This document shows, piece after piece, positions 1-64,000 of a stretch of DNA of 64,000 bases. Source of the stretch: Streptomyces sp. Q6 (GTDB lineage Bacteria > Actinomycetota > Actinomycetes > Streptomycetales > Streptomycetaceae); assembly GCF_036967205.1 (NCBI RefSeq), contig NZ_CP146022.1, positions 5,456,001-5,520,000 of the forward strand, read 5' to 3'. Each line of letters starts with the position of its first letter. Position 1 is the stretch's first letter. The position numbers and the translations under genes were made by a program. The notes beneath the pieces are model-generated. The model was not told where the DNA came from and ran no database searches. It was given only the letters and a program-made list of their open reading frames with translations.

Positions 1-206
1 CGACGGTCGGTGTCACCTCCGGTGCCTCCGTGCCGGACGTCCTCGTCGAGGAGGTCCTCGAATACCTGTCGCAGCGCGGCTACGCGGACGTGGAGATCGT
101 GAAGGCCGCCGAGGAGTCCATCACCTTCTCGCTGCCCAAGGAACTGCGCCGCGACCTGCGCGCCGAGGCCGCCGCCCTCATCGAGGAGCGCACCTCCGAG
201 AAGTGA
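1..206 (+). CDS. ispH: 4-hydroxy-3-methylbut-2-enyl diphosphate reductase, C-terminal end (partial)
   Basis: Only the last 67 residues are present; the reading frame enters from the left edge (first full codon at 3) and stops at 204-206. The residues [11 protein letters not shown] followed by [13 protein letters not shown] are typical of the C-terminal part of IspH/LytB, the [4Fe-4S] enzyme that performs the last step of the MEP isoprenoid pathway in the cytoplasm. The order ispH, ppgK, small membrane gene, ychF matches the order I remember for S. coelicolor, which supports the call. Family assignment is from remembered sequence similarity; the iron-sulfur cysteines lie outside the window. 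Confidence 0.85.
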
Positions 207-235
207 CCGCGCGCGTCCCGTCGTAGCGTGGACCC

Positions 236-991
236 ATGCAGATCTTCGGCGTGGACATCGGCGGATCCGGGATCAAGGGCGCTCCGGTCGACCTGGAGCG
301 CGGGGATCTCGCGCAGGAGCGGTACAAGGTACTGACCCCGCACCCGGCCACACCCGACGCGGTGGCCGACGGGGTCAGAGAGGTCGTCGACCACTTCGGG
401 GGCGGCTGCGACCGGGTCGGCATCACCTTCCCGGGCGTCGTCACCGGCGGCTCGACGATCCGTACCGCCGCCAATGTCGACAAGAGCTGGATCGACGTCG
501 ACGCCCGCGCCCTGCTCGGCGAGAAGCTCGGCGGCCTGCCGGTCACGATCCTCAACGACGCGGACGCGGCGGGCGTCGCCGAGATGCAGTTCGGCGCCGG
601 CCGCGGCCGCAAGGGCACGGTCCTGCTGCTCACCTTCGGTACGGGCATCGGCTCGGCCCTGTTCAGCGACGGCGTCCTCGTCGCCAACTCCGAGCTCGGC
701 CACCTCGAACTCGACGGCCACGACGCCGAGCACCGCGCCTCCACCAAGGCCAAGGAGGACCACGACCTGAGCTGGGAGCACTGGGCCAAGCGGGTCACCA
801 AGTACCTGGCCCATGTGGAGATGCTGTTCTCGCCGGAGCTGTTCATCATCGGCGGCGGCGTCAGCCGCAAGGCACACAAGTTCCTGCCGCTGATCGAGGA
901 GACCGGGGAGATCAAGGCGGAGATCGTCCCGGCCCAGTTGCAGAACAACGCGGGGATCGTGGGAGCGGCGATGACGGCGTCGCGCGCGTAG
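236..991 (+). CDS. ppgK: Polyphosphate glucokinase (ROK family)
   Basis: This 251-residue protein phosphorylates glucose, in this family with inorganic polyphosphate and/or ATP as donor, feeding glycolysis in the cytoplasm. The N-terminal phosphate-binding motif DIGGSGIKG is at residues 7-15, the catalytic-aspartate region ILNDADAAG at about 105-113, the second phosphate motif TFGTGIGS at 133-140 and a glucose-contacting ELGHL at 153-157. The length fits the compact actinobacterial PpgK rather than the longer ATP-only glucokinases. It starts with ATG 30 bp after ispH stops. Polyphosphate preference is inferred from family and locus. Confidence 0.9.
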
Positions 992-1035
992 CACGACAGG
1001 AACCGCGGATCAGTGGGCCACAGCCGTCCCTCGGG

Positions 1036-1653
1036 TCACGCGGTACGGCGGCGGGGCTGCGGGGCCTTCTTGGCGGGCACCTGACCGGCCCGCCGCTGCG
1101 CCGCCCGCCGGGCCATCAGCCGCACCTTGCGCACGATCACCACGACACCGGCGATGAGCGTGCCGCCGTAGAGCCAGCCCGCGTTCATCGCGAGGGCCGT
1201 CACCACGCCCATCGCCTGGGCGCCGAACCCGCCCGCCCCGTCGGCGATCGGTACCGTACCGACGGCGAACGCGATCGGTACGACGATCGGTGCCGTCACC
1301 AGGTCGGCCTTCCGCACCCAACCCGCGGTGAGCCCGCTGACCAGCAGGAACAACACCCCGTACACGGCGGCGGAGCCTGCGAACAGCAGCCCGTCGAGCA
1401 GTCCGAGGGCCAGCATCGTCCCCGCGCAGAACAGCCCGCTGCCCAGCCCCGTGAGCCGGGGGTTCGGGAAGCGGCGCAGCGCCTGCACGACGGGCGGCAC
1501 GGGCCGGCGGGCCTTGCCCGCGGCCCGGTAGACGGTGGCGGACTCCGCCGGGGCGGCGGCACGCTCACCGGGGGCCTCGCCCTGCGCCTGCGGCGGCAGG
1601 GGGGCCGTGCGACGGGGTCGGGATTGCGCGGGACGCGTCCTGGGTTGCTCCAC
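1036..1653 (-). CDS. Small integral membrane protein (DUF6542-like)
   Basis: The protein has 205 residues when read from GTG at 1653; the open frame continues upstream, but the extension crosses the ychF promoter region and is probably untranslated. About 65 Pro/Arg/Ala-rich polar residues come first, then four hydrophobic segments, then a short basic tail. The function is unknown. A protein of this shape sits between ppgK and ychF in other streptomycetes as far as I recall. It converges with ppgK and diverges from ychF, so the 1654-1820 gap should hold both promoters. The DUF label is from memory and less certain than the gene itself. Confidence 0.75.
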   Translation of the reverse strand: MEQPRTRPAQSRPRRTAPLPPQAQGEAPGERAAAPAESATVYRAAGKARRPVPPVVQALRRFPNPRLTGLGSGLFCAGTMLALGLLDGLLFAGSAAVYGVLFLLVSGLTAGWVRKADLVTAPIVVPIAFAVGTVPIADGAGGFGAQAMGVVTALAMNAGWLYGGTLIAGVVVIVRKVRLMARRAAQRRAGQVPAKKAPQPRRRTA

Positions 1654-1820
1654 AGGCCCAACATAGGTGGGCTTATGTGTGGAATAGGCCGCGGGACACG
1701 CGCTTTGGACGAGCTTGACTGAGGTTGGGGCGGGTGTTCGATACGTCGCCGGTGCGGGAGCGGCGAGGCCGTAGACTGGTGGATCGCCCACACCTCACCT
1801 CTTGTACGGGAAGTCGCAAC

Positions 1821-2885
<1,065 letters not shown>

Positions 2886-2909
<24 letters not shown>

Positions 2910-2988
2910 CCGCTGACTTACCACCACGTCGCTGATCTGGCAAACATGCAGGTCAGTGAGGGTCCGACTCTTCGGGGTCGGGCCCTTA
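2886..2988. repeat. Left island end (attL-like): ychF 3' end plus terminator
   Basis: It aligns with 11189-11292 over about 100 bp with one small indel: a nearly identical 24-bp core, a diverged spacer that keeps CCACGTCGCTG and AGGTCAG, and a conserved terminator hairpin. The identical core is the probable crossover region. The diverged downstream part suggests that the element brought its own ychF-like tail and terminator. Confidence 0.75.
2960..2987 (+). terminator. Terminator downstream of ychF
   Basis: The stem is GGGTCCGA (2960-2967) pairing with TCGGGCCC (2978-2985), with one G-T pair and a ten-base loop containing TTCG, followed by TT. The same hairpin is present at the right end of the island. 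Confidence 0.7.
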
Positions 2989-2997
2989 GTTTTTCCC

Positions 2998-3107
2998 GTG
3001 CTGGGATGGTGCTGGGATAGCTGACCCCTCGTCACCTGTCGTCATCCCTGGTCATCCGTACCGTGCTGGGATCGTGCTGGGAGGGGATGAGAAGCCCGTG
3101 CTGGGTT
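2998..3107. repeat. Clustered GTGCTGGGAT repeats (putative integrase arm sites, left)
   Basis: GTGCTGGGAT occurs at 2998 and 3009 (11-bp spacing) and at 3063; GTGCTGGGAG is at 3074 and GTGCTGGGTT at 3098. Identical paired copies with the same 11-bp spacing are at the right end (11136 and 11147). Short direct repeats beside an att core are typical of arm-type binding sites of tyrosine integrases. The stretch 2910-3236 holds no gene. Confidence 0.6.
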
Positions 3108-3236
3108 TTGGGGAGTGATCTGCTCGGTGCGCGGGGTGGGCGGGAGAGGTTTTATCCGCACGTCTTCTTCACGACCCTGGGATGCCACGAGGATTCGGGC
3201 GTAGCACTTTTCCTACTCGTTTGACACACTCGGGGT

Positions 3237-3521
3237 ATGGGTGAGACGACGTACAGCATCGGGGAAGGTCCGGCGACGCGGGTGAGCCTGTCGCTGCCCG
3301 AAGGGACCGCGGAGGCGATCCGGGCGCGGGTGGGGAAGCGGGAGTTCTCCGCGTTCATCACCGAGGCGGTCGAGCGCGAGCTGCGCGGGCAGGTCCTGGA
3401 CGAGTACCTGGCGGACTACGAGAGCCGCAAGGGGCCCGTCTCCGAACCGGCTCGGCAGAGGGCGCGGCAGGTCTTCGACGAGGTGTTCGCCGAGGAGGCG
3501 GAGTGGCCCGCCGCAGGCTGA
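3237..3521 (+). CDS. Antitoxin, ribbon-helix-helix type (VapB-like)
   Basis: This 94-residue protein has an N-terminal ribbon-helix-helix-like segment (RVSLSLPEGTAEAIRARVG, about residues 15-33) followed by FSAFITEAVERELR, the usual DNA-binding fold of autorepressing antitoxins. The acidic, helical C-terminal half would bind and inhibit the toxin. The stop lies inside the start region of the PIN-domain gene (19-bp overlap), the translational coupling normal for such pairs. On the island it may act as an addiction module. Family assignment is from pattern; the exact VapB subfamily is not determined. Confidence 0.8.
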   Translation: MGETTYSIGEGPATRVSLSLPEGTAEAIRARVGKREFSAFITEAVERELRGQVLDEYLADYESRKGPVSEPARQRARQVFDEVFAEEAEWPAAG

Positions 3522-3916
3522 GTCACGAGGGGACGTTGGTCCTCGACAGCGAGGGACTCTCGAAGCTGCTCGCCGACGACGAGCAGGTGGTGGCTCTGAT
3601 CGCCGAGGCACGCTCGCGCGGCATGGAGGTCGTGATCAGTGCGCTCACCATCATCGAAGCGGTCCATGCCCGTACGAACAAGTCCCGCCTGAATTGGGTG
3701 CTTTCCGGGCTGCGGGTCGTCCCGGTGGGTGACGAGGAGGCGAGGGCGGCCTCGAAGTTGCTGATGAATGCCGGGTTGCACGGGCACAAGTACGCGATCG
3801 ATGCGGCGGTCGCCGAGGCGGCGCTGCGGCAGCACCGTCCCGTGGTCATGCTGACTTCCGATATCGACGACATGGCCAAGCTGTGCGGTGAGCGGGTCCG
3901 GCTCGTGGCGGTGTGA
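3503..3916 (+). CDS. PIN-domain ribonuclease toxin (VapC-like)
   Basis: The protein has 137 residues from GTG 3503, which overlaps the antitoxin gene. PIN-domain acidic residues are visible: D15 in LVLDSEG, E52 in TIIEAVH, D100 in YAIDAAVAEAAL and D120/D122 in TSDIDD. PIN toxins are Mg2+-dependent RNases that cleave tRNA or rRNA when released from their antitoxin. The cluster is intact, so the toxin is probably active. Length and operon layout fit VapBC. It ends before a strong stem-loop shared with the convergent gene. Confidence 0.85.
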   Translation: MARRRLSHEGTLVLDSEGLSKLLADDEQVVALIAEARSRGMEVVISALTIIEAVHARTNKSRLNWVLSGLRVVPVGDEEARAASKLLMNAGLHGHKYAIDAAVAEAALRQHRPVVMLTSDIDDMAKLCGERVRLVAV

Positions 3917-3983
3917 GCTCCCCTGGTCGGCTTTCTGCCTTTCGACGGTTGGTCAGTGAGTGGCGGTGGAGCTCGAAGTATTC

Positions 3984-4018
3984 GGTGGATCTCCGGTTTC
4001 GGTAACCGGCGATCCGCC
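3984..4018. terminator. Bidirectional stem-loop between the PIN gene and the convergent unknown gene
   Basis: The 15-bp arms GGTGGATCTCCGGTT (3984-3998) and AACCGGCGATCCGCC (4004-4018) pair with two imperfect positions around a TCGGT loop. It lies between convergent genes. There is no T-tract, as is common in Streptomyces. Confidence 0.7.
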
Positions 4019-4078
4019 GCTATGGTGCCGCTCTTCCGCCTCGTGGTGAATTCCGTAGGTCGCGGGCGGAGCCAAGCC

Positions 4079-5467
4079 TCAGTAGGAGCGGGGCCCGTAG
4101 GGGCTCCAGTGGCCGAGGAAGGGCTTGAGGTCGTCGCCGCTGGGCTTCGGCGGTGTGGGCAGCTTTGGTGCTGAGGCGGATTCGGTGAGGTGTTGGAGGT
4201 GCGCGTCCGCGAATGCGAGCCACGCCTCGATCTCGGTCCGTTCCTGTCCGGGCGGCAGTGATGTGGCGCGGTCGCGTACTGCTGTGACGTATTCGGTCAG
4301 GTGGTTGGCCTTGTGCCAGGCGTCTGCCTGTTCTCCGAGGTGTTTGACGCGATAGGCGTGGGCGTAGGCGGCGCGGGCTTCCTGCATGACGGCTTCCCAC
4401 CGCTTTTGCTGCACCTCTCTGGCTTGCTGGTCTGCAAGACGTTTACGTTCCGCGGCTTCGCCGCGCAGGCCGACCTCTTGCACGATCTCGGCGAGTTGGT
4501 CTTCCAGCGGCCGGTCGGGGAGGTCGGCCCATTCGCTGGCGCGGTGCGGGCTGCCCCCGCGGAGCATGAAACGCAGGCGGCTGGAGGGGGTGTAGTCGAA
4601 GCGGGCAATGCGCATCCATGAGTATTTCTTGGCGTCGGCGAGTTCCTTGTCCGTGGGGACGTGTTCGCTGCGGTCTTGTTCTTGAAGGACGAGGAATCCG
4701 ACACTTTCGCCTTGGGCGGTGATGGTGAAATGCGGTGGCGCCTTACGGCGGCGATGGGGCGGGGGCGCGCCCTGTGTGGTTCCGAGCGCTGCCTTATGGC
4801 CCTGTGCTTCGGTGGCGGCGATGAGGGTCTGGATGATGCGCAGGGCTCGGCCCTGGAGGGGTTTGGTCAGGCCCATGGGCTGCGGCTGCTTTTGAAGGGC
4901 GGCCACGACGGCATGGGGTTTGGTGAGTCTGGCCGGCACGGGGAGCGGGGTGAGTTCAGCGAGGCGCCAGGCAGGGATGTCGACCAGCTTGATTTCGTAG
5001 CCGCGGTGGGTGCGGTATCCGTAGAGTTCCTGCGTGTGGGGGATCTTGCCGGACTTGCGGGCGGCGTTGACCCGTGACGTCCAATTCACTGCGTGCGGGC
5101 CGGATTCGATGGGCTTGATGAGACAGCCATCGTTCGCGGCCAGTTCTTCGAGTAGTTGGTCCGCGTAGTTCGTACGGGCGTTCGGTGCGGCTCTGGGGCG
5201 CGGCGGTGCCGGTTTTCGGGCGGGACGTTCCGGTGGTCGGGTGCTCTGCTCCACGGGGAGGATGCCGCGTTCGGTGAGATGCTGCCGCCCCTTCTCGGTG
5301 AGGTGGGCGCTCCAATGCCCGCGGCGCTTGGTGACTTTGATGAGCCCTCGGTTCTGCAGGGCCTGTCCGCTGGTCTTGTACGTGCTGTCCGGCCAGACTC
5401 CTTCGGGACACCCCTGGCCCACCCAGTCGAGCACGACCCGCTGCCGCTCGTTGAGGGCCTGGTCCAT
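4079..5467 (-). CDS. Hypothetical protein of the island (462 aa)
   Basis: I do not recognise a named family. The N-terminal 80 residues (ERQRVVLDWVGQGCPEGVW, then a stretch ending ALQNRGLIKVTKRRGHWSA) look like a winged-helix domain of the type in which a query residue string is followed by a strand-rich wing. A proline/arginine-rich linker is followed by a second similar block near residues 100-165, a central mixed domain, and a charged helical segment (about 345-375, rich in Q, K, R and E) that could form a coiled coil. No signal peptide or membrane segment is seen. Proteins of this kind are, in my recollection, frequent on actinobacterial integrative elements. A regulatory or DNA-binding role is a guess. 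Confidence 0.6.
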   Translation of the reverse strand: MDQALNERQRVVLDWVGQGCPEGVWPDSTYKTSGQALQNRGLIKVTKRRGHWSAHLTEKGRQHLTERGILPVEQSTRPPERPARKPAPPRPRAAPNARTNYADQLLEELAANDGCLIKPIESGPHAVNWTSRVNAARKSGKIPHTQELYGYRTHRGYEIKLVDIPAWRLAELTPLPVPARLTKPHAVVAALQKQPQPMGLTKPLQGRALRIIQTLIAATEAQGHKAALGTTQGAPPPHRRRKAPPHFTITAQGESVGFLVLQEQDRSEHVPTDKELADAKKYSWMRIARFDYTPSSRLRFMLRGGSPHRASEWADLPDRPLEDQLAEIVQEVGLRGEAAERKRLADQQAREVQQKRWEAVMQEARAAYAHAYRVKHLGEQADAWHKANHLTEYVTAVRDRATSLPPGQERTEIEAWLAFADAHLQHLTESASAPKLPTPPKPSGDDLKPFLGHWSPYGPRSY

Positions 5468-5801
5468 GTAGCCTCCCGCCGTTCCCTCGGTGCGCTGTCC
5501 CCGGCGACAATGCCCGCTGCCCCTGCGGGAATTCGCGGCCGCTGAGAGGACCCCTCGTTCGGATGAGAGGTACCGGAAGGCGCGCTAACGGCGAGAACAG
5601 TTCTTCTGGGACTGATGCGACCGCCTCCCGCGCTGGGAAGACTTGATGGAGGACTCCGGGATCAGCTATCGGCCGACCGGTCTGTCGTCGTCGACAGTCG
5701 GCCAGCCTCGCAAGGCCCACATGCGGCCCGATCGAACCTCTCCCATGGGGCTCTGACCGTGTTTTTCCCATGGCCATGGCCGTGCGGCATCATCACCTGT
5801 C
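5468..5801. other. Intergenic region between divergent unknown genes
   Basis: This is a 334-bp stretch between the minus-strand 462-residue gene and the plus-strand 199-residue gene. It must carry both promoters. I see no convincing -10/-35 pair, operator palindrome or small gene in it. Confidence 0.4.
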
Positions 5802-6401
5802 ATGGATCCCGCCGTCACAGCCACGCTCATCACCACCCCCACCGCCATTTTGGCCGCTGCAGCGGCCTACGCCGCGGGGAGCGCCCAGGGGCGCGGGAGC
5901 GTGGACGCCGTCCGCCGTCAGCAACAGCGCGAGGTCTATGCCGCATTTCTCACAGCGGCCCGGCGGCACAAGGCGGACATTGCGGAGGCTCTCGCTCACG
6001 CCACGGAGATACAACTGGCGCGCGCTGCCGGCGAGCCGCTTAGCCCTGCAGAGGAGGAGCAGCGGCGCGAGGCGATCGCGGCCACCGCCCGAGCTAATCC
6101 TTTGGATGAACCAGCCGCCTTGGTGTTCCTTGAAGGACCTGACGAGCTCGCCTACGCAGCCCTCCTCATCGATCAACACGCCAAATCGACGCGCATGCTC
6201 CTGACAGCGACGCCGGAACATGCAGGCACCATGTCTCGAATCCATGGGCGGCCGATGACAGTTCACGACGAATGTCGTCGGCTTGAGGGCGCCATCCACA
6301 GATTCACGCTCGAAGCCCAAGCGCACCTGAATGGCACCGCATTACGGCATCGTCGACACCAGAGGCGGTTGATGCGCCGCCTCTGGCCTGTCGAACCTTG
6401 A
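5802..6401 (+). CDS. Hypothetical protein with N-terminal membrane helix
   Basis: This 199-residue protein has one hydrophobic segment near the N-terminus (roughly residues 5-28, rich in Thr, Ala, Ile and Leu) followed by a long soluble helical region with many Arg, Glu and Gln. A single N-terminal anchor with a cytoplasmic helical body is a common layout for small unknown proteins in Streptomyces accessory regions. I cannot assign a function. It starts with ATG 5802 (MDPAVTATL). Downstream lies only the transposase remnant, so it is probably a single-gene unit of the island. Confidence 0.6.
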   Translation: MDPAVTATLITTPTAILAAAAAYAAGSAQGRGSVDAVRRQQQREVYAAFLTAARRHKADIAEALAHATEIQLARAAGEPLSPAEEEQRREAIAATARANPLDEPAALVFLEGPDELAYAALLIDQHAKSTRMLLTATPEHAGTMSRIHGRPMTVHDECRRLEGAIHRFTLEAQAHLNGTALRHRRHQRRLMRRLWPVEP

Positions 6402-6549
6402 CCACGGCGATCACCGCGGTAGGAAGCCGGGTTTCTCCTGTCCGTCTATCGGTTTCTGTATGTGCACCTGCGTTGCGGTTCCTCTGGTTTAGTTTCGGTG
6501 GGTCACTCGTGTTTTCAGGTGGAATCCGCCGAGGTCGATTCGATTGCCG

Positions 6550-7030
6550 CAGTAGCTGGCCAGTACGTTGCTGGCGGCTTGCCAGGCGTGGGTTCGGCTG
6601 GTGGAAGTCGCCGCGCCGCGGGTGAACGACAAACGCGTCGATGCCACCACCGGCGAGCGTAAGCGGATCTCCTCGAAGGTTCTGCCGCTGAGTTGCCGCA
6701 AGTGGCCGAAGATCCCCGGCGTGCTGCCGCTGCCTTATCTGCACGGCCTGTATTCCGGAGACTTCATGCCCGCGTTGGAGCAGTGCCTCGGTTGTCGTCG
6801 GGCGATGACCACGCTGCCTTCCAGACCCGCGACCTGTCGCCGGCCGACTACGTCTCCGTATGGGCCGATCCTGTGTGTCTCAAGGTCCGCCTGGGCCAGG
6901 CGGACCTTGCGTGCTGGTGCTGATGCGCCTGGACGGCTCCAAGGAGCTGATCGCGCTGGCCGAGGGCCTGCGCGAGTCGAGCGAGTCGTGGGCGGATGTG
7001 CTGCGGGACGTGCCCGCCCCGCGCAACCCC
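6550..7030 (+). pseudogene. Remnant of an IS256-family (mutator-type) transposase
   Basis: Pieces of one transposase are scattered over three frames. In the first, KIPGVLPLPYLHGLYSGDF followed by PALEQCLG matches the conserved block normally read as VLPLLYLHGLSSGDFVPALEQFLG. A second frame continues with DLSPADYVSVWADP, equivalent to the DLSGVDYVYVWVDG block around a DDE aspartate. A third frame continues with LMRLDGSKELIALAEGLRES and SWADVLRD. The N- and C-terminal parts are missing and no terminal inverted repeats are obvious. It is an old, dead insertion; 6402-7059 contains nothing else I can support. Confidence 0.8.
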
Positions 7031-7059
7031 CGGCGGCAAGCGGCAGACCGACAGCGCCG

Positions 7060-7611
7060 TCAGCGGCCTCGGATCTGTTTGGCCACCCCAGTGGTGTTGT
7101 ACCGGTACCGGGCCATCTCCTCGGTCACGCCGTAGTGCTCGGCGATCTGCGCCGGCCCCCACTGGCGGCGGACTGCGCCGAGCAGCAGGGGGCGGGGAAG
7201 CATGAGTGTTCCGCCGAAGGCGGTGGCTTGTTCTTCCTCGTCGGGGCGGCAGGTCCTGAAGGGCATGCCGTTGACTTCGCGGATCTCGGTGAGGTCGTGC
7301 TTCAGGAAGAGGTGGGAGAGCTCGTGGGCCACGTCGCTGGCCCTGCGGCCCGGGGTTCGGAGCGGGTTGGTGACGACGATGTTCCTGCCGGAGACCTGGA
7401 AGGTCGCGGCGGAGAAGGCGTACGCCTGGACCCGTTCGAGTTCTTCGAGGCGGGTGCGGCTGACGAGCTTCTCGGCGCTGACGATCTTGACCTTGAGGTG
7501 GTCGGCGAGGTCGTCGACGTTCAGGACATCGGTGTCGCTGAGGCCGAGTTCGCGGCGCACTCGGAGGGCTTCTCGTTCGGCGTTGGCCTTGAAGCCTCGG
7601 GGGAGGGTCAC
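7060..7611 (-). CDS. ImmA/IrrE-type zinc metallopeptidase
   Basis: The protein has 183 residues from GTG 7611, overlapping the stop of the upstream XRE gene by 3-4 bases (GTGA), so the two are translationally coupled. The zinc motif HELSH is at residues 96-100 inside VAHELSHLFL, with a downstream acidic ligand candidate in EEEQATAF (about 126-128). ImmA/IrrE peptidases cleave a partner repressor, usually of the XRE type encoded next to them, in response to DNA damage or phage. Here the partner is presumably the adjacent XRE protein. The motif is seen; the substrate is inferred. It is the second gene of a minus-strand pair divergent from the ubiquitin-like operon. Confidence 0.88.
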   Translation of the reverse strand: MTLPRGFKANAEREALRVRRELGLSDTDVLNVDDLADHLKVKIVSAEKLVSRTRLEELERVQAYAFSAATFQVSGRNIVVTNPLRTPGRRASDVAHELSHLFLKHDLTEIREVNGMPFRTCRPDEEEQATAFGGTLMLPRPLLLGAVRRQWGPAQIAEHYGVTEEMARYRYNTTGVAKQIRGR

Positions 7612-8141
7612 AGTTCGCCTGCTTCGACGAGTCGTTCGAGTTCGGTGTTCATGTCGGTGAGCAGGTCGGCGAGCCGCTGGGGGGCGCCAGGACGCAGCAC
7701 CGAGGCAGCCCGGAGGTGGCAGGCAAGGGCGGGTACGGCGGGGACCGCCTCCTTCGCGAGGGCGTCGTAGAGGTCGCGCAGAACGGAGCTGATCTTGTTC
7801 GCCGCGTCGTCGGTGAGCCGGGGGTCTGCGTGGAGGTGGGTGATGGCCTGGTCGAGGGGCGAGATCTCGCGGGTGGCGGTCGGGGTGAAGAAGCGGCTCG
7901 GGGCGACGCCGAGCCAGGCGCAGAGGCGGGTGAAGGTGGCGAGGTCGGGCTGAGCGCCGGCTTCGACCCTGGTCAGGGTGCTGAAGCTGACGCCCGCCTC
8001 GGCGGCGGCCTGCCGGAGGGAGAGGGGGCCGCGGTGTTCCTTCAGGAGGCGTCCGAGTTCGGCGACGTCGAATTGCTCGACAGCGTCCGGTCCGGTCTCT
8101 TCGGGGTCCGGGAGAGGGAGCTGGCTCCGGTCGGGGCTCAT
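7608..8141 (-). CDS. XRE-family transcriptional regulator
   Basis: This 177-residue protein has a Cro/CI-type helix-turn-helix at about residues 28-80: LSLRQAAAEAGVSFSTLTRVE is the recognition region and DLATFTRLCAWLGV the following helix. The C-terminal half is helical and of unknown fold, possibly dimerising and protease-sensitive. It is followed at once by the ImmA-type peptidase and is divergent from the Ubl-E2-JAB-E1 operon across a 139-bp gap. The arrangement suggests that it represses its own pair and the conjugation operon, with relief by ImmA cleavage. Regulation is inference from layout. Confidence 0.87.
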   Translation of the reverse strand: MSPDRSQLPLPDPEETGPDAVEQFDVAELGRLLKEHRGPLSLRQAAAEAGVSFSTLTRVEAGAQPDLATFTRLCAWLGVAPSRFFTPTATREISPLDQAITHLHADPRLTDDAANKISSVLRDLYDALAKEAVPAVPALACHLRAASVLRPGAPQRLADLLTDMNTELERLVEAGEL

Positions 8142-8280
8142 ACGGGCAGCGTAGCGCGCAGCAATACGGCGATGAAGCTTGACTGCATCGACCCCAGGTG
8201 ATCACACTGGAGACGCAGTGACGCTTTGCTGAATCAGCAGGGCTCTCCCGTAGCAGCCTCGAAGGACTTAGGAGATCGGT
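8142..8280. promoter_or_regulatory. Divergent promoter region between xre/immA and the ubiquitin-like operon
   Basis: TTGACT at 8179-8184 is a possible -35 for the plus-strand operon, with a weak -10 (TCACAC at 8202-8207, spacing 17). An eight-base palindrome, GTGATCAC (8199-8206), overlaps that -10 and is a candidate XRE operator. Upstream of the Ubl start, TTAGGAGATCGGT supplies a good ribosome binding site. The promoter call is tentative; the palindrome is seen directly. Confidence 0.4.
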
Positions 8281-8544
8281 ATGCCCCAGCCCCAGGAGAT
8301 CAAGACCACGGTGACGTCCGCCCTCGCCGGGCACCCGTACCAGCACGACTACGCCCCGCAGGTGACCGCCACGAGCGTCCTGTCCGACGCGCTCATCGCC
8401 TTCGGCTTCGGCAGCGACGGCACCACCCGCTACTACCTGTTCTTCGACGGGCACGAGGTCCCGCCCGAGGCGACGGTGGGCGAACTGGCCGGGCACGCCA
8501 GGGCCCTGCACCTGAAGCTGCGAACCGAGACCACCAACGGCTAG
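8281..8544 (+). CDS. Ubiquitin-like modifier protein (BilA-like)
   Basis: This 87-residue protein has the size and strand-helix-strand pattern of a single beta-grasp fold: an N-terminal beta hairpin (residues 7-30), a helix (TSVLSDALIAFGF), then strands around YYLFFDGHEV, ATVGELAG and a final strand ALHLKLRTE. The protein ends in TTNG, leaving a C-terminal glycine as in conjugated ubiquitin-like proteins, so no processing would be strictly needed. It is the first gene of an operon with E2, JAB and E1 genes, which is the main reason for the call. BilA proteins usually have two Ubl domains, and this one shows only one. Sequence similarity to ubiquitin itself is not visible by eye. Confidence 0.72.
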   Translation: MPQPQEIKTTVTSALAGHPYQHDYAPQVTATSVLSDALIAFGFGSDGTTRYYLFFDGHEVPPEATVGELAGHARALHLKLRTETTNG

Positions 8545-8560
8545 AGCTCGGGAGTCAGTC

Positions 8561-9004
8561 GTGGATCTCGAAAGCCGTCTGCGGCTGGCGGGCGACGTCC
8601 CGGCGGTCGAGGAGTTCCTCTCCTCGACCGCTGGCCGTCTCCACCGCCGCGACCAGGACCCCGACGGCCTGTTCTGGGCCGAGGTACAGCCGCTCAACGG
8701 TGAGCGCGCAGCGTTTATCGCCCGGATCGAGTGGACGGTCTATCCGGACCGGCCGCCCTCCCTCGTCTTCGTCGAGTCGATTGGCGCCTCCGGAGTCGGA
8801 GCCCGCAGTGCGTGGCCGGGAGTGGATGGCTATCGCTACGACTCCAACGACGTGTGCAAGCCGTTCACCGCCGAAGGTCAGAGGCTCCACTCCGAGTGGA
8901 GCAGGGGGCCGCATTCCTGGCGGAGCACCGGCAATCCCTTCCTGTACGTGGTGGAGAACGTGCAGGACGACATCGATCGCGTTGACGGGAGGCGTGCCGG
9001 ATGA
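8561..9004 (+). CDS. E2-like ubiquitin-conjugating enzyme (BilB-like)
   Basis: The protein has 147 residues from GTG 8561, preceded by GGGAG. It follows the UBC-fold pattern: a strand ending in EWTVYPDRPPSLVFVES (the YPxxPP turn at 61-66 is the hallmark of E2 enzymes), then SNDVCKPF with C99 as the likely catalytic cysteine, and a C-terminal helical part. It would accept the activated Ubl from the E1 and pass it to a target. It lies 16 bp after the Ubl gene, and its stop overlaps the JAB start (ATGA). No canonical HPN tripeptide precedes the cysteine, as in many bacterial E2-like proteins. Confidence 0.78.
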   Translation: MDLESRLRLAGDVPAVEEFLSSTAGRLHRRDQDPDGLFWAEVQPLNGERAAFIARIEWTVYPDRPPSLVFVESIGASGVGARSAWPGVDGYRYDSNDVCKPFTAEGQRLHSEWSRGPHSWRSTGNPFLYVVENVQDDIDRVDGRRAG

Positions 9005-9501
9005 CCACCGACACGAGGCAGCTGGCGCTGCCGACCGGTGCGGTCGGCCCGGTGCTGAAGGAGATTCGGCGCCACGGGCTGGCCGACCAGGAGACCGGTG
9101 CGCTGCTGCTGACCGGGCAGTCGGACATGTGCGTGCGGGTCGTGGCGGTGGCCGGGACGGCGGGGATCGTGCGGGAGCCGGATCTGTTCACGGTGAGCGC
9201 GGTCGCGTACGACCGGCTGTTCACCTTCGCCGAGGAACGGTCCTACCAGGTGCGGGCGATGATCCACTCACACCCCGAGGAGGCTTTCCTGTCGCGGACC
9301 GACCGCGCGTACTCGCTGCGCGTACCGGGGTTCGTCAGCGCTGTCGTCCCGACCTATACAGCGCCGCCCGCCGACCCGGTGTCGTGGGGGTGGTGGCGTT
9401 TCGAGCAGGACTGGGTGCCCTGCACCGCTCCGGTTGCCGACCCGGCGCTGCCCCCGGTGCGCACGGTGGTGTTCGACGAGGAGGGTGTCCGTGAGTACTG
9501 A
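9001..9501 (+). CDS. JAB/JAMM-type deubiquitinase-like metalloprotease (BilC-like)
   Basis: This 166-residue JAB1/MPN-domain protein has a complete JAMM zinc site: E31 (QETGALLL), H89 and H91 (MIHSHPEEAF), S98 and D101 (LSRTD). In Bil, CBASS and other bacterial conjugation operons this peptidase trims or removes the ubiquitin-like protein. Since the Ubl here already ends in glycine, removal of conjugates is the more likely role. Its start overlaps the E2 stop and its end overlaps the E1 start (GTGAGTACTGA), so the operon is tightly coupled. All five motif residues are present, which makes an active enzyme likely. Confidence 0.9.
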   Translation: MTTDTRQLALPTGAVGPVLKEIRRHGLADQETGALLLTGQSDMCVRVVAVAGTAGIVREPDLFTVSAVAYDRLFTFAEERSYQVRAMIHSHPEEAFLSRTDRAYSLRVPGFVSAVVPTYTAPPADPVSWGWWRFEQDWVPCTAPVADPALPPVRTVVFDEEGVREY

Positions 9502-10972
9502 CTACAGCCGCAGCGTACGCCTAGGCGGCCTGGCCGCCGGCGTAGGAGAGACCACCCTGCGGGAGCGGATGGAGGGCACCCTGATCCACCTGACCGCAGA
9601 CAGGCACCTGCCCGCGGCCGCCGAGACTCTAGAAGTACTGGTGGCGGACCTGCGCCGGTGGCCGGTCCGGCTGAGTCTGGATCCCGGCCGCGGACCGGGA
9701 CGGCTCGACGACCAACTCATCCGCAGGCTGGCGGACACGGCGACCGGGATCGATCCGGACCGGCCGCTTCGCATCGGCGAGGCCCAGGCCAAGGCGCCCC
9801 TGCATCTGCACGTGGGAACCGCACCACCGCTGGGTACTGCGGTGGCCGGTGCGCCGGACGGACACGGGGTCCGTCTGCGGCACACCGATCATCCTTTCCC
9901 CCGGCTCAACGCGCCCGGCACCGGCCTGGGCGCGGTCCTCACTGCAGCGATGCTGGCCGGCGAGGCGTTCAAGGTCGTTGCCAGGCTGCGGGAGGGGACG
10001 TTCCAGGTGACCCCGGTGGTGGACTTCTGCCCCGTCCTCCCCGGTGAGCAACCCGGGATCGTCGTCGCCCCGCTGCCCGCGCTGGAGCAGGTGCTGCTGG
10101 GCGGGGGCGGTGCAATCGGCACCGGCATCGCCCTGGTCCTGGACCTGCTGCAGATCTCCGGCGAGTTGACGGTGGTGGACAGGGAGGTCTTCGAGAAACC
10201 GAACGTCACCTCGTACAGCATCGGCACCCTGGCCGACGCGGCTGCGGGCCTGCCGAAGGTGCGGTTGATCGATGCGCGCCTACGGCGGATCGACGTGACC
10301 CCGTTCCACGGGACGATCCAGGACTCCATCGAGGCCATCGATGCGGGCACCCTTCCGTGGCCCCGAATCGTCTTCGGCGGGCTGGACAGCGTCGAGGCCC
10401 GGCACGACCTGCAGCGGCTGCAGGCCGATCTCACCCTGGACGGCAGCACCGGCGGCCCGGTCGGCACCACTGTCGCCCTGCACGAGGCACTGCCCACCGG
10501 CCCCTGCCTGCGCTGCTACTTCAAGGCCAACCACACCGGGAAGAGCGCGGAGCAGCGACTGCATGAACTGACTGGGCTCCCGCTATCTCGAATCGCCCGC
10601 GGGCAGGAGCCCCTGACCGAACGGGACCTGGAAGGCCTGGACAATCAACAGCGGGAACTCGTCAGGCAGTTCCTCGGACGGCCGGTGTGCGGGCTGATCA
10701 ACTCGGCCGAGCTGACCGGTAGAGCGGACGATGGGTTCCGTCCTTCGGCCGCGTTCGTGGCCCAGCAGGCCGCTTGCCTGGTCGTCGGCGCCTGGATCGC
10801 ACGTAGCACGGGCCTGGTCAGCGGACCTCCACGACGCATCGAGTACGACACCCGCTTCGGACCCCGGCCCGACCAGATGATCGACCACCGGCTTCCCACC
10901 CCTGGGTGCGTGTGCCAGAAGGACGCTGCTCTCATCAAGTTCATCCGAGAAGCCCGACGCATCCGCCCTTGA
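9491..10972 (+). CDS. E1-like ubiquitin-activating enzyme, ThiF fold (BilD-like)
   Basis: The protein has 493 residues from GTG 9491, which overlaps the JAB stop. Residues 1-195 form an N-terminal domain of unknown detail, comparable in position to the inactive or accessory half of Bil E1 proteins. Residues 200-450 form the adenylating Rossmann domain: GGGGAIGTG at 204-212, TVVD ending at D230, and FGGLDSVEARHDL with D299 and R304. C339/C342 (CLRC) and C473/C475 (CVC) look like a zinc site, as in many ThiF/E1 proteins. C400 in GRPVCGL is a candidate for the thioester cysteine. It adenylates the Ubl C-terminus with ATP. This is the last gene of the operon. Confidence 0.88.
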   Translation: MSTDYSRSVRLGGLAAGVGETTLRERMEGTLIHLTADRHLPAAAETLEVLVADLRRWPVRLSLDPGRGPGRLDDQLIRRLADTATGIDPDRPLRIGEAQAKAPLHLHVGTAPPLGTAVAGAPDGHGVRLRHTDHPFPRLNAPGTGLGAVLTAAMLAGEAFKVVARLREGTFQVTPVVDFCPVLPGEQPGIVVAPLPALEQVLLGGGGAIGTGIALVLDLLQISGELTVVDREVFEKPNVTSYSIGTLADAAAGLPKVRLIDARLRRIDVTPFHGTIQDSIEAIDAGTLPWPRIVFGGLDSVEARHDLQRLQADLTLDGSTGGPVGTTVALHEALPTGPCLRCYFKANHTGKSAEQRLHELTGLPLSRIARGQEPLTERDLEGLDNQQRELVRQFLGRPVCGLINSAELTGRADDGFRPSAAFVAQQAACLVVGAWIARSTGLVSGPPRRIEYDTRFGPRPDQMIDHRLPTPGCVCQKDAALIKFIREARRIRP

Positions 10973-11188
10973 CACCTCGTCGCTGCCGGTCGAAAGGCGT
11001 GGTGTAAGGACATGCGGTTTCCTTGTCCGGAGTTGACTGTGACCGGAAGCTATCGCGCAGCGAGCGCCACGCCTTCGCGCGGCTACTCTGTAATCTTGGC
11101 ACCCCTGGATCTTCTTGTACTTTGTCGCGGATCCCGTGCTGGGATGGTGCTGGGATGCGCCTGCATTTCCGCAGTTCAGAGCCTTGTC
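10973..11188. other. Right end of the island without a gene
   Basis: This is non-coding sequence between the E1 gene and the duplicated ychF tail. It holds the right-hand GTGCTGGGAT pair (11136 and 11147) but no supported gene. A short open frame ending in the residues EFRFNV at 11212 only reads through the duplicated ychF end. Confidence 0.6.
11136..11156. repeat. Paired GTGCTGGGAT repeats (putative integrase arm sites, right)
   Basis: Two perfect copies at 11136-11145 and 11147-11156 are spaced exactly as the pair at 2998 and 3009, and both are preceded by CCC. They lie about 33 bp inside the right core repeat. Confidence 0.6.
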
Positions 11189-11292
11189 GTGGAGTTCCGC
11201 TTCAACGTGTAGCGGAACGCGTCACCACGTCGCTGCCCCCGCACCACACATCCAGGTCAGCAAGGGTCCGGCTCTTCGGGGTCGGGCCCTTG
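11189..11292. repeat. Right island end (attR-like): duplicated ychF tail and terminator
   Basis: The 24 bp at 11189-11212 equal the end of ychF apart from one synonymous C/T change. The homology continues to the hairpin GGGTCCG (11264-11270) / CGGGCCC (11283-11289), the counterpart of the 2960 terminator. The original chromosomal ychF end was probably here before insertion. Confidence 0.75.
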
Positions 11293-11395
11293 GCGTGGGT
11301 CTTCCGGTGCCCCGCGATCGCATGCGCCCAATGGCGCGGGGCGGCCGTCTTTCGGGCGATGACGGGAGTGTGGCGACAGGCCCTAGGGTCGCCCT

Positions 11396-12409
11396 GTGAC
11401 CACTGAACCGACGCGCCCGACCGCCCCCCTCACCCCGCTCGACCCGCTGGACCGGCGTATCGTCGCCGCCCTCCAGATCGACGGCCGTGCCTCCTGGCGG
11501 CGGATCGCCGCCGCGCTCGGGGAACCCGAGCGGAAGGTGGCGCGGCGGGGGCTGCGGCTGCTGGAGAGCGGGGACGTGGCGGTGCGCGGGCTCGTGGTGC
11601 GCGGGGAGACGGTGATCCTGCGGATGAACTGCCGGCCCGGGGCGGTGCGGGAGACCGCCGTGGCCACGGCCCGCCGGGACGACACCATCTTCTCGTACGT
11701 GCTCGCGGGCGCCGCCGACTGTGTGGCCGAACTCCAGTGCAGGCCGGGTGAGTTGGGGCGGCTCATGCTGGACGAGGTGCCCGCGCTGCCGGGGCTCGTC
11801 GCGCAGCAGGCCGCGCCGGTGCTGCGGTACTTCCGCACGGTGCACGAGTGGGAGCCGGGCATCCTCGACGAGGGGGAGGCCGCGGCGCTCGGCGGCGCGG
11901 CGGCGCGGCCGGTGGACGGGGTCGAGGTGCCGGACGTCGAGCTCGCGCCCGACGAGCACGCCATTCTGCGCTCCCTCGCCGAGGACGGCCGGCGCACGCA
12001 CGACGAACTCGCCGCCGTGGCCGGGGTGTCGGTCGCCACCGCGCGGCGCCGCGTGGAGTCGCTGACCCGGCAGGGCCTCGTCAGCATCCGGGCCGCCGTG
12101 GAGCCCGCGCTGCTCGGGCTCCCGGTCGAGGCGATGCTGTGGATCAGGACCCGGCCCGACGAGGTCGAGGAGGTGGGGCGCCTGCTCGTCGAGTCGCCGC
12201 TCGTGCGGTACGCGGCCGTGGTGATGGGTGAGCACCAGCTCCTGGTCGATGTGACCCAGCCGTCGAAGCCGGCCCTGCACGCGTTCCTCACCGAGGCGCC
12301 GTGGGTGCGGCGGGTGGAGGCGGTCCAGTCCCACCTGGTGGTGGAGGCGTGGAAGCGCAGCGGGGTGCCGACCCGGGAAGTTTCTTCGCGGGTTGTTGCG
12401 GGCGCGTGA
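11396..12409 (+). CDS. Lrp/AsnC-family transcriptional regulator, double-domain type
   Basis: This 337-residue protein is about twice the usual Lrp length: two winged-helix plus ligand-domain modules in tandem. The first HTH is at about residues 17-60 (LDRRIVAALQIDGRASWRRI), and the second near 182-225 (LAPDEHAILRSLAEDGRRTH, then VSVATARRRVE). Lrp-type proteins sense amino acids or related small molecules. The next gene is an amidase followed by a transporter, and a perfect palindrome lies between them, so local control of that operon is likely. It starts at GTG 11396. The ligand is unknown. Confidence 0.88.
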   Translation: MTTEPTRPTAPLTPLDPLDRRIVAALQIDGRASWRRIAAALGEPERKVARRGLRLLESGDVAVRGLVVRGETVILRMNCRPGAVRETAVATARRDDTIFSYVLAGAADCVAELQCRPGELGRLMLDEVPALPGLVAQQAAPVLRYFRTVHEWEPGILDEGEAAALGGAAARPVDGVEVPDVELAPDEHAILRSLAEDGRRTHDELAAVAGVSVATARRRVESLTRQGLVSIRAAVEPALLGLPVEAMLWIRTRPDEVEEVGRLLVESPLVRYAAVVMGEHQLLVDVTQPSKPALHAFLTEAPWVRRVEAVQSHLVVEAWKRSGVPTREVSSRVVAGA

Positions 12410-12417
12410 CCAGAAGT

Positions 12418-12431
12418 TTCACTTGAGTGAA
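12418..12431. promoter_or_regulatory. Candidate Lrp-type operator upstream of the amidase operon
   Basis: TTCACTTGAGTGAA is a perfect inverted repeat (6-bp arms, 2-bp centre), placed 9 bp after the regulator gene and about 100 bp before the amidase start in an unusually A/T-rich patch. The spacing and position suit an operator for the neighbouring Lrp-type protein. Confidence 0.5.
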
Positions 12432-12532
12432 TCTCGCGTCTGAAAAGTTTATATGGTCCTGCTCATTGACTGAAAGCGTCAGTGGGCCGCAGTGTGGTGG
12501 CGCACACAGTCGCCTCCCGCACGAGGACCGCC

Positions 12533-13969
12533 ATGCCCGTACGCCCTGCTGACGCCGACGCACTTTGCTCCCTCGACGCCGTCGAGCTCACCGCTCGGAT
12601 CCGCCGCCGCGACCTGTCCGCCCGCGAGGTCGTCGCCGCCCACCTCGACCGCATCGAGCGGGTGAACCCGCAGCTCAACGCGATCGTCACGCTCGACGCC
12701 GAGGGCGCCATGAAGGCGGCCGGAGCGGCCGACGAACTGGCCGCGTCCGGAGCCGAGTTGGGCCCCCTGCACGGGCTGCCCATCGCCTTCAAGGACACCC
12801 ATCTGACCCGCGGCATGCGCACCACGCACGGCTCGCCGCTCTTCGCCGACCACGTCCCCGACGAGGACGAACTCCTCGTCCAGCGCATCCAGGCGGCCGG
12901 CGCCATCCGCGTCGGCAAGACCAACGTGCCCGAGTTCGCGGCCGGTTCGCACACCTTCAACACCGTCTTCGGCGCGACCCGCAACCCGTACGACACCACC
13001 CGCTCGGCCGGCGGCAGCAGCGGCGGCGCCGCGGCCGCGCTCGCCGCCCGGCTCACCCCGATCGCCGACGGCAGCGACATGGGCGGCTCGCTGCGCAACC
13101 CGGCGTCCTTCTGCAACGTCGTCGGACTGCGCCCCACACCGGGCCGGGTGCCGTCGCTGCCCTCCGGCGACGTCTGGGAGACCCTCGCCGTCGCCGGGCC
13201 GATGGGCCGCACCGTCGCCGACACCGCGCTGCTCCTGTCGGTCATGGCGGGGCCCGACCCGCGCAGCCCGCTCTCCCTGGAGGTCCCGGACCCGGCCGCG
13301 TACCGCGCCCCACTGGAACGTGACCTGGCGGGCCTGCGGGTCGCGTACGCGCCCGATCTCGGCGGGCGGGTCCCCGTCGACCCCGAGGTGCGGGCCGTCG
13401 TGGAGCAACAGGTCGCCGTGTTCGAGGAGTTGGGCTGCTCCGTCGCTCTCGACTGCCCCGATCTCGACGGCGCCGAGCACGCCTTCCGCACGCTGCGCGC
13501 CCACGCTTTCCACCAGGGTTTCGGCCCGCTGCTCGACGCCTCGCGCGACGCGCTCAAGCCCAGCCTCGTCCGGAACATCGAGGAGGGCCTCAAGCTCACC
13601 GGCGCCGACCTGGCCCGCGCCCGCGCCGAGCTCACCCGGCTGCACCTCGCCGCCGTCGCCTTCTTCGAGCGCTACGACGTACTGATCGCGCCGGTGAGCC
13701 AAGTGGTGCCGTTCGACGTGGAGCTGGAGTACCCGGTCCTCGTCGAGGGGCAGTCGCAGCACACCTACCTCGACTGGATGCGCTCCGCGTACCTCCTCTC
13801 CACCCTGGGCGCACCCGCCCTCTCGGTCCCTGCCGGGTTCACCCCCGGCGGACTCCCCGCCGGCCTGCAGATCGTGGGCCCGCCGCGCGCCGAACGCACC
13901 GTCCTGGAAGTCGGTGCCGCCCACGAGGCCGCCACCGGGCACGGCCGACGCGCCCCCGTCCTTCCGTAG
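12533..13969 (+). CDS. Amidase, amidase-signature family
   Basis: The protein has 478 residues from ATG 12533 (ACGAGGA ribosome site just upstream; the longer open frame from 12482 is less likely). The amidase-signature triad is intact: K87 in IAFKD, the cis-serine in SAGGSSGG (162/163) and the nucleophile S186 in DGSDMGGSLRNP. Such enzymes hydrolyse amides to acid plus ammonia in the cytoplasm. Substrates vary and cannot be told from sequence. It sits between an Lrp-type regulator and a DUF3311/sodium-symporter pair, so uptake and hydrolysis of a nitrogenous compound is a sensible inference. Confidence 0.9.
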   Translation: MPVRPADADALCSLDAVELTARIRRRDLSAREVVAAHLDRIERVNPQLNAIVTLDAEGAMKAAGAADELAASGAELGPLHGLPIAFKDTHLTRGMRTTHGSPLFADHVPDEDELLVQRIQAAGAIRVGKTNVPEFAAGSHTFNTVFGATRNPYDTTRSAGGSSGGAAAALAARLTPIADGSDMGGSLRNPASFCNVVGLRPTPGRVPSLPSGDVWETLAVAGPMGRTVADTALLLSVMAGPDPRSPLSLEVPDPAAYRAPLERDLAGLRVAYAPDLGGRVPVDPEVRAVVEQQVAVFEELGCSVALDCPDLDGAEHAFRTLRAHAFHQGFGPLLDASRDALKPSLVRNIEEGLKLTGADLARARAELTRLHLAAVAFFERYDVLIAPVSQVVPFDVELEYPVLVEGQSQHTYLDWMRSAYLLSTLGAPALSVPAGFTPGGLPAGLQIVGPPRAERTVLEVGAAHEAATGHGRRAPVLP

Positions 13970-13998
13970 GTGCTCACCTCCCGTCCTCTGGAGCCCTG

Positions 13999-14214
13999 AT
14001 GAGATCACCGCATGCGTTGTGGGCCGCCGTGCCCGTCCTGGCCTTCCTCGCCACTCCGTTCCTGCCGTTCGTCAACGGCCCCCACCTGTGGTTCGGCATT
14101 CCGTCCGTCCTGTGCTGGTGCCTGATCTGGACGGCCGGGACGACGGTGTCGCTCGCCCTCGTCGACCGGCTCGCTCGCCCGGAGGGCGACGGAGAGGACG
14201 GAGAGCCCGCATGA
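13999..14214 (+). CDS. DUF3311 small membrane protein, partner of the SSS symporter
   Basis: This 71-residue protein has two transmembrane helices (about residues 8-25 and 33-56). Its order immediately before a sodium:solute symporter, with overlapping ATGA, is the standard context of DUF3311 proteins, which behave like YhdT-type accessory subunits of SSS permeases. It lies 29 bp after the amidase stop, so all three genes probably form one transcript. The role in the transporter is inferred from this recurring pairing. Confidence 0.85.
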   Translation: MRSPHALWAAVPVLAFLATPFLPFVNGPHLWFGIPSVLCWCLIWTAGTTVSLALVDRLARPEGDGEDGEPA

Positions 14215-15722
14215 ACAGCACCATGGTCATCACGGTCGTCGGCATCGTCGCCATCGCGGCCGTCGGCGTCAGCGGGCGCCGGGCGCCCAGCAAGGAGCTG
14301 GGGGAGTGGACCGTCGGCAAGCGCCGCTTCTCCACCTTCACCACCTGGTTCCTCCAGGCCGGTGAGTCGTTCACGACCTTCAGCTTCCTGGGACTCGCGG
14401 GCATCGCGTTCGGCGCCGGCGTCGCCGCGTCCTTCGCCCTGTGCTACCTCGCCATCAACTTCGTCCTCCAGTACTTCACGGCCCCGCGCATGCGCCAACT
14501 CGGTTTGCGGGGCGGCTATCTGACCCAGGCCGACTTCTTCGTCGACCGCTACCGCAGCCCGCTGCTCGGCAAGGTCGTCGCCGTGGTCGGCGCGGTCTTC
14601 CTGCTCCCGTACCTCCAGCTCCAGATCACCGGCCTCGGCATGATCGTCCAGCTCGCCACCGGCAGCCGCGCCGGCGGTAACTGGAGCATGGTCCTCGCCA
14701 CCGTCCTGACCGTCGGCTTCGTCCTGTGGTCCGGCATCCGCGGCATCGCCCGCGTCGCCTACCTCAAGGACGCGCTGATGATCGTCGGGCTCGTGGTGCT
14801 GCTCATCGGAGTCGCGGTCTCCGTGAAGGGCGGCATCGGCGGTGTCTTCGAGACGGTGCGCGACGCCCACCCACAGCTGTTGACGCTGCATCAGCCGGGT
14901 TATGACGCCACGTTCTTCGTCACCGCGGTCATCATCTCCGGGCTCGGCGGCGGCCTCGGCACCATGGCCCACCTGTGGCCGCCGGTGCTCGCCGCGGGCA
15001 GTGGCCGCGCCCTGCGATCCAACGCGATCTGGCTGCCGCTCTACCAGATCGCCCTCGGCATCCCGATCGTGGTCGGCTTCGCCGGCGTCCTGCTGGTGGA
15101 CAAGGACGCGGCCCCCAACTCCGTGGCCCTCACCCTCGCCGGGCAGACGCTGCCCGGCTGGCTGGTCGGGGTCGTCGCGGTCGCGGCGGCCTCGGCCGCG
15201 ATGGTGCCGTCCGCCGCCATCGTCGTCGGCATCTCCAGTCTGCTGTCCCGCAACCTCTTCAGCGTCCGCGACGAACGCAGGCAGCTGCGCACCAACCACC
15301 TGTGCGTGGTGGCCGCGGCGGGCCTCGCCCTCGTGTTCGGCCTGACCCGCCCCGGTCTCCTGTCCGACCTGCTGCTGCTCACCTACGGCGGACTCACCCA
15401 GCTCGCCCCGGCGATCGTGATGGGCCTGGCCAAGCGGGTGCGGCTCGGCGCGACGCCCGCGCTGCTCGGGATCGTCGCCGGGGTCGCGGTACTCACCTGG
15501 CTGACGTTCGGCGGGGTGGACGTCGGCACCGTCGACACCGGCCTGATCGCGCTCGGCGTGAACGTCGTGGTCGCGGCGGTGGCGCAGTTCGCCGTGCGCG
15601 AGCAGCCCGGCGCCGCCCGCGGAACGGCCCTGCCCGACACGGGCGCCGAGCCGGTGGCCGAACCTGTCCCCGTGGGCCCGAGCGGAGTGCCGCGGGCCCA
15701 CGGCGACCCGTCCGTCAGCTGA
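14211..15722 (+). CDS. Sodium:solute symporter (SSS family)
   Basis: This 503-residue inner-membrane protein has about 13 hydrophobic segments and a polar C-terminal tail of some 35 residues. It shows SSS-type features such as LGEWTVGKRRFSTFTTWFLQ near residues 30-50 and TLAGQTLPGWLVGVVAVAAA about residues 310-330. It imports a solute with Na+ (substrate unknown), most likely the amidase substrate or its relative. The start ATG 14211 overlaps the DUF3311 stop. The stop overlaps the restored 3' end of the convergent GH65 gene by a few bases. Confidence 0.9.
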   Translation: MNSTMVITVVGIVAIAAVGVSGRRAPSKELGEWTVGKRRFSTFTTWFLQAGESFTTFSFLGLAGIAFGAGVAASFALCYLAINFVLQYFTAPRMRQLGLRGGYLTQADFFVDRYRSPLLGKVVAVVGAVFLLPYLQLQITGLGMIVQLATGSRAGGNWSMVLATVLTVGFVLWSGIRGIARVAYLKDALMIVGLVVLLIGVAVSVKGGIGGVFETVRDAHPQLLTLHQPGYDATFFVTAVIISGLGGGLGTMAHLWPPVLAAGSGRALRSNAIWLPLYQIALGIPIVVGFAGVLLVDKDAAPNSVALTLAGQTLPGWLVGVVAVAAASAAMVPSAAIVVGISSLLSRNLFSVRDERRQLRTNHLCVVAAAGLALVFGLTRPGLLSDLLLLTYGGLTQLAPAIVMGLAKRVRLGATPALLGIVAGVAVLTWLTFGGVDVGTVDTGLIALGVNVVVAAVAQFAVREQPGAARGTALPDTGAEPVAEPVPVGPSGVPRAHGDPSVS

Positions 15723-18530
15723 CGGTCACCTCCCCGACGGGGGCGGGCTGCTCGCCGGTCTGCGTCACCCGGACGAAGCGCCCCGTCCCGCCGGGGTGAA
15801 CGGCGCCCAGCGCCGCCCGTCCGCCGACGTCTGCGCCCGATAGGCCCGCACTCCCGGCACCGCCACCCGGGACAGCCGCCGTACGGCCCCCAGATCAACG
15901 GTCAGGGACGCCCCGCGCCGGGTGGGGAGCCAGGTCGTGGACGGGTTGCCGTCGACCGCCGCGCCCGCGTACTGGCCGGGGTCCTCGGACGTCGCCGTCG
16001 CCGGGCGGCAGCGCGCCAGGTCGGAGGTGGCGGCGAGGTCGGGGCGGCGGGTGGGGAGGGTCAGGCCCTGCGGCGTGACCGTGCGGCGGGTGCCGTCGCG
16101 CGTGACCACCGTGAAGGGTGCGCCGGAGGTGAGGCGTACCGTCGTGCGGCGCGGGCCGATCTCGATGTCGTACGTGCGCTCGCGCCACCGAAGGCCGCGC
16201 AGGGTCACCCCGGTGGAGAGTTGGGGTGGCAGCGTCGGGTCCAGGGTGACCGCCGCGTCGTCGCGCAGTCGCAGGCCCGTCAGGCCGTGCGTGAAGACCT
16301 GGAGGAAGCCGCCCTTCCCGGTGAGGAAGTCCTGCGCGGGTGAACCCGCGAGCGCGTCGCCCGCGCCCGCCTTCGTGCCGCGCGACTCCGAGAACGTGCC
16401 GAACGGGCCGCGGAAGAAGGGGCGCGAGGCCCGTTCCAGGAAGGTGTACGTGGAGCAGCCCGGCTCGTTCGTCGCCGCCGCGGCGACCGCGTGCACGGAG
16501 TCGGTCATCGCGGGGCCGTCGCGGTCGGTGTGCGCCGCGTAGTGGTCGAGCGTCGCGGCCGCCGCGCCCTTCGGCATCGGGCGCCAGTCCAGCGGGTACA
16601 GGAGGAGCACCGCGTCCGCCTGCTTGATGTCGGCGGCGCGCGCGATGTCGTAACCGGCGTACTGGAGAAAGACCTTGCGCCGTTCGTCGTACGGGATGCG
16701 CAGGCGGGCGGCGATCCGGTCCCAGGTGGCCGGCGGGCGTTCGCCGACGAGGCGGGCCGCCTTGGTGGCCGCGCGCAGGGACGTCGCGGCGACCGCGTTC
16801 GTGTAGACGCCGTCGTCGACGCCGTTGCTGTACTCGTCGGGTCCCGCGATGTCCTTGATGGAGTACGAGCCGTCGGCCTTGTTCGGCGTGACGCGCGAAG
16901 TCCAGTAAGCGGCAAGCCCTTTGAGGAGCGGCCAGCCCTGTGCGCGCAGCCAGGTGCGGTCGCCGGTGGCCTGGTAGTACTGCCACGCGGCGAGGGCGAT
17001 GTCGCCCTGGAGGTGGTTCTGGATGACGCAGTGGGGCGGATACCAGCTCTGGCACTCGGTCCACAGGTGGCCCGAACTCGCGCTCGTCCACGGGTACATG
17101 AGTCCCTGGACGGACGTCTTGCGCGCGTTGTCGGCGGCCGCCGCACGGGTGCGGTAGCGGTACGCGAGGACCGGCTCGGCCAGCTTCGGGCGGGTGGCGA
17201 GGAGTGCGGGGAACATCCAGGTCTCGGCGTCCCAGAACACCATGCCCGCGTAGTTGTCGCTGCTCAGGCCGGTCGGCGCGATGCTGTCGCGGGCGCCGTC
17301 GCGGAGCGAGGCGAGGAGCCCGTACTGGGCGGCACGCACCTGCGCCTGGAGACCGGGGCGGCCCGGGACCTCGATGTCCGACGCCCACAACGTCCGCCAG
17401 GCGGAGCCGTGTCGGGCCACGAGCGTGTTCCAGCCGGCCGCCGCCGCGCGCTGCGAGGCGCTTACGGCGTCGTCGTGCGGGGCGCGTGAGGTCAGGGCGG
17501 TGTCGACGCCGACGTATTTGACGACGTCGTACCGGGAGCCCGCTGTCGCCCGGAAGTCGGCGGACTGCCGGCTGGAGAGGGTGTCCGTGGTGCGGCGGGA
17601 CGGGTGGGTGCGGCCGGGGGAGCGGAGGGTGGACGCGACGGTGCCGGCGGTGCGGGAGCCGGCCGTGGTGAAGCCCACCGCCGTGGTGCGCTTGCCCGCC
17701 GGGCCCGCGCCGGTGGCGGCGAGGCGGCGGGCGGCGCGGCCGTCGATGCGGTCGGTGACGGTGACGGTGCCTGACCAGTGCGGGGTGACGCGCAGGCGTA
17801 CGGCACCGACGTGCGGGCGGGCGCGGTCGGCGAGCACCTCGTAGTCCAGGTCGGTGCGGCGGCCGTCCCGGTGGACCCAGGTGAGGGTGGTGCGGACGAT
17901 GCCGCAGCGCAGGTCGAGGCTCTGGCGGTAGCCGGTGGTGCGACTGCCGGGGCCGTATGTCTCCCCGGCCACGGTCACCTCCAGGCCCGTCCAGTTCGGG
18001 AGCGCGGCGATCGCCTCGCGGTGGGCCGTCCCGGCGGGCCCGCGGCCGTACAGGCCGGAGACGAAGGCGCCGTCGTACGGCGGTGTGTAGAGCGGCCAGC
18101 CGGTCTTCGCCTTCGCGTCGGCACCGGAGGGCGGGCTGTACCCGGCGCCGACGGGCGGGACGCGGACACCGAGGTAGCCGTTGCCCGCGTACGGGTGCTG
18201 CTCCACGGGGGTTCTGGCGCGGGCCGACAGGGTCCACCCGGGTCCCTGACCGGCGCAGACGGGCGGGGCGGCGTCCGCGCGCGGGGTGCCGGGGTGCGGG
18301 AGCAGCGTCGCGGTGAGGGCCAGGGCGGACGCGGCGAGGACGACACGGGGACGGCTCAGGGCACGCGGGGCGCCGACCGCTCGCGGGGTGTTCGTGGCCT
18401 GTGGGGTGTTCGTGGCCTGTGGGGTGTTCGAGGATCTCGGGGTGCTCACGGATCGAGCGTGCGGGGTGGTACGGCGGTCGCGCGGCATACGCGCCGGGAA
18501 CCGGGCCGCCCGGGGCACCGATGGGGGCAT
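15715..18530 (-). CDS. Secreted glycoside hydrolase family 65 protein with C-terminal F5/8-type domain (frameshifted)
   Basis: It is about 938 residues when one frameshift is repaired. Order: a Pro-rich N-terminal stretch with six-residue repeats, a signal sequence at about residues 60-88, the GH65 N-terminal beta domain, the (alpha/alpha)6 catalytic barrel with GPDEYSNGVDDG (E566 is the predicted acid), and a galactose-binding-like domain at the end. GH65 enzymes act on alpha-glucosides such as trehalose by hydrolysis or phosphorolysis; a secreted form suggests hydrolysis. The open frame stops at 15765, but a +1 shift near 15787 restores GRFVRVTQTGEQ and an end at 15715. Start alternatives are ATG 18530 or GTG 18449, which is closer to the signal peptide. 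Confidence 0.82.
18385..18438. repeat. 18-bp tandem repeat inside the GH65 gene
   Basis: Two identical 18-bp units (18385-18402 and 18403-18420) and a third diverged unit (18421-18438) encode the repeated NTPQAT hexapeptide before the signal sequence. Since secreted proteins rarely need 60 residues before the signal, the repeats may lie in untranslated leader. Confidence 0.75.
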
Positions 18531-18629
18531 CGCGGCGGAGCGGGCCTCGCAGCGACGGCCTTGCGTCGGACTCCTCGCGTCGACCGTCCCGGCCGCCGTT
18601 ACCGGGCCCCCGCGCCGACGCCGGCCGCC

Positions 18630-19753
18630 TCAGGGCCCCTCCGCCAGCCCCGTCTTCGCCCCCGCCCCGCACAGCGGCACCACGGCACTGCGGGTGTTCA
18701 GGGTCGCGGCGAGCGGCGTGCCCTCGCGGGTCGCGGCCCAGCAGGCGACGCCGGTCGACTCCACGTACAGGCCGCGTGAGGCCAGGTCCCGCTGGGCGTG
18801 GCGGATCTGGTCCTCCGTCACCGTGTGGAAGGCGCCGCCCGATTCCCGTACCGCTCGAAGGATCTGCCGGGCGCGGGCCGGGCGGGGATCGCGATGCCCT
18901 CGGCGAGGGTCGGGGCCGTCGGGGTCGTGCCGACGAGGTCGTCCGCTCCGGCCTGCCAGGCCGCCGCCAGCGGGGCGACCGCCGCGGACTGGACGGCGTG
19001 CAGCGCCGGGCGGCGGTCGATGAAGCCCGCCGTGTGCAGCTCCGCGACGGCGAGGGCCGCGCCGAGGAGCAGCGTGCCGTTGCCCACGGGCAGGACCAGG
19101 GCGTCGGGGAGGCGGCCGCCGAGGTCCTCCCAGAGTTCATGGACGTACGTCTTCGTGCCGTGCAGGAAGTACGGGTTGTGGACGTGGCTGGCGTAGAAGA
19201 CATCGGGGGCGTCGGCCGCGGCGCGCGCCTCCCGCGCGGTCGTCTCGCGGTCGCCGGGGACCACGACGAGACGGGCGCCGTGGGCGCGGATCTGTTCCAG
19301 CTTCTTGGGGGAGGTGCCCTCGGGGACGAAGACCGTGCACGGGAGCTGGGCGCGGGCGCAGTACGCGGCGACGGCCGTGCCCGCGTTGCCGCTGCTGTCG
19401 GCGATGACGTGGCCGGGATCGAGGCGGCAGGCGAGCGCGGCCAGCATCACGGCGCCGCGGTCCTTGAACGACAGCGTCGGCATGAGGAAGTCCAGCTTCG
19501 CCGAGACCGTGCCGGTGAGCGGCACGAGCGGCGTGCGGCCCTCGCCGAGCGTGCAGTCGGGGACCGGCAGCGGCAGGCACTCGGCGTACCGCCACAGCGA
19601 ACCCACCCGGCCGGAAAGCGACTTGAGGGTCGCCGGGGTCGGAGAGTAGTCGAGGTCGAGCGGCCCCCGGCAGACCGGGCAGCACCAGTCGAGGGAGCCG
19701 GCGGGGACGCGGGTGCCGTCGGTGGGGCAGTAGCAGTCGGGGAGGGCGCTCAT
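18630..19753 (-). CDS. Threonine synthase-like PLP-dependent enzyme (frameshifted)
   Basis: It is about 374 residues after repair. Residues 7-28 hold a Cys cluster (CYC then CCPVC) like the rubredoxin-type zinc knuckle found at the front of class II threonine synthases. The PLP lysine is K97 in LSFKDRG, and the phosphate-binding SSGNAGTAV loop follows. It would convert O-phosphohomoserine to threonine; other fold-type II beta-replacement activities are possible since this is not the thr operon. The open frame ends at 18818; one missing base near 18870 separates it from the frame reading RAVRESGGAFHT and ending at 18630. ATG 19753 is chosen because the Cys cluster starts there. Confidence 0.78.
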
Positions 19754-20040
19754 GGGGAGAGCGTAGGCACGGCGGGGCCGCATCCCGACGTCACGCCGCG
19801 TACAGGGCGCGACGCCGGGGAGTCCGCCCGTACGTGCGATCGATTCGGGAGTCGATGTGTGAATGAAGCACTACCTGGAGAAAGTCCCTGCGTAAAGACC
19901 TCGGCGCCCGCATGTCATCACATCGAGTGATTCTCTGGCCTTTGCTTGCATGCCTCAACCCACGGTTGCCACGCTGTTGCTGTCTGTCAATCAGATGGGG
20001 CACGTGGCGAGGCATTCACGGGGAACGAGGGGAACAATCA

Positions 20041-20793
20041 GTGACATTCGGTGAGCAGCCGGCGTACCTGCGCGTCGCGGGTGATCTCCGTAAGAAGATC
20101 GTCAGTGGCTCGCTGCCGCCGCACACCCGCCTCCCCTCCCAGGCCAAGATCCGTGAGGAGTACGGGGTTTCGGACACCGTCGCCCTGGAGGCGCGCAAGG
20201 TCCTGATGGCCGAGGGTCTCGTCGAGGGCCGTTCCGGGTCGGGCACGTACGTCCGTGAGCGTCCCGTGCCGCGCCGCGTCGCCCGCTCCGGATACCGCGT
20301 CACCAGCGGCTCCACCCCGTTCCGCCAGGAGCAGTCCGACCCGGCGGCGCGCGGCACCTGGGAGTCGCGCAGCGATCAGGCCGAGGCCGACGCGGAGGTC
20401 GCCGACCGGCTCGACATCCGCGTCGGCGACCGCGTGATGCGCACCAAGTACGTGTACCGGGACGCGGGCGAGGCGATGATGCTCGCCACCTCCTGGGAGC
20501 CCCTCGCGGTCACCGGCCGCACGCCCGTGATGCTCCCCGAGGAGGGCCCGCTCGGCGGCTGCGGCGTCGTCGAGCGCATGGCGGCGATCGACGTGATCGT
20601 GGACAACGTGACGGAGGAGGTGGCCGCCCGCCCCGGTCTCGCCGAGGAGTTGAGCGCGCTCGGCGGTGTGCCGGGGCATGTCGTCCTCGTCATCCACCGG
20701 ACGTTCTTCGCGTCGGGCCGACCGGTCGAGACGGCCGACGTCGTCGTCCCCGCCGACCGCTACCGCATCGCGTATCACCTGCCGGTGAAGTGA
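20041..20793 (+). CDS. GntR-family regulator, HutC/UTRA type
   Basis: The protein has 250 residues from GTG 20041; the open frame runs further upstream, but the conserved wHTH begins at once (PAYLRVAGDLRKKI). The winged helix is at residues 5-72 and ends with the wing SGSGTYV. A UTRA effector domain follows (about 95-245). UTRA regulators bind small molecules such as sugar phosphates, amino acids or histidine-pathway intermediates. The next gene is an NCS1 permease with a GGTATACC palindrome before it, the likely target. The last codons (HLPVK) coincide with the first unit of a 29-bp tandem array. Confidence 0.88.
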   Translation: MTFGEQPAYLRVAGDLRKKIVSGSLPPHTRLPSQAKIREEYGVSDTVALEARKVLMAEGLVEGRSGSGTYVRERPVPRRVARSGYRVTSGSTPFRQEQSDPAARGTWESRSDQAEADAEVADRLDIRVGDRVMRTKYVYRDAGEAMMLATSWEPLAVTGRTPVMLPEEGPLGGCGVVERMAAIDVIVDNVTEEVAARPGLAEELSALGGVPGHVVLVIHRTFFASGRPVETADVVVPADRYRIAYHLPVK

Positions 20794-21186
20794 CGAGCGC
20801 GCTTGCGGCCTGCCGGTGGAGTGCCGGTCGCTCGACGACTGCCGGTGGAGTGGCCGCTGCCCGCTAGCTGCCGGTGAAGTGGGAGCGACCTGCTAGTTGC
20901 CGGTGGAGTGGTCGCCGCCTGCTACCTGCCGGTGGAGTGGGAGCGACCTGCTAGCTGCCGGTGTAGTGGCCGCCGCCCGCTACCTGCCGGTGAAGTGGCA
21001 GCCACCTGCCACCTGCCGATGAAGTGGGAGCGACCTGCCACCTGCCGATGGAGTGGGAGCGACCTGCCACCTGCCGGTGAAGTGGCAGCCACCTGCTACC
21101 TGCCGGTGAAGTGGCCGCCACCTGCCACCTGCCGGTGGAGTGGGAGCGACCTGCCATCTGCCGGTGAAGTGGCCGCCCCCTGCTGA
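20779..21186. repeat. 29-bp tandem repeat array starting inside the gntR stop region
   Basis: Twelve contiguous 29-bp units run from 20839 to 21186. Each begins CTGCCGRTGRAGTGG and continues with a variable GC-rich middle and a CTGCYA end. Two older units (20810-20838, and 20779-20809 with 31 bp) link the array to the last codons and stop of the regulator gene, whose 3' end has the same start sequence. There are no spacers, and 29 is not a multiple of three, so it neither is CRISPR nor encodes a repeat protein. It appears to be an expanded copy of the gene end. Confidence 0.9.
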
Positions 21187-21580
21187 TGCCGCCTGACCGC
21201 CCTTCGCCGCCTGCCAGCGAAGTGAGCGCCGCCCGCAACCCGCGGATCCCTCGCCGCCGCCCGACAAGTGACGCTCACTCGCCGCCTCCCGGCCCCATGA
21301 CCCCCGTAGACGCTCAAGTGGCGTTCGCTGGTGCCCTGCCGGCCCCATGGCGCCCGGGGGCGCCCCTATCCGAACCCCGACGTACGCGGACGCGCACGCG
21401 GACCCGATCGCATACCACCCGCCGATCAAGCGACCCCCGAGGACCGATACCCGGACCCCGCCGTCCGGATCGCGTGATCCCGAGTTAACGCGGGATCAAC
21501 TCCCGTAACCGGCAGGCAATCCCCGGCTGCAACGACTTGTCATGCACGGCTCCTACCTTCCTTCTGCGTACCGGCCGTAC
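21187..21580. other. Intergenic region before the NCS1 permease
   Basis: The first 50 bases still contain decayed repeat pieces (CCTGCCAGCGAAGTGAG at about 21212). The rest shows no gene. GTTAACGCGGGATCAACTC at 21484 is A/T-richer than its surroundings and may belong to the promoter, but I cannot fix a start. Confidence 0.4.
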
Positions 21581-21590
21581 CGGTATACCG
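21581..21590. promoter_or_regulatory. Candidate GntR/HutC operator
   Basis: CGGTATACCG is a perfect ten-base palindrome 29 bp upstream of the permease start. GGT-N2-ACC cores of this kind resemble operators of HutC-subfamily regulators. The adjacent GntR/UTRA gene is the obvious partner. Confidence 0.45.
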
Positions 21591-21619
21591 CTGACTGATG
21601 GACGAACGGGAAGCCGCCG

Positions 21620-23329
21620 ATGACCGAGACCGCTCTGCCCACCGCCGACCCGGCAGCGCCCGAGCCGCCCCGCGGCCGGGAACCGAAGCGCAGTTACGCC
21701 AAGCTCGCCGCCGACGAGTCCCGCGAGGACTTCTCGCTGCGGTACGCCCCGCACTCCTACCGCCGCTGGTCGCCGACCATGGTCGCCTCGACCGCGCTCG
21801 GCGGCATCGCCTACCTCGCGGACTTCGCGATCGGCGCCTCGATCGTCTTCACGTACGGATTCACCAGCGGCTTCGCGTCGATCCTCTGCGCGGCGACGAT
21901 CATCTTCGTGACCGGTATCCCGATCGCCCGCGCCTGCGCCAAGTACGGCCTGGACATGGACCTCATCACGCGCGGCGCGGGCTTCGGCTACTTCGGCTCG
22001 ACGCTCACCTCGCTGATCTACGCCTCGTTCACCTTCATCTTCTTCGCGCTCGAAGGCTCGATCATGGCGCAGGCCATGCACGAGGTCGTCGGACTGCCGC
22101 TGCCCGTCGGGTATCTGCTGACCACGCTCATCGTCATCCCGATCGTGTTCCGCGGAATGGGCGCGCTCGCCAAGGTGCAGGCGTGGACCCAGCCCGTCTG
22201 GCTGATCGGGCTCGTGCTGCCGTTCGTGATCCTCGCCTTCGACTCGCCCGGTTCCTTCGGTGACTTCACGCACTTCGGCGGCACGGAAGGCGCGGGCAGC
22301 GGCTTCGACTGGATCGGCTTCGGGCTCGGTACGGGCGTCGCGCTGTCGCTCATCGCGCAGATCGGTGAGCAGGCCGACTACCTGCGCTTCATGCCCGCCA
22401 AGACCGAGAGCAACCGCAAGCGATGGAATCTGGCCGTTCTCGCCGCGGGCCCCGGCTGGGTGATCATCGGCGCGGCCAAGCAGATCGGCGGCGCGCTGCT
22501 CGCCTTCGTCGCCCTCGAAGCGGTCGGCAAGACGCACGCGCTCGAACCCATCGCGCCGCAGGTCGAAGCCCTCAAGCCGTGGCTCGGCTCGGTCGCGCTG
22601 CCCGCCGCCGCGCTCTTCGTCGTCGTGTCCCAGATCAAGATCAACGTCACGAACGCCTACAGCGGCTCGCTGTCGTGGTCGAACTTCTTCTCCCGCGTGA
22701 CCCACAAGCACCCGGGCCGCGTCTGGTACATCTTCCTCAACCTCGCCATCGCGCTGACGCTGATGGAGATGAACATGTTCGCCGCGCTGAACAAGCTGCT
22801 CGGCTTCTACTCGAACGTGGGCATCGCCTGGATCGCGGCCGTCGCCGCCGACCTCGTCATCAACAAGCGGGTCGGCTGGAGCCCCAAGTACATCGAGTTC
22901 AAGCGGGCGTACCTGTACGCCGTGAACCCGGCCGGCTTCGGCTCGATGGTGATCGCGTCGACCGTCTCGATCCTCGCCTTCTTCGGGCTCTTCGGTGAGT
23001 ACGCGGAAGCCTTCTCGACCTTCATCGCCGCAGGTCTCGCGCTGATCCTGTGCCCGCTCATCGCCTGGGCCACGAAGGGCAAGTACTACCTGGCCCGGCC
23101 GAACCCGGTGAACGGTCCCGACGTCGACATCGAGGACGTCACCGCGACCCACGAGTGCAGTGTCTGCGAGACGGCGTACGAACTCCCGGACATCGCCGAC
23201 TGCCCCGTGCAGTCCGGACCGATCTGTTCGCTGTGCTGCTCGCTGGACGCCGAGTGCGGCGACGCGTGCACGAAGAAGCCCACGGGCGAGCCGGTTCTGA
23301 TGCCGATGCCGACGGTACGGGCGAGCTGA
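21620..23329 (+). CDS. NCS1-family nucleobase/allantoin-type permease with Cys-rich C-terminal tail
   Basis: This 569-residue protein is longer than the usual 430-500. Twelve predicted helices cover about residues 50-490, with the NCS1 pattern RRWSPTMVASTALGG at the first helix and KYGLDMDLITRGAGFG after the second. It takes up a purine, pyrimidine, hydantoin or allantoin-like compound with H+ or Na+. The unusual part is residues 510-552, with eight cysteines (512, 515, 527, 535, 538, 539, 545, 549) in a CxxC...CxxCC pattern that could bind zinc or an FeS cluster on the cytoplasmic side. Ribosome site GGGAA; ATG 21620. Probably controlled by the upstream GntR. Confidence 0.85.
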   Translation: MTETALPTADPAAPEPPRGREPKRSYAKLAADESREDFSLRYAPHSYRRWSPTMVASTALGGIAYLADFAIGASIVFTYGFTSGFASILCAATIIFVTGIPIARACAKYGLDMDLITRGAGFGYFGSTLTSLIYASFTFIFFALEGSIMAQAMHEVVGLPLPVGYLLTTLIVIPIVFRGMGALAKVQAWTQPVWLIGLVLPFVILAFDSPGSFGDFTHFGGTEGAGSGFDWIGFGLGTGVALSLIAQIGEQADYLRFMPAKTESNRKRWNLAVLAAGPGWVIIGAAKQIGGALLAFVALEAVGKTHALEPIAPQVEALKPWLGSVALPAAALFVVVSQIKINVTNAYSGSLSWSNFFSRVTHKHPGRVWYIFLNLAIALTLMEMNMFAALNKLLGFYSNVGIAWIAAVAADLVINKRVGWSPKYIEFKRAYLYAVNPAGFGSMVIASTVSILAFFGLFGEYAEAFSTFIAAGLALILCPLIAWATKGKYYLARPNPVNGPDVDIEDVTATHECSVCETAYELPDIADCPVQSGPICSLCCSLDAECGDACTKKPTGEPVLMPMPTVRAS

Positions 23330-23349
23330 GACCGCACGACTGGGGGACG

Positions 23350-23377
23350 GGGGGCGCATCTATGCGGATGCGCCCCC
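23350..23377 (+). terminator. Terminator after the NCS1 permease
   Basis: The perfect 11-bp stem GGGGGCGCATC (23350-23360) / GATGCGCCCCC (23367-23377) has a TATGCG loop and starts 20 bp after the stop codon. Confidence 0.8.
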
Positions 23378-23548
23378 TCGCCGTGGCCGCCGCATGTCCC
23401 GTACGTGGCTGGTTGCGTATCTCTTTGTGCCAATCCGTATCCGCTCCGTAAAGGTCAGGCGTAGGCTCGGGCATATGCGGATTGCGGTTTCCTCAGGATT
23501 AGGGGGCGGGGCGCGATGCGAGCCGGAGTCGGGGAGTGGAGGGGCGCG

Positions 23549-23815
23549 ATGACAGACAGCACGACCACACTTCCGTGGCTCGTCATCCGCCAGGACGACA
23601 ACGGCAATCGCTATCGCGTCGGCCGGTACGCGACCAGGGCGGAGGCCCAGCGGATGGCCGACAGCCTCGACGACCAGCAGGAAGCGGCGGCCCGCGGTGC
23701 CGCGACACGCGGTGGTGGCCGCCCGGCGGGCGGCGACCGGCAGCTCTACTCGGTGGAGCGGCTCGGGCAGGCACCGGCCCCCGGCCGCAGCGGTACCAAC
23801 GGAACGGCGCGCTGA
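23549..23815 (+). CDS. Small SPOR-like protein
   Basis: This 88-residue protein starts at ATG 23549; the preceding ATG at 23516 lacks support. The residues WLVIRQDDNGNRYRVGRYAT followed by RAEAQRMADSL resemble the core beta-alpha-beta of SPOR domains, which bind denuded peptidoglycan glycans. There is no signal peptide or membrane anchor, so an extracellular role is doubtful. Small proteins annotated as SPOR domain are common in Streptomyces. The tail is Gly/Arg-rich. Function unknown. Confidence 0.7.
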   Translation: MTDSTTTLPWLVIRQDDNGNRYRVGRYATRAEAQRMADSLDDQQEAAARGAATRGGGRPAGGDRQLYSVERLGQAPAPGRSGTNGTAR

Positions 23816-23838
23816 CCCGGAGCCGTAGGCTCCGGCCC

Positions 23839-24234
23839 ATGACAGAACCGATCGTGGTGGTGGCCGCCGCCCTGTACGACACCGGCGGACGCCTGCTCGC
23901 CGCGCGACGGAGTGCGCCCCCCGAGCTCGCGGGCCGCTGGGAACTGCCCGGCGGCAAGGTCGAACCGGGCGAGAGCCCCGAGCGGGCGCTCGTGCGCGAG
24001 CTGCGCGAGGAACTCGGCGTCGACGCCGATCCGGTCGCCCGCGTGCCGGGGGAGTGGCCCCTGAAACCGGGGTACGTCCTGCGGGTCTGGCGCTGTGACC
24101 TGCGCTCCGGTGACCCTCTCCCGCTCCAGGACCATGACGAGCTGCGCTGGCTCGGCCCCGACGAGATCTGGTCCGTGGACTGGCTCGACCAGGACGTCCC
24201 GGCCGTGAAGGACACCGTGAGCGGCACGGCCTGA
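23839..24234 (+). CDS. Nudix hydrolase, MutT-like
   Basis: This 131-residue protein has a full Nudix box: G-x5-E-x7-REUxEExGU is met by GGKVEPGESPERALVRELRE followed by ELG, at about residues 38-60. Short MutT-type Nudix proteins hydrolyse (deoxy)nucleoside triphosphates such as 8-oxo-dGTP or dCTP derivatives. Substrate specificity is not visible. It begins 23 bp after the SPOR-like gene and ends before a strong stem-loop, so these two probably share a transcript. Confidence 0.92.
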   Translation: MTEPIVVVAAALYDTGGRLLAARRSAPPELAGRWELPGGKVEPGESPERALVRELREELGVDADPVARVPGEWPLKPGYVLRVWRCDLRSGDPLPLQDHDELRWLGPDEIWSVDWLDQDVPAVKDTVSGTA

Positions 24235-24262
24235 CGCGTACCGGCGGGCGGCGGTCGTACGG

Positions 24263-24283
24263 CGCGCGGACGCCGTCCGCGCG
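24263..24283. terminator. Stem-loop after the Nudix gene
   Basis: CGCGCGGAC (24263-24271) pairs perfectly with GTCCGCGCG (24275-24283) around a GCC loop, 28 bp after the stop codon. There is no T-tract. Confidence 0.65.
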
Positions 24284-24434
24284 ATCCGGCCGAGCCACCC
24301 CCTACGCCGTCCGTGCCACCACGCACCCGCTGACGCGATAGCACGCCGCCACGTCCGGGTATATCCCGATTAACCCTCTGAAACCGGACAGTGCAGGTGA
24401 GTCCCGGCAGAGCCCATCGCGCGCGGCCAGGGAA

Positions 24435-24863
24435 GTGATCGGAGTGCTCCACACCGAAGGCGACAGCGCCGAGTGGGCCTTCCCCGCCGACCCGGGCGCC
24501 GTCCGCAAGGCCCGCGCCGCGGTCCGGGCACAGCTGGCAGGCTGGCACCTCGACGAGCTCACCGACGTCACGGCGCTGCTGGTCAGCGAGCTGGTCACCA
24601 ACTCCCTGTGCCACGCGTCCGGGCCCATCGGCGTACGTCTCGTGCGCCGGACGGGCCCTCGCGCCGCGCTCCTCGTCGAGGTCTCCGACCCGCTGCCCGA
24701 TCCGCCCCGCGCCCGCGCGGCCGCCCCCGACGACGAGGGCGGGCGCGGCCTGCAACTCGTGGCCGATTCCTCCCGCCGCTGGGGCACCCGGCCCGCGCCG
24801 CGCGACGGCAGGTGCGGGGCGGGCGGGAAAACGGTGTGGTTCGAGCTGGCGCTGCCTGGTTAG
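24435..24863 (+). CDS. Stand-alone HATPase_c protein (anti-sigma-factor/SpoIIAB-like kinase)
   Basis: This 142-residue GHKL ATP-binding domain alone has its N box in ALLVSELVTNSLCHA, its G1 box in DEGGRGLQLVAD and its G2-like end in GGKTVWFELAL. Streptomyces has dozens of such RsbW-like proteins that phosphorylate anti-sigma antagonists. The start could be GTG 24435 or GTG 24444, the latter having GATCGGA in front. It shares strong similarity with the last domain of the next gene (ends KTVWFELPLP), so the two may act on the same antagonist or arose by duplication. Partner unknown. Confidence 0.85.
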   Translation: MIGVLHTEGDSAEWAFPADPGAVRKARAAVRAQLAGWHLDELTDVTALLVSELVTNSLCHASGPIGVRLVRRTGPRAALLVEVSDPLPDPPRARAAAPDDEGGRGLQLVADSSRRWGTRPAPRDGRCGAGGKTVWFELALPG

Positions 24864-25074
24864 GAGACGGGAGAACGAAACGGAGGTGTGGGATGCGGTG
24901 TGTGGGCGCACCCGCACCCTGGGTACGGAAACAGTCGGTCCCGACGGGCCAAAAAACGTCGGGAGCGTGGTGTGATCGTGAACACCGTGTTGCGCGGCTC
25001 CGTAGTGCTGGATACTGCGGGCAGCCGCCCCGGTGACCGGTGCCGGACGCGGTGAGCTGGAGGGGACGGTTCGC

Positions 25075-27738
25075 GTGAGCGAGATACCAGCGAAGGCCAG
25101 GTCGTCCGAGGGTTCCTCGGACGCGGAGTCGGCGCCGCAGGCGAGCCGGGCATCCGGCGACGGGAACACGCCGAGTTCCCCTCCTGGCGCCCGACCCGAG
25201 CAGGCCGACGTCTGGCAGTCGAGCCCGCCCGGTTCGATCTACGACTACATCAAGGTCGCGTCCTTCTCCATCGGGCCCGACGGGCTGGTCGAGCAGTGGA
25301 GCCGGCGGGCCGCGCAGCTCTTCGGGATCGAGCCCGGCGCGGCCGTGGGCAAGGACCCCATCGAGGCCTTCGTCCCCGCCGATCTGCGCGAGCAGGGCCA
25401 CCGCAAGATGGCCGAGATCCTGGACGGGCGCGAGTGGACGGGCGTCGTCCCGTTCCGGATGCCGCCCACGGAGGGCGAGGACCCGGCCGCGGCCGAGCGG
25501 CGCACCGGCTTCGCCGAGGTGTACGTCATGCCGACGACCACCGAGTCCGGCGAGCGGGCCGCGCTCTGCATCGTGGTGGACGTCCAGACGCTCCGGCACA
25601 TCGAGACCGACCTCGCCGCGTCGCAGGCGATTTTCGGCCAATCCCCTTTCGGCTTCCTGCTGTTCGATCTGGATCTCAAGGTCCAGCGGACCAACCGCAC
25701 GTTCGCCGCGGTCTTCGGCGGCCAGGACGACGACCACCGCGGCCGCACCGTCCACGACTACCTGCCGCGCCACGAGGCCGACCGGGTGCAGGGTGCGCTG
25801 CGCCGGGTCATGGAGAGCGGCGAAGCCGTCACCGACATGCAGCTCGTCGGCCCGGCGCCCGACTCCGCCGAGCGGCGCCACTGGTCCATCAACCTCTACC
25901 GCGTCCACAGCGGTTCGGGCCGCCCGATCGGCATCGCGGGGCTCGCCACCGACGTCACCCGCCGGCACGCCGCCGCCCGCGAAGCCGCGCACGCCCGCCG
26001 CAACCTGGCGCTCCTGAACGACGCGGGGGCCCGGATCGGCAACTCGCTGGACCTGGAGACCACCGCCCGCGAACTCCTCGACGTCGTCGTCCCCGGCTTC
26101 TGCGACCTGGCCTCCGTCGACCTGTACCAGGGACTGCTCGCCGGTGACGAGACCGCGCTCAGCCGGCACAGCCTCGCCGACGGCAGCGGCGAGCTGCGCC
26201 GGGTCGCGGCCGCGAGCGCCGTGGCCGACGTCCCGTTCCTCGGCCTCGGCGGCGAGGTCCCGGTCAGTGTCGGCGCCGTCCATCGCTTCACCTTCAACTC
26301 GGCCTGCGCGGACGCCCTGCGCACCGCACGGCCCCAACTGCTCCCCGCCGAACCGGGCGGCCTCGTCCAGTCCACCCTCGCGGTGCCGATGGTCGCGCAC
26401 GACACCGTCGTCGGCCTCGTGCAGTTCTCCCGTACGAAGGGCAGCGAGCCCTTCAACGACCGGGACAGGTCCCTCGCGGTGGAGCTCGCCGCGCGCGCCG
26501 CGGTCTGTATCGACAACGCGCGCCTGTACCGCCGCGAGCACGAGCGCGCGCTGATACTGCAACGGTCGCTGCTCCCGCCCGACAACCCCGAGGCGTCGGG
26601 CCTCGACATCGCCTGCCGCTACCTGCCGGGCAACGCCGCGACGGAGGTCGGCGGCGACTGGTTCGACGTCATAGAACTCCCGGGCCACCGGACCGCGTTG
26701 GTCGTCGGTGACGTCATGGGGCGCGGGCTGCGCGCCGCCGTCGCCATGGGCGAACTGCGCACCGCCGTGCGCACCTTGGCACTGCTCGACCTCGAACCGG
26801 CCGAGGTGCTCAGCGCGTTGGACGAGATCGCGCGCGGACTCGGCACCCCCGGCGGCGTCCAGCAGGCCACCCGCACGGCCCGCACCGCGAACTCGTTCGG
26901 CGGCGAGGACCTGTCCGAGGTCTACCTCGCCACCTGCGTCTACGCGGTCTACGACGCCGTCACCCGGCGCTGCACCTTCGCCAACGCCGGCCACCTGCCG
27001 CCCGTCCTCGTCGAACCGGGCGAGGGCGCCCTGATGCTCGACGTGCCGCCCGGCATGCCGCTCGGCGTCGGCGGCGAACCCTTCGAGGAGGTCGAGGTCG
27101 AACTCCCGGAGGGCGCGCTGCTCGCCCTCTACACGGACGGCCTGGTCGAGTCCCGCGACCATCCGCTCGACGAGGGCCTGTCCGCCTTCCGGGCCGCGCT
27201 CGACGACCCCGCACCGGCGCTCGAGGACGTCTGCGACCAGGTGCTCAACGCCCTCGACACCCGGCACGGCGAGGACGACATCGCCCTTCTGATGGCCCGC
27301 GTCCAGGGCCTGCCGGCCGAGAACGTCGGCGACTGGACGCTGCCGCGCGAGCCCAAGTCGGTCGGCCGTGCCCGCGAGTTCACCCGGGCCCAGCTGGTCG
27401 ACTGGGACCTCGAACAGCTCGTCGACACCACGGAGCTGCTCGTCAGCGAACTCGTCACGAACGCCCTGCGGTACGGCGAGGGCGACATCCGGCTGCGCCT
27501 GCTCCTCGACCGCACACTGGTCTGCGAGGTGTGGGACGCGGGTCTCGTCCAGCCCCGCCGCCGCCGCGCCCGCGACACCGACGAGGGCGGCCGCGGCCTC
27601 CAGCTCGTCGGCCTGCTCAGCGCCGCCTGGGGCTCGCGGCGTACGCCGCGTGGCAAGACGGTGTGGTTCGAACTCCCGCTGCCGGATGGAGAGTCCGGAC
27701 TCGTCGACCCGACGGAGGCCCTGCTCAGCCTGTTCTAG
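25075..27738 (+). CDS. PAS-PAS-GAF-SpoIIE phosphatase with C-terminal HATPase domain
   Basis: This 887-residue multidomain signal protein starts at GTG 25075 with an AGGGGA site. A low-complexity N-terminus (1-50) is followed by PAS 1 (about 55-165, YIKVASFSIGPDGLVEQWS), PAS 2 (about 180-300), GAF (about 310-485), a SpoIIE/PP2C phosphatase (about 495-740, with EVGGDWFDVIELPG and VVGDVMGRGLRAA carrying the metal-binding aspartates) and an HATPase kinase (about 755-875). A phosphatase and an RsbW-type kinase in one chain could both dephosphorylate and phosphorylate an anti-sigma antagonist. No membrane segment: a cytoplasmic sensor. Confidence 0.92.
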   Translation: MSEIPAKARSSEGSSDAESAPQASRASGDGNTPSSPPGARPEQADVWQSSPPGSIYDYIKVASFSIGPDGLVEQWSRRAAQLFGIEPGAAVGKDPIEAFVPADLREQGHRKMAEILDGREWTGVVPFRMPPTEGEDPAAAERRTGFAEVYVMPTTTESGERAALCIVVDVQTLRHIETDLAASQAIFGQSPFGFLLFDLDLKVQRTNRTFAAVFGGQDDDHRGRTVHDYLPRHEADRVQGALRRVMESGEAVTDMQLVGPAPDSAERRHWSINLYRVHSGSGRPIGIAGLATDVTRRHAAAREAAHARRNLALLNDAGARIGNSLDLETTARELLDVVVPGFCDLASVDLYQGLLAGDETALSRHSLADGSGELRRVAAASAVADVPFLGLGGEVPVSVGAVHRFTFNSACADALRTARPQLLPAEPGGLVQSTLAVPMVAHDTVVGLVQFSRTKGSEPFNDRDRSLAVELAARAAVCIDNARLYRREHERALILQRSLLPPDNPEASGLDIACRYLPGNAATEVGGDWFDVIELPGHRTALVVGDVMGRGLRAAVAMGELRTAVRTLALLDLEPAEVLSALDEIARGLGTPGGVQQATRTARTANSFGGEDLSEVYLATCVYAVYDAVTRRCTFANAGHLPPVLVEPGEGALMLDVPPGMPLGVGGEPFEEVEVELPEGALLALYTDGLVESRDHPLDEGLSAFRAALDDPAPALEDVCDQVLNALDTRHGEDDIALLMARVQGLPAENVGDWTLPREPKSVGRAREFTRAQLVDWDLEQLVDTTELLVSELVTNALRYGEGDIRLRLLLDRTLVCEVWDAGLVQPRRRRARDTDEGGRGLQLVGLLSAAWGSRRTPRGKTVWFELPLPDGESGLVDPTEALLSLF

Positions 27739-27797
27739 CTGCCTTCGCTGCCTCAGTTGTCCTAGTTGTCCCAGCTGTTCTGGCAGTCCCAGCTGTT

Positions 27798-28511
27798 CTA
27801 GGAGCCGCTCTTGAGCGCGGCGAGCCGGGCCTCGACCTCGGCCGCGTCGCCGAGCGAGTCCAGCTGCTCGAACTGGGCGTCCAGGGACGACTCGGCCAGC
27901 TCCTGCTTGCCGAGCGCCTTCGCCTCCTCGCGGCGCACCTTCTCCTCGAAGCGGTTCAGATCGCTCGTCGGGTCCAGGACGTTGATGTTCCTGGCCGCGT
28001 CGAGCATCTGGTTCTGCGCCTGCGCCGTCTTGGCGCGGGCCACCAACTGGTCCCGCTTCGACTGGAGTTCGATCAGCTTCGTCTTCATCCGGTCGAGCCC
28101 CGACTTCAGCTTGTCGACCACCTCGGTCTGCGCGGCGATGGTCGGCTCGGCGTCCCGCGCCTCCTTCTCCGACCGCAGCTGCCGACCCAGGGCGACCTTC
28201 GCGAGCCCGTCGAACGTGTCGGCCTCCGCCGTGCTCCCGCCGGCCCGCAGCTCGTCGGCCTTCTTGCTGGCGGCGAGCGCCTTGGTGCCCCACTCGGCGG
28301 CCGCGTCCACGTCCTCCTTGTGGTCCTGCTCCATCATCCGCAGGTTGCCGATGGTGGTCGCCACCGCCTCCTCCGCGTCCCTGATGTTGTCCGTGTAGTC
28401 ACGGATCAGCTGGTCGAGCATCTTCTGCGGATCCTCGGCACTGTCGAGCAGGGCGTTGATGTTCGCCTTCGCGAGCTGCGTGACCCGGCCGAGAATGGTC
28501 TGCTTCGTCAT
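27798..28511 (-). CDS. PspA/IM30 family protein
   Basis: This 237-residue, almost entirely helical coiled-coil protein begins MTKQTILGRVTQLAKANIN, the amphipathic membrane-binding helix of PspA/Vipp1, and is Glu/Lys/Arg/Gln-rich. Such ESCRT-III-like proteins coat and stabilise stressed inner membrane. ATG 28511 is preferred over the TTG two codons earlier because AAGGGA is well placed. It lies 68 bp downstream of the TPM-domain gene, the usual partner in actinobacteria, and probably belongs to the same transcript. Confidence 0.92.
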   Translation of the reverse strand: MTKQTILGRVTQLAKANINALLDSAEDPQKMLDQLIRDYTDNIRDAEEAVATTIGNLRMMEQDHKEDVDAAAEWGTKALAASKKADELRAGGSTAEADTFDGLAKVALGRQLRSEKEARDAEPTIAAQTEVVDKLKSGLDRMKTKLIELQSKRDQLVARAKTAQAQNQMLDAARNINVLDPTSDLNRFEEKVRREEAKALGKQELAESSLDAQFEQLDSLGDAAEVEARLAALKSGS

Positions 28512-28579
28512 GGTCAAGTCCCTTGATCTGTACGGATACGGACGGACAGGAGCTGCGCGCCCGGGGGAGGATCGTGGCG

Positions 28580-30663
28580 TCAGAAACGCCCGCCACCGCC
28601 GCGGCGGCCGCGGGTCCCCCCTCCGCCGAAGCTGCCGGGCCCGCCCCCGCCGAAGCCGCCCCGGCCGCCCCCTCCGCCGCCCCCGCCCCGACCCGCGCCG
28701 CCCAGGATCTGGCCGAGGATGATGCCGCCGAGCACCGCGCCGCCGGTCCCGCCACCGCCGCGCCCGCCGCCCCCGTACGGATTGCCGTACGCGCGCACGT
28801 CCCGCTCGGCGAGCGACTGCGCCTGCCGGGCCAGGGCGTCGGCCTGCTGCGCCTCGCCGAGCGCGGCCGCCGGATCGCCCTCCGCGGCGGCCTGCGCGGC
28901 GGCCAGGTGGCGCTCGGCCTCCGCGAGCCGGGTGCGGGCCTCGCTGCCGACGGCGCCGCGGTGCGTCGTGACGAAGTCGGCGGCCGCGCCGGTGCTGCTG
29001 CGGGCCGCGAGCAGCGCCTGACCGAGGAGGAGCGGGCGCGCGTGGTGCCGGCCTCGCGTTCCCGGGCCGCCGCGAGGGCCTCGTCGAGCGCCGTGTCGGC
29101 CTCCTCCACGCGGCGCAGCGCGTCGATCGGGTCGTACGGGCCCGTCATCTCCTTGCGTACGTCGGCGACCACCGACTCGGCGCGGGCGATCCGGCCGCGC
29201 AGATCGGCCGTGGAGACGCCGTGCGTGGTGCCGGTCAGCAGCCCGCGGGCGTCCGCGAGATCGGCCTCGGACTCGGTGAGCGCGGTCGGCAACTCGGCTT
29301 CCGCCTCGGCGAGTTCACCGGCGAGACGGTCGACCGCGGTGACGAAGGTGCCGGCCTGGTCGACGGCGCCCTCGGCGGCCCGCAGATGGACGGCGGCCTC
29401 GCCGTTGTCGCCCGCGTCGACCGACTGACGGGCCTGGTTGAGGTGGGTCGTGGCGAACACGAGCCGGTCCTTCGCCTGCTCCACGTGGCCCGCGACGGAC
29501 AGCAGCGCGCCGGGCGCGTACCGCGTACCGAGCTCGGTCAGGGTGTTCTGGGCGGTGCTGGTGCGCGCCGCGAGCTCCCGGAAGGCCCGCTCGGCGTGGG
29601 CGAGCGCCTCGGGCGCCGTCCGCTCCAGGGCGCGCAGCCGGTCGAAGTCCGCGGACTCCGCGTCGAGGCGGCGCTGCGCCTCGCCGCACCGGCCGACGAT
29701 CTCGTCGAGCATCCGCCGCTTGGTCGCATCGTCCTCGGGGAAGGCGTCGTCGAGCTGCTGGCGCAGCTTGAACGCGGCCGTGAGCTCCGCCTGCGCGAAC
29801 GCGAGCGCCGCGCCGAACGGCTCGGCCGTCTCCTCCCCGAACTGCGCGGTGGCGAAGCCGAGTTCCTCGGTGCTGGTGCGCACCGCGTCGTCCGTCTCCA
29901 CGAGCAGCCGCCGGGCCTGCTTGTCGAGTTCGGGCAGTGGCGTGACGGGCGACCGCCCCCAGCCGCCGCTGGTACCGCCGCCGGGCGTCGTACGGCTGGT
30001 CATCCGCTTCTTGCGCCGTGTGTACGAGTACGCGGCCAGCGCCCCGGCCGCGCCGACCGCGATCACGGGGAGCGCCAGGTCGCCGGCGCCGCTGCCGCCG
30101 TCGTCGTCCGTGCTCGCGGCCGGGTCCGCGGCGCCCGGCGTGACGGTCGGCGTGGGCACGGGCCGCCCCGCGACGACGGCACCGATACCGTTCGCGGCGC
30201 CGATCGCGCCGCCCGCCCAGTCGTTCTTGCGCAGCGCCGGTTCGACCGCGGTGGCCGCGATGTCCTGGATCTGGGCGTCGGTGAGCCGGGAGTCCTGGTC
30301 GACCGAGAAGGCGTACTGCCGGTCGTGCGTGGCGACGGCGAGGAGTACGTCGTTGAGTCCCAGGCCGTTCTTGTCGGCCGTGGCGTTGGCCCAGTCCTGC
30401 GCGGAGCGGCCGGAGAAGTCCCGTACGTACGTCACGAACAGCTGGATGCCCCGGCGGTCGTCGAGGTTCTCCAGGGCGTCGGCGGTGACGTCCTCGCGGT
30501 CCCCGAGGGCGTCCACCGTGTCGGTGATCTGCCCGGTGCGGGAGAGGGTGACCGGGTCGTCGGCGCGGGCGGAGGCCACGGGCAGCAGCAGCCAGAGCAG
30601 CGCCGTCAGCGCGGCTGCCGCCGTCCGCACGGCCAGGGCGGGCGGTGTACCGGCGGGCGTCAC
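28580..30663 (-). CDS. TPM-domain membrane protein with glycine-rich end (frameshifted)
   Basis: It is about 694 residues after repair: signal peptide, TPM (TLP18.3/Psb32/MOLO-1) domain at about 30-165, Pro/Thr linker, one membrane helix before RRKKRM, a long coiled coil, then a Gly/Arg-rich tail ending GGGGRF. TPM proteins are extracytoplasmic and often encoded with PspA, as here. The open frame continues to 28399 in nonsense sequence rich in Arg/Pro/Ala. A +1 shift near 29032 restores RARLLLGQALLAARSS and the Gly-rich end at 28580, consistent with one missing base. The start GTG 30663 is chosen for the signal peptide; GTG 30714 is an alternative. Confidence 0.82.
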
Positions 30664-30802
30664 ACTTCGGAGCGTATGTCCGAGGGGAAGGTGCCGCGAC
30701 CGGGGCGCCCCCACAGCGCGCCCGGCCGCGGCACCGGTTCAGGGGTTCTTCTGGTGGAGGCGGGGCGGGCGCGTATCAGGGGTGCGCCGGCCCCGCCTCT
30801 GC

Positions 30803-30836
30803 CCGGGACCGAGGGGGTCAGGGCCCGTGGTCCCGG
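30803..30836. terminator. Stem-loop downstream of the GH1 gene
   Basis: CCGGGACC (30803-30810) pairs perfectly with GGTCCCGG (30829-30836) and the loop contains a smaller GGG/CCC pairing. It lies about 60 bp beyond the stop of the minus-strand glycosidase gene. Confidence 0.55.
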
Positions 30837-30895
30837 ACGGGTATCAGGGGTCTCGGAGGTGTCCGAGGCGTCGGGGGACGGGCGGGGCCGCCGGG

Positions 30896-32107
30896 TCAGA
30901 GGCGCGGCAGGACCCGCTCGCGGCCCAGGCCGCCGAGCCAGTGCGCGGCGGGCTTGGCCGTGCGCTCGAAGGTGCCGGGCGCGACGGAGATCAGCCCGAA
31001 GGTCGCCTTGTACGTGCCCCACTCGTAGTTGTCGAGGGCGCTCCACGCGAGGTAGCCGCGGATGTCGATGCCGTCCTCGATGCACGCGGCGACGGCGTCG
31101 AGCGCGCCCGCGTAGTAGGCGATACGGCGGTCCTCGTCAGCGGTGGCCATGCCGTTCTCGGTGACGATCAGCGGGACGCCGGGGCCCACGAGCTCGGCGG
31201 TGTGCCGCAGCGCGTACCCGACGGCCTGCGGGTAGTACTCCCACTGCGTCAGCGTCCGCTCGGCGTCGTCCGGGGCCGGTACGGGACCGTCGACGCCGAT
31301 CTTCGTGCGGGTGTAGGACTGCACGCCGATCCAGTCGTCGCCGCGGGCCGCCTCGATGAAGACGTCCTCGCGCGGCGCCCGGTAGGCGGCGGTGACGTCC
31401 TCGGCGCCGGGCAGCGCCTGGTAGACCTGGTTGGCGACCGTCCAGCCCACCTGGATCTCCGGGTTGATCGACCGCACGGCCCGCACCGCGGCGTGGTGCG
31501 CGGCGATCATGGCGTGCGTCGTCTCCTCGTCGGGGAACGGCAGACCGGCGGGCGGGAAGCCCTGCTCACCGCGCTTGGCGAGACCGGCCATCACGGCGAC
31601 CATGTTCGGCTCGTTGATGGTGCACACGTGGCTGACGCCGTCCGCGATGATCGGCGCGCACTCCTCCACGTAGCGCGCGAAGAGCTCCACGGCGCCGTCG
31701 GCGGTGAACCCGCCCAGGTCCTCGAACCACTGCGGGATCGTGAAGTGGTGCAGCGTCACCATCGGCCGCAGGCCGCGCGCGAGGGCGCCTTCGACCATCC
31801 GCCGGTAGTGCGCGATCTCGGCCTGCGAGAAGTGGCCGCGGGCGGGCTCGATGCGTGCCCACTCGACGCTGAACCGGTAGTCGGTGAAGCCGAGTTCGGC
31901 GAGCAGGTCCATGTCCTGCTCCCAGCGGTGGTAGCTGTCGCAGGCGTCCAGGCTCGGCTCCTGGATCTTCGCCGCCGGGTCGTGCTCCTTGCGCCACCAG
32001 TCGCTGTTGACGTTGTTGCCCTCGATCTGGTGGGCGGCGGTCGAGGCGCCCCAGAGGAAGCCGTCGGGGAAGGGGAGCGCGGCCGTGCGGGCAGGGGGGA
32101 GCGTCAT
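30896..32107 (-). CDS. Glycoside hydrolase family 1 (beta-glucosidase-like)
   Basis: This 403-residue cytoplasmic enzyme is a little shorter than typical GH1 (440-480). The acid/base E166 is in VCTINEPNMV and the nucleophile E317 in LIVTENGM. The N-terminal FLWGASTAAHQIEG signature is at 17-30, and the aglycone wall SALDNYEW is near the end. It probably releases glucose or another sugar from imported beta-glucosides. It is the last gene of an ABC importer operon (48 bp after the second permease), which supports intracellular oligosaccharide cleavage. Exact substrate unknown. Confidence 0.92.
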   Translation of the reverse strand: MTLPPARTAALPFPDGFLWGASTAAHQIEGNNVNSDWWRKEHDPAAKIQEPSLDACDSYHRWEQDMDLLAELGFTDYRFSVEWARIEPARGHFSQAEIAHYRRMVEGALARGLRPMVTLHHFTIPQWFEDLGGFTADGAVELFARYVEECAPIIADGVSHVCTINEPNMVAVMAGLAKRGEQGFPPAGLPFPDEETTHAMIAAHHAAVRAVRSINPEIQVGWTVANQVYQALPGAEDVTAAYRAPREDVFIEAARGDDWIGVQSYTRTKIGVDGPVPAPDDAERTLTQWEYYPQAVGYALRHTAELVGPGVPLIVTENGMATADEDRRIAYYAGALDAVAACIEDGIDIRGYLAWSALDNYEWGTYKATFGLISVAPGTFERTAKPAAHWLGGLGRERVLPRL

Positions 32108-32155
32108 GATGGTGATGCCTGTCTTTCTGCGTACGTGTGTGGGGGCCGGTGCGGC

Positions 32156-33013
32156 TTACTTCATGCCGGCGGTGGCGATGCCCTGGGTGAAGTGGCGCTG
32201 GAGGACCGCGAACACGACGAGCACGGGCAGGACGACGAGCAGGGAGCCCGCCATCAGCATTCCGTTGCCGCCGCCCACCGTGCGGTTGGGGTCGTTGGCG
32301 AACGTCGCGAGGGCCACCGGGAGCGTGTACTTGTGGGGGTCGTTGGTCGCGATCAGCGGCCAGATGAAGTTGTTCCACGACCCGAGGAACGTGAAGATCG
32401 TCAGCGTCGCGAGGGCGGGCTTGACCAGCGGAAGGACGATCCGCCAGAAGATGTACCACTCGCCGGCGCCGTCCATCCGGGCCGCTTCGAGCAGCTCGTC
32501 CGGGATCGACTGCATGAACTGCCGCATCAGGAAGACGCCGAAGGCACCGGCCGCGAAGGGCAGCACCAGACCCGCGTAGGTGTCGAGCAGGTTCATCTGG
32601 TTGATCAGCACGAACAGCGGCAGGACCATCAGGTTCGCCGGCACCATCAGCGCGGCGAGCACGACCCCGAAGACCTTCGAGCGGCCGGAGAAGTTCAGCT
32701 TCGCGAGGGCGTAGCCGAGCATCGAGCAGAACAGGAGATTGCAGACGGTCACGAGGACCGCGACGATCACCGAGTTCAGGAAGTACTGCGGCATGTCCAG
32801 CTGGTCGAGCAGGTCCCGGAAGTTCTGCAGGGTCCACTCGGACGGGATCCACACCGGCGGGCTGGCGGTCAGGTCCTTCTTGGTCTTGAAGGCGCTCAGC
32901 GCCATCCACAGGAAGGGCGTGGCCATGACCAGCAGGCCGAGCGAGGCGACGACGTAGAGGAGCGGCTTGCGGGCGCGGCCGTTCCCGCGGCGCGTGGAGG
33001 TGACGGCGCTCAT
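32156..33013 (-). CDS. Sugar ABC transporter permease, MalG type
   Basis: This 285-residue inner-membrane protein has six predicted helices. The EAA loop for ATPase contact reads EAARMDGAGEWYIFWRIVLP. Family CUT1 (MalFG) importers take up di- and oligosaccharides. ATG 33013 overlaps the stop of the upstream permease (ATGA). No ATPase gene is present; CUT1 importers in Streptomyces usually share the global ATPase MsiK, so that is the expected energy source. Confidence 0.93.
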   Translation of the reverse strand: MSAVTSTRRGNGRARKPLLYVVASLGLLVMATPFLWMALSAFKTKKDLTASPPVWIPSEWTLQNFRDLLDQLDMPQYFLNSVIVAVLVTVCNLLFCSMLGYALAKLNFSGRSKVFGVVLAALMVPANLMVLPLFVLINQMNLLDTYAGLVLPFAAGAFGVFLMRQFMQSIPDELLEAARMDGAGEWYIFWRIVLPLVKPALATLTIFTFLGSWNNFIWPLIATNDPHKYTLPVALATFANDPNRTVGGGNGMLMAGSLLVVLPVLVVFAVLQRHFTQGIATAGMK

Positions 33014-33975
33014 TTGGTGTTGTCCTTCATCAGTCGGAGCTGAAGCACCGTGATGGCCATGATCACCACGAAGAGCACGTAGGCCATGGCGCTGGCGTAG
33101 CCCATGTTGAAGAAGCTGAAGCCCTGCTTGTACATGTCGAGCGACACCGTCAGCGTGGAGTCGTTCGGACCGCCCTGGGTCATCACGAAGGGCTCCTCGA
33201 AGACGTTGAGGTAGCCGATCGTGGTGATGACCGTGGTGTAGAGCAGCGTCGGACGGAGCAGCGGCACCGTGATGCGGCGCAGCTCCTGCCAGGCGCTCGC
33301 CCCGTCGAGGCGGGCGGCCTCGCGGACCTCGGTCGGGATGGCCTGGAGGCCGGCGATCATCAGGACCATCACCGTGCCGAGGTTGCGCCACACCGCCATC
33401 AGGATCAGCGAGGGCATGGCCCAGGTCTCCGAACCGAGGAAGTCCGGTGCGGTGAAGCCGAGTTCGTCGCCGAGCCCGGCGATCAGGCCGTCCGTCGGGT
33501 CGAGCACGAACCGCCACACGATCGCCACGGCGACGATCGTCGTGACCACGGGGGCGTAGAAGCCGACGCGGAAGAACGTGCGGGCCCGCTCGATGCCGTT
33601 GTTCAGCAGGATCGCGACGAGCAGCCCGAGCCCGATCGTCAGCGGCACTCCGACGACGACGAAGTAGGCGGTGTTGAACATCGCCCGCAGGAACTGGTCG
33701 TCGCCAAAGAGCTTGGTGTAGTTCTCCAGGCCGACGAAGTTCGCTTCCAGCGGGCGTCGGACGTTGCGCTGCCCGAAGTCGGTGAAGCTCATCACGAGCG
33801 TCGCCACGATCGGGAAGAGCATGAAGACGCCGAACAGCGCGAGGAACGGGGTCGAGAACAGCCAGCCGGCCAGGTTCTGCTTGCCCATCGAGCGCTTCTT
33901 GCGCCGTCCCGCCTTGCCGCTGTCCGGGGCCTTGACGGCCCCGGAGCGCGCGCGGGTGGGTGTCGTGGTGGACAT
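33010..33975 (-). CDS. Sugar ABC transporter permease, MalF type
   Basis: This 321-residue protein has a basic N-terminal tail (residues 1-30, ending RRKKRSMGKQ) then six helices. The EAA loop is EAARLDGASAWQELRRITVP. It pairs with the MalG-type permease encoded directly downstream to form the CUT1 translocation channel. It begins 51 bp after the binding-protein gene. Confidence 0.93.
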   Translation of the reverse strand: MSTTTPTRARSGAVKAPDSGKAGRRKKRSMGKQNLAGWLFSTPFLALFGVFMLFPIVATLVMSFTDFGQRNVRRPLEANFVGLENYTKLFGDDQFLRAMFNTAYFVVVGVPLTIGLGLLVAILLNNGIERARTFFRVGFYAPVVTTIVAVAIVWRFVLDPTDGLIAGLGDELGFTAPDFLGSETWAMPSLILMAVWRNLGTVMVLMIAGLQAIPTEVREAARLDGASAWQELRRITVPLLRPTLLYTTVITTIGYLNVFEEPFVMTQGGPNDSTLTVSLDMYKQGFSFFNMGYASAMAYVLFVVIMAITVLQLRLMKDNTK

Positions 33976-34026
33976 GGTGTGCCCTTCGGACTTCCTGCGT
34001 GTGGGGGTTGCTGCCGTGACCCGCGG

Positions 34027-35271
34027 CTACTTCTGGATCAGGCCCTCGATCTGCGACTGCGCCTCGTCGAGCGCGGCCTTCGCGGAGGTCTTGCCCTGGG
34101 CGGCCTTCTCGATCGCGGCGTCGATCTTCGACGTGATCTCGGTCCACTTGGGCTGGGACGGCGAGACGCGCGCCGACTCCATCTGCGTCTTCCAGACCTT
34201 CATGTTCGGGTCGGTGGCGAGCTCGCCGGACTTCCAGGCGTTCACGTTGGCCGGGAGGTCCTTGGTGCGCTCGAACCAGTCGCTCTGCCCCTTGGCGTCG
34301 GTCAGGTACTGGATGAACTCCTGGGCGGCGGCCTTGTGCTCGCTGTCCGAGGAGACCGCCAGGGACGAGCCGCCGGCCATGGAGGCGGAGGTCTCGTCGG
34401 TGGGCACGTTGGCGATGGCCCACTTGCCCTTGAGGTTCGGGTAGTTGTCGTCGAGCAGACCCATGTGCCAGGGGCCGCCGAAGAACATCGCGACGTTGCC
34501 GGTGTTGAAGTCCTTGGTCACGTCGTAACCGGGACGGACCGACTTCGCCGCGAGGCCGTCCTTGAAGTAGCTGGTGTAGTTCTCCAGCGCCTTGACGGCC
34601 TTCGGGCTGTTGGCGACGGCCTTGCCGTCCTTGGTGACGATCTCGCCGCCGGCCGAGTACAGGAACTGGTAGAAGCTCTGCACCGAGTCGAGGCCGTTGG
34701 GCTGGATCGACAGGCCGTAGCGGGAGCCGGCCTTCTGGTACTTCTCCGCGGCCTGCTTCAGCTCGGCCATCGTAGCCGGGGCCTTGTCGATGCCGGCCTT
34801 CTCGGCGAGGTCCGTGCGGTAGTAGAGGACGCGGGTGTCGACGTACCACGGGACGCCGTACGCCTTGCCGTCGTACTCGCCCTGCTCCCAGCCGGCCGGG
34901 AAGTAGTCCTTCTCCTGGAAGGTCTTGGTGTCGATCGGCTCCAGGGCGCCCATGTCGGCGAACTCGGTGAGGTAGCTGCCGCCCATCTGCATCACGTCGG
35001 GCAGCTTGTTCGCGGCCGCGGCGGCGACGAGCTTCTGGTGGGCGACGTCCCAGCCGATCGGGGTCACCTTCACCGTGATCTTCGGGTTCGCCTTCTCGTA
35101 GTCCTTGGCGACGTCGGCGAGCTTCTCGCCCTCGGTACCCATGGCCCAGACGGTCAGCGTCTGCTTCGCGTCGGCCGCGACCGAGTCGCCGCCGGAGCCG
35201 CCGCAGGCGGTGAGAGTCAGCGCGGACGCCAGGCTTACGGCGATCGCGGCAGTGGTGGCACGGCGGTTCAT
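34027..35271 (-). CDS. Sugar-binding lipoprotein of the CUT1 importer
   Basis: This 414-residue solute-binding protein has a lipoprotein signal peptide (lipobox LTAC, Cys near residue 23), a mature form starting CGGSGGDS and the two-lobed extracellular family 1 fold. It starts at ATG 35271 with AAGGAGGAG in front. The open frame is longer upstream, but that part crosses the operator. It delivers an oligosaccharide to the two permeases encoded next. With GH1 and a divergent acetyl esterase the substrate may be an acetylated plant oligosaccharide; this is inference. Confidence 0.93.
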   Translation of the reverse strand: MNRRATTAAIAVSLASALTLTACGGSGGDSVAADAKQTLTVWAMGTEGEKLADVAKDYEKANPKITVKVTPIGWDVAHQKLVAAAAANKLPDVMQMGGSYLTEFADMGALEPIDTKTFQEKDYFPAGWEQGEYDGKAYGVPWYVDTRVLYYRTDLAEKAGIDKAPATMAELKQAAEKYQKAGSRYGLSIQPNGLDSVQSFYQFLYSAGGEIVTKDGKAVANSPKAVKALENYTSYFKDGLAAKSVRPGYDVTKDFNTGNVAMFFGGPWHMGLLDDNYPNLKGKWAIANVPTDETSASMAGGSSLAVSSDSEHKAAAQEFIQYLTDAKGQSDWFERTKDLPANVNAWKSGELATDPNMKVWKTQMESARVSPSQPKWTEITSKIDAAIEKAAQGKTSAKAALDEAQSQIEGLIQK

Positions 35272-35299
35272 GGACGGCTCCTCCTTGAGCGGACCCCGG

Positions 35300-35328
35300 A
35301 TGTATGCGCTGTCTGTAAGCGCATACAT
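35300..35328. promoter_or_regulatory. LacI-type double operator before the sugar importer
   Basis: The perfect inverted repeat ATGTATGCGCT (35300-35310) / AGCGCATACAT (35318-35328) has a seven-base centre. Its right part, TGTAAGCGCATACA (35314-35327), is itself palindromic and matches TGAAAGCGCATTCA (39600-39613) before the lacI-type gene at 12 of 14 positions. It lies between the divergent importer and esterase genes and could control both. Confidence 0.65.
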
Positions 35329-35497
35329 AACTCTGTGCCAGGTGCCTCTGATGTGGCAAGAGGGGTCTTGGTCACACTCCCGTAACAGGAGAGGCGGTGC
35401 ACTCCTTCGAGAGTAAAAGAGACATTCCGTTTTCAGTCGGGCCACCTCGGAAGAATTGGCCTGTACCGGGTGTGATCTCTGACCTAGGGTCGCGGCC

Positions 35498-36490
35498 ATG
35501 ACAGCGTTCACACACGAATTCCCGTTCGATCCGACCTACGGCTACACGCTCGATGACCTGCTCGCCGTGCCCGCGCCGAACGACGCTCCGGCCGACTTCG
35601 ACGCGTTCTGGCGGGGCCGTCACGACGCCGCGCGGCAGGTGCGGACCCGTCCCGAGGTCGGGCGGCTCGTCGAGGAACGGGACGGCGTGCGGATCTTCGA
35701 GGTGACCTACGACTCCGTGGGCGGCGTCCGCCTCGGCGGGTGGCTGGCACTGCCGGCGGACGGCCCGGCGGAGCACGGCTTCGTCATCGGGCACGGCTAC
35801 GGCGGCCGCGACCAGGCCGGACCCGACGTGCCGCTGCCGCTGCCCCGGTCCGCGGCGATCCTGCCGTGCGTGCGGGGCATGGTGGAGCGCGGTCTCGTCG
35901 ACGGAGTGCCGTCCACCTCCGCCGAGCATGTGCTGCACGGGATCGAGACGCGTGAGACGTACGTCATCGGGGAGTGCGTCGCCGATCTGTGGTGCGCGGC
36001 GAGCGCCCTGCTGGAACTCGTCCCCGAGCTGGGGGAGCGGGTGGCCTCGGGCGCGGGGCTCGGCTACCTCGGGGAGAGCTTCGGGGGCGGGCTCGGGGCG
36101 CTCGCGCTGCCGTGGGACGAGCGGTTCGCGGCCGGGGAACTGACGGTGCCGACGTTCGGGAACCATCCGCTGCGGCTGACCCTGGACTGCATCGGGAGCG
36201 GGGCCGCCGTCCGGCGCCATCGGGAGACGCACCCCGAAGTGGTCGACGTGCTGCGGTACTTCGACGCGGCGACGGCCGCCACGCGGATCGACAAGCCGGT
36301 GCTGGTCGCCGCCGCGCTGTTCGACCCGTCGGTGCCGCCGCCGGGGCAGTTCGCCGTCCACAACTCGCTCGGCGGGGCTGCGGAGTTGATGGTGCTGGAG
36401 GCCGGGCACTTCGAGTTCCCGGGCCTGGCGGCGGCGTCGGCCGAACTGGCCGCCGCCAAGGGGGAGTTCTTCGCGCGCGTGCTCAAGTGA
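35498..36490 (+). CDS. Acetylxylan esterase/cephalosporin-C deacetylase family (AXE1)
   Basis: This 330-residue alpha/beta hydrolase of the AXE1 family has its N-terminal YTLDDLLAV and FDAFWRGRHD segments and the nucleophile elbow GESFGGG with S194. The catalytic Asp is probably in AALFDPSVPPP and the His in EAGHFEF. The family removes acetyl groups from xylo-oligosaccharides and related sugars. No signal peptide: a cytoplasmic enzyme, which suits acetylated oligosaccharides imported by the divergent ABC system. The shared promoter region contains LacI-type operators. Confidence 0.9.
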   Translation: MTAFTHEFPFDPTYGYTLDDLLAVPAPNDAPADFDAFWRGRHDAARQVRTRPEVGRLVEERDGVRIFEVTYDSVGGVRLGGWLALPADGPAEHGFVIGHGYGGRDQAGPDVPLPLPRSAAILPCVRGMVERGLVDGVPSTSAEHVLHGIETRETYVIGECVADLWCAASALLELVPELGERVASGAGLGYLGESFGGGLGALALPWDERFAAGELTVPTFGNHPLRLTLDCIGSGAAVRRHRETHPEVVDVLRYFDAATAATRIDKPVLVAAALFDPSVPPPGQFAVHNSLGGAAELMVLEAGHFEFPGLAAASAELAAAKGEFFARVLK

Positions 36491-36529
36491 CCTGACCTGG
36501 CGCGGGCCCGGGGCCGACCCGGACGGCGG

Positions 36530-36564
36530 CCGGAGGGAGGGGCGATCACTGCCCCTCCCTCCGG
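36530..36564 (+). terminator. Terminator after the esterase gene
   Basis: A perfect 14-bp stem, CCGGAGGGAGGGGC (36530-36543) / GCCCCTCCCTCCGG (36551-36564), has a seven-base loop, about 40 bp after the stop codon. Confidence 0.85.
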
Positions 36565-36713
36565 TGCGTGAGTGAGGGCGGCGGGGCGGATGTCACATTC
36601 CGGGGCGCTGGACAGTCCCTGATGCGAAACCCTTCGCCGGGTGCGTATCAGGACGTCCGCGTCCCGGGCGCATCGGGCCTCAACTCGCCCCGCCTCACGG
36701 AAAGATCACTCGC

Positions 36714-37052
36714 ATGGAGACCCTCCGGTACGTGCTCCTCGTCTTCCACCTCTTCGGGTTCGCCGCGATCATGGGCGGCCTGTTCTACCAGCTGCGGGGG
36801 AAGGACCCGGTGACCGGCGGCTACATGGTGAGCAGCGCGGTGGTTCAGCTCGTCACCGGAGCGGGACTCATCTGGACCCGCGCCACCCTCGACCTGCCGA
36901 TCCCGCACGCGAAGATGGGCGTGAAGCTGGCCCTGGACGTCCTGGTGGCGGTAGTGGCACTCGTGGGCATGCGGAACAAGCAGGCGTGGGCCTTCTACGG
37001 CGTCGGGGTACTGACGGCGGCGGCGACCGTGGTGGCCGTGGCTTGGAAGTGA
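36714..37052 (+). CDS. Small four-helix membrane protein
   Basis: This 112-residue protein has four hydrophobic segments at about residues 6-24, 38-54, 67-83 and 91-110, ending in WK. No family is assigned with certainty; the length and topology resemble actinobacterial integral membrane proteins of unknown function. It is preceded by a fairly A/T-rich GAAAGATCACTCGC leader. The final codons (GCTTGGAAGTGA) resemble the 15-bp unit of the tandem array that follows. Confidence 0.75.
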   Translation: METLRYVLLVFHLFGFAAIMGGLFYQLRGKDPVTGGYMVSSAVVQLVTGAGLIWTRATLDLPIPHAKMGVKLALDVLVAVVALVGMRNKQAWAFYGVGVLTAAATVVAVAWK

Positions 37053-37130
37053 GCGGCTTGGGCGGTGGGCCGCCGGGGAGCGGACGGCGTGCGGGCGGGC
37101 GGTTCCGCCGCCGGGCACGCTGCGAGCGGT

Positions 37131-37560
37131 CGGCTTGGAAGAGGCTGCGTGGGTACGGGCTGCGTGGATACGGGCTGAGTAGAAGCGGGCCTCGCGGATA
37201 CGGGCTGAGTGGAAGCGGGCCGCGTGGAAGCGGGTCGCGCGGATACGGGCTGAGTGGAAGCGGGCCGCGTGGAAGCGGGCCGCCTGGATACAGGCTACTG
37301 GGTGGGCCGTGTCGAAGTGGGCCGTTCGGGAGGGGGCCGCTTGGTGGTGAGTCGCCTGGGGTGAGTCACCTGGAGGCGGGCCGCCTGGATACGGGCTACT
37401 GGGTGGGCCGTGTCGAAGTGGGCCGTTCGGGAGGGGGCCGCTTGGTGGCGAGTCGCCTGGGGTGCATCGCCTGGGGTGCATCGCCTGGGGTGAGTCGCCT
37501 GGAAGCGGGCCGCCCGGGGTGGGCTGCCGTGACGTGAGCCCACCTGAGGTGGGCCGCCCG
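37131..37560. repeat. 15-bp tandem repeat array downstream of the membrane protein gene
   Basis: About 27 degenerate units of roughly 15 bp with the pattern CGCSTGGAWRCGGGC run from 37131 to about 37560, with some 12- to 14-bp units. A larger period is also present: about 80 bp starting at 37281 recur from 37382 (101-bp shift). The first units resemble the last codons of the upstream gene. In one minus-strand frame the units read as five-residue repeats such as ARFHA and SARIR. 37053-37616 holds nothing else. Confidence 0.88.
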
Positions 37561-37616
37561 GCGGTGCGGGGCCCTGGGTGAGGCGCAAGGTGGGGGCCGG
37601 CTGGGGACAGGCGGGC

Positions 37617-38411
37617 TCAGATCGCGTACTCCGTGAAATGGCCGCAGCCCTCGAAGCCCCACCGCCGGTACACCGGCTCGCCCTCCTCCGAGGCCTGGAG
37701 GACCGCGATGTCGTGGCCCAGCGCGCGGGCCGTGCGCAGGGCCGCCACGGTCATCGCGCCGCCGTGACCGCGGCGCCGGTGGGTGTCGAGGGTGCAGATG
37801 TTGTAGAGGCCGGCCACGCCCGCGTGGTCGAAGACCTCGGCCGTGCAGACCGGGCGGCCCGCCACGTAGCCGACCAGGCAGTGGGCCGGGCTGCCCGCGG
37901 CCAGGAGCCGCGGGGCGGCAGCGGCGTAGAAGCGCCGTACGGTCGCGGAGGGCGGGGTCCAGTTGGCGGCGAGGACGGTGGCGTAGTCGGTGAGCGCGGC
38001 CGGGGTCGTCACCGGGCGGATGTCGAGGTCCGAGGCCGCCGGTGCGGGGACGGTGCCGTCCAGGCGTGCCCACATGGCGGTCTCCCGCTCGGAGGCGGTG
38101 AGCCCCGCGGCGACGAGCCGGGCACCGAGGTCGGCCGGTTCGGCGGCGGGCCCCACCCACCAGGAGAACGGGCGCCCCGTGCCGCGCAGTTCGCGTACCG
38201 TCTCCGCGATACGCCGATCGGCGTCGCCGGGGGAGAGGCGGGCCGCCGCGACGATGTTGAACGTGTCGTCGGGCAGACCGCTGTCGGCGACCAGCAGGTC
38301 GCCGGAGTCCACGACCCGGGCGCCGGGCAGGGCGCGGTGCAGATGGCAGGCGTGTTCGGCGAGGTTCCGCTCCATGGCGGACAGCGGGGCGGGTGAGGGG
38401 CGCTCGGACAT
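37617..38411 (-). CDS. GNAT-family N-acetyltransferase
   Basis: This 264-residue protein has a GNAT domain in the C-terminal half: an acetyl-CoA loop at [18 protein letters not shown] (the R/Q-x-x-G-x-G/A motif), followed by [20 protein letters not shown], typical of motif B. The N-terminal 130 residues form a less conserved substrate part. ATG 38411 is chosen over an earlier ATG because the family starts near here. The acceptor is unknown. It is the next gene after lacI on the same strand. Confidence 0.85.
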
Positions 38412-38451
38412 GGGGCCATCGTGCGGGAATGCCGGGCCCCGGTGCATCCGG

Positions 38452-39552
38452 TTATGCCGGCGCGGCACCCCGCGACGCGCAGCCGCAGCTCTCCCGGCGG
38501 GCCACCGACACGGGCAGCACCATCGACACGGGTTCCTTGTCCTGCCGCCCGGTGAGCCGGCGCACCAGGAGCTCCACCGCCTCCTCGCCCATCCGCCGCA
38601 TCGGCTGCCGGACGGTGGTGAGCGCGGGGCGCACCAGGCGGCTGAGCGCGATGCCGTCGAAGCCGGTGACGGCGATGTCCTCGGGGACGCGGACGCCCCG
38701 GCGCTCCAGTGTGTGCAGGGCGCCGACCGCCATCTGGTCGTTGGCGAACAGCAGCGCCTCGGGGCGGTCGCCCGGACGGTCGAGGAGGACGTCGGCGGCG
38801 CGGGCGCCCTCCGGCTGCGTCATCATGCCGACCCGCAGGTCGGGTGCGTCCGAGACCTGGATGCCCGCCGCGCGGCACGCCTCGACGTAGCCGCGGAAGC
38901 GTGCCTCCACGTCCGGCGACTCCTCGGCGGAGCCGACGTACGCGAGCCGCCGCAGCCCGTGGTCCTCGATCAGGTGCCGGGTCAGCTCGCGCTGGCCGTC
39001 CGCGTTCGCGACCTCGATGTGGTCCAGGTGGTCGAGGTCGTCGGACTCACGGGGTCCGGCGAGCATCACCACCGGCTGCCGCCGCGAGATGACCTCCAGC
39101 TCCTCCGTCGGCACGGTCCTCGCGAGCACGGCGAACCCGTCGACCCGTCCCGCGACCTTCGCCACGAGGCTCTCCGGGCCGCCCTTCAGCGACGCGGCGA
39201 TCAGCAGCGCGTACCCGTGCCGGCGCGCGGCGCGCTCCATGCCGCGGATGATCTGGTCGGAGTAGAGCATCGCGGCGTCGTTGTCGGCCTCGTCCCCGGC
39301 GCCGGTCTCCGCCTCGGACTCGGCGTCCGGGTCGGAGTAGTCGGGGAAGCACAGGCCCAGCACACCGGTGGACCGGCTGGCGAGACCGCGCGCGTTCCCG
39401 CTCGGGACGTAGCCGAGCTCGCGGGCCGCCGCGAGGACCCGCTCGCGGGTCTGGGCGCGGACCGAGTCGGGGTTGCGGTAGACGCGGGAGACGGTGGCGA
39501 TGGAGACGCCGGACCGCTCGGCCACGTCGTACACCGTGGGGGCTGTGCTCAC
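38452..39552 (-). CDS. LacI-family transcriptional regulator
   Basis: This 366-residue protein has an N-terminal HTH and hinge ([20 protein letters not shown] at residues 6-25, hinge GNARGLA), then a periplasmic-binding-like effector domain. An acidic insertion ([19 protein letters not shown], about 73-91) is unusual in the first lobe. It starts at GTG 39552. A palindrome TGAAAGCGCATTCA sits 48 bp upstream, and a close relative lies before the sugar importer, so autoregulation plus control of the importer are likely. The sugar ligand is unknown. Confidence 0.92.
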
Positions 39553-39599
39553 CGGGTGGGACCCCCATGTGCTTCGTGGGACGACAGGTGACAGAGAAA

Positions 39600-39613
39600 T
39601 GAAAGCGCATTCA
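39600..39613. promoter_or_regulatory. LacI-type operator upstream of the lacI-like gene
   Basis: TGAAAGCGCATTCA is palindromic except at the two positions beside the central GCGC and two outer ones, and it matches the operator before the sugar importer. Its position before the gene suggests negative autoregulation. Confidence 0.6.
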
Positions 39614-39703
39614 CCCTAGGTCGGGGTGGGCGACCGGAGCAAGAGCGGGCCTGTGCGGTGTCCGAGAGGTTCCGTTTCGTGCCCTTGCGGGAAGGGGTGT
39701 GCG

Positions 39704-40633
39704 TCAGGACAGCAGGAGTCGCAGGAGTTCGCCGGTGCGCTCCTGGTCGGTCGGACGCAGGCCCGATTTCGTGGCGTTCTTCCAGGTCAGGGAGACGACA
39801 GGGGTCTCGCCCTCGCCGACGGTCACCTTCGATCCGGCGTACCGCTCACCGGCGCCGGTCTTCCCGCGCAGTTTCCCGGCGGCCCGCTCGGCCGCCGCCT
39901 TCGACGGCGTCAGCGCGCAGAGCGTCTCCGTCGGGTTCTTCGTGCCGTCGACCCGGCCCGCGACACCGACCAGGGTGATGCCCCGCTCGCGGTACTCGGG
40001 GCGCTTTCCGTACAAGGAGGCCTCGTAGACGTCGTCGCCGAGGCAGTCGAGGACCGCCCGGTACGCGGAGTCGTCCGTGACGGCGTCGGAGGGCGCTTCG
40101 AGGGGGAGGGTGGCGCCGTCGAGCCAGTCGGTCACGCGCGCGGAGGCGGACACGGCGAAGGACGCCTGGCCGTCCTTGCTCAGCCGCACGCCGTCGCCGC
40201 CCTCGTCCGACGCCTTGTAGCCGCGCTTCGTCAGGGCGGCGCGGGCCGCGTCGACGTCGAACGTCCCGGTGAGCCGCTGCGACTGCTGGCTCCCCAGAAG
40301 CAGGGACGTCTCGATGTTCTTGGCGTCGAAGCCGTACCGGGTCCTGAACGTGGCGCGGGACTCGGGGCGGCCGCTGAGCTCCCACACCCCGTATCCGTCG
40401 AGCCCCCGGTACAGCGAGGCGCCCGTGGCGACGAGCCGGCGGGCGGTCCGTACGTCCCGGTACGTCAGCGGCAGCTCGGCCGACGACGCGGGAACCGCGG
40501 ACAGCGCCGCCGTCAGCCCGCGCTCCCCGTCACCGGCCGTGCCGTCGTCGTTCTGCGCCCCGCAGGCCACAGCGCTCGCCCCGAGCACCCCGGCCAACAG
40601 GGGCACCATGAATCTCCTGGTCACCATCCGCAT
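39704..40633 (-). CDS. Lipoprotein of unknown function
   Basis: This 309-residue protein has a clear lipoprotein signal (RRFMVPLLAGVLGASAVAC, Cys near residue 24). The mature part has no family I recognise, with an internal region repeating a ladder of R/T/G-rich strands. It lies 42 bp downstream of sdhB on the same strand and could be cotranscribed. The upstream alternative start ATG 40627 shifts only two residues. It would be anchored on the outer face of the membrane. Confidence 0.8.
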   Translation of the reverse strand: MRMVTRRFMVPLLAGVLGASAVACGAQNDDGTAGDGERGLTAALSAVPASSAELPLTYRDVRTARRLVATGASLYRGLDGYGVWELSGRPESRATFRTRYGFDAKNIETSLLLGSQQSQRLTGTFDVDAARAALTKRGYKASDEGGDGVRLSKDGQASFAVSASARVTDWLDGATLPLEAPSDAVTDDSAYRAVLDCLGDDVYEASLYGKRPEYRERGITLVGVAGRVDGTKNPTETLCALTPSKAAAERAAGKLRGKTGAGERYAGSKVTVGEGETPVVSLTWKNATKSGLRPTDQERTGELLRLLLS

Positions 40634-40675
40634 GCGCGGCAGTCTGGCACGCGGGACCGGCCGACAGCCGGGGGA

Positions 40676-41449
40676 CTACGGCTTCCGCCGCCGGATCACC
40701 TTCCCCAGCCACACCACGGGATCGTATTTGCGGTCAACCGCCCTTTCCTTCAAGGGAATCAGCGCGTTGTCCGTGATCTTGATGCCCTCCGGGCAGACCT
40801 CCGTGCAGCACTTCGTGATGTTGCAGTAGCCGAGGCCGTGCTCGTCCTGGGCGGTGCGCTTGCGGTCGAGGCCCTCGGCGGCGGCCGCGTCGAGCGGGTG
40901 CATGTCCAGCTCGGCGACCCGCATCAGGAACCGGGGACCCGCGAACGCGGGCTTGTTCTCCTCGTGGTCCCGCACCACATGGCACGTGTCCTGGCACAGG
41001 AAGCACTCGATGCACTTGCGGAACTCCTGCGAGCGGTCCACGTCCTGCTGCATCATCCGGTACTCGCCGGGCCCGACCCCGGCGGGCGGCACGAAGGCCG
41101 GCACCTCGCGGGCCTTCGTGTAGTTGAAGCCGACGTCCGTCACCAGGTCCCGGACGACGGGGAAGGCGCGCAGCGGTGTCACGGTGATGACGTCGCCCGG
41201 GTCGAAGACCGACATCCGCGTCATGCACATCAGCCGCGGCCGTCCGTTGATCTCGGCCGAGCACGACCCGCACTTGCCCGCCTTGCAGTTCCAGCGGACC
41301 GCCAGGTCGGGGGCCTGGGTCGCCTGGATGCGGTGGATGATGTCGAGGACCACCTCGCCGTCGTTCACCTCGACCGCGAAGTCCTCCAGACCGCCGCCGT
41401 CCGTGTCCCCGCGCCACACCTTGAAGTGCGCCTCGTACGTGTCGCTCAC
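40676..41449 (-). CDS. sdhB: Succinate dehydrogenase/fumarate reductase iron-sulfur subunit
   Basis: This 257-residue subunit carries all three clusters: [2Fe-2S] C55, C60, C63 and C75 (NCKAGKCGSC and MC), [4Fe-4S] in CIECFLCQDTC, and [3Fe-4S] in CNITKCCTEVCPEG. It passes electrons from the flavoprotein to the membrane quinone site. ATG 41449 overlaps the sdhA stop (ATGA). This Sdh belongs to the actinobacterial type with a long membrane subunit; I recall the same order in S. coelicolor near bldK and in mycobacterial Sdh1. Confidence 0.95.
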   Translation of the reverse strand: MSDTYEAHFKVWRGDTDGGGLEDFAVEVNDGEVVLDIIHRIQATQAPDLAVRWNCKAGKCGSCSAEINGRPRLMCMTRMSVFDPGDVITVTPLRAFPVVRDLVTDVGFNYTKAREVPAFVPPAGVGPGEYRMMQQDVDRSQEFRKCIECFLCQDTCHVVRDHEENKPAFAGPRFLMRVAELDMHPLDAAAAEGLDRKRTAQDEHGLGYCNITKCCTEVCPEGIKITDNALIPLKERAVDRKYDPVVWLGKVIRRRKP

Positions 41450-43383
41450 TCGAAGAGCTCCTCTTCGGCCAGGTACTTCACCAGCTCCTCCTTCTCGAAG
41501 AGGGCGAGCAGGTCGGGGCGGACGGGTTCGGTGGTCTCGCGTACGAGATCGATCTGGCCGCGCACCGGGTCGGTGGCGGCCAACCCGCCGGTGGGATCAC
41601 GGAGTTGGCACAGCAGGTTCACCCGGCGCCACTCGCGGTCCATCGCCGGACGGTCCTCGCGGGTGTGCCCGCCGCGGGACTCCGTGCGCTCCAGGGCGGC
41701 CCGCGCGATGCACTCGCTGACCAGGAGCATGTTGCGCAGGTCGAGCGCGAGGTGCCAGCCGGGATTGAACTGCCGGTGCCCCTCGACCCCGGCCCGCCGC
41801 GCCCGCAGCCGCAGGTCCGCGAGCTTGCGCAGCGCCTGCTCCATCTCGCCCTCGCGGCGGATGATGCCGACCAGGTCGTTCATCGCCTGCTGGAGTTCCT
41901 GGTGCAGCGTGTACGGGTTCTCGGGGACGGTGCCCTCCTCCTGGCCCTCGGCCGAGAAGGGGCGCAGCGCCTCGGCGGCGGCCGCGTCGATCTGGAGGTC
42001 GGTGACGCCGGGGCGGTCGCCGTCGAACCCGGCCGCGTACTCGGCGGCGTGCAGTCCGGCGCGCCGTCCGAAGACCAGCAGGTCGGAGAGGGAGTTGCCG
42101 CCGAGCCGGTTGGAGCCGTGCATACCGCCGGCCACCTCGCCGGCCGCGTACAGACCGGGCACGCCGCGCGCCGCCGCCGTGTCCGAGTCGACCGCGATGC
42201 CGCCCATCACGTAGTGGCAGGTCGGCCCGACCTCCATCGCCTCGGCCGTGATGTCGACGTCCGCCAGCTCCTTGAACTGGTGGTACATGGACGGAAGCCG
42301 GCGGCGGATGACGTCCGCCGGCATACGGGTCGACACGTCGAGGAACACGCCGCCGTGCGGGGAGCCGCGCCCGGCCTTCACCTCGGAGTTGATGGCCCGC
42401 GCGACCTCGTCGCGGGGCAGCAGCTCGGGGGGCCGCCGGTTGTGGTCCGGGTCCTCGTACCAGCGGTCGCCCTCCTCCTCCGACTGCGCGTACTTCTCCT
42501 TGAACACGTCGGGGACGTAGTCGAACATGAACCGCTTGCCCTCGGAGTTCCTGAGCACCCCGCCGTCGCCGCGCACGGACTCGGTGACCAGGATCCCCTT
42601 CACCGACGGCGGCCAGACCATGCCCGTCGGGTGGAACTGCACGAACTCCATGTTCAGGAGCGGCGCCCCGGCGAGCAGCGCGAGCGCGTGCCCGTCACCC
42701 GTGTACTCCCACGAGTTCGACGTCACCTTGAAGGACTTGCCGATACCGCCGGTGGACAGCACGACAGCGGGCGCCTCGAGCACGAAGAACCGTCCGCTCT
42801 CGCGCTCGTAGCAGAAGGCGCCGGAGACGCGCTCGCCCGCCTCGTCCTTCAACACCCGTGTGACGGTGCACTCCTGAAAGACCTTCAGACGAGACTCGTA
42901 GTCGCCGGTCTCCTTGAAGTCCTCCTGCTGGAGCTGGACGATCTTCTGCTGGAGCGTGCGGATGAGTTCGAGGCCGGTACGGTCACCGACGTGCGCGAGG
43001 CGCGGGTACTCGTGCCCGCCGAAGTTGCGCTGCGAGATCCGCCCGTCGGCCGTCCGGTCGAAGAGCGCGCCCCAGGTCTCCAGCTCCCAGACCCGGTCGG
43101 GCGCTTCGCGGGCGTGCAGCTCCGCCATCCGCCACTGGTTGAGGAACTTGCCGCCGCGCATCGTGTCGCGGAAGTGGACCTGCCAGTTGTCCCCCGAGTT
43201 CACATTGCCCATGGCGGCCGCGATGCCGCCCTCCGCCATCACCGTATGGGCCTTGCCGAACAGGGACTTGCAGATCACGGCCGTACGGGCGCCACGCTCA
43301 CGCGCCTCGATCGCGGCCCGCAGACCGGCCCCGCCCGCGCCCACCACGACGACATCCCACCGCTGCCGCTCCACCACTGACAT
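41446..43383 (-). CDS. sdhA: Succinate dehydrogenase/fumarate reductase flavoprotein subunit
   Basis: This 645-residue protein has an FAD-binding GAGGAGLRAAIEARERG at about 16-32 and a likely covalent FAD attachment at H46 in KAHTVMAEGGIAAAMGN. The active-site region is PHGGVFLDVSTR, and the substrate-side histidine and arginine lie in the C-terminal half. It oxidises succinate to fumarate at the inner face of the membrane. It begins 16 bp after the membrane subunit stop and overlaps sdhB. Confidence 0.95.
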   Translation of the reverse strand: MSVVERQRWDVVVVGAGGAGLRAAIEARERGARTAVICKSLFGKAHTVMAEGGIAAAMGNVNSGDNWQVHFRDTMRGGKFLNQWRMAELHAREAPDRVWELETWGALFDRTADGRISQRNFGGHEYPRLAHVGDRTGLELIRTLQQKIVQLQQEDFKETGDYESRLKVFQECTVTRVLKDEAGERVSGAFCYERESGRFFVLEAPAVVLSTGGIGKSFKVTSNSWEYTGDGHALALLAGAPLLNMEFVQFHPTGMVWPPSVKGILVTESVRGDGGVLRNSEGKRFMFDYVPDVFKEKYAQSEEEGDRWYEDPDHNRRPPELLPRDEVARAINSEVKAGRGSPHGGVFLDVSTRMPADVIRRRLPSMYHQFKELADVDITAEAMEVGPTCHYVMGGIAVDSDTAAARGVPGLYAAGEVAGGMHGSNRLGGNSLSDLLVFGRRAGLHAAEYAAGFDGDRPGVTDLQIDAAAAEALRPFSAEGQEEGTVPENPYTLHQELQQAMNDLVGIIRREGEMEQALRKLADLRLRARRAGVEGHRQFNPGWHLALDLRNMLLVSECIARAALERTESRGGHTREDRPAMDREWRRVNLLCQLRDPTGGLAATDPVRGQIDLVRETTEPVRPDLLALFEKEELVKYLAEEELFE

Positions 43384-43399
43384 CAGAAGGCACCGTCCA

Positions 43400-44242
43400 T
43401 TAGAAGAATCGCGGATCGTCGAAAGCGCCGGAGGCGACGAGGTACACGTAGAAGTCGGCGAGCGCCACGCTCACCAACGAGCCCCAGGCGAGCGCCATGT
43501 GACGGGCGTTCAGCTTCCCGACCCAGCCCCAGAGCCGATACCGCACCGGATGCTTCGAGAAGTGCTTCAGCCGCCCGCCGACGATGTGCCGGCACGAGTG
43601 GCAGGAGATCGTGTACGCCCAGATCAGCACGATGTTGAGGAGGAACACCAGGGTGCCGAGGCCCATGTGGCCCCACGCGTAGTGCTCGTCGCGGAAGGCG
43701 AGCACGGTGTCGTACGTGAGGATGCAGGCGACGAGCACGGCCGCGTAGAAGAAGTACCGGTGGATGTTCTGGAGGATCAGCGGGAACCTCGTCTCCCCGC
43801 TGTACTTCTTGTGCGGCTCGGCCACCGCGCAGGCCGGCGGCGACGCCCAGAAGCCGCGGTAGTAGGCCTTGCGGTAGTAGTAGCAGGTCAGCCGGAAACC
43901 CAGCGGGAAGATCAGGATGAGCAGGGCGGGGGACAGGCCCCACCAGCCGCCGAACAGCTCCCAGTTGGGGCCGTGCCGCATCGGCGCGCAGTTGTCGGCG
44001 AGGCACGGCGAGTAGAACGGCGAGACGTACGGCGCCGCGTAGTAGTCCGCGTTGGCGAAGGCCCGCCAGGTCGAGTAGACGATGAAGGCGAGCAGCCCGG
44101 CGGCGGTCGCGGCCGGGGCCAGCCACCAGCGGTCGGTGCGCAGGTGCGGCGCGGAGATCGCGGCACGCGTCCGGCCGCGGACGCCGGTGCCGCTCGCGGT
44201 ACGGGGTTCTTCGGTACTGGTGGGTTCCGTGCCGGTGGCCAA
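43400..44242 (-). CDS. sdhC: Succinate dehydrogenase membrane anchor (cytochrome b-type subunit)
   Basis: The protein has 280 residues when started at TTG 44242, which is preceded by GGAGG; the open frame extends further but overlaps the next upstream gene. Five hydrophobic segments are seen (about 40-58, 85-110, 145-165, 180-200, 245-262). Conserved His residues lie in NIHRYFFY, EHYAWGHMG and HSCRHIVGG, as expected for haem b ligands. It anchors SdhAB and reduces quinone. The long form with CxDNCAP and CYYYRKAYYRGF is the actinobacterial Sdh1-like type. Confidence 0.88.
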   Translation of the reverse strand: MATGTEPTSTEEPRTASGTGVRGRTRAAISAPHLRTDRWWLAPAATAAGLLAFIVYSTWRAFANADYYAAPYVSPFYSPCLADNCAPMRHGPNWELFGGWWGLSPALLILIFPLGFRLTCYYYRKAYYRGFWASPPACAVAEPHKKYSGETRFPLILQNIHRYFFYAAVLVACILTYDTVLAFRDEHYAWGHMGLGTLVFLLNIVLIWAYTISCHSCRHIVGGRLKHFSKHPVRYRLWGWVGKLNARHMALAWGSLVSVALADFYVYLVASGAFDDPRFF

Positions 44243-44282
44243 CGAAGCCTCCGCTCGAAGGGACTGGGGTCGTGGGTGTGCC

Positions 44283-44576
44283 TCAGGGGGCGTGCCGGTC
44301 CCGCGCGCCGAGCCCCTCGTCGTCCGAGTCGGTCCACAGGGAGCTGTCGTACGGGGTGTCGGGGATGGTGACCAGGCCCTCCGGGCGGTGCGCCCGGCCC
44401 TGGCTCTGCGTCGTGACCGACGCGCGCAGCAGGGCCACGCTCTCGCGCAGGTGATCGGTGTCGGCACGGACGCGGCGCAGGTCCGGTCCCGCGGGGTCCG
44501 CCGTGAGGCGGCCCACGGCCCGGACGAGATCGTCGACGCAGCGCTGTACCGCCGCCAAGTCGTCATTCAGGGACAT
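44283..44576 (-). CDS. Hypothetical protein at the head of the sdh operon
   Basis: This 97-residue soluble protein has an N-terminal half that is one long amphipathic helix region (MSLNDDLAAVQRCVDDLVRA onward, Leu/Val heptads, likely coiled coil) and an acidic, disordered C-terminal half. There are no cofactor motifs. It lies 40 bp upstream of the sdhC start on the same strand, so probably the first gene of the operon. I do not know a function. A comparable small gene may precede sdh in other streptomycetes. Confidence 0.7.
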   Translation of the reverse strand: MSLNDDLAAVQRCVDDLVRAVGRLTADPAGPDLRRVRADTDHLRESVALLRASVTTQSQGRAHRPEGLVTIPDTPYDSSLWTDSDDEGLGARDRHAP

Positions 44577-44941
44577 GACTTGCCCTCGCTTCCGCTGGTG
44601 CGGCGGAGATGCTCATGCGCCTGCGAGTGTCGCGCGTCACATTGCGGTTTGTGAAGACACCGGCCCGGATTCCCGGGCGCGCGCCCGCATACGCGCCCCC
44701 TTGTGCGCGCCGAGTGGGGGGAGCTGCGCGACCGGCCCCCCTCGGACCCGCGGCCGCGCTCGCACGTCGATCGGCCTCCCCTGGGCGCCCCCGTTAAGCC
44801 GCAAGAGTGGGGTTCCCGCGGCGCGCCGCCGTGTCGGCCGGACTCGGCGGACCCCATCCATTTCAGTGGGCCAATAGATGTGATCAGCGACATATACCGC
44901 CAAACGTGATCAACCGGCCCGCACCGGAGGTACTCGCCGAG
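44577..44941. other. Divergent intergenic region before the peptide-binding lipoprotein
   Basis: It separates the sdh operon (minus) from the binding-protein gene (plus). The GTGATCA sequences at 44879 and 44906 form a repeated TGATCA-containing element 27 bp apart near the lipoprotein start. No small gene or clear promoter is visible. Confidence 0.4.
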
Positions 44942-47218
44942 ATGCACCACCACCCCAGGCGCCCAGGCGCAGCCACCCGCTCGGCCGCGTTTCTCGTGAG
45001 CGGCGCGCTCGCCGTGACCGCCCTCGCGGGATGCGGCGCCGACGACGAGAAGAGCGTCCCCTCCGCCGGGCAGGACATCGCCCCCGCGGCCCGCGACCAG
45101 ATCAAGGACGGCGGCACCCTGCGCTGGGCGATCGACGCCATGCCGGGCACCCTCAACTCCTTCCAGGCGGACGCCGACCAGAGCACCGGCCGGATCACCG
45201 GCGCCGTGCTCCCGGCCATGTTCCGTATCGACGCGCAGGGCCGCCCGCAGCGCGACGCCGACTACCTGGAGAAGGCCGAGGTCATCGAGACCGAGCCCAA
45301 GCAGGTCGTGCTGTACAAGCTGAACCAGCAGGCCGTCTGGAGCGACGGCCGCGAGATCGGCGCCCCCGACTTCGCCGCCCAGTGGCGCGCCCTGTCCGGC
45401 AAGGACACCGCGTACTGGACCGCGCACAACGCCGGCTACGACCGGATCGAGAAGATCGAGCGCGGCGCGAACGACCTGGAGGTCCGGGTCACGTTCTCCA
45501 AGCCGTACACGGACTGGCGCGCGCTGTTCTCGCCGCTGTACCCCAAGGACGTCATGGGGACGCCGGACAACTTCAACGAGGGCGCCCGCCGCAAGCTCAA
45601 GGTCACCGCGGGCCCCTTCGCCATCGGCGCGATCGACCGCGACGCCAAGGAGGTCACCCTCAAGCGCAACCCGCGCTGGTGGGGCCGCCCGGCCAAGCTC
45701 GACCGGCTCGTCCTCGCCGCCGTGCCGCGCTCCGAGCGCGCCGCCGCCCTCGCCGCCGACAAGCTCGACCTGGCCGACCTCGACGCGGGCGGCGCCGACC
45801 GCATCTCGTACGCGGCCCGCGACAAGGGCACCGCCGGACCCCTCGCCCACGGTCCGGGCGCCGCCCTCACCCCCGGCAAGGCGCTGCGCTCCTGGGCGAT
45901 CGTGCACGGCGACGACGAGGAAGCGGCCGAGGAGGAGATCGCGGCCCGCAAGAAGACCCGTAAGGCCATCAGGAAGTACGCGAAGGAACAGGCGAACCTG
46001 CACGGCTTCCAGGTCCGCAAGTCCCTCGAACCGGCCTTCACGCAGCTCGCCCTGAACGGCTCCGAGGGCCCCCTCGCCGACGAGCGCGTGCGCCGCGCCG
46101 TCGCCCGCGCCCTCGACCGCACCCAGCTCGCCGAGGCCGTCCTCAAGCCGCTCGGGCTGCCGGTCACCACCGTCGACAACCACCTCGCCCTGTCCGGGCA
46201 GGACGCGTACGCCGACAACAGCGACGCGCTCGGTGACCAGGACACCGCGGAGGCGCAGGCGCTGCTCGCCGAGGCGGGCTGGACGCCCGGCGGCCCGCTG
46301 AAGGAGAAGAAGGAGAAGCCCAGCACGGCGGGCGGCGAGGCCGACTCCGACGCGTCCGGCGACTCCGAGGACGCCGGCGACGGCACGTACATCGTCGGCG
46401 AGGACGACCAGAAGCCCGGCGACAGCGCGCCGCTGCTCCTCGGCCCCGGCCCGGTGGCCGCCGCCCAGTACGCCGCGCTGCTGCACCAGGCCGAGACGAT
46501 GAAGCTGCGCGAGGCGGACAAGGAGAAGAAGAAGCACCCCACGCGCGAGCACGCAGGTAAGAAGGACAGTGCCGCCAAGCACGGTGGCGCCCCCGGCGCG
46601 TACGCCCCGAAGGGCACGGCCGCCCCGGCCGGCGCCGCCGCCGGGCCGCTCGCCAAGGACGGCAAGCCGCTCACCCTGCGCTTCGTGCTCCCCTCCGGCG
46701 AGGGCTCGGAGCAGCTGCGCGCGGTCGCCGACCGGATCACGCGGATGCTCCAGAAGATCGGCGTACGGACGGACGTCATGAAGGTCGACGACGAGAGCTA
46801 CTTCAAGGACCACATCGCGTCCGGCCAGTACGACCTGGCGCTGTACTCGTGGCCCGCGTCCGCCTACCCGGCGACCGACGGCCGCCCCATCTACGCCAAG
46901 CCGGTCCCGGCCGCCGACGGCTCGCTCACCGTCGAGCAGAACTACACGCGGGTCGGTACCGACCACATCGACCAGCTCTTCGACCAGGCCATCGGCGAAC
47001 TCGACGAGGACGAGGAGCGCGCCCTGGTCAAGCAGGCGGACGCCCGGATCTGGGCCGCCGCAGGATCGATTCCGCTGTACCAGCGGCCCGAGCTGGTCGC
47101 GGCCAGGCCGGAGCTGGCCAACGCCGGCGCCTTCGGGTTCCAGGAGCCCGAGTACGAGGACATCGGCTACCTGAAGAAGGGCGCCAAGCCGTCGGCCTCG
47201 CCCTCCGAGGACTCGTAA
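44942..47218 (+). CDS. Family 5 (oligopeptide-type) solute-binding lipoprotein with large insertion
   Basis: The protein has 758 residues from ATG 44942 (GGAGG 11 bp upstream). The lipobox is VTALAGC, mature start CGADDEK. Two SBP_bac_5 lobes (about 55-440 and 570-745) are separated by an insertion of some 130 residues that is highly charged and low-complexity (KEKKEKPST, EADSDASGDSEDAGDG, KEKKKHPTREHAGKKD). The usual length is 500-600. It stands alone without permeases, next to typA and bldK, so it may feed one of the two oligopeptide importers downstream. It is anchored outside the membrane. Confidence 0.88.
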   Translation: MHHHPRRPGAATRSAAFLVSGALAVTALAGCGADDEKSVPSAGQDIAPAARDQIKDGGTLRWAIDAMPGTLNSFQADADQSTGRITGAVLPAMFRIDAQGRPQRDADYLEKAEVIETEPKQVVLYKLNQQAVWSDGREIGAPDFAAQWRALSGKDTAYWTAHNAGYDRIEKIERGANDLEVRVTFSKPYTDWRALFSPLYPKDVMGTPDNFNEGARRKLKVTAGPFAIGAIDRDAKEVTLKRNPRWWGRPAKLDRLVLAAVPRSERAAALAADKLDLADLDAGGADRISYAARDKGTAGPLAHGPGAALTPGKALRSWAIVHGDDEEAAEEEIAARKKTRKAIRKYAKEQANLHGFQVRKSLEPAFTQLALNGSEGPLADERVRRAVARALDRTQLAEAVLKPLGLPVTTVDNHLALSGQDAYADNSDALGDQDTAEAQALLAEAGWTPGGPLKEKKEKPSTAGGEADSDASGDSEDAGDGTYIVGEDDQKPGDSAPLLLGPGPVAAAQYAALLHQAETMKLREADKEKKKHPTREHAGKKDSAAKHGGAPGAYAPKGTAAPAGAAAGPLAKDGKPLTLRFVLPSGEGSEQLRAVADRITRMLQKIGVRTDVMKVDDESYFKDHIASGQYDLALYSWPASAYPATDGRPIYAKPVPAADGSLTVEQNYTRVGTDHIDQLFDQAIGELDEDEERALVKQADARIWAAAGSIPLYQRPELVAARPELANAGAFGFQEPEYEDIGYLKKGAKPSASPSEDS

Positions 47219-47271
47219 CCCGGTTCCCGTACGGGTCGCCGTGATTCTTTAGCTCAGATCGAGCTCAATTC

Positions 47272-47302
47272 CCTTGCCCGCCGGCCTGTCCGGCGGGCAA
47301 GG
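47272..47302 (+). terminator. Terminator after the binding-protein gene
   Basis: A perfect 13-bp stem, CCTTGCCCGCCGG (47272-47284) / CCGGCGGGCAAGG (47290-47302), has a CCTGT loop and is followed by TTCGT. It lies 54 bp after the stop codon. The remaining 47303-47483 must contain the typA promoter. Confidence 0.88.
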
Positions 47303-47483
47303 TTCGTAACACCCGTTGACCTGCGGTTTTCTTCACCTGCCGGCCTCCCCACAAGGCCCGGCAGAGCCCCCACCCGTCAAGCCACGTACCATGGGGTAAG
47401 GCCGTGGCGTGTCCAGCCCGGCAGGGCGCGCGTATCACTGATGTACGCGCAGCCGTCCACTCACTCCGGGAGTACGCCGCAAT

Positions 47484-49391
47484 ATGGCCACGCGCCACGA
47501 CATCCGAAACGTCGCTATCGTCGCCCACGTCGACCACGGCAAGACGACCATCGTCGACGCCATGCTCAAGCAGGCCGGTTCGTTCGCCGCGCACGCTGCC
47601 GAGTCCCTCGACGATCGCATGATGGACTCGAATGACCTGGAGCGTGAGAAGGGCATCACGATCCTCGCCAAGAACACGGCGGTGAAGTACCACCCGAAGG
47701 ATGGCGGCGACGTCATCACGATCAACATCATCGACACCCCGGGCCACGCCGACTTCGGTGGCGAGGTCGAGCGTGGTCTGTCGATGGTGGACGCCGTCGT
47801 TCTGCTCGTGGACGCCTCCGAGGGTCCCCTCCCGCAGACCCGCTTCGTGCTGCGCAAGGCGCTCCAGCAGCGCCTGCCCGTCATCCTCTGCATCAACAAG
47901 ACGGACCGCCCCGACTCGCGGATCGACGAGGTCGTCAACGAGACGTACGACCTCTTCCTCGACCTGGACGCCGACGAGGACCAGATCGAGTTCCCGATCG
48001 TCTACGCGTGCGGCCGTGACGGCATCGCCTCGCTGACCAAGCCGGAGAACGGCACGGTCCCGGCGGACTCCACCAGCCTGGAGCCGTTCTTCTCCACGAT
48101 CCTGGAGCACGTCCCGGCTCCGACGTACGACGAGGAGGCCCCCCTCCAGGCGCACGTCACGAACCTGGACGCCGACAACTTCCTCGGCCGTATCGCGCTC
48201 CTGCGCGTCGAGCAGGGCGAGCTGCGCAAGGGCCAGACCGTCGCGTGGATCAAGCGCGACGGGACGATCCAGAACGTCCGCATCACCGAGCTGATGATGA
48301 CCGAGGCGCTCACCCGCAAGCCCGCCGAGGTCGCGGGCCCCGGTGACATCTGCGCCGTGGCCGGTATCCCGGACATCATGATCGGCGAGACGCTCGCCGA
48401 CCCGGAGAACCCGGTCGCGCTGCCGCTCATCACGGTGGACGAGCCGGCCATCTCCATGACCATCGGTACCAACACCTCGCCGCTGGTCGGCCGTGGTGGC
48501 ACCGGCAAGGGCGCGGCCGCCAAGTCGGCCGTCAAGGACCGCAAGGTCACCGCCCGCCAGGTCAAGGACCGCCTGGACCGCGAGCTGATCGGTAACGTCT
48601 CGCTGCGCGTCCTGGAGACCGAGCGCCCCGACGCCTGGGAGGTGCAGGGCCGCGGTGAGCTGGCCCTGGCGATCCTGGTCGAGCAGATGCGCCGCGAGGG
48701 CTTCGAGCTGACCATCGGCAAGCCGCAGGTCGTCACCCAGGAGATCGACGGCAAGGTCCACGAGCCGGTCGAGCGCCTCACGGTCGACGTCCCCGAGGAG
48801 CACATGGGCGCCGTCACGCAGCTCATGGGCGTCCGCAAGGGCCGTATGGACAACATGTCGAACCACGGCTCCGGCTGGGTCCGCATGGAGTTCGTCGTCC
48901 CGTCCCGCGGCCTCATCGGCTTCCGTACGGAGTTCCTGACGAACACCCGCGGTACCGGTATCGCCCACTCCATCCACGAGGGCCACGAGCCGTGGTTCGG
49001 CACGCTGACGACCCGTAACAACGGTTCGCTGGTCGCCGACCGCGCCGGCGCCGTCACCGGGTTCGCGATGACGAACCTCCAGGAGCGCGGCGTGCTGTTC
49101 ACCGAGCCCGGCACCGAGGTGTACGAGGGCATGATCGTCGGCGAGAACTCGCGCGCCGACGACATGGACGTGAACATCACTAAGGAGAAGAAGCTCACCA
49201 ACATGCGCTCCGCCTCCGCGGACTCCTTCGAGGCGATCGTGCCGCCCCGCAAGCTGTCCCTGGAGCAGTCCCTGGAGTTCTGCCGCGACGACGAGTGCGT
49301 CGAGGTGACCCCGGAGGCCGTCCGCATCCGCAAGGTCGTCCTGGACCAGAAGGAGCGCGGCCGCACGGCCTCGCGCGCCAAGCACGGCTGA
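47484..49391 (+). CDS. typA: Translational GTPase TypA/BipA
   Basis: This 635-residue ribosome-binding GTPase resembles EF-G. G1 is AHVDHGKT at 14-21, the switch region carries REKGITI, G3 is DTPGHADFGGEVER and G4 NKTDRPD. The C-terminal BipA-specific domain is complete. It acts in 50S assembly and stress adaptation. The start is ATG 47484, right before RHDIRNVAI, the normal N-terminus. It sits between a peptide-binding lipoprotein and bldK, as I recall for S. coelicolor. Confidence 0.95.
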   Translation: MATRHDIRNVAIVAHVDHGKTTIVDAMLKQAGSFAAHAAESLDDRMMDSNDLEREKGITILAKNTAVKYHPKDGGDVITINIIDTPGHADFGGEVERGLSMVDAVVLLVDASEGPLPQTRFVLRKALQQRLPVILCINKTDRPDSRIDEVVNETYDLFLDLDADEDQIEFPIVYACGRDGIASLTKPENGTVPADSTSLEPFFSTILEHVPAPTYDEEAPLQAHVTNLDADNFLGRIALLRVEQGELRKGQTVAWIKRDGTIQNVRITELMMTEALTRKPAEVAGPGDICAVAGIPDIMIGETLADPENPVALPLITVDEPAISMTIGTNTSPLVGRGGTGKGAAAKSAVKDRKVTARQVKDRLDRELIGNVSLRVLETERPDAWEVQGRGELALAILVEQMRREGFELTIGKPQVVTQEIDGKVHEPVERLTVDVPEEHMGAVTQLMGVRKGRMDNMSNHGSGWVRMEFVVPSRGLIGFRTEFLTNTRGTGIAHSIHEGHEPWFGTLTTRNNGSLVADRAGAVTGFAMTNLQERGVLFTEPGTEVYEGMIVGENSRADDMDVNITKEKKLTNMRSASADSFEAIVPPRKLSLEQSLEFCRDDECVEVTPEAVRIRKVVLDQKERGRTASRAKHG

Positions 49392-49415
49392 TGTCCCGCT
49401 AGCTGACGCCCAGGA

Positions 49416-49450
49416 GGGCCCGGTACCCCGAAAGGGGTGCCGGGCCCTTT
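49416..49450 (+). terminator. Terminator after typA
   Basis: GGGCCCGGTACCCC pairs with GGGGTGCCGGGCCC around a GAAA tetraloop and is followed by TTT. This is a strong classical rho-independent terminator 25 bp after the stop. Confidence 0.93.
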
Positions 49451-50197
49451 GCGTTGCCGCTAACCTGCCCGTGTCTACGCGGGGTGACCGCGTCCGGGGA
49501 CAGGGCGGGTAAGACGTCGCCCAACAAAGGGTCAAATACCGCCCCGGCGCAAGTGATTAAGTCCACGGTGGTGTCCGGTATTCGGGCGTGAGTGGTCGAT
49601 AGATATGTAACACGTCCGTTTCGTGGTCCTCTATCGCAGATCCGTTTGTCCGGATTTTGGGCAATGTACGCATCAGGTGTGATCGAACCGAGACCAAAAG
49701 AGTGTGGTCGCGACAGCCGACGTGGCTAATAGTTGACCGCGTAGAGCTCGGGTCAATGGGTCACGCGCTGTGGGGAGCGCGCCGACTCGCGAGCACACTA
49801 GGGGCACATGCACCTTCGCCGTCAGGGGTGTCGGCTGGGTGAATCGTGCCTCCACTTGCAGTGAACAAAGTGGACTCATGAGGAGGAACCCATGCCAGGT
49901 GCCACAAGCGCCATATGGGTCGCGTCGTCCCCGATGACAGGTGTTGTAGGCCCCACGGGCACGTCCAGTCCCGTTGTGGCGGCCGAGGTAACGATCCAGC
50001 GTCGCGAACGCGCTTGACGGCTCGGCCTGTTGACGACCGGCCGAGGCCGACGTACAGCAGGGCCAGGGTTCCCCAGGGGTGGGTTCACCCCAGTCGTTGT
50101 TCCCCTCGCGCGCTTCGAATGACGTACGCCGTGCGATGGCCGCCGGGACCGTCTCCGTACCCCCGACGACCTCCAACACCTGTGAAATGGACGAATC
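49451..50197. promoter_or_regulatory. Long leader/promoter region of the bldK operon
   Basis: The 747 bp between the typA terminator and bldKA are A/T-richer than the genes (for example GGTCGATAGATATGTAACACG at about 49592) and hold one candidate small gene at 49892. A later hairpin is CCCCAGGGGTGGGTTCACCCC near 50074. This is an unusually long upstream region for an ABC operon and probably carries complex developmental control. I cannot fix a transcription start. Confidence 0.5.
49892..50017 (+). CDS. Possible small leader gene upstream of bldK (41 aa)
   Basis: ATG 49892 follows a near-perfect ribosome site AGGAGGA at 49881-49887. The frame runs 41 codons to TGA 50015-50017. The peptide is polar, Gly/Thr/Val-rich with one Trp, and ends in QRRERA. 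There is no signal peptide. It could be a leader peptide or a small protein, or a chance site. The good Shine-Dalgarno sequence is the main evidence; third-position G/C is weaker than in the neighbouring genes. Confidence 0.45.
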   Translation: MPGATSAIWVASSPMTGVVGPTGTSSPVVAAEVTIQRRERA

Positions 50198-51229
50198 ATG
50201 ACGAGTCCAATCGAGATTGAGGGCGCTGTTACCTCTTCCGCCTTGGACAAGGAGAGCGCGCCGCAGGGCGACGCCCCGGAGCCCAAGAAGCTGGAGGGGC
50301 GCAGCCCCGGACAGCTGATGTGGCGCCGGTTCAAGCGCGACAAGACGGGCATCATCTCCGCCTGCATCGTGCTGTTCTTCTTCGCGATAGCCGCGCTCGC
50401 CCCGGTCATCACGAAGCTGTACGGCAAGGACCCGTACACGTTCTACGGCCAGGACGACCCGACGCTGCTCAACGAGTTCAACCTGCCGGCGGGGCCCAAC
50501 GGCGGTATGTCGCCCGAGCACTGGTTCGGCATCGACCCGAACTACGGGCGTGACGTGTTCTCGTACCTGCTGTACGGAATGCGGACCTCGCTGTACACCG
50601 CGCTCTGCGCCACCATCGGCATGGTGCTCCTGGGTGTGGTGATCGGTCTGACCGCGGGTTACTTCGGCGGCCGGATCGACTACTGGCTCGGCCGGTTCAC
50701 CGACTTCATGATGGCCCTGCCCAACCAGCTGTTCATGGTGGCGGCCATGCCGGTCATCGTCGCGGTGTTCGTGGCCCCCGACGAGGAGACGCCGGTCTAC
50801 ATCCGGTTCCTCGCCATCACCGGTGTCATGTGGATGCTCACCTGGATGAGCCTGTCCCGTCTGGTGCGCGCCGTCACGATGTCGCTGCGCGAGCGGGAGT
50901 TCGTCGAGGCGGCGAAGGTCGCGGGCGCCACGCCGTGGCGGATCATCCGCAAGGAGCTGCTGCCCAACCTGGTCACGCCGATCATCGTCCAGGGCACGTA
51001 CCTCCTCCCCAGCACCATCCTCTCGGTCGCCTTCCTCTCCTTCGTCGGCGTCGGCTACCAAGACCCCACTCCCGACTGGGGCTTGATGTTCGCCACCGCC
51101 GCGAAGATCTACGAGCAGGACCCGACCTACATGTTCTTCCCGGGTGTCGCCATGGTCGTCTTCTTCGTGGCGTTCAACCTCCTCGGTGACTCGGTTCGGG
51201 ACGCGTTCGATCCCAAGACCGGACGCTGA
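50198..51229 (+). CDS. bldKA: Oligopeptide ABC transporter permease BldKA (DppC type)
   Basis: This 343-residue protein has a polar N-terminal 45 residues, then six helices with a large extracellular loop after the first (YGKDPYTFYGQDD to YGRDVFSYLL). The EAA motif is EAAKVAGATPWRIIRKELLP. It is the first gene of a five-gene oligopeptide importer whose order and position after typA match S. coelicolor bldK, which takes up an extracellular peptide signal needed for aerial hyphae. The symbol rests on that gene order plus domain types. Confidence 0.85.
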   Translation: MTSPIEIEGAVTSSALDKESAPQGDAPEPKKLEGRSPGQLMWRRFKRDKTGIISACIVLFFFAIAALAPVITKLYGKDPYTFYGQDDPTLLNEFNLPAGPNGGMSPEHWFGIDPNYGRDVFSYLLYGMRTSLYTALCATIGMVLLGVVIGLTAGYFGGRIDYWLGRFTDFMMALPNQLFMVAAMPVIVAVFVAPDEETPVYIRFLAITGVMWMLTWMSLSRLVRAVTMSLREREFVEAAKVAGATPWRIIRKELLPNLVTPIIVQGTYLLPSTILSVAFLSFVGVGYQDPTPDWGLMFATAAKIYEQDPTYMFFPGVAMVVFFVAFNLLGDSVRDAFDPKTGR

Positions 51230-51336
51230 ACCGGCACCACCAGGGGGTTAGCTGCCACCCGGGCACCGGGGGGACCATCCGGATGCGCCAGGCAGCACCA
51301 AAGGATCACTACTCACAGGCAGGTGGACTCAACTCC

Positions 51337-53133
51337 ATGAGCATCCTTCGATCGCGCACGGCGCAGGCAACGGTCGCCGCGGCAGCCGTCGGCGCCCTCG
51401 CTCTGACCGGCTGCAGCAGTGGCAGCAACGACAGCAAGAAGCCGGCCGGTAAGTCCCAGGAGGACGCCAAGGCCCAGGCCAAGCCGGTCGCCATGGGCAC
51501 CGCCCAGGACTCGGTCGGTCCGGCCAAGCCCGTCGCCGGTGCCAAGAAGGGCGGCACCGTCCAGGTCTACCAGGAGGCGGACTTCTCGCACCTGGACCCG
51601 GGGCAGATCTACGTCTCCGACGCCGGCATGCTCGCCAAGCTCCTCTACCGTGGCCTGACCACGTACACCGAGGACGCCGAGGGCAACCAGACGGTCGTCG
51701 GCGACCTCGCCACCGACCCGGGCAAGTCCTCGGACGGCGGCAAGACCTGGACCTTCACGCTGAAGGACGGCGTCAAGGACCAGAACGGCCACGTCATCAC
51801 GTCGGGCGACATCCGTCACTCCATCGAGCGGCTCTACGACCCGTTCCTGACGGACGGTCCGACCTACATCCAGCAGTGGCTGTCGGGCGCGGGCACCAAG
51901 TACCGCGAGGCCTACAAGGGCCCGTACAAGGGCAAGCACCTGCCGAAGTCCGTCCTGGACACCCCGGACGACAAGACCATCACGTTCCACTTCCTCGAGG
52001 CGCACACCGACGTGCCGCAGGCGCTCGCCATGGCCGCCTACTCCGTCGTGCCCGAGAAGACGGACACGAAGCAGAAGTACGACCAGGCTCCCGTCTCCAC
52101 GGGCCCGTACAAGGTCGCCTCGTACAAGTCGGGCAAGTCGCTCTCCCTGGTCCGCAACGACAACTGGGACGAGAAGACCGACCCGCTGCGTCACGCCTAC
52201 GTCGACGGCTGGAACATCGAGTTCAACCACGACAAGGCCGACCAGACGAAGACGATCCTGGCCGACCGCGGTGACGCGAAGAACGCGATCATGTTCACCG
52301 GTCAGGTCGACGCCACGCAGCTTCAGAAGATCACGTCCGACAAGGCCGTGATGAAGCGCACGATCCAGGGCTACGCCCCGTACGTGTGGCAGCTGAACTT
52401 CAACATGGACCGCGTCAAGGACAAGAAGATCCGTGACGCCATCGCCCTCGCGATCCCGGCCACCTCGGCCGCCCGCGCCGACGGTGGTGCCTACGGCGGT
52501 GACGCGGCCACGTCGCTGATGTCGCCCACCACCCCGGGCTTCGACAAGACGTACGACCCGTTCGACCGCGTCAAGAAGCCGAACGGTGACATCGAGAAGG
52601 CGAAGAAGCTCATCAAGGAGGCGGGCGCCGAGGGCAAGAAGCTCGTCTACGCGTACGCCAACACGCCGGTCCGTACCACCCAGGCGAACCTGATCATCAA
52701 CAACCTGGAGAAGATCGGCCTCGACATCCAGAAGAAGGAAGTCGACCAGGCCACGTGGTACGAGCAGATGGGCAAGGTCAAGAACGGCTTTGACCTCTAC
52801 ATGACCGGTTGGGGCCAGGACTGGGCCGACGGCAACACCGTCTTCCCGCCCTCCTTCGACGGTGCCCAGATCCAGGACGGCGCGTCCAACTACTCGCACA
52901 CGAACGACAAGCACGTGAACGAGGAGCTCGGCCGCATCCAGAAGATCGCCGACGCCGACGAGCGCGCCGCCGAGTACGCGAAGCTCTCGAAGTACATCTC
53001 CGAGAAGATCAACCCGGCTGCTCCGATCTACTACACCAAGGTGTTCCAGATCGCCGGTTCGAACGTGGGTGGCCTGCGCTACGGCCAGGTGGTCAGCTAC
53101 ACCGACCCGACCACGATCTACCTCAAGAAGTAA
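51337..53133 (+). CDS. bldKB: Oligopeptide-binding lipoprotein BldKB
   Basis: The protein has 598 residues from ATG 51337 (AGGTGG upstream); the open frame begins earlier without need. The lipobox ALALTGC has its Cys near residue 26. The SBP_bac_5 fold follows, with KTWTFTLKDGVKDQNGHVIT typical of the first lobe and TRKVSV-type strands replaced by Lys/Asp-rich sequence. The mature protein is very Lys/Asp-rich. It is the extracellular receptor of the Bld signal importer. A strong stem-loop separates it from bldKC. Confidence 0.88.
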   Translation: MSILRSRTAQATVAAAAVGALALTGCSSGSNDSKKPAGKSQEDAKAQAKPVAMGTAQDSVGPAKPVAGAKKGGTVQVYQEADFSHLDPGQIYVSDAGMLAKLLYRGLTTYTEDAEGNQTVVGDLATDPGKSSDGGKTWTFTLKDGVKDQNGHVITSGDIRHSIERLYDPFLTDGPTYIQQWLSGAGTKYREAYKGPYKGKHLPKSVLDTPDDKTITFHFLEAHTDVPQALAMAAYSVVPEKTDTKQKYDQAPVSTGPYKVASYKSGKSLSLVRNDNWDEKTDPLRHAYVDGWNIEFNHDKADQTKTILADRGDAKNAIMFTGQVDATQLQKITSDKAVMKRTIQGYAPYVWQLNFNMDRVKDKKIRDAIALAIPATSAARADGGAYGGDAATSLMSPTTPGFDKTYDPFDRVKKPNGDIEKAKKLIKEAGAEGKKLVYAYANTPVRTTQANLIINNLEKIGLDIQKKEVDQATWYEQMGKVKNGFDLYMTGWGQDWADGNTVFPPSFDGAQIQDGASNYSHTNDKHVNEELGRIQKIADADERAAEYAKLSKYISEKINPAAPIYYTKVFQIAGSNVGGLRYGQVVSYTDPTTIYLKK

Positions 53134-53149
53134 CCAGCTAAAGGCAGTT

Positions 53150-53187
53150 CCCGGGGGTGAAGGCGCGGCGGAGCCTTCACCCCCGGG
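53150..53187 (+). promoter_or_regulatory. Intercistronic stem-loop between bldKB and bldKC
   Basis: Perfect 15-bp arms, CCCGGGGGTGAAGGC (53150-53164) and GCCTTCACCCCCGGG (53173-53187), have an eight-base loop. It could terminate part of transcription or protect the bldKB message from 3' decay, giving more receptor than channel. No T-run. Confidence 0.75.
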
Positions 53188-53243
53188 CCGCCGGACCCCT
53201 CCTGGCCTCCCCACCGCCGCCGTCCTGAGAGCAGCTTTTTGCG

Positions 53244-54221
53244 ATGCTTCGATTTCTCATACGCCGGACGTCTGGCGCAGCACTCATCCTTCTGCTGATC
53301 AGCGCCTTCACGTTCTTCATGTACTTCGCCATCCCACAGGACCCGGCGACGCTCGCGTGCGGCAAGAACTGCACCAAGGCCGCGCTCGACATCATCCATA
53401 AGAACCTCGGCCTCGACGACCCGGTGCCGGTCCAGTACTGGCACTACCTGGTGGGGATCTTCGCCGGACGCGACTTCCCGGTGGGCCACTGCGACGCGCC
53501 GTGCTTCGGCGTCTCGTTCCGCAACAACCAGATGGTGTGGGACACCATGATGGACCGTCTTCCGCTGACGGTCTCCCTCACGGTCGGTGGCCTCGTCGTC
53601 TTCCTTATCGCCGGTCTCGGCGCCGGCCTGATGGCCGCCCGCTTCCGCGGTACCTGGCTGGACAAGCTCTTCAGCGGCGCCTCGCTGGTGACCAGTTCCT
53701 TCCAGATCTACTTCCTCGGCCCGATCGTGCTCGGCATCTTCGTCTACAGCACAGGCTGGCTGGACAAGCCCAAGTACACGCCGATCACCGAGAATCCCGG
53801 AGCGTGGTTCGCGGGCCTGCTGATCCCCTGGGTCGTCATGGCCACGATCTTCACGGCCAACTACACCCGCATGGCCCGCTCCTCGATGATCGAACAGCTT
53901 CAGGAAGAGCATGTGAGAGCTGCCCGTGCCAAGGGCATGAGCAGCCGCTACGTCTTCTTCCGCTACGCCTGGCGCGGCTCGCTCATCCCGATCATCACCA
54001 TCATCGGTATGGACATCGCCGCCCTGCTCAGCGGTGGCATGGTCACCGAGCTGACCTTCGGCCTCGCGGGCTTCGGCCGCCTGGCCATCGAATCGGTGAC
54101 GAACAAGGACCTGCCGGTCCTCATGGGCGTCATGCTGATCAGTGCCGCCTTCATCATCATCTGCAATGTCGTCGTGGACGCCCTGTACGCCGTGATCGAC
54201 CCGCGCGTGCGCCTGTCCTAG
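53244..54221 (+). CDS. bldKC: Oligopeptide ABC transporter permease BldKC (DppB type)
   Basis: This 325-residue DppB-type permease has MLRFLIRRTSGAALILLLIS as first helix, six helices in all, and an EAA loop near HVRAARAKGMSSRYVFFRYAWR. The extracellular loop contains three cysteines (LACGKNC and GHCDAPC), possibly disulphides. It pairs with BldKA to form the channel. The next gene starts 10 bp later. Confidence 0.9.
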   Translation: MLRFLIRRTSGAALILLLISAFTFFMYFAIPQDPATLACGKNCTKAALDIIHKNLGLDDPVPVQYWHYLVGIFAGRDFPVGHCDAPCFGVSFRNNQMVWDTMMDRLPLTVSLTVGGLVVFLIAGLGAGLMAARFRGTWLDKLFSGASLVTSSFQIYFLGPIVLGIFVYSTGWLDKPKYTPITENPGAWFAGLLIPWVVMATIFTANYTRMARSSMIEQLQEEHVRAARAKGMSSRYVFFRYAWRGSLIPIITIIGMDIAALLSGGMVTELTFGLAGFGRLAIESVTNKDLPVLMGVMLISAAFIIICNVVVDALYAVIDPRVRLS

Positions 54222-54231
54222 GAGAACCCCC

Positions 54232-55293
54232 GTGACCACACTCACCAAGCCCGAGGACGCCCCGGCCCCGACCGGTTCCGAGGCGTTCCTCTCGGTACGC
54301 GACCTGCGGGTGCAGTTCTCCACCGAGGACGGCGCCGTCAAGGCGGTGGACGGCCTCTCCTTCGACCTCGAGCGCGGCAAGACGCTCGGCATCGTCGGCG
54401 AGTCGGGTTCCGGCAAGTCGGTCACCAACCTGACCGTGCTGGGCCTGCACAACAAGAAGAACACCACCATCGACGGCGAGATCGTCCTCGATGGCAAGGA
54501 GCTGCTCACCGCCTCGGAATCCGAGATGGAGCGACTTCGCGGCAACAAGATGGCGATGATCTTCCAGGACTCGCTGACCGCGCTCTCGCCGTACTACACG
54601 GTGGGCCGGCAGATCGCCGAGCCGTACAGCAAGCACACCGGCGCCTCCAAGAAGGAGGCCCGGGACCGGGCCATCGAGATGCTGGGCAAGGTCGGCATCC
54701 CACAGCCCAAGCAGCGCGTCGACGACTACCCGCACCAGTTCTCCGGCGGTATGCGCCAGCGCGCCATGATCGCCATGTCGCTGGCGTGCAACCCCGAGCT
54801 GCTGATCGCCGACGAGCCGACCACGGCTCTCGACGTGACGGTGCAGGCGCAGATCCTCGACCTGCTCAAGGACCTGCAGCAGGAGTTCGGCTCCGCGATC
54901 ATCATGATCACCCACGACCTGGGTGTGGTCGCGAACATGGCCGACGACATCCTCGTGATGTACGCGGGCCGCGCCGTCGAGCGCGGCAGCACCCGCGAGG
55001 TGCTCAAGTCGCCTCAGCACCCTTACACCTGGGGTCTGTTGAGCTCGATGCCGCGTCTGTCCTCGGACGTCAACGAGCCGCTGCTGCCGATCCCCGGCTC
55101 GCCGCCGTCGCTGCTCAACCCGCCGTCCGGCTGCCCGTTCCACCCGCGCTGCACCTTCACCGACAAGGTGAGCGGTGAGCGCTGCTCGGGCGAGCGTCCG
55201 GTGCTTCCGGTGGGCCGCGGCTCTGCCTGCCACCTGACGGCGGACCAGAAGCAGCAGGTGTTCATCGACACGATTCAGCCCCGGCTGGGCTGA
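54232..55293 (+). CDS. bldKD: Oligopeptide ABC transporter ATPase BldKD
   Basis: This 353-residue cytoplasmic ATPase starts at GTG 54232. Walker A is GESGSGKS at 56-63, the signature FSGGMRQR, Walker [12 protein letters not shown] and the switch His in MITHDLG. The C-terminal oligopeptide-transporter extension has CPFHPRC and further cysteines that can hold an iron-sulfur cluster in relatives. It works as a heterodimer with BldKE. Confidence 0.93.
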
Positions 55294-55314
55294 GCTGAAA
55301 CCGGCGACTGGGGC

Positions 55315-56442
55315 ATGACCATGAGTGAGAACAACAGCACGACCACAGCGGTCGCCGACGCGGCGATCCCTGAGCAGCGGGACGGCGACGCCACGCCGCT
55401 CCTCCAGGTCCGCGACCTGCACAAGCATTTCCCGATCAAGGGCGGCTTCCCGATCCGGCGCACTGTCGGCGCGGTCAAGGCCGTCGACGGCCTGGACTTC
55501 GAGGTCTACGCCGGCGAGAGCCTCGGCCTGGTCGGCGAGTCCGGCTGCGGCAAGTCGACGACGGGCCGTCTCCTGACCCGCCTGTACGAGCCCACGCAGG
55601 GCACGATCACGTACAAGGGCCAGGACATCAGCAAGGCCAACCGGCGGCAGCTGGCGCCCATCAGGTCCGAGATCCAGATGATCTTCCAGGATCCGTACGC
55701 GTCGCTGAACCCGCGCCAGACGGTCGGCACGATCATCTCCGGCCCGATGGAGATCAACGGCATCAACCCGCCCGGGGGCCGTGAGAAGCGGGTCCGCGAA
55801 CTCCTGGAGATCGTGGGCCTGAGCCCCGAGCACTACAACCGCTTCCCGCACGAGTTCTCCGGCGGTCAGCGCCAGCGCATCGGCGTCGCCCGTGCGGTGG
55901 CCCTGGAGCCGAAGCTGATCGTCGCGGACGAGCCGGTCTCGGCGCTCGACGTCTCCATCCAGGCGCAGGTCGTCAACCTTCTCCAGAAGGTCCAGCGGGA
56001 GATGGGCATCGCGTTCGTCTTCATCGCGCACGACCTGGCGATCGTGCGGCACTTCTCGCAGCGCGTCGCGGTGATGTACCTCGGCAAGATCGTGGAGATC
56101 GCGGACCGCGACTCCCTGTACAACCGGCCGCGTCACCCGTACACGCACGCGCTGATGTCGGCCGTGCCCGACGCGGACATCGACGCGAACAAGAAGGAGC
56201 GCATCCGCCTGGAGGGCGACGTGCCCTCGCCGATCTCGCCGCCGTCCGGCTGCCGCTTCCGCACCCGGTGCTGGAAGGCGCAGGACAAGTGCGCGACGGA
56301 GGAGCCGCCGCTCGTGCAGATCTCCGGCTCCCAGGCCGGTCACCTCACGGCCTGCCACTTCCCGGAGGACCCGACCGTCGAGCGGACCGAGGACATCATC
56401 CTCGACCCGGCGCTCGCGGCGCTGGAGGACGACAAGTCCTGA
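55315..56442 (+). CDS. bldKE: Oligopeptide ABC transporter ATPase BldKE
   Basis: This 375-residue protein has Walker A GESGCGKS at 74-81, signature [10 protein letters not shown], Walker [13 protein letters not shown] and the H-loop IAHDLAIV. The long N-terminus and the insertion [17 protein letters not shown] mark the DppF/OppF type. ATG 55315 and ATG 55321 are both possible. Last gene of the bldK operon, followed by a terminator. Confidence 0.93.
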   Translation: MTMSENNSTTTAVADAAIPEQRDGDATPLLQVRDLHKHFPIKGGFPIRRTVGAVKAVDGLDFEVYAGESLGLVGESGCGKSTTGRLLTRLYEPTQGTITYKGQDISKANRRQLAPIRSEIQMIFQDPYASLNPRQTVGTIISGPMEINGINPPGGREKRVRELLEIVGLSPEHYNRFPHEFSGGQRQRIGVARAVALEPKLIVADEPVSALDVSIQAQVVNLLQKVQREMGIAFVFIAHDLAIVRHFSQRVAVMYLGKIVEIADRDSLYNRPRHPYTHALMSAVPDADIDANKKERIRLEGDVPSPISPPSGCRFRTRCWKAQDKCATEEPPLVQISGSQAGHLTACHFPEDPTVERTEDIILDPALAALEDDKS

Positions 56443-56464
56443 CGTCTGTTTCGTACGAGGCTGC

Positions 56465-56501
56465 GGCCCGGCCCCGGTGACATCGTCACCGGCGCCGGGC
56501 C
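56465..56501. terminator. Terminator between bldKE and the convergent methyltransferase
   Basis: GGCCCGGCCCCGGTGAC (56465-56481) pairs with GTCACCGGCGCCGGGCC (56485-56501) with one mismatch and an ATC loop. It serves both convergent genes. Confidence 0.85.
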
Positions 56502-56566
56502 GTGGTGCTTTCGGCTGGGCGCCGGCGCGGGCCGGTCGCGCACCCGCGACGCACCCACCCCACCGC

Positions 56567-57292
56567 TCACCGCACCCGGCAGACGGAGATGATCTCCGGG
56601 CTGTCCGCGGCGAACGGGGAGCCGTCGAAGTCGCCGTACCGCGCCTCCACCGCGAACCCCGCCTCGCCGAGGAACCCGTCCAGCTCATCCGGTGCCAGGA
56701 AGCGGAGCGTGCTGCGGCTGACCTCGGGCGCGGCCCAGGCCGGTGACGCGAACGTCGTCGTGAACGTGACGGTCCGCCCGTCGAAGTCACGGACCACCTC
56801 GTGCGTGACCCGCACCCCGTCCACCTCCACCCAGCGGTCCGGGGTCCACGACTCCCAGGCCCGCGCCGCGGGGTTCCGCGTCTCGAACGCGAACCGCCCG
56901 CCGGCCCCCGACAGCTCCCGCACGGCCGCGAGCGACGCCCGGATCTCGTCGTCGTCGACCCAGACCTGGAACGCGTGCCCGTTCATCAGGGCCAGCTCGA
57001 ACCCGCCCGCCATCCGCGCCGACTCCAGCGTCCCCGCCACCCAGTCGACGGAGGATCCGCCCCGCTCGCGCGCCACGGCGAGCATGCCCGCCGCCGGGTC
57101 GAGCCCGACGAGCCGCCCCGCGTGCCCCTCCTCGCGTGCCCGGATCAGCAGGGCCCCCGTACCGCACCCCACATCGAGCACCGACCCGGCGCCGCGCACC
57201 AGGTCCAGGTAGAAGTCGTCGCAGGGGGCCCACGGGTTCAGGGCGTCGTAGAGGCGGGCGAGGCGGGTGTCATCGAAGGCGTGGTCGACCAT
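56567..57292 (-). CDS. Class I SAM-dependent methyltransferase
   Basis: This 241-residue protein has motif I VLDVGCGTGALLIRAREEG at about 38-56, an acidic motif II end LVGLDPAAGML, and motif IV near ELALMNGHAFQ. The substrate is unknown; Methyltransf_25-like proteins of this length act on small molecules. It lies between two oligopeptide importer operons but on the opposite strand, so no functional link is implied. Confidence 0.88.
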   Translation of the reverse strand: MVDHAFDDTRLARLYDALNPWAPCDDFYLDLVRGAGSVLDVGCGTGALLIRAREEGHAGRLVGLDPAAGMLAVARERGGSSVDWVAGTLESARMAGGFELALMNGHAFQVWVDDDEIRASLAAVRELSGAGGRFAFETRNPAARAWESWTPDRWVEVDGVRVTHEVVRDFDGRTVTFTTTFASPAWAAPEVSRSTLRFLAPDELDGFLGEAGFAVEARYGDFDGSPFAADSPEIISVCRVR

Positions 57293-57442
57293 CGGGCGAT
57301 CATTTCCCGCCGCACCCGACCGCCGCGAGGCATTTCCCGCGCGGCCGTGGTTCCCGTAAGGCCGTAGCCAGAGTGCGATATGTCCGGTGTGGGTCGATAT
57401 TTAGGCGTACGTGTCAGGTGAACGGTGAAGAGGAGGCACTCC

Positions 57443-59077
57443 ATGCGTGGAGCCACGCACGCCAAGTGGGCCGCTGTTGCGGTGGCCGTCGCACTCACGG
57501 CGACGGCCTGTGGTGGAGGCGGCGACAGCGGAGGCGGCGGTGGTGACGGCTCCGGAGTCGTGCGCTCCTCGTGGGGTGACCCGCAGAATCCGCTCGAACC
57601 CGCCAACACCAACGAGGTGCAGGGCGGCAAGGTGCTCGACATGATCTTCCGGGGTCTGAAGCGGTACGACCCGAAGACCGGCGAGGCCAAGGACATGCTG
57701 GCGGAGAAGATCGAGACCTCCGACCAGACGAACTACACGATCACCGTCAAGGACGGCTGGACGTTCTCCAACGGCGAGAAGGTCACCGCCAAGTCCTTCG
57801 TGGACGCCTGGAACTACGGCGCGAGCCTGAAGAACAACCAGAAGAACGCGTACTTCTTCGGGTACATCGACGGCTACGACAAGGTGCACCCGGACTCCGG
57901 CAGCCAGTCGGCCGACACCCTCTCCGGCCTGAAGGTCACCGGTGACAACACCTTCACGGTCAAGCTCAACCAGAAGTTCTCCACCTGGCCCGACACCCTC
58001 GGCTACGCGGCCTTCGCGCCGCTGCCCAAGGCGTTCTTCGACGACCACGACGCGTGGGTCGGCAAGCCCATCGGCAACGGCCCGTACACCGTGGACTCGT
58101 ACCAAAAGGGCTCCCAGATGTCCCTGCGCAAGTGGGACGACTACCCGGGCGACGACAAGGCGGAGAACGGCGGCGTGGACCTGAAGGTCTACACCGACAA
58201 CAACACCGCCTACACCGACCTGACGGCCGGCAACCTCGACCTGGTCGACGACATCCCCGCCTCGCAGCTCAAGAACGTGGAGAACGACCTCAGCGGCCGA
58301 TACATCAACACCCCGGCCGGCATCATCCAGACGCTCGCCTTCCCGTTCTACGACTCGGACTGGAACAAGGCGGACAGCGACAAGGTCCGCAAGGGCCTGT
58401 CGATGGCGATCAACCGCAAGCAGATCACCGAGACGATCTTCGAGAAGACCCGCACCCCGGCCACCGACTGGACCTCGCCCGTGCTCGGCGCGGACGGCGG
58501 CTACAAGGAAGGGCTGTGCGGCGACTACTGCGACTACAACCCGGCCGAGGCCAAGAAGCTGGTCAAGGAGGGCGGCGGGCTGCCGAACGGGCAGGTCACC
58601 ATCGGGTACAACGCCGACACCGGCAGCCACAAGGAGTGGGTGGACGCGGTCTGCAACTCGATCAACAACGCGCTGGACAACGACAAGGCCTGCGTCGGCG
58701 CGCCCACCGGTACGTTCGCGGACTTCCGCAACAAGATCACCGACAAGAAGATGACGGGCCCGTTCCGCGCCGGCTGGCAGATGGACTACCCGCTCATCCA
58801 GAACTTCCTGCAGCCGCTGTACTACACCAACGCCTCGTCCAACGACGGCCACTGGTCCAACAAGGAGTTCGACTCCCTCGTCGACAAGGCGAACGCCGAG
58901 GCCGACACGGCGACCGCGGTCAAGACCTTCCAGCAGGCCCAGGAGGTCGTCAGGGACAACATGGCGGCCATCCCGCTCTGGTACCAGAACGGCAGCGCCG
59001 GCTACTCGGACAAGGTCTCCAACGTGACGCTGAACCCGTTCAGCGTCCCGGTCTACAACGAGATCAAGGTCAACTGA
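57443..59077 (+). CDS. Oligopeptide-binding lipoprotein of a second ABC importer
   Basis: The protein has 544 residues from ATG 57443, with GAGGAGG seven bases upstream. The lipobox LTATAC has its Cys near residue 24 followed by a Gly-rich linker. It is SBP_bac_5 with KDGWTFSNGEKVTAKSFVDA in lobe I. It is the receptor of the second oligopeptide importer, with four more genes in the same order of types (DppB, DppC, DppD, DppF). Peptide specificity unknown. A stem-loop follows before the permease. Confidence 0.92.
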   Translation: MRGATHAKWAAVAVAVALTATACGGGGDSGGGGGDGSGVVRSSWGDPQNPLEPANTNEVQGGKVLDMIFRGLKRYDPKTGEAKDMLAEKIETSDQTNYTITVKDGWTFSNGEKVTAKSFVDAWNYGASLKNNQKNAYFFGYIDGYDKVHPDSGSQSADTLSGLKVTGDNTFTVKLNQKFSTWPDTLGYAAFAPLPKAFFDDHDAWVGKPIGNGPYTVDSYQKGSQMSLRKWDDYPGDDKAENGGVDLKVYTDNNTAYTDLTAGNLDLVDDIPASQLKNVENDLSGRYINTPAGIIQTLAFPFYDSDWNKADSDKVRKGLSMAINRKQITETIFEKTRTPATDWTSPVLGADGGYKEGLCGDYCDYNPAEAKKLVKEGGGLPNGQVTIGYNADTGSHKEWVDAVCNSINNALDNDKACVGAPTGTFADFRNKITDKKMTGPFRAGWQMDYPLIQNFLQPLYYTNASSNDGHWSNKEFDSLVDKANAEADTATAVKTFQQAQEVVRDNMAAIPLWYQNGSAGYSDKVSNVTLNPFSVPVYNEIKVN

Positions 59078-59083
59078 CCCCGT

Positions 59084-59127
59084 CGGGGCGGCGGCCCGGC
59101 CGGTCCACGGCCGGAATGCCGCCCCCG
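59084..59127 (+). promoter_or_regulatory. Intercistronic stem-loop after the second binding-protein gene
   Basis: CGGGGCGGC (59084-59092) pairs with GCCGCCCCCG (59118-59127) with one bulge, enclosing a second stem CCGGCCG / CGGCCGG. It is the same position as the bldKB-bldKC stem-loop in the neighbouring operon. Confidence 0.65.
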
Positions 59128-59197
59128 ATGTCCTGAGATGCGTAACTTATCCGCTTGGGTTCTATTGGGAACCTGACGGCCGAGGGATGGAGGCAAG

Positions 59198-60121
59198 GTG
59201 GGTCGGTATGTGATCCGGCGACTGTTGCAGATGATCCCCGTGTTCATCGGGGCCACGCTGCTTCTGTTCCTCATGGTCAACGTGATGGGCGACCCGATCG
59301 CGGGCCTCTGCGGCGACAAGGCGTGCGATCCCGCGACCGCCGCGCAGTTGGAGAAGGAGTTCGGGCTCGACAAGCCCGTCTGGCAGCAATACCTCACCTA
59401 CATGGGGAACGTGTTCACCGGCGACTTCGGGACCGCGTTCAACGGGCAGAAGGTGACGGAACTCCTCGCCAGCGCCTACCCCGTGACCGTGCGTCTGACG
59501 ATCGTGGCGATCTTCTTCGAGATCGTCGTCGGTATCACCCTCGGCGTGATCTGCGGCCTGCGCAGGGGCCGCGCGGTGGACACCTCGGTCCTGGTGATCA
59601 CCCTGATCGTGATCGCCATCCCGACGTTCGTGACGGGCTATGTGCTCCAGTACCTCTTCGGCATCGAGTGGGGAGTGGTGTCGCCCACGGTGTCCTCGGA
59701 CGCCCCGTTCAACGAGCTGATCCTGCCGGGCATCGTGCTGGCCTCGGTCTCCCTGGCCTACGTGACCCGGCTGACCCGCACCTCGATCGCCGAGAACGCC
59801 CGCGCCGACTACATCCGCACAGCGGTCGCCAAGGGGCTCCCGCGACGCCGGGTCATCACCCGCCACCTGCTGCGCAACTCGCTGATTCCCGTGGTGACGT
59901 TCATCGGTACGGACATCGGCGCCCTGATGGGCGGAGCGATCGTCACCGAGCGCATCTTCAACATCCACGGCGTGGGCTACCAGCTCTACCAGGGCATCCT
60001 GCGACAGAACACCCAGACGGTGGTCGGCTTCGCCACCATCCTGGTGCTGGTCTTCCTGGTGGCGAACCTGCTCGTGGACCTCCTCTACTCCGTTCTCGAC
60101 CCCAGGATCCGTTATGCCTGA
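59198..60121 (+). CDS. Oligopeptide ABC transporter permease (DppB type)
   Basis: The protein has 307 residues from GTG 59198, with GGAGG at 59189. First helix MGRYVIRRLLQMIPVFIGAT, six helices, EAA loop YIRTAVAKGLPRRRVITRHL. The short extracellular loop contains GLCGDKACDPAT. It overlaps the next permease gene by 8 bp. Confidence 0.93.
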   Translation: MGRYVIRRLLQMIPVFIGATLLLFLMVNVMGDPIAGLCGDKACDPATAAQLEKEFGLDKPVWQQYLTYMGNVFTGDFGTAFNGQKVTELLASAYPVTVRLTIVAIFFEIVVGITLGVICGLRRGRAVDTSVLVITLIVIAIPTFVTGYVLQYLFGIEWGVVSPTVSSDAPFNELILPGIVLASVSLAYVTRLTRTSIAENARADYIRTAVAKGLPRRRVITRHLLRNSLIPVVTFIGTDIGALMGGAIVTERIFNIHGVGYQLYQGILRQNTQTVVGFATILVLVFLVANLLVDLLYSVLDPRIRYA

Positions 60122-61091
60122 ACCCCAGGAGAACCAGGGAGCCATCGCGGCGACCGGCGCCGGTGGCGCGATGGACCTCGCCGCGAGCGAGGCCGCGGAG
60201 CTCGGCACCGGTACCGGGCCCGGCGGCGGTCAGGGCCCCGGCGACGCCCCGCGCAGCCTCTGGTCGGACGCGTGGCGGGACCTGCGCCGCAACCCCGTCT
60301 TCCTCATCTCCGCGCTGGTCATCCTCTTCCTGGTGATCATCTCGATCTGGCCGTCCCTGATCGCCTCGGGCAACCCGCTCAAGTGCGACCTCGCCAAGGC
60401 CCAGCAGGGGTCCCAGCCGGGCCACCCGTTCGGCTACGACGCCCAGGGCTGTGACGTCTACACCCGGACCGTCTACGGCGCGCGGGCCTCGATCACGGTC
60501 GGCGTGTGCGCCACCCTCGGCGTCGCGCTCCTCGGCAGCCTGCTCGGCGGGCTCGCCGGATTCTTCGGCGGGGCGTGGGACGCCGTCCTCTCCCGCATCA
60601 CGGACATCTTCTTCGCCATCCCCGTGGTGCTCGGCGGCCTGGTCCTGCTGTCGGTGATCACCAGCAGCACGGTCTGGCCGGTGATCGGCTTCATGGTGCT
60701 CCTCGGCTGGCCGCAGATCTCCCGCATCGCCCGCGGTTCGGTCATCACCGCCAAGCAGCACGACTACGTCCAGGCGGCCCGCGCGCTCGGAGCCTCCAAC
60801 ACCCGGATGCTGCTGCGGCACGTGGCACCCAACGCCGTGGCGCCGGTCATCGTGGTCGCCACCATCGCCCTGGGCACCTTCATCGCCCTGGAGGCGACCC
60901 TGTCGTACCTCGGTGTCGGGCTGAAGCCCCCGACGGTGAGCTGGGGCATCGACATCTCGGCGGCGTCGCAGAACATCCGCAACGCGCCGCACATGCTGCT
61001 GTGGCCGTCCGGCGCGCTCGCCCTCACGGTCCTCGCGTTCATCATGCTCGGCGACGCGGTGCGCGACGCCCTCGACCCCAAGCTGAGGTAG
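60114..61091 (+). CDS. Oligopeptide ABC transporter permease (DppC type)
   Basis: This 325-residue protein has a long polar, Gly/Ala-rich N-terminus (about 55 residues) before the first helix FLISALVILFLVIISIWPSL. The EAA loop is QAARALGASNTRMLLRHVAP. Overlapping start with the DppB-type gene (ATG 60114) shows translational coupling. It forms the channel with the preceding permease. Confidence 0.93.
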   Translation: MPEPQENQGAIAATGAGGAMDLAASEAAELGTGTGPGGGQGPGDAPRSLWSDAWRDLRRNPVFLISALVILFLVIISIWPSLIASGNPLKCDLAKAQQGSQPGHPFGYDAQGCDVYTRTVYGARASITVGVCATLGVALLGSLLGGLAGFFGGAWDAVLSRITDIFFAIPVVLGGLVLLSVITSSTVWPVIGFMVLLGWPQISRIARGSVITAKQHDYVQAARALGASNTRMLLRHVAPNAVAPVIVVATIALGTFIALEATLSYLGVGLKPPTVSWGIDISAASQNIRNAPHMLLWPSGALALTVLAFIMLGDAVRDALDPKLR

Positions 61092-61096
61092 CGCCC

Positions 61097-62080
61097 ATGC
61101 CGTTGCTCGAAGTCCGTGACCTGCACGTCGAGTTCCGCACCCGGGAAGGCGTCGCCAAGGCCGTCAACGGCGTCAACTACACGGTCGACGAGGGCGAGAC
61201 GCTCGCCGTGCTCGGCGAGTCCGGATCCGGCAAGTCCGTCACCGCCCAGGCGATCATGGGCATCCTCGACATGCCGCCGGGCCGGATCGCCGGCGGCGAG
61301 ATCCTCTTCAAGGGCCGGGACCTGCTGAAGCTGAAGGAGGACGAGCGCAGGAAGATCCGCGGCGCCGAGATGGCGATGATCTTCCAGGACGCGCTCTCCT
61401 CCCTCAACCCCGTGCTCTCCGTCGGCGAGCAGATCGGCGAGCTGTTCGTCGTCCACAAGGGGACGTCGAGGAAGGAGGGGAAGGCGCGGGCCGTCGAGCT
61501 GATGGACCGGGTCCGCATCCCCGCCGCGAAGGAGCGGGTCGGCCAGTACCCGCACCAGTTCTCCGGCGGTATGCGCCAGCGCATCATGATCGCGATGGCG
61601 CTCGCGCTCGAACCCGACCTGATCATCGCGGACGAGCCGACCACCGCCCTCGACGTCACCGTCCAGGCCCAGGTCATGGACCTGCTCGCGGAGTTGCAGC
61701 GCGAGCTCAACATGGGCCTCATCCTCATCACGCACGACCTGGGCGTGGTCGCCGACGTCGCCGACAAGATCGCCGTGATGTACGCGGGCCGCATCGTCGA
61801 GCACGCGCCCGTCCGCGAGATCTACAAGGCGCCCGCCCACCCGTACACCAAGGGCCTCCTGGAGTCGATCCCGCGCCTGGACCAGAAGGGCCAGGAGCTG
61901 TTCGCCATCAAGGGCCTGCCGCCCAACCTCCTGAACATCCCGCCGGGCTGCGCCTTCAACCCGCGCTGCCCGATGGCTCAGGACGTGTGCCGCACCGACG
62001 TCCCCCCGCTCGCGAAGGTCTCCGAGGACCGCCGCAGCGCCTGCCACTTCTGGAAGGAGACGATCGATGCGGCCCGTTGA
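61097..62080 (+). CDS. Oligopeptide ABC transporter ATPase (DppD type)
   Basis: The protein has 327 residues from ATG 61097, 5 bp after the permease stop. Walker A GESGSGKS at 40-47, signature FSGGMRQR, Walker [14 protein letters not shown]-loop LITHDLG. C-terminal extension has [15 protein letters not shown]. Close relative of BldKD, consistent with duplication of the operon. Confidence 0.93.
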
Positions 62081-63221
62081 AGGCGGCGGACACGTCAGCA
62101 AGGACGACCTCAAGCGCGAGGGCGAGATCGCCGAGCACCTCCTCCACAAGGCGCAGGCCGAGTCCTCGTACGCGAAGAACGGCTCGGCGTCCGGGCACGA
62201 ACCCCTGCTCGAAGTACGGGGGTTGGTCAAGCACTACCCGCTGACCCGGGGCATCGTCATCAAGAAGCAGGTCGGCGCGGTCAAGGCCGTCGACGGCGTG
62301 GACTTCGACCTCGGGCACGGCGAGACGCTCGGCATCGTGGGCGAGTCCGGCTGCGGCAAGTCGACCGTCGCCAAGATGCTGGTGAACCTGGAGCGGCCCA
62401 CGGCCGGGCAGATCAAGTACAAGGGCGAGGACATCACCACGCTCTCCGGCCGCGCCCTCAAGGCGGTGCGCCGCAACATCCAGATGGTGTTCCAGGACCC
62501 GTACACCTCGCTCAACCCGCGCATGACGGTCGGCGACATCATCGGGGAGCCGTACGAGATCCATCCCGAGGTCGCGCCGAAGGGGGACCGCAGGAAGAAG
62601 GTCCAGGACCTCCTCGACGTGGTCGGCCTCAACCCCGAGTACATCAACCGCTATCCGCACCAGTTCTCCGGCGGCCAGCGTCAACGCATCGGTATCGCAA
62701 GGGGGTTGGCGCTGCGCCCGGAGATCATCGTCGCCGACGAGCCGGTCTCCGCGCTCGACGTGTCGGTGCAGGCGCAGGTCATCAACCTGCTGGACAAGCT
62801 CCAGGACGAGTTCGACCTCTCCTACGTCTTCATCGCCCACGACCTGTCGATCGTGCGGCACATCTCCGACCGGGTCGGCGTGATGTACCTCGGGCGGATC
62901 GTCGAGATCGGCTCCGACGCCGAGATCTACGACCACCCGACGCACCCGTACACGCAGGCGCTCCTGTCGGCCGTGCCCGTGCCGGACCCGCAGGCGCGCG
63001 AACACCGGGAGCGGATCATCCTCTCCGGCGACGTGCCCTCGCCCGCCAACCCGCCCTCGGGCTGCCGCTTCCGCACCCGCTGCTGGAAGGCGCAGCAGCG
63101 CTGCGAGGACGAGGTGCCGCTGCTCGCCGTGCCCGCCGTCTTCCGGATCGGCGACAGCCCGGCGAAGCACCCGTCGGCCTGTCACTTCGCGGAGGAGAAG
63201 CAGGTCGTGCCGACCGAATGA
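62067..63221 (+). CDS. Oligopeptide ABC transporter ATPase (DppF type)
   Basis: The protein has 384 residues from ATG 62067, overlapping the DppD-type gene by 14 bp. A charged 45-residue N-terminus precedes the ABC domain; Walker [10 protein letters not shown] at 92-100, signature [10 protein letters not shown], Walker [14 protein letters not shown]-loop IAHDLSIV. The closest relative in the window is BldKE. Last gene of the operon, followed by a strong terminator. Confidence 0.93.
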
Positions 63222-63330
63222 GGCGGTGCGCGCCGGGACGCGTGCCTTTACACACAGGCAACTCGGCCGACCCGGTCCCGATATACGGGCGGACCAAGGT
63301 GTGCAGCGTACGGCCGTGCGGGTGCCGTAG

Positions 63331-63366
63331 ACCGGGCCGGAGCGCGCCATGTCGCTCCGGCCCGGT
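63331..63366. terminator. Bidirectional terminator at the end of the second importer operon
   Basis: A perfect 14-bp stem, ACCGGGCCGGAGCG (63331-63344) / CGCTCCGGCCCGGT (63353-63366), has an eight-base loop. It lies between the convergent DppF-type gene and the peptidase gene, 6 bp from the peptidase stop. Confidence 0.9.
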
Positions 63367-63372
63367 CGCCGT

Positions 63373-64000
63373 TCACACCAGCTTCAACGACCGCTTCAGG
63401 AAGTCGACTTGGAGCAGCAGCAGGTTCTCGGCGACCTGCTCCTGCGGCGTCATGTGCGTGACCCCCGACAGCGGCAGCACCTCGTGCGGGCGCCCGTCCG
63501 CGAGCAGCGCGGAACTGAGCCGCAGGGAGTGGGCCACCACCACGTTGTCGTCGGCGAGCCCGTGCACGATGAGCATCGGCCGGTGCTCGTCGGCGGCCTC
63601 CGCGAGCCCGTCGTCCGTCACCAGCGAACTCTTCGCGTACGTGTCCGGGGACGTCGCCGGATCGCCCAGGTAACGCTCCGTGTAGTGCGTGTCGTACAGC
63701 CGCCAGTCCGTCACCGGCGCGCCCGCGATGCCCGCGTGGAAGACGTCGGGGCGGCGCAGCACGGCCAGCGCCGACAGATAGCCGCCGTAGCTCCAGCCGC
63801 GCATCGCCACCTTGGACAGGTCGAGCGGGAACCGCTCGGCCAGCGCGTGCAGCGCCGTGACCTGGTCGTCCAGCGTCACCGTGAAGTCGCCGCGGACCGA
63901 CTTCTCGCGGCCGGGGGAGATGCCGGGCGTGCCCCGGCCGTCCGCGACGATCACCGCGAAGCCCTGGTCGGCGAACCACTGCGAGGTCAGGTACGGGTTG
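63373..64000 (-). CDS. Prolyl oligopeptidase-family serine peptidase (S9), C-terminal part (partial)
   Basis: The last 209 residues of the alpha/beta hydrolase domain are present; the frame runs off the right edge. The nucleophile is the Ser in MRGWSYGGYL, the catalytic Asp is in HGLADDNVVV and the His in LSGVTHMTP, so the triad is complete. The order and spacing fit the dipeptidyl-peptidase IV branch (S9B). A peptidase beside two oligopeptide importers may process imported peptides. The N-terminal propeller is outside the window, so signal peptide and location are unknown. Confidence 0.9.
   Translation of the reverse strand, partial: NPYLTSQWFADQGFAVIVADGRGTPGISPGREKSVRGDFTVTLDDQVTALHALAERFPLDLSKVAMRGWSYGGYLSALAVLRRPDVFHAGIAGAPVTDWRLYDTHYTERYLGDPATSPDTYAKSSLVTDDGLAEAADEHRPMLIVHGLADDNVVVAHSLRLSSALLADGRPHEVLPLSGVTHMTPQEQVAENLLLLQVDFLKRSLKLV

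Follow-up and report, generated by a model that had tools for sequence, protein, structure and literature searches.

The 64,000-nucleotide stretch of the Streptomyces sp. Q6 genome analysed here (the window) likely carries a complete, diverged Bil-type system for the conjugation of a ubiquitin-like protein (Ubl). Because the Ubl and the E2 have the expected predicted folds, the JAB protease and the E1 have BilC and BilD as relatives, and the catalytic residues are invariant, the operon very probably encodes a functional Bil-type conjugation system, though one outside the canonical DUF2604/Metal_CEHH subtype. The same evidence bears out the roles given to the four genes in the initial annotation, and their overlapping or nearly touching positions at 8281..10972 agree with gene calls:

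8281..8544, + strand: Ubl gene, encoding an 87-residue single-domain beta-grasp modifier that ends in LRTETTNG
8561..9004, + strand: E2-like conjugating enzyme, GTG start, 147 aa, with YPDRPP and the catalytic candidate C99 together with E105 and H110
9001..9501, + strand: JAB/JAMM peptidase of BilC type, 166 aa, with E31, H89xH91, S98 and D101
9491..10972, + strand: E1-like activating enzyme of BilD type, GTG start, 493 aa

The E2 and JAB genes share 4 nt and the JAB and E1 genes 11 nt; another GTG in the same frame is found 6 nt upstream of the one assigned as the E1 start. Since the same genes recur in the same order in most of the actinobacterial loci collected (18 of 20 distinct ones), the four open reading frames are not a product of chance; the exceptions are L013, which is devoid of the Ubl and E2, and L021, which is a fragment. 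Complete cores range from Streptomyces to Micrococcales. In every pair compared (six genomes for the core, five for the regulators), dN/dS is below 1 for all six genes of the cassette described below, with values of 0.16-0.42 for E2 and 0.25-0.42 for E1, and for the Ubl it rises up to 0.90 in one pair. This high Ubl value, the truncation of L013 and L021 and the loss of an ATP-site arginine from E1 could be taken to mean that the operon is a decaying or non-catalytic remnant residing on a mobile element. Such an explanation is very improbable considering the dN/dS of E2 and E1, the range of the complete cores and the conservation of the catalytic cysteines and JAMM residues in 17/17 or 18/18 sequences.

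The fold of the 87-residue protein was the first point that called for a check, and its predicted structure is a ubiquitin-like beta-grasp. The C-terminal glycine noted earlier is present in 17/17 aligned sequences, in 5 of which it is followed by one or two residues; in the Ubl of the window G87 is exposed without processing. This Ubl needs no maturation and therefore the role of the JAB protease rests on deconjugation. A PDB sequence search with the Ubl produced no meaningful match, no Pfam match to DUF2604 (PF10790) is listed at E<=1, and the profile comparison with the canonical Ubl is weak (31% probability, E 5e-4), while the comparison Ubls of L022 and L027 match DUF2604 at 2.5e-28 and 2.9e-35, respectively. 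The single-domain organization of the Ubl, which had been proposed as a difference from Bil, is no novelty: the Ubls of the Bil operons L022, L024, L027 and L028 are 88-101 residues long, and 8tyx_A, the solved BilA that best matches the NGR234 protein, is also single-domain with 98 residues. Another solved BilA (Methylobacterium, 8u38) has 243 residues.

The predicted model of the E2 has a UBC fold, and in a comparison with solved structures BilB ranks first, tied with eukaryotic E2s. The candidate catalytic C99 is invariant (17/17); in the YPxxPP motif that had been pointed out along with it, Y61, P62 and P66 are also found in 17/17 sequences, but P65 is only nearly invariant. The active site has the form C-x5-E-x4-H, with E105 at +6, as in the canonical enzyme, Q107 at +8 and H110 at +11. 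Sequence searches of Pfam (where no match to Metal_CEHH, PF14455, is listed), PADLOC, NCBIfam and PDB yielded no meaningful match for the E2, and the profile comparison with the canonical E2 is weak (59% probability, E 9e-5, 73 columns only). In the search with Bil profiles that the initial annotation had called for, JAB matches the PADLOC model of BilC at 3e-12, and the E2 matches no PADLOC model. The best solved relative of JAB is BilC 8tyx_B (1.2e-13), with the next solved match at 3.2e-4, and its JAMM site is complete, as had been read from the sequence, with E31, H89, H91, S98 and D101 each present in 17/17.

The E1 is composed of an N-terminal inactive-type domain, a ThiF-type active domain and a Cys-domain with C400, and possesses two Zn-type Cys pairs, C339/C342 and C473/C475. 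Its recognition as an adenylating enzyme is supported by the Pfam ThiF domain (E=1.1e-10, exceeding the cut-off) and by the GxGAIG motif, K256 and C400, which, together with both Cys pairs, are conserved in 18/18 sequences; D299 of the conserved D-x4-R is found in 17/18 and is replaced by H in L004. The Arg of the NxxR motif is substituted by S or T in 18/18 members of the clade, whereas it is kept in 8/8 compared E1 rows outside the clade and Deinococcus. Among solved structures BilD 8tyz comes first (6.1e-4, with MccB at 7.3e-4), a lead in the PDB search that is due only to alignment length, BilD being the sole solved E1 match aligned across both domains (21-266). A search with a six-row E1 profile returned nothing at E<=0.01. 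In profile-profile comparison the E1 matches canonical BilD at 5.7e-17 over 447 columns, and C400 is positioned opposite BilD C417, a residue numbered according to the review PMC11354881.

The ThiF domain, the weak matches to ThiF/MoeB subfamilies and MccB, the Zn-type Cys pairs and the chemically odd lack of the ATP-site Arg may also be read as signs of a sulfur-transfer or cofactor pathway with a ThiF/MoeB-like E1 and a ThiS/MoaD-like carrier, an assignment that, according to the initial annotation, would speak against conjugation if no conjugation partner were present. We reject this pathway as highly unlikely. The NCBIfam ThiF model gives 21.8 bits against a cut-off of 275.25 and the second ThiF/MoeB score is 19.2 against 510; the E1 profile matches the genome's own MoeB at 2.5e-4 over 49 columns compared to 5.7e-17 for BilD, in an uneven contest of one sequence versus four. 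A dedicated E2 with an invariant Cys is present, the E1 has the N-terminal and Cys domains of BilD type, and genes for thiamine or molybdenum pathways are absent from the six-gene unit.

In the E1 tree, the sequences form a well-supported clade, found here in Actinomycetota, that is separate from canonical BilD (97/100 and 99/99), in line with the suggestion that the Streptomyces operon may be a distinct branch. The sister of this clade (88/97) is the E1 of the Deinococcus aetherius plasmid operon L026; the third plasmid match of the E1 comes from a Paenibacillus plasmid and covers 25% of the query at E 4e-3. Virus-borne copies were sought in two collections and rejected within their limits: an E1 scan of viral contigs gave 117 pattern matches and 0 relatives, and tblastn of phages gave no relatives.

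The claim that the operon matches Bil in composition and order holds in the wide sense and fails for the canonical subtype. Like canonical Bil, it has the Ubl-E2-JAB-E1 order (canonical L027 and L028 are ordered likewise), a BilC-type JAMM protease, a two-domain BilD-type E1 with a Cys domain, a single-domain Ubl with a predicted ubiquitin fold and C-terminal Gly, and an E2 with a predicted UBC fold and a candidate catalytic Cys. The canonical subtype (Sinorhizobium NGR234; PF10790 Ubl, PF14455 E2) corresponds to row 6c of Iyer et al. 2006, an assignment made through its NGR234 prototype. The window's operon is not plain BilABCD of this subtype: it contains neither a DUF2604 Ubl nor a Metal_CEHH E2, and its E1 falls outside the canonical BilD clade. 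The canonical E2 is of CEHH type, whereas that of the window is C-E-H and lies outside PF14455; the canonical E1 keeps the NxxR Arg that is S/T in the window's clade; and the XRE+M78 regulators further set the window's operon apart. The L026 operon is a bridge between the clade and Bil. It has the same gene order, its E2 is homologous to the window's E2 family over nearly full length (2.8e-22), and its E1, likewise without the NxxR Arg, is 31% identical to that of the window over the C-terminal 317 columns, while its PADLOC matches include BilA (1.1e-4), BilB (0.0048), BilC (1.8e-8) and BilD (4.9e-24). Unlike in the window, the repressor and M78 are fused in one protein of L026. As far as these tools show, the clade is a distant, uncharacterised cousin of Bil.

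The operon is located within an 8.3-kb island that has a copy of the ychF 3' end at either boundary:

2883..2987, + strand: left island boundary, ychF 3' end and terminator-like stretch, a repeat of 11186-11291
2994..3083, + strand: double repeat GTGCTGGGATnGTGCTGGGA in two copies, immediately inside the left island end
3237..3916, + strand: VapBC-like gene pair at the left island end
7008..10976, no strand assigned: six-gene cassette (XRE, M78, Ubl, E2, JAB, E1), common to other Streptomyces with different flanks
11132..11156, + strand: third double-repeat copy inside the right island end, 25 nt identical to 2994-3018
11186..11291, + strand: right island boundary, second copy of the ychF 3' end with its terminator-like stretch, 79.6% over 108 columns versus the left

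The double-repeat pattern occurs three times in the 8.95-Mb genome, each time at the island, and together with the duplicated ychF end it confirms that this is a genomic island. That the island is integrative agrees with the target-end duplication, but no integrase is seen inside: a simple codon-based caller gave no candidate among the predicted genes at 2.9-11.3 kb. The 462-aa (4079-5467) and 199-aa (5802-6401) proteins belong to no family, and either may be an integrase. In the VapBC-like pair, which in G049, G031 and G013 also adjoins the ychF end or the duplicated copy, the PIN domain on 3503-3913 is barely above the cut-off (5.9e-5), and the first gene, which has no family, is VapB-like by position only. 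The cassette is 91-94% identical in DNA over ~3.98 kb in seven loci (L007-L011, L037 and L038), and homology to the window stops at its edges, 7008 and 10976, where no terminal repeats were seen. Some copies of the operon have conjugation, restriction, integrase or DISARM-like genes in their vicinity, and 8 of 10 hand-picked neighbour proteins are defence-like. The spread in the genus is patchy (4 of 392 genomes, the source genome included).

Upstream of the core lie the regulators and the promoter region that they share with it:

7060..7611, - strand: M78 (ImmA/IrrE-type) metallopeptidase, HELSH, 183 aa, partner of the repressor (Pfam Peptidase_M78, 8.3e-16)
7608..8141, - strand: HTH repressor of XRE type, oriented divergently to the operon (Pfam HTH_31, 1.9e-8)
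8178..8190, no strand assigned: operator-like site 1, cttgactgcatcg, within the common promoter region, aligned with TTGCGTGCAACA-type sites of other genera
8224..8237, no strand assigned: operator-like site 2, ctttgctgaatcag, aligned with sites of the CTTTGCTGCAACAG type from other genera

The two putative operator-like sites were noted by eye and through 8-9-mers common to at most 4 loci, near-copies being left out; the window's forms deviate from those of other genera, with TGCATC in site 1 and TGAATC in site 2. The statement that the operon has its own regulator pair extends to the complete cores collected, of which 18/18 are adjoined by a divergent pair. In 16 of these it consists of an HTH protein and M78 (the window's XRE family beside 14 and a diverged form beside 2), and in the other two, from Janibacter and Nocardioides, it is a CapS/CapK-like pair (STAS-wHTH and GHKL-like). 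As in the CapH+CapP, ImmR+ImmA and DdrO+IrrE pairs, an XRE-type HTH protein and an HExxH M78 protease stand beside a presumed target operon, here one of immune type. In PADLOC the M78 protein matches capP (1.5e-9, covering 31-150 of 242 CapP positions) and RmrA (1e-8), but it is shorter than CapP and stops ~13 residues past the domain, and the XRE protein matches capH at E=0.0091 only; the nearest solved structure of M78 is a doubtful match (E 0.012).

Both the XRE+M78 and the CapS/CapK-like regulators are of the DNA-damage class, and it is possible, though rather unlikely, that the Ubl is conjugated to proteins of the host as part of a response to DNA damage or stress, with phage defence being secondary or absent. 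Bub operons also contain Ubl-conjugation genes. The window's operon is not of the BubCD kind: its E1 profile reaches BubCD at E=1 only, versus 6.1e-4 for BilD, and its JAB and E1 are separate genes, while BubCD, judging from its name and length, is presumably a JAB-E1 fusion. According to the Bub report (PMC13373217, EMBO J), 219 of 544 operons adjoin CapW or CapH+CapP and 59 adjoin CapK+CapS; the same paper notes that phage protection by these operons with their DNA-damage-class regulators has not been demonstrated and that they may act in stress responses. The patchy spread, the mobile-element and defence neighbours and the kinship with Bil favour defence over a host response.

Defence by a diverged Bil-type system, an anti-phage function suggested by analogy, would proceed as follows. 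The E1 would bind ATP and adenylate Gly87 of the Ubl, which would move as a thioester to C400 of the E1 and then to C99 of the E2, the enzyme that would join it to the proteins targeted. From these the JAMM protease would take the Ubl off again and, in relatives with one or two residues after the Gly, would also mature it. The divergent XRE repressor would block expression until its cleavage by M78, probably triggered by DNA damage or infection, lifted the block. Judging from Bil, structural proteins of phages are the probable targets, and their modification would lead to poorly assembled progeny. More speculatively, the clade might represent an uncharacterised deep branch of Ubl defence with a one-His E2 and an altered E1 chemistry, in which the nearly universal ATP-site Arg, lost throughout the clade and in its Deinococcus sister, is perhaps supplanted by a residue of the N-terminal domain. 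Its core, rewired to XRE+M78, CapS/CapK-like or fused XRE-M78 switches, would then be a portable, induced 4-kb tagging cassette with targets unlike those of known Bil systems.

The findings add to Bil-type conjugation a clade in which Pfam, PADLOC and NCBIfam fail to recognise the E2, so that surveys requiring a recognised BilB may overlook it. An E1 that lacks the standard ATP-site Arg offers a way to test what chemistry Ubl activation minimally requires. The exchange of regulators on one core (mostly XRE+M78, in some cases CapS/CapK-like, and fused in Deinococcus) supports the view of such systems as induced, not constitutive, and the well-used laboratory strains and phages of Streptomyces are suited to tests of this induction.

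The initial annotation had claimed an operon for a ubiquitin-like protein (Ubl), an E2, a JAB and an E1 together with a linked regulator pair, and both are indeed found in the window, among the following features:

4079-5467 (-), island protein of 462 aa, no confident family in Pfam, PADLOC or NCBIfam
5802-6401 (+), island protein of 199 aa, no confident family in PADLOC or NCBIfam
7008-10976, unit of ~3.97 kb inside the island, 91-94% identical to 7 other Streptomyces loci
7060-8141, XRE-type repressor and M78 peptidase, divergent from the Ubl gene
8281-10972, Ubl-E2-JAB-E1 operon, four genes touching or overlapping
11186-11291, duplicated ychF 3' end with terminator-like sequence

The PADLOC models of the anti-phage Ubl-conjugation system Bil match the operon at 0.0011 (BilA), 3e-12 (BilC) and 8e-5 (BilD), and no PADLOC model matched the E2. 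In Pfam, the E1 is a ThiF protein above the cut-off, the JAB reaches Prok-JAB slightly below it (22 vs 25 bits), and the Ubl and E2 match nothing meaningful.

The nearest relatives carrying the operon are Streptomyces, as judged from E1 searches of a genus sample and GTDB. Relatives of the E1 are present in 4 of the 392 sampled genomes of the genus and, at class level, in 3 of 394, each count including the window's genome, and in at least 15 GTDB loci, Actinomycetota throughout by title, a lower bound set by the two peptide patterns used. E1 matches were also found on plasmids of Janibacter (46%), Deinococcus (29%) and Paenibacillus (partial). Once identical loci were merged (L005 with L020, L006 with L019), 20 distinct actinobacterial loci remained, the window included, and 18 of them have the complete four-gene core. 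L013:9505-11479 is a truncated relative with JAB and E1 and without Ubl and E2, and L021:9814-10498 is a fragment. The gene table of PLSDB has known gaps and does not list the E2 of the Janibacter plasmid (L025, NZ_CP046475.1); the frame of this E2 is open at about 9012-9470, between Ubl and JAB. All six genes have dN/dS below 1, with the weakest constraint on the Ubl: 0.16-0.42 for E2, 0.25-0.42 for E1, 0.35-0.64 for JAB and 0.32-0.90 for Ubl against six Streptomyces copies, and 0.10-0.19 for XRE and 0.15-0.21 for M78 against five.

A divergent regulator pair stands beside every complete core (18/18). Fourteen have XRE and M78 of a single family and two (L014, L015) diverged versions, ~34% identical where measured (L015). 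The remaining two, Nocardioides L019 and the Janibacter plasmid, have a STAS-wHTH and GHKL-like pair. The C-terminal part of the Janibacter STAS-wHTH protein matches 9z71 (E 1.4e-4), which PMC13373217 gives as E. roggenkampii CapS; its partner has a HATPase match below the cut-off (0.0059), and the Nocardioides counterpart, 65% identical to that partner, has no Pfam match. In the Deinococcus aetherius plasmid operon (L026), XRE and M78 are fused. According to PMC13373217, PMC10904395 and PMC10233336, regulators of these kinds are elsewhere responsive to DNA damage. Two TTGC/TGCAACA-like sites lie in the promoter region, at matching places in other genera and in variant form in the window. Separately, a Bradyrhizobium sp. 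184 plasmid (L031:802-5011) encodes a multi-ubiquitin, an E2, a JAB and an E1 in one operon; the WYL-domain regulator divergent from it may be a CapW-like switch on a further branch.

The operon falls outside the canonical Bil subtype, in which the Ubl is DUF2604 and the E2 is Metal_CEHH. The canonical NGR234 operon matches solved BilA, BilB and BilD over nearly their whole length; direct comparison of the Ubl and E2 of the window clade with the canonical ones is weak. In the E1 tree, 14 rows of the window clade group together (97/100) and four canonical BilD group separately (99/99), which bears out the proposed distinct branch. The single-domain Ubl, put forward as a further difference, is ordinary in Bil operons. 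The Deinococcus E1 is sister to the window clade (88/97), with the warning that long branches meet there. The clade is tied to Bil because the Deinococcus E2 matches its E2 family at 2.8e-22 and the Deinococcus proteins match all four PADLOC Bil models, BilB at 0.0048 only. Two other operons were met. That of the haloarchaeal Natrinema zhouii plasmid (L030:2285-5047, Ubl-E2-JAB-E1) matches BilB (1e-5), BilC (1.8e-10) and BilD (1.2e-29) in PADLOC, the Ubl being unmatched; its E1 pairs with the actinobacterial E1 of L023 (100/98) and seemingly has no Cys-domain cysteine. On Rhizobium etli p42a (L028:1593-6623), a canonical Bil operon is followed by TIR-domain and caspase-family genes.

The window E2 has C-x5-E-x4-H, whereas the canonical Bil E2 has C, E at +6 and H at +8 and +13. 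In MoeB-type enzymes the NxxR arginine contacts ATP phosphates; it is replaced by S or T in all 18 E1s of the window clade, whereas all eight compared E1 rows outside that clade and Deinococcus keep it. One or two residues follow the C-terminal glycine in 5 of 17 Ubls, and likewise in Janibacter, so the JAB would have to mature those; in the window it would be limited to deconjugation.

The flanks of the 7 Streptomyces loci sharing the unit do not match those of the window, and long flanks are common only to L008, L009 and L010 and to L037 and L038. Near other copies are a relaxase and integrases, and also type I restriction, TnsB and proteins resembling DrmD and DrmMI; the neighbours scanned were hand-picked, and 8 of 10 matched in the defence-neighbour scan. 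GTGCTGGGATnGTGCTGGGA sits just inside both island ends, its three occurrences in the 8.95-Mb genome all being here (control 0). In genome G059, which has neither repeats nor island at this place, a single small gene separates ychF from the AsnC and amidase genes that are also found here. The stretch next to this ychF end in G049 is a different one, ~15.5 kb long, which opens with the same VapBC-like pair and closes with another ychF-end copy (78%), there without the GTGCTGGGA motif. No integrase was seen in the element of the window's genome or of G049, whose proteins were judged by eye. The VapBC-like pair and GTGCTGGGA repeats lie at the ychF 3' end in the Streptomyces genomes G049, G031 and G013, with different genes behind; the ychF-end observation covers window 2883-3916 and 11132-11291 and loci L063, L065 and L066, with ychF intact or its end duplicated.

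The best account of the operon is an induced, mobile Ubl-conjugation cassette, kin of Bil. This assessment is not shifted by the near-tie of MccB with BilD among the solved matches of the E1, the tie of BilB with eukaryotic E2s for the predicted E2, E1 residue D299 (conserved in 17 of 18) or the partial Paenibacillus match. It is predicted with high confidence to perform Ubl conjugation, and this conjugation probably serves against phage.
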